From the NCBI GenBank assembly GCA_030043215.1, contig JASHYG010000235.1, positions 1-10,305 of the forward strand: DNA of 10,305 nucleotides, written 5' to 3'. Shown piece after piece: positions 1-10,305 of the stretch; the stretch's first letter is position 1, and each line of letters starts with the position of its first letter. The stretch is from Gammaproteobacteria bacterium (lineage in GTDB: Bacteria > Pseudomonadota > Gammaproteobacteria > Steroidobacterales > Steroidobacteraceae). Below the pieces are notes generated by a model that had not been told where the DNA came from, made no database searches, and worked only from the letters and a program-made list of their open reading frames with translations. The translations under genes and the position numbers were made by a program.

Positions 1-13
1 GAGGCGCCGCCGC

Positions 14-51
14 CGCGGTGAGCCGGCCCCGGCGCGGTGAGCCGGCCCCGC
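14..51. repeat. Two-copy 19-bp tandem repeat past the tolC stop
   Basis: An 18-base unit, CGCGGTGAGCCGGCCCCG, occurs at 14-31 and again at 33-50 with a period of 19. It lies just beyond the 3' end of tolC, which stops at 63-65. No T-rich tract is present, so this is not a recognisable intrinsic terminator. It may be a simple duplication, or the edge of a longer array cut by the window boundary. Confidence 0.6.
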
Positions 52-62
52 CGCTCAGCGCC

Positions 63-1505
63 TCACGGCTGCGGGGCGACGGTCGGGGGCGCCGGCTCGG
101 TCACCGGCGAGGTCGACATGCGCTGCTCGACGGTGAGCCAGCCATTGATCTGCTCGATCGTTCGCTGATCCAGAGTGCCCGCGGCGAGCTGGAGCTGGAC
201 GATGTCGAGAAGATAGGTGTAGCGCGCCTGGGCGTAGTTGGTCTCGGCCTGAACCAGATTCTGGCGTTCCTGCAGGACGTCGACTTCTGTGCGGGTGCCG
301 ACCTGGTACCCCGCCTCGGTCGCCTTGAGTGCCACCTCGGCCGACTGCACGCCTTGCCTCAGCGCCTCGACCTGGGCGACCTCGCTCACCACGCCGTTGT
401 AGGCATCGCGCGCCTGGTACTCGGTCTCGCGCGAGACGGTCTGGACGTGATCCTTGGCGGCAATCCACTGGTATTCGGCCTGATGGACCTGGGATTGCAC
501 GAGTCCGCCGCTGAAGATCGGCACGTTGATCTGAATCCCGATCTCGCTGTCGCCGATCTCGAAGGGGTAGCGGAGCCGTCCGGGGAATCCCCCGAAGTCG
601 TAGGCCTCGTCGGTGCTCTCGGTCTGGTCGCTGCGGGTACCGGTGATGGCGACGGTGGGGAGGTGGCCGCCGAAGGCGATGCCGACCTGCTCGCGCGCCA
701 CGTCGGCGGCGAGCCGGCTCGCGACGAGCGACAGATTCTGATCCATCGAGACCGAGATCCAGGCTTGCGGATCGGCGGGCTCGGGGACCTTGAGCGGCAT
801 GCCGTCGCCCGGCTTCGCGAGGCTCGGGTAGTCCTGCTCGGTGATCTCGCGCAGCTGCTGCTCCATGCTCGCGAGGGTGCGCTTGGCCGCGATGACGGCC
901 GCGGCGGCGCTGTCGCGGGCGGCCTGGGCCTCCTGCACGTCCGTGACGGCGATGAGTCCGACTTGAAAGCGCTGGTTCGCCTGCTCGAGCTGCTGGGAGA
1001 GAGCATCGAGCGAGGCGGCGTTGGCGTCCAGCGCGTCCTTGGCATTGAGGACGTTGAAGTAAGCCGTCGCCACGCGCTGCACGAGATTCTCCTCCGCGGC
1101 CCGGTAGGTGGCCTCGGCCTCCGCGACCTGCTTGCGGGCCTCGGCGAGCGTTGTGAGGTTGGCCCAGGAGAAGATCGTCTCCTGCAGCTGCAGCTGATAG
1201 CCGTGAGTGTTGATGAAGGCGGTGGTGTTCTCCGAGAAGGGAACCACGACCCCATTCGCGTTGGGATACGGGAAGACCTGCTCCTCGCCCTGCTTCTGCC
1301 GCGTGAGCGCGTAGTTTCCGGTGAGCTGGGGCAGCAGCGCCGCCCACGCCTCGGGGGTGGCCTCGCGGGCGGCCTTGTAAGTGGCCTCGGCCTCGCGAAT
1401 CTGGGTGTCGAACCGCAGCGCGTCCTGGTACACCCCCATCAGATCCTTCCCGGAGGCCACGCCGGCGAGCACCAGCGCGGAGCAGGCGGCGACCAGCTGC
1501 TTCAT
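63..1505 (-). CDS. tolC: TolC-family outer membrane efflux/secretion channel
   Basis: This 480-residue protein is a TolC-type outer membrane factor, the trimeric channel-tunnel used by RND/ABC efflux pumps and type I secretion. Residues 1-19 form a signal peptide (MKQLVAACSALVLAG, probable cleavage after VASG). Two structural repeats follow, each with long Ala/Gln/Glu-rich helices and a matching turn: RFQVGLIAVTDVQEAQ near 179-194 and GYQVGTRTEVDVLQERQ near 399-415. The second runs into the typical ending NYAQARYTYLLDIVQLQLAAGTL (split here: NYAQARYTYL, then LDIVQLQLAAGTL). The length fits the family. The ATG at 1505 was chosen because it gives a clean signal peptide; an in-frame GTG at 1532 would add nine residues before it. 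The gene follows the rhodanese gene in the same direction after 111 bp, and that gap holds an AT-rich possible promoter/operator. The C-terminal tail is Pro-rich. Confidence 0.93.
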   Translation of the reverse strand: MKQLVAACSALVLAGVASGKDLMGVYQDALRFDTQIREAEATYKAAREATPEAWAALLPQLTGNYALTRQKQGEEQVFPYPNANGVVVPFSENTTAFINTHGYQLQLQETIFSWANLTTLAEARKQVAEAEATYRAAEENLVQRVATAYFNVLNAKDALDANAASLDALSQQLEQANQRFQVGLIAVTDVQEAQAARDSAAAAVIAAKRTLASMEQQLREITEQDYPSLAKPGDGMPLKVPEPADPQAWISVSMDQNLSLVASRLAADVAREQVGIAFGGHLPTVAITGTRSDQTESTDEAYDFGGFPGRLRYPFEIGDSEIGIQINVPIFSGGLVQSQVHQAEYQWIAAKDHVQTVSRETEYQARDAYNGVVSEVAQVEALRQGVQSAEVALKATEAGYQVGTRTEVDVLQERQNLVQAETNYAQARYTYLLDIVQLQLAAGTLDQRTIEQINGWLTVEQRMSTSPVTEPAPPTVAPQP

Positions 1506-1516
1506 CGCCCAAAATT

Positions 1517-1534
1517 TAGTGTTGTATATCACTA
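1517..1534 (-). promoter_or_regulatory. Imperfect palindrome and AT-rich island before tolC
   Basis: The 18-bp element TAGTGTTGTATATCACTA is an imperfect inverted repeat with 7 of 9 base pairs matching. It ends 11 bp before the chosen tolC start codon. It sits in an AT-rich patch (about 1511-1540) that contrasts with the GC-rich surroundings and holds TATA-like hexamers on the minus strand (TATAGT, TATACA). Its size and symmetry resemble MarR- or TetR-type operators overlapping a promoter. No regulator gene is adjacent, and the -35 is not convincing. The TATATCA heptamer is also directly repeated at 1525 and 1533. Confidence 0.4.
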
Positions 1535-1616
1535 TATCAGCTGCCTGACGACCCGACGATCCCGGCGTGGAGGCGGCGCCCCGTGCCGATGGGGCACCGC
1601 TGCAGCGGGGCTCTTC

Positions 1617-1934
1617 TCAGTACCTCTTGAGCGAGGAATCGACCTGCTGCACCCAGGCGAGGATACCGCCGGTCAAGTTGGCGACTCGATATCCCCGCCC
1701 CTCGAGATACTCGGCGATCTTGGTGCTGCGTCCGCCGGAGCGGCACATGACGACGATGTCCCGATCCTTCGGCAGCTCCTCGAGGCGCGCCGCCACCTCG
1801 TTCATGGGGATATCCACCGTTCCGGGCAGGCGGGCGATGTCCTGCTCCCAGTGCTCCCGCACGTCGAGCAGCATGGGCGGGTCGGCCTCGGCGAGCCGGG
1901 CTTGCAATTCGGGGGGTGAGATTTGTTGCACCAT
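1617..1934 (-). CDS. Single-domain rhodanese-like sulfurtransferase
   Basis: This 105-residue protein is one rhodanese domain, similar in size to GlpE. Visible landmarks are MLLDVREHWEQDIARLPG (about 21-38), the substrate-region motif IPMNEV, and the six-residue catalytic loop CRSGGRS, with the persulfide-forming cysteine at residue 64, followed by TKIAEYLEGRGY and NLTGGILAW. With the cysteine intact it should transfer sulfane sulfur from thiosulfate, a persulfide or glutathione persulfide to an acceptor such as cyanide or a thiol; the true substrate cannot be read from sequence. No signal peptide is visible, so it is probably cytoplasmic. The ATG at 1934 starts the domain naturally, 11 bp after the methyltransferase stop, so the two are probably co-transcribed. 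The open frame continues upstream to 2318, but that part is a shadow of the methyltransferase gene. Confidence 0.9.
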   Translation of the reverse strand: MVQQISPPELQARLAEADPPMLLDVREHWEQDIARLPGTVDIPMNEVAARLEELPKDRDIVVMCRSGGRSTKIAEYLEGRGYRVANLTGGILAWVQQVDSSLKRY

Positions 1935-1945
1935 GTTTCTCGGGC

Positions 1946-2602
1946 CTAGAAGGTGAATGTGCTGGGGCGTGAGGCGTTGATCAGGGGGTCGAGGACGGTC
2001 TCGAACAGGCTCTCCCGCGCCCAGGCGCTCTCGGCGACCCGCCGGATGAGGAGAGCCTCCATCACCGGTGCATCGCCGACGACCACGTACAGGCGGCCTG
2101 CGACGGCGAGCATGCGCTCGAAGCGCTCGTCGTAGACCGGGAGGGACGCGGTGAGGGCAATCGCATCGTAGCGCGTGCTGTCGTCGAGCCGGGTGGCATC
2201 GCCCGTCGCGACCTCGGCGTTGCGAACCCCGAGCGAGGCGAGGTTCGCGCGCGCGACATCGGCCAGGTCGGGGAAGATCTCGATCGAGCGGACGGCGGCC
2301 GAGGTCGCGGCGAGGCACGCGGTGAGGAAGCCGGTGCCCGCGCCGATCTCCAGCACGCGCTGCGCACCCTCGAGCTCGAGCGATTGAAGCAGGCGCCCTG
2401 CGACGTTAGGGCGTAGCATGTGCTGACCGTGAGGCAAGGGAACGCGCGCATCGGCGAAGGCGAGGAAGCGGTGCTCCGCCGGCACGAACAGCTCGCGGGG
2501 CACCGTGCGCAGCGTGTCGAGCACGCGCTCGTCGAGCACGTCCCAGGCGCGCACCTGCTGTTGCACCATCTGTTCGCGGGCGATGTCGGTCGGACTGATC
2601 AT
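1946..2602 (-). CDS. Protein-L-isoaspartate O-methyltransferase-like protein (Pcm paralogue)
   Basis: This 218-residue protein is a class I SAM-dependent methyltransferase of the PIMT/Pcm family. The N-terminal REQMVQQQVRAWDVLDERVL and VPRELFVP (about 34-41) are typical of Pcm. SAM motif I is VLEIGAGTGF (83-92), the motif II region includes the acidic SIEIF (106-110), and GDA follows at 134-136. The segment that in canonical Pcm reads GQTISQP is GQHMLRPNVAGRL here (59-71). The C-terminus (YVVVGDAPVMEALLIRRV, then LFETVLDPL) also belongs to the divergent subgroup found next to tolC in several Gammaproteobacteria. Repair of isoaspartyl residues is therefore plausible but not certain. It is the first gene of the minus-strand cluster. 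It starts at ATG 2602 with a poor Shine-Dalgarno and diverges from the GGDEF-EAL gene across 205 bp. Confidence 0.88.
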   Translation of the reverse strand: MISPTDIAREQMVQQQVRAWDVLDERVLDTLRTVPRELFVPAEHRFLAFADARVPLPHGQHMLRPNVAGRLLQSLELEGAQRVLEIGAGTGFLTACLAATSAAVRSIEIFPDLADVARANLASLGVRNAEVATGDATRLDDSTRYDAIALTASLPVYDERFERMLAVAGRLYVVVGDAPVMEALLIRRVAESAWARESLFETVLDPLINASRPSTFTF

Positions 2603-2807
2603 TGGGACTCGATTCGACTTATTGTGCCTGAGGAAAAGAGCGCCGCAAATTACGGGTTTTCAAGCTCGGTGCCAAGCGGTTTTGCCGGGCACAAAGTGAA
2701 ATCGGATCAAAAGCGCGTGCGGGCGTACGTTATGCTTCGGTGAGGGGGCGCGAGAACACCAACGAATGCGTCCGGTTGCGCCCTCATAACGAGGCCTTAG
2801 GGGAAAG
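2603..2807. other. Divergent intergenic region, methyltransferase / GGDEF-EAL
   Basis: This 205-bp gap must hold the promoters for both directions. On the plus strand a TATGCT hexamer at 2731-2736 could be a -10, but no good -35 lies at the right distance. On the minus strand I see no convincing promoter pair. A clear Shine-Dalgarno, AGGGGA at 2799-2804, precedes the plus-strand ATG at 2808 with short spacing. The leader does not match a cyclic-di-GMP riboswitch that I can recognise. Confidence 0.4.
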
Positions 2808-5132
2808 ATGTCGATCGTCGGGCTGGTCAGCCTTCTGCTCGCGCTGGTGGCGATACTGTTCATCGTGCTCTACCTGCTGCAGCGCCGTGAGGCGAGGGCG
2901 GTGGAGCATCTCTCGCAGGAAGTCCAGCGTATCGCGATCGGCGGGCGGCTCGCCGGGCGCGTCGAGCTGGAAAGCGGCAGCTCCGAGGTCTCCGCGCTCA
3001 CCACGGCCATCAACCACCTGCTCACGCGCGCGGCAGCCGGGCCGGAGCGCGAGCGGGACCGCATCACCTCGAAGCTTTTCACGGAGCTCGGGGACCGCAT
3101 CCACGAGGCGGTCCTCGTGCATCGGGATGCCATCCTGCACGCCAATCGCCAGTTCGCGAGCCTGATGGGCGTCGATCGCGCGGAGCTCATCGGCCGCAAG
3201 CTCGCGGAGCTGGTCCCGCCCGAGTACGCGGAGCTCGTGAGCGAGAACATTCGCCGGCGGCTCGCGGGAGAGCCGGCGGCCGAGCGCTACGAGATCGAGA
3301 TGGTGGGGCTGCAGGGGCAGGTGAGCCGGCTCGAGGTGAGCTCCGCGGTGATCGACTACGAGGGCGGGCCTGCGCTGCTGGTGACGGGTGTCGAGATCAT
3401 CCCCACGCAGTCCTTCCCGGCCCTGCGCCAGCTGGGCCCGGGGGAGGATGCGGCGGCCGGCGCGTCGGCGTGGCGCGCGCTCGCGCTGAGCTCGCTCGCG
3501 GAGGCCGTGATCGCAACCGATGCCGAGGGGCGGATCGAGTACTTGAATCCGGCGGCGGAATCCCTCACGGGCAGCACCGACGGCGAGGCCCACGGCAAGA
3601 CGCTCGAGGAGGTCGTAGGCCTCGCGGACGAGGCCGAGCGGCGCCTGCTCACCGACCCGGTGCGCCAAGCGCTCACCACCGGCGCGCCGGTGAATTTGAG
3701 CCGCCGGGCGCTGCTGCTGTCCAGGGCGAATGGCGCGGAGCGCTCCATCGAGCTCTCGGCATCCCCCATCCGCAACTCCGCGGGCGAGGTCGCAGGCTCC
3801 GTCGTGCTGCTGCACGATGTGACCGAGATGCGCGGGCTCGCGCGCCAGATGTCCTACCAGGCGACGCACGATGCCTTGACGGGGCTCGTCAATCGCCGCG
3901 AGTTCGAGCGCAGGCTCACGGAGTCGATCGAGAGCGGGCACCGCGGCGACGGGCAGCACGTGCTCTGCTACCTGGACCTCGATCGCTTCAAGGTCGTGAA
4001 CGACACGAGCGGCCACCTCGCAGGCGACAGCATGCTGCGCGAGGTGGCGAAGCTCCTGCGCGACGCCGTGCGCGACAGCGACACGGTCGCGCGGCTCGGG
4101 GGCGACGAGTTCGGCATGCTGCTCACCGGCTGTCCGCTCGACAAGGCGCGTCAGATCGCCGATGACGTCTGCCGCTCGGTGGGCGACTACCGGTTCGTGT
4201 GGAAGGACCGGATCTTCAACATCGGTGTCTCGATCGGCATCGTCGAGATCTCGCGCGAGAGCGGCTCGCTCGAGGAGCTGTTCGCGGCCGCCGACTCGGC
4301 GTGCTACGTGGCGAAGCGGCAGGGCACCGGACGCGTCGTCGTGTACTCGGCCCGCGACGAGGCGCTCGCCCGCCACAGCGGAGAGATTCAGTGGCTGCAG
4401 CGGCTCCAGAGCGCGCTCAAGGAGAACCGTTTCCATCTCTATCATCAGCCGATCGTGCCGACGCTCGAGGAGGACCATGGGCCGGCCATGGAGGTGCTGG
4501 TGCGGCTGCAGGATGAGACCGGGAACGACGTGCCGCCGTCGGAATTCGTCCGCGCCGCCGAGCGCTACCGCCTCATGGGGCTGGTCGATCGCTGGGTGGT
4601 GCAGACGACGCTCACCGCGCTCGGACGCGGCGCCATCCACATTCCGCCCCACCGCAGCATCGGGATCAACATCTCCGGCCAGACGCTCGGCGATGTGCAG
4701 TTTCTCGAGTTCGTCGTCGACTGCCTCGACAACACCGGCGTCTCCCCGGCGCAGGTGTGCTTCGAGATCACGGAGAGCGCGGTCGTCGCCAATCTCGACC
4801 ACGCGCGCCGCTTCGTCGGCGTCCTGCACGGCATGGGTTGCCAGTTCGCGCTCGACGATTTCGGCTCGGGCGTGGGCTCGTTCTCCAATCTCAAGAACCT
4901 GCCGATGGACTATTTGAAGATCGACGGCTCCTTCATGCGCAATCTCGCCCGCGATTCGGTGAACCAGGCGATGGTCACCGCGATGATCAAGCTCGCGCGC
5001 ACGCTCAACTTCAAGGTGATCGCGGAGCAGGTGGAGGATGCCGCGGCTCTCGACACCGCCCGGCGCATGGGCGTCGACTACGTGCAGGGCTTTGCCGTGG
5101 GACGTCCGCGGCCGTTGCCGCTCGCGGCCTGA
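2808..5132 (+). CDS. Membrane-anchored PAS-PAS-GGDEF-EAL cyclic-di-GMP enzyme
   Basis: This 774-residue protein should make and/or degrade cyclic-di-GMP. Residues 4-24 form a single N-terminal transmembrane helix, followed by a charged HAMP-length segment. A first PAS domain spans about 92-200 (HANRQFASLMGVDRAELIGR) and a second about 225-340 (ATDAEGRIEYLNPAAESLTG). The GGDEF domain spans about 345-513: its active site is GGDEF at 431-435, and an RxxD I-site (R422, D425) lies five residues before it, so product inhibition is expected. The EAL domain spans about 525-770: EVL replaces EAL at 562-564 but keeps the Glu. N621, E653, DDFGSG (683-688), KIDGSF (704-709), AEQVE (739-743, with E740) and QGF (760-762) are all present. 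Both halves look catalytically competent. With only one transmembrane helix and cytoplasmic PAS domains, an internal signal is likely. The start is supported by AGGGGA just upstream. Confidence 0.94.
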   Translation: MSIVGLVSLLLALVAILFIVLYLLQRREARAVEHLSQEVQRIAIGGRLAGRVELESGSSEVSALTTAINHLLTRAAAGPERERDRITSKLFTELGDRIHEAVLVHRDAILHANRQFASLMGVDRAELIGRKLAELVPPEYAELVSENIRRRLAGEPAAERYEIEMVGLQGQVSRLEVSSAVIDYEGGPALLVTGVEIIPTQSFPALRQLGPGEDAAAGASAWRALALSSLAEAVIATDAEGRIEYLNPAAESLTGSTDGEAHGKTLEEVVGLADEAERRLLTDPVRQALTTGAPVNLSRRALLLSRANGAERSIELSASPIRNSAGEVAGSVVLLHDVTEMRGLARQMSYQATHDALTGLVNRREFERRLTESIESGHRGDGQHVLCYLDLDRFKVVNDTSGHLAGDSMLREVAKLLRDAVRDSDTVARLGGDEFGMLLTGCPLDKARQIADDVCRSVGDYRFVWKDRIFNIGVSIGIVEISRESGSLEELFAAADSACYVAKRQGTGRVVVYSARDEALARHSGEIQWLQRLQSALKENRFHLYHQPIVPTLEEDHGPAMEVLVRLQDETGNDVPPSEFVRAAERYRLMGLVDRWVVQTTLTALGRGAIHIPPHRSIGINISGQTLGDVQFLEFVVDCLDNTGVSPAQVCFEITESAVVANLDHARRFVGVLHGMGCQFALDDFGSGVGSFSNLKNLPMDYLKIDGSFMRNLARDSVNQAMVTAMIKLARTLNFKVIAEQVEDAAALDTARRMGVDYVQGFAVGRPRPLPLAA

Positions 5133-5149
5133 GGGACCGCGCTCCCCCT

Positions 5150-5166
5150 CCTGCTGCGCCAGCAGG
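5150..5166. terminator. Perfect 7-bp hairpin after the GGDEF-EAL gene
   Basis: CCTGCTG at 5150-5156 pairs perfectly with CAGCAGG at 5160-5166 around a CGC triloop. It begins 18 bp after the stop codon at 5130-5132. No T-tract follows (the next bases are TACAGTAGG), so it is not a canonical intrinsic terminator. It may instead protect a 3' end or reduce read-through into the dehydrogenase gene. Confidence 0.35.
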
Positions 5167-5211
5167 TACAGTAGGCGCCGATCCCGAGCAGATCGGTCGA
5201 GGAGACGCGCG

Positions 5212-6063
5212 ATGAGACCTGTCGTGGCGGTGGTGGCGCCGGGGAGCATGGGCGCGGCGGTGGGCGGGCGGCTTGCTGCGAACGGCGTCGAGGTTCTCAC
5301 GGCGCTCGAGGGGCGTGGGGAGGCGAGTCGTGAGCGCGCGCGCGCGGCGGGGATGAAGGCTGCCGCGGACTCCGAGCTGGCGGCGGCCGACTTCGTGCTG
5401 TCGATCGTGCCGCCCGCGGCGGCGCTGCCGTTCGCGGAGCGCATGGCCCCGTTCCTTCGCAGCGCGCGCCGCAAGCCGGTGTTCGTGGATTGCAATGCCG
5501 TGAGCCCCGAGACGGTGCGGCGGATCGCCGATACGGTCGCGGCGGCCGGCGCGTCCTTCGTCGACGCCGGGATCATCGGCCTGCCGCCAGTCGCGGGCGC
5601 GAGCGGACCGAACTTCTACGCCTCGGGTCCGCACGCCAGCCGCTTCAAATTGCTCGCCGGCCACGGGCTGGAGATTCGCGTGCTCGAGGCGCCGGTCGGC
5701 GCCGCGTCCGCGCTGAAGATGTCGTACGCCGGCATCACCAAGGGGTCGATCGCCGTTGCCGCGGCGATGCTGCTCGCGGCCACGCGCAGCGGAGTGGAGG
5801 ACGCGCTGCGCGCCGAGCTTGCGGAGAGTCAGCGGCCGCTGCTCGACTCGCTCGGACGCACGGTGCCGGGGATGTTTCCCAAGGCCTATCGGTGGGTCGC
5901 CGAGATGCAGGAGATCGCAGCGTTCGCAGGCGAGGACGCCGCCGCCGCCGAGATCTTCCGGGGCGCCTCGGCGCTCTACGAGCGCATCTCGCGCGACGTG
6001 GCGGGCGAGCGCGTGGAGATGAGGCTCCTCGAGCAGTTTCTGAGCAAGGGACGCCCGCGCTGA
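5212..6063 (+). CDS. NAD(P)-dependent dehydrogenase, DUF1932 / 6-phosphogluconate DH-like
   Basis: This 283-residue protein belongs to the beta-hydroxyacid/6-phosphogluconate dehydrogenase superfamily. The N-terminal Rossmann segment is VVAVVAPGSMGAAVGGRL (4-21). The classical GxGxxG reads APGSMG, a form I recall as usual in the DUF1932 branch. FVLSIVPPAAAL (61-72) and FVDCNAVSPETV (91-102) are typical of the cofactor-binding half. FVDAGIIGLPP (116-126) matches the substrate-loop region. The all-helical C-terminal half begins at VGAASALKMSYAGITKG (162-178), with K169 at the position of the catalytic lysine. The substrate is unknown; a small 3-hydroxyacid is expected from the superfamily. The ATG at 5212 was chosen for its GAGGAGA Shine-Dalgarno at 5199-5205; the open frame extends upstream only as a shadow of the preceding gene. 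It lies 79 bp after the GGDEF-EAL gene and converges on msrB. Confidence 0.85.
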   Translation: MRPVVAVVAPGSMGAAVGGRLAANGVEVLTALEGRGEASRERARAAGMKAAADSELAAADFVLSIVPPAAALPFAERMAPFLRSARRKPVFVDCNAVSPETVRRIADTVAAAGASFVDAGIIGLPPVAGASGPNFYASGPHASRFKLLAGHGLEIRVLEAPVGAASALKMSYAGITKGSIAVAAAMLLAATRSGVEDALRAELAESQRPLLDSLGRTVPGMFPKAYRWVAEMQEIAAFAGEDAAAAEIFRGASALYERISRDVAGERVEMRLLEQFLSKGRPR

Positions 6064-6067
6064 GGGC

Positions 6068-6490
6068 TCAGTCGTCGCGTCCCGGCGCCGCAGGCTGGAA
6101 GGTGAGCGCAAGGCCGTTCGTGCAGTAGCGCAGGCCGGTCGGCGCGGGTCCGTCCGGGAAGACGTGTCCCAGATGCCCGCCGCAGCGCGCACAGTGGATC
6201 TCCGTCCGCCGCATGGCGTGGCTGTCGTCCTCCGAGGTGGCGACGGCGCCATCGATGGCTTTGAAGAAGCTCGGCCACCCGCTGCCACTCTCGAACTTCG
6301 TCGATGCCTCGAATAGCGCCTCGCCGCAACCGCCGCAGCGGAACACCCCGGGGCGATGCTCGTCATTGAGCAGGCTCGTGCCGGGACGCTCCGTGCCGTG
6401 CTCTCGCAGCACGCGGAACTGCTCCGCGGTCAATTCACGGCGCCACTGCTGCTCGGACTTGTCAACGGAATACCGGTCGCTCGAGCTCAT
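6068..6490 (-). CDS. msrB: Peptide-methionine (R)-S-oxide reductase MsrB
   Basis: This 140-residue protein reduces the R epimer of methionine sulfoxide in proteins. Residues follow the family order: the first zinc pair C52/C55 (RCGGCG), TKFESGSGWPSF (64-75), the second zinc pair C100/C103 (HCARCGGHLGHVFPDGP), and the catalytic cysteine C123 in RYCTN. No signal peptide is visible, so it is probably cytoplasmic. The site where many MsrBs carry the resolving cysteine (SGCGWPSF) is serine 70 here. The only cysteines are the four zinc ligands and C123, so this is a 1-Cys type enzyme. The ATG at 6490 is preferred because AGAGGTG lies immediately before it; an in-frame ATG at 6508 would add six residues. 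Its stop codon faces the dehydrogenase stop with only 4 bp between. Confidence 0.95.
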   Translation of the reverse strand: MSSSDRYSVDKSEQQWRRELTAEQFRVLREHGTERPGTSLLNDEHRPGVFRCGGCGEALFEASTKFESGSGWPSFFKAIDGAVATSEDDSHAMRRTEIHCARCGGHLGHVFPDGPAPTGLRYCTNGLALTFQPAAPGRDD

Positions 6491-6813
6491 ATGCACCTCT
6501 GGTCGCATCGCCTGCTGAGGCGGCCTGCGGATCGCGGGCCCCTGGCCTCGCGCAGTCTACCTCACCCGCGGACGCGGATCGGCTGGCGCCGGGCCGCTGG
6601 ACATCCGCGGCGCGCGGGCGCATCTTGCGAAGCGGCGGCCGAGGGGCCGCAGCTCAGGAAACTTTTACGAATCAGAAGCTTATCCTTTTGCAAGAAACTG
6701 TGTCGGAGCTCGAGGCAGAGGAGCCATTGTGAGCTGCGGCCGTGCGTGCGAGTATACAAACGCGCACGTGCCGCCAGAGCACGGTCTTGGGGCATTAGGG
6801 GATTCGTAGATAC
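6491..6813. other. 323-bp intergenic region between msrB and the 98-aa gene
   Basis: No credible gene lies here; the open frames crossing it have Arg/Ala-rich compositions typical of shadow frames. A perfect 6-bp hairpin, GCGGCC-GAGG-GGCCGC, lies at 6635-6650. A more AT-rich stretch follows (about 6658-6700). A candidate plus-strand promoter has -10 TATACA at 6753-6758 and a weak -35 TTGTGA at 6728-6733, with a long 19-bp spacer. AGGGGA at 6797-6802 could be the ribosome binding site of the next gene. The msrB promoter should lie near 6491-6560 but is not recognisable. Confidence 0.4.
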
Positions 6814-7110
6814 ATGCAGCTGACACGGCTGTGGCGTGAGCATTTGGCGGCGGGCTGTCCCCGAGAGCTGTCCGGTCTCGAGATCGCGGGAATGGATGCG
6901 CGCGAGCTCGATGCGGAGATCACGGCGTGCGTCAGCGCCCTGCTGACCCATACTCTCAAGGTGGACGGCCGGATCGAGCGGCGCCTCGTCGAGGTCAGCG
7001 CGGATCTCGCGCGCAGGCAATCGAGCTCGGAGCCTCCGGTCGCACAGTACTGCGCGCGTCTCAACCAGCTCGTGAGCGCCGTGCTGACGCAGTCGAAGGT
7101 CGCGAGCTGA
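6814..7110 (+). CDS. Conserved-looking 98-aa protein of unknown function
   Basis: I cannot assign a function. The frame is GC-rich at third codon positions like its neighbours, which supports real coding. The protein is soluble and largely alpha-helical, with no signal peptide or membrane segment. It starts LWREHLAAGCPRELSGLEIAG (split: LWREHLAAGCP, then RELSGLEIAG), continues LDAEITACVSALL and ends YCARLNQLVSAVL. From memory, this HLAAGCP...EIAGID...LDA...GC...YF.RL pattern recurs in small uncharacterised proteins of several phyla, but this was not checked. Cysteines are at residues 15, 40 and 79. AGGGGA lies 11 bp before the ATG, a slightly long spacing. The stop is 11 bp before the operator of the controller gene, so transcripts of this gene could read through into it. 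Confidence 0.68.
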   Translation: MQLTRLWREHLAAGCPRELSGLEIAGMDARELDAEITACVSALLTHTLKVDGRIERRLVEVSADLARRQSSSEPPVAQYCARLNQLVSAVLTQSKVAS

Positions 7111-7121
7111 GCCCCGCTGTC

Positions 7122-7146
7122 GACTATAGCCTGTGGACGAATAGTC
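7122..7146. promoter_or_regulatory. Tandem C-box-like operator of the controller gene
   Basis: The left half-operator is GACTATAGCC (7122-7131), the spacer is TGTG (7132-7135), and the right half-operator is GACGAATAGTC (7136-7146). The two ATAG cores start at 7126 and 7141, 15 bp apart, with GTG seven bases after the first core. From memory, the Esp1396I-type C-protein operator has the same core spacing and the same central GTG, with halves close to GACTTATAGTC and GATTATAGTC. The outer arms GACTAT and ATAGTC also form an inverted repeat across the site. A weak -10 (GAAAAT, 7154-7159) downstream would place transcription initiation near the ATG at 7172. That fits an autoregulated leaderless gene. 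Confidence 0.65.
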
Positions 7147-7171
7147 CCTGGCAGAAAATGATGCTCCCATC

Positions 7172-7405
7172 ATGCCGGCGGATCCCGTTGCTGCGGCCTT
7201 CGGTCGCGTGCTGCGCGAGCAGCGCGAGGCTCGAGGCTTGTCGCAGGAGTTGATGGCGGAGAGAGCCGACGTCGACCGGACGTTCATCAGCCAGATCGAG
7301 CGCGGCATCCGTCGCGCAACGCTCACCACGCTGTACAAGCTCTCCGGCGCGCTGGAAGTGGCGCCGTCGACCCTGGTCGCCCGCGTGGAGCGGCTGCTCA
7401 AGTAG
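7172..7405 (+). CDS. Controller (C-protein)-like XRE-family HTH regulator
   Basis: This 77-residue protein is a single XRE-type helix-turn-helix domain with almost nothing else. Helix 2 is LSQELMAERA (23-32) and the recognition helix is DRTFISQIERG (35-45), followed by TLTTLYKLSGALEV. From memory this closely tracks restriction-modification controller proteins such as C.Esp1396I (DRTYIS.IER, then a TI/TL..L...LEV pattern) in both length and motif. Such proteins bind C-boxes as dimers, activate their own gene and the downstream endonuclease gene at low level, and repress at high level. Here a C-box-like element lies 26 bp before the start. No in-frame alternative ATG exists upstream (a TAG lies at 7142-7144) and no Shine-Dalgarno is visible, which suggests a leaderless message. 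No endonuclease or methylase is adjacent, so its targets are unknown. It could instead be an unrelated autoregulated XRE repressor. Confidence 0.88.
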   Translation: MPADPVAAAFGRVLREQREARGLSQELMAERADVDRTFISQIERGIRRATLTTLYKLSGALEVAPSTLVARVERLLK

Positions 7406-7421
7406 CGCGGGCGGACGCCCG
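7402..7421 (+). other. GTAG plus GC-rich hairpin at the controller stop codon
   Basis: GTAG (7402-7405, containing the TAG stop) is followed by CG and then by a hairpin with stem CGGGC/GCCCG and a GGAC loop (7408-7421). A GTAG-type tetranucleotide beside a hairpin is the layout of REP elements mobilised by RAYT transposases, and a RAYT-like gene ends 16 bp away. It may equally be a chance hairpin or a weak terminator between two convergent genes; no T-tract follows. Only one copy is visible in the window. Confidence 0.3.
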
Positions 7422-7436
7422 ACTTCTCGCGGCGGA

Positions 7437-8405
7437 CTATCCCTCTCTCTCCGACGTTGCGCGCGGTAGCACCCCTCCCGCGAGCGGCGCGTCGAACAGG
7501 TCGGGGTGCCGCAGGCGATGACGCTCCATTCCCACCGATAGAGTCGAGGGGTCGCGGCCCAGGCGGCGCGCAACCTCGCTCAGCCTCGCGACTCCGGACT
7601 GCGTCGCGCGCCAGGCGACGATGGCCCGGCCGAGCGACAGGACGCGGCGCCGCGAGCGCGATTGCAGCTCATCGCTCTGCACGTTCAAGCGGGCCGCCAC
7701 CAGGCCAATCAAGCGATCGAGGGCGGCCGGATCGCTACCGGGCCGGCGCCTGGCCGGCATGAGGCTCCGCAGGAACGCTCGCTCCTCGTCGCCCGGGGAG
7801 AGATCCTCTCGCGCCGTCGCCGTCGCCGTCGCCGTCGCCGCCGCCGCCGCCGCGCTGCGGCGCGCGATCTCGCCCCCGATGAATTCCCGGTAGGCATCGC
7901 ATCCCGGCGGGGCGACGCCCTCGATCCGCTGCAGAGCCGGCTCTGCCGTCACCCAGGGGAGCTGCTCCAGGCCGAGGTAGCTGCGGTGACTGGTCCAGGG
8001 GTAGTCGGCGAGGTCGGCGGCGAGACCGAGCCGCAGCGGCATGAGATGCAGATGGCTCACGATGGACGGCAGCTGCGGCGCGGTCACGATCACCGATCGG
8101 TAACGCTGTCGAAAGACCTGCCCGCGCACGCCGTCTCGTCGATTGATGCGCTGGGCGTGCTGCGCCGCAACGCGCTGTACGAAGGGTCCGAGCGGCACGT
8201 CCGATACCTGCAGCGCGAAATGCGCCGCGTCCGCGACCCAGCAGAAAGCGAGGAGCCGGATGCGGCAAGCCTCGAGGTGCCGCGCGACGAGCTGGGCGAA
8301 CTCCAGATAGTCGCCGGCCTGCGCAAAGACCCGGCGACCGGCGTTGGCGCGCAGGACGAGGTAGTGAAGATCGCCGGGGCTGTGGATCCGTTTCGGGCGC
8401 GTCAT
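7437..8405 (-). CDS. IS200/RAYT-type (Y1) transposase homologue, catalytically degenerate, with DnaA-like C-terminus
   Basis: This 322-residue protein is built from an N-terminal Y1_Tnp domain (about 8-150) and a C-terminal HTH region (about 228-300). The Y1 fold is recognisable in LHYLVLRANAGRRVF, NRRDGVRGQVFRQRYRSVIV, and DYPWTSHRSYLG. The HUH motif, usually MPNHVH, reads VADAAH (57-62), so the first metal-binding histidine is Ala60. The tyrosine-bearing motif, usually RYIHLNPVR, reads SHLHLMPLR (117-125), so the nucleophile position is His118. Strand cleavage is therefore unlikely. The C-terminal part resembles DnaA domain IV: VAARLNVQSDELQSRSRRRV followed by LSEVARRLGRDPSTLSVG, where GRDPSTL parallels GRDHTTV of the DnaA-box-binding motif. 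An Ala/Thr linker encoded by a microsatellite joins the halves. No terminal inverted repeats or target duplications are visible. It converges on the controller gene and diverges from the sigma gene. It is probably a domesticated DNA-binding protein. Confidence 0.85.
   Translation of the reverse strand: MTRPKRIHSPGDLHYLVLRANAGRRVFAQAGDYLEFAQLVARHLEACRIRLLAFCWVADAAHFALQVSDVPLGPFVQRVAAQHAQRINRRDGVRGQVFRQRYRSVIVTAPQLPSIVSHLHLMPLRLGLAADLADYPWTSHRSYLGLEQLPWVTAEPALQRIEGVAPPGCDAYREFIGGEIARRSAAAAAATATATATAREDLSPGDEERAFLRSLMPARRRPGSDPAALDRLIGLVAARLNVQSDELQSRSRRRVLSLGRAIVAWRATQSGVARLSEVARRLGRDPSTLSVGMERHRLRHPDLFDAPLAGGVLPRATSEREG
7813..7851. repeat. Microsatellite (GCCGTC)4(GCC)5 inside the transposase homologue
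   Basis: Four perfect copies of GCCGTC (7813-7836) are followed by five copies of GCC (7837-7851). On the coding minus strand this gives a run of alternating Ala and Thr after poly-Ala (about residues 184-198). It lies exactly between the Y1 domain and the DnaA-like domain. Changes by whole units keep the reading frame, so linker length could vary without destroying the protein. Confidence 0.85.
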
Positions 8406-8479
8406 CCTTGTCCACCGTGCCGCGCGTGCGAGCAGGGCTCGGGCTGCATGCCGCGCCCGGATCGGCTATTTTATTCCAT

Positions 8480-8510
8480 TTGAAAAAAAATATGCTCGCA
8501 TGCCGATAAT
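8480..8510 (+). promoter_or_regulatory. Candidate promoter of the sigma/anti-sigma operon
   Basis: TTGAAA (8480-8485) and GATAAT (8505-8510) form a sigma-70-like pair with a rather long 19-bp spacer, in an AT-rich patch with an A8 run (8483-8490). The patch lies in the 178-bp gap between the transposase homologue and the sigma gene and could also serve the divergent direction. If the pair is used, transcription begins near 8517. That would exclude the in-frame ATG at 8500 as the sigma start codon. Confidence 0.4.
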
Positions 8511-8583
8511 CAAACAGGCAAGCGCCGGACACTTGGCGTTGCAGTATTTCGTCCGGATGAGGTTCCGAGCGGGCTCGATCGAC

Positions 8584-9102
8584 ATGAGTAGTGGACGTCT
8601 ACGTACGGGTTCCCCGATGGACGGGCTCAAGAAACTCCGTCAAGCGCTATTGCGGCGACTGGTGCGGCGAGGCGCCCTGCCCCAGGACGCGGAGGACGCC
8701 ATTCACGACGCCTTCGTGCGGCTGTGCCTCGCCCAGAGAAAGCAGACCGTACGCAATCCGGCGGCGTTTCTCACCGACGTCGTGATGAAGGTGCGCATCG
8801 AGAGGTGGCGTTCCGCCCAGCGCTACCACAAGCTGTTCGTGGACGAGCCGACGGAGGAGCTGGAGCTCGTCGACCTCTCCCCGAGGCCGGACGAGCTCCT
8901 GCAGGCCGATCAGCGCCTGGAGCGGATGTGGCGCCGCCTGGGCGGTCTCAGCCCGCGGACGCGGGAGGTCTTCTTCCTGCACCGCCTGCAGGGCCTGAGC
9001 TACGCTCAGATCGCGGCGTCGATGGGCATCTCCGTCAGCGCGATCGAGAAGCACATCGCACGGGCGGCACTCCTGATCTGCGATGAGATGTACTGCGAAT
9101 GA
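8584..9102 (+). CDS. ECF RNA polymerase sigma factor, FecI-like
   Basis: With this start the protein has 172 residues. Region 2 spans about 15-85 (LRQALLRRLVRRG, then AEDAIHDAFVRLCLA and the NPAAFLTDVV helix) and recognises the -10. Region 4 spans about 108-165, with the HTH GLSYAQIAASMGISVSAIEK (137-156), which recognises the -35. There is no region 1.1 or 3, as expected for an ECF sigma factor. The overlap with a FecR-like gene (ATGA at 9099-9102) places it among the FecI-type sigma factors, which are released by a cell-surface signal to transcribe a TonB-dependent receptor gene. The start is uncertain: in-frame ATGs lie at 8500, 8557, 8584 and 8617, none with a strong Shine-Dalgarno. 8584 was chosen because it gives the full region 2 and lies downstream of the candidate promoter; 8617 (161 residues) is also possible. 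Confidence 0.88.
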   Translation: MSSGRLRTGSPMDGLKKLRQALLRRLVRRGALPQDAEDAIHDAFVRLCLAQRKQTVRNPAAFLTDVVMKVRIERWRSAQRYHKLFVDEPTEELELVDLSPRPDELLQADQRLERMWRRLGGLSPRTREVFFLHRLQGLSYAQIAASMGISVSAIEKHIARAALLICDEMYCE

Positions 9103-10109
9103 GCGGACAGGGCTCCAAGGGAAGCGGAGATCTGCCCTTGAGCGTACGCGCGGAGGCGGCGGCGTGGCTGGCGAGCCTCGGCGGTCCCTACCGTACACCG
9201 GAGCTGGAAGCGCGGTTCGGCCGCTGGCTCGCCGAGTGCGAGCCGCACCGTATTGCCTGGGAGCGAGTCTCCGACGCCTGGGATCTTGCGGGCGGCCTCG
9301 CTCGGAGGATCGAGCCGCCGGAGGAGACGACGGAGAGCGAGCGGCCCCGGCGGCGGGGAATGCTCGCGCTGGCAGCCGCTGCGGCCGTGATGCTCGGCAC
9401 GGCCGCCACTCTGATCTTTCATTTCTGGCATGACGGGGCCGTATCGACCGGAACCGGCGAGCGCCGCGTGCTCGTCTTGCAGGACGGCACCCGTATCACG
9501 CTCAACACCGGCACGCGCGTCTTGGTTCGATACGACGCGCAGGCGCGCCGCGTCCGGCTGGAGCGCGGCGAGGCGCTGTTCGAGGTCAAGCGGGCGCCGA
9601 GCTGGCCGTTCATCGTGACGGCCGGGGGCCGCGAGATCCGCGCCCTGGGCACCGCCTTCGAGGTCCGCCGGTACGGCGAGGAGCAGGTCTCCGTCACGCT
9701 CGTCGAGGGACGGATCAGTGTCGCGCCGGCGGGGGAAGGCATCGGGCCGCCCATGGAGAAGGTCACGGTGCTCGCGTCTCCCGGTCAACGAGTGACCTTC
9801 GCGCCGCATCAGGCCCCGACGCTCGACAGGCCCGTGCTCCAGCAGGTCATCGCCTGGCAGAGCGGAGAGGTCGTCTTCGACGATACGCTGCTCTCCGACG
9901 CCGTCCGGGAGATGAACCGCTACAGCGAGCGGCGCATCGTCATCGAGGATCCCAGCGCGGCCGCGCTGCACGTCAGCGGCCTGTTCCAGGCGGGGGATTC
10001 CGCGGAGTTCGCGCAGGGCGTCGCCGAGACGTTCGGGCTCCGCGCGGAAGATCGCGGGGATCGGATCGTCCTGGTCCGACCGAGCGGGGCGCCTGCCCCG
10101 GACCGCTGA
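9099..10109 (+). CDS. FecR-family anti-sigma / transmembrane sensor
   Basis: This 336-residue protein is a FecR-type regulator. The cytoplasmic N-terminus (about 15-65, AEAAAWLASLGG and FGRWLAECEPHRIAWERV) matches the sigma-binding DUF4880 region. A single transmembrane helix lies at about 88-108. The periplasmic FecR domain spans about 115-205: STGTGERRVLVLQDGTRITL (116-135), then VRLERGEALFEV and PFIVTAGGREIRALGTAFEV (170-189). The C-terminal STN-like/DUF4974 part (about 255-327) contains VVFDDTLLSDAVREMNRYS and HVSGLFQAGD. In the known system the periplasmic part senses the TonB-dependent receptor's signalling domain. The cytoplasmic part then holds or activates the cognate sigma. The start codon overlaps the sigma stop (ATGA), implying translational coupling. 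The expected receptor gene is not in the window. Confidence 0.92.
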   Translation: MSGQGSKGSGDLPLSVRAEAAAWLASLGGPYRTPELEARFGRWLAECEPHRIAWERVSDAWDLAGGLARRIEPPEETTESERPRRRGMLALAAAAAVMLGTAATLIFHFWHDGAVSTGTGERRVLVLQDGTRITLNTGTRVLVRYDAQARRVRLERGEALFEVKRAPSWPFIVTAGGREIRALGTAFEVRRYGEEQVSVTLVEGRISVAPAGEGIGPPMEKVTVLASPGQRVTFAPHQAPTLDRPVLQQVIAWQSGEVVFDDTLLSDAVREMNRYSERRIVIEDPSAAALHVSGLFQAGDSAEFAQGVAETFGLRAEDRGDRIVLVRPSGAPAPDR

Positions 10110-10305
10110 TCGCTGACCTCTGATCGCGCATCGCGCGTTGCCCGCCGGGCCTTTCGCTCGGTCCCTCTCTAACGCATCCCACGCGAAAGCATCCTACGCG
10201 GGCCGCGAAAGGCGGCATCAGCCGACGTCGCCCTTGCATTAGATCGTCGCCGGGACACTGAGGATTATAGCCTACAAGATCGTCACAACAGATTGGGGTC
10301 GTTCT
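10110..10305. other. Non-coding 3' flank of the FecR gene
   Basis: No gene is visible in these last 196 bases. The flank holds a direct repeat at 10174-10200. The octamer CTGATCGC occurs at 10106-10113 and again at 10120-10127, the first copy overlapping the FecR stop. A local AT-rich stretch runs from 10261 to 10290. If a TonB-dependent receptor gene follows, its ECF-dependent promoter should be here, but no -35/-10 pair is convincing. Confidence 0.5.
10174..10200. repeat. 12-bp direct repeat, period 15, downstream of the FecR gene
   Basis: GCATCCCACGCG (10174-10185) and GCATCCTACGCG (10189-10200) differ at one base and are separated by AAA. Two near-identical boxes in non-coding DNA after a sigma/anti-sigma pair could be a regulator-binding site for the next gene. 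A small duplication is the alternative. Confidence 0.6.

Follow-up and report, generated by a model that had tools for sequence, protein, structure and literature searches.

A controller protein without adjoining restriction-modification genes, probably maintained as an autogenous switch in a lineage of the Steroidobacteraceae

Controller (C) proteins are the textbook timers of restriction enzymes, and orphan DNA methyltransferases such as Dcm exemplify a restriction-modification (R-M) component that is retained without the rest of its system. For C.Esp1396I, specific contacts are described to the GAC/GTC triplets, and the optimal site has a TATA spacer and an outer TG (PMC3758141). The major base-binding residues are R35, T36 and R46, and in the scheme given for this protein OL activates and OR represses (PMC4041747). 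C.Esp1396I, C.AhdI and C.BclI, the GACTtatAGTC class, are described as acting on two tandem near-palindromic sites around a conserved GT at their own promoters (PMC3758141; PMC4041747; PMC3115060). C-like XRE proteins not associated with R-M have already been reported for the C.Kpn2I clade; many of these regulators lack R-M linkage and have motifs of their own at their genes, the C.Kpn2I motif being described as an outer three-nucleotide inverted repeat with an A/T-rich centre, in or at the start of the ORF (PMC6237814). Among the papers listed by our literature search, whose scope did not extend to the survey of Sorokin et al. 2009, no title dealt with orphan members of the GACTtatAGTC class.

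Here we describe such a gene in a stretch of 10,305 nucleotides (the window; contig JASHYG010000235.1 of assembly GCA_030043215.1, Steroidobacteraceae), which belongs to a genome assembly that is 63% complete. The locus comprises the following features:

6814 to 7110, plus strand: gene for a 98-aa helical protein, the upstream neighbour; no family match, probably not part of the switch.
7118 to 7119, plus strand: outer TG of OL, a contact as described in PMC3758141.
7122 to 7131, plus strand: left operator OL, GAC-TATA-GCC; predicted stronger site by the contact rules described in PMC3758141.
7134 to 7139, plus strand: predicted -35 element, TGGACG, conserved and inside the C-box; absent from the output of a generic promoter scan.
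7136 to 7146, plus strand: right operator OR, GAC-GAATA-GTC, over the -35 and spacer; predicted weaker site.
7157 to 7162, plus strand: predicted -10 element, AATGAT, 17 bp after the -35, with the ATG 9 nt later.
7172 to 7405, plus strand: gene for the C protein homologue, 77 aa, XRE/HTH_3; residue roles as given in PMC4041747.
7437 to 8405, minus strand: gene like REP-associated tyrosine transposases with a DnaA-C-like end, both matches below the curated cut-offs; it bounds the C transcription unit.

The 77-aa product carries the helix DRTFISQIERG at residues 35-45. The initial annotation had likened it to R-M controllers, and C-protein models and structures do rank best in the PADLOC, PDB sequence and PDB fold comparisons. 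The best PADLOC model is Control_protein (4.2e-15), and the PDB sequence matches are C.BclI (1.1e-11) and C.AhdI (1e-10). For the AlphaFold model (pLDDT 95), fold ranks 1-4 are held by C.BclI and C.AhdI; next come a mycobacterial XRE protein (5woq) and C.Esp1396I, and ClgR ranks not far below. R36, T37 and R47 align with the base-contacting R35, T36 and R46 of C.Esp1396I. The protein thus has the size (about 75-100 aa), the single HTH domain and the fold of the family of C.AhdI, C.BclI and C.Esp1396I, together with its recognition helix and conserved base-contacting residues (PMC3758141; PMC4041747; PMC3115060). A generic XRE repressor or antitoxin would fit the Pfam call (HTH_3), the top NCBIfam match, which is the Y4mF antitoxin model below its cut-off, and the closeness in fold of 5woq, ClgR, DdrO and SinR. 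This identity is nevertheless very unlikely, as C proteins come first in all three comparisons, the operator is a two-site C-box, a toxin-like partner is not adjacent, and only 2 of 50,697 phage records match at E≤1e-7. Since the homologue tree (108 rows) has long branches and few columns, we claim no exact place for the protein among known C proteins.

The 25-bp C-box at 7122-7146 consists of GAC-TATA-GCC, TGTG and GAC-GAATA-GTC, with ATAG cores that begin at 7126 and 7141, 15 bp apart, and a GTG at 7133-7135, exactly the arrangement that had been noted at the outset. ATAGNNNGTGNNNNNATAG occurs once in the window and in none of 200 dinucleotide shuffles, and a consensus C-box with an OR one base shorter has no match in the window. 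The sequence therefore has the two-site C-box at its own promoter that is typical of the C-protein family, with a first OL triplet that varies within the genus. OL possesses the TATA spacer and the outer TG, whereas OR has GAATA and lacks the outer CA; therefore, by the contacts described for C.Esp1396I, OL should be the stronger and OR the weaker site, as in the scheme for that protein. Like C.Esp1396I, C.AhdI and C.BclI, the window gene has tandem near-palindromic sites around a conserved GT (PMC3758141; PMC4041747; PMC3115060). Unlike the C.Kpn2I motif as described, its C-box is of the GAC-TATA-GTC kind and lies upstream of the gene, over the predicted promoter.

Among the four genus copies at this position (copy a), 22 of the 25 operator positions are invariant, compared with 17 of the 36 other intergenic positions (Fisher p 0.001); the outer TG and all but one of the six -10 bases are among the invariant flanking positions. 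Positions 7117-7121, the OL spacer TATA and both OR triplets are the same in all four, and positions 7123 and 7130 vary. The first OL triplet reads GAC, GTC, GGC and GTC in the four genomes, despite being a contact triplet. In a wider set of 37 homologue loci, which leaves out four weaker matches (L003, L011, L012, L018) and two further matches in genome G506, TAT[AG]NNC[CT]GT[GC]GAC stands upstream of the gene in 32. Had the element been fortuitous, close homologues might have lacked it, but all 28 loci at ≥61% identity carry it; the five loci without it are 43-49% identical, and one of them (L019) has a degenerate form. The left site has drifted among these 32 loci: its commonest form is GGA-TATA-TCC (9/32), with the core CYGT[GC]GAC maintained, and its right half is TCC in 20, GCC in 6 and GTC, unlike in C.Esp1396I, C.AhdI and C.BclI, in just 4. 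A different operator layout was seen in genome G565, where several tandem ACTATAG copies lie upstream of a 47% identical homologue (L119, about 6600-6770).

The -35/-10 pair agrees by eye with 8 of 12 consensus bases and is conserved but weak; a generic scan with a threshold of 9 of 12 reported no promoter. The distance from the -10 to the ATG is 6-9 nt in all four copy-a genes, and no Shine-Dalgarno is visible at 7150-7171, as the initial annotation had stated in likening the gene to leaderless controller genes. With a predicted leader of about 0-3 nt, the position of the promoter would fit a nearly leaderless mRNA. The same -10 spacing is found in only 16 of the 37 homologue loci. In some relatives (G020 and several other g18 genomes), about 100 nt separate the operator from the start of the coding match, so a leaderless transcript is not a family-wide trait.

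By analogy with C.Esp1396I and EcoRV, transcription would be activated at low protein levels by a dimer bound to OL, beside the -35. Binding of a second dimer to OR, which overlaps the -35 and spacer, would then shut it off. The outcome would be a self-limiting switch that acts through a nearly leaderless mRNA. Since the next gene downstream is convergent, the operator can drive only the C gene here, and because the gene is monocistronic and no other strong site is visible, the switch would mainly set its own level. The variable first OL contact triplet, the weak promoter match and the sub-threshold antitoxin NCBIfam match are caveats on this interpretation. We consider it probable that an inherited, R-M-free C-protein lineage persists here as an autogenous activator-repressor switch.

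The inheritance of the gene is apparent in the genus. All three other genus genomes carry the C gene at the same position, sharing as neighbours DUF1932, msrB, the 98-aa gene, the transposase-like gene, fecI and fecR; two longer contigs additionally hold tolC, rhodanese, pcm and GGDEF/EAL genes. The transposase-like gene occupies the same place in all four genomes at 62-66% identity. Such a vertically inherited position, the convergent gene downstream and the absence of an adjoining endonuclease or methylase set the window gene apart from C.Esp1396I, C.AhdI and C.BclI. All four genomes also carry a second C copy (copy b), 67-71% identical to the window protein and located between dihydroorotate dehydrogenase and a divergent 90-aa gene. 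Its operator and recognition helix are related to those of the window gene, and the two systems may cross-react. Among the seven genes compared across the four species, copy a has the lowest mean pn/ps (0.121), with a small gap to the 98-aa gene (0.132), followed by copy b (0.213), the 90-aa gene (0.260), msrB (0.272; the boundary used for two of its rows takes in one stop), fecR (0.321) and the transposase-like gene (0.435). None of the four copy-a orthologues contains a stop codon. Beyond the genus, homologues at E≤1e-13 occur in 30 of 217 family genomes, and in the class 4 of 369 drawn genomes, own genome included, have one. We regard the C gene as a stable, R-M-free chromosomal gene of the genus and of parts of the family, within the C-protein branch of the small XRE regulators.

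In agreement with the initial annotation, which had found no methylase or endonuclease flanking the gene, no R-M family was detected among the window genes scanned. Likewise, no R-M genes were seen beside either copy in the four genus genomes, and a Pfam scan of 30 neighbour proteins of relatives, among them an RlmL-type rRNA methyltransferase, gave no R-M family; neighbours in L103-L114 were assigned solely through their similarity to these 30. Since it lacks the R-M linkage of the C-protein family, the window gene is filed as an orphan of that family and not as an R-M controller. One of the two fates offered for it at the outset was that of a relic of a lost R-M system. The lack of an adjoining R-M gene would fit such a decaying relic, as would a relative on a Paracoccus plasmid, where the C gene and a type II methylase gene diverge, a C-box-like element is present and a 554-aa gene without PADLOC match follows the C gene; because of this relative, the ancestor may have been R-M-linked. 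The purifying selection on copy a, its intact reading frame and same position in all four genomes, the conserved operator and the retained second copy disfavour decay, which we regard as a scant possibility. What is kept here is the regulator, in contrast to orphan methyltransferases such as Dcm, where it is the enzyme.

The C protein could also control an unlinked R-M system in trans. PF01555 matches are present in all three other genus genomes and a PF00145 match in one of them, and our own assembly is incomplete. These matches lie on contigs other than those of the C genes, though, the own genome (63% complete) has no match to PF01555 or PF00145, and the exact operator core occurs at the two C genes only in each of the four genus genomes, so that control in trans is highly improbable.

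The second fate that had been offered was recruitment to time other genes such as the 98-residue neighbour. The two genes are adjacent in all four genus genomes and both are strongly conserved, but 11 bp separate the end of the 98-aa gene from the operator, which lies downstream of it on the same strand. A search of 98 genomes located the 98-aa gene in 14, counting the own genome and one with a match no better than E 2.8e-4. It stands beside msrB in nine of ten loci inspected, in several genera; five of these nine have no C gene. In genomes G006 and G020, the 98-aa gene and the C gene are at different loci. Since the gene is upstream of the operator and occurs beside msrB without C elsewhere, it is an unlikely target, and service to this neighbour is the reading to which we give the least weight of all. 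In view of the latter, the C gene probably arrived at this locus beside an older 98-aa gene. The 98-aa protein matches no family, and its predicted structure has no PDB fold match at E≤0.001.

A genome scan for the bipartite motif, proposed with the initial annotation, found no other strong site in the own assembly (63% complete). With the whole C-box pattern at up to three mismatches, the own genome gave one match, the C-box itself, and three for the reversed control. The exact core was scanned in 8 and in 217 genomes and the one-mismatch core in four. Each of the four genus genomes contains two exact copies of TATANNCYGTGGAC, both at C genes. Across the 217 family genomes it occurs 42 times in 36 genomes; 28 of these occurrences immediately precede C genes and are spread over 24 of the 30 genomes that have a homologue at E≤1e-13. 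The exact core is missing in the other six, of which G509, G044, G586 and G613 have a one-base variant, and G471 and G565 have a homologue with neither form. Since the reversed control gives 70 matches in the 217 genomes, the 14 occurrences off C genes are not above chance; one of them (G508) is in a genome that also has a C-linked site. In all 14, the two N positions differ from the gene-linked forms, as seen post hoc, and none of the six inspected (L179-L184) has a C homologue within roughly 3 kb. The one-mismatch core is found at 21 places in four genomes, 8 at C genes and 13 elsewhere, none of which resembles another, compared with 29 for the control; both control totals (70 and 29) are hand counts. 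At the expected locus position, the motif falls inside long open frames in five of six off-gene exact loci and in 8 of the 13 one-mismatch loci. A hidden regulon is disfavoured, as the exact-core, one-mismatch and whole C-box scans showed no further strong targets.

The switch could in addition have been recruited as a host regulator that acts on adjacent host genes in some lineages, or on a regulon via weak or different sites. This is compatible with the autogenous reading and remains tentative, less probable than the switch itself. The gene order in relatives speaks for it. Among 14 inspected loci of g4 and g18, the C gene adjoins or lies close to NYN in seven, together with folE and bipA, and adjoins bipA in the other seven. 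In G483, G509 and G498 (L104-L106), folE (GTP cyclohydrolase I) follows the C gene on the same strand at a distance of about 31-36 bp; in L025, L103, L107 and L109 a GGDEF/EAL gene separates the two. The C gene is divergent from the 90-aa gene in seven loci and from the NYN gene in L104-L106. On the other side, the core scans with or without one mismatch yield no recurrent extra site, the next gene in the window is convergent, and the 90-aa gene occurs without C too. In L104 (6856-7696), L105 and L106, folE occupies the place that the endonuclease gene has in an R-M system. The uncharacterised 90-aa gene (L021 2522-2794, L027 1859-2131, L028 4365-4637, L029 6150-6422; also L025, L107 and L109) is oriented divergently to the C gene at two distinct genomic locations. 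As an obligate partner it was ruled out, since other genomes have it without C.

The persistence of this lineage in the absence of the enzymes, with its operator under selection, suggests how a component of a selfish defence module can turn into a host gene. As an autogenous switch, the C lineage apparently addresses little but itself, and it offers a simple natural system for probing the use of an isolated activator-repressor loop, including the blocking of the acquisition of C-controlled R-M systems. A 2025 review describes cross-complementation among related C proteins and states that incoming C-controlled systems can be excluded by a resident one via premature endonuclease expression (PMC12707154). 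An orphan controller kept as a guard against incoming selfish R-M systems would, in the same way, switch on an arriving endonuclease with a compatible C-box too early, so that the newcomer would fail to establish. If true, mutual exclusion of C-controlled systems would have been made a lasting host trait, and this would explain a selected gene whose sole visible strong target is itself. The operator of most relatives has drifted from the ordinary C-box, however, and cross-reaction should therefore be lower in them; the operator in the window is closer to the ordinary form. We regard a guard function as unlikely, if somewhat less so than decay.

C-like genes also occur on plasmids, with 59 plasmid records showing a match. 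Among the five inspected, the C-like gene is linked to a methylase in one, neighbours a PD-(D/E)XK nuclease gene in another and PRTRC genes in two, and has none of these nearby in the fifth. In the Pseudomonas plasmids of L157 and L159, C-like HTH genes adjoin the PRTRC cluster, and a C-box of the window kind is not visible in the 130 bp upstream. Linkage to defence genes is seen in more distant relatives, on the Paracoccus plasmid and in genome G405 (L122, 1583-7309). In the latter, GACTATAGTCCGTCGAC precedes a C-like gene that diverges from dndC- and dndD-like DNA phosphorothioation genes, which represents a possible C-controlled Dnd system.
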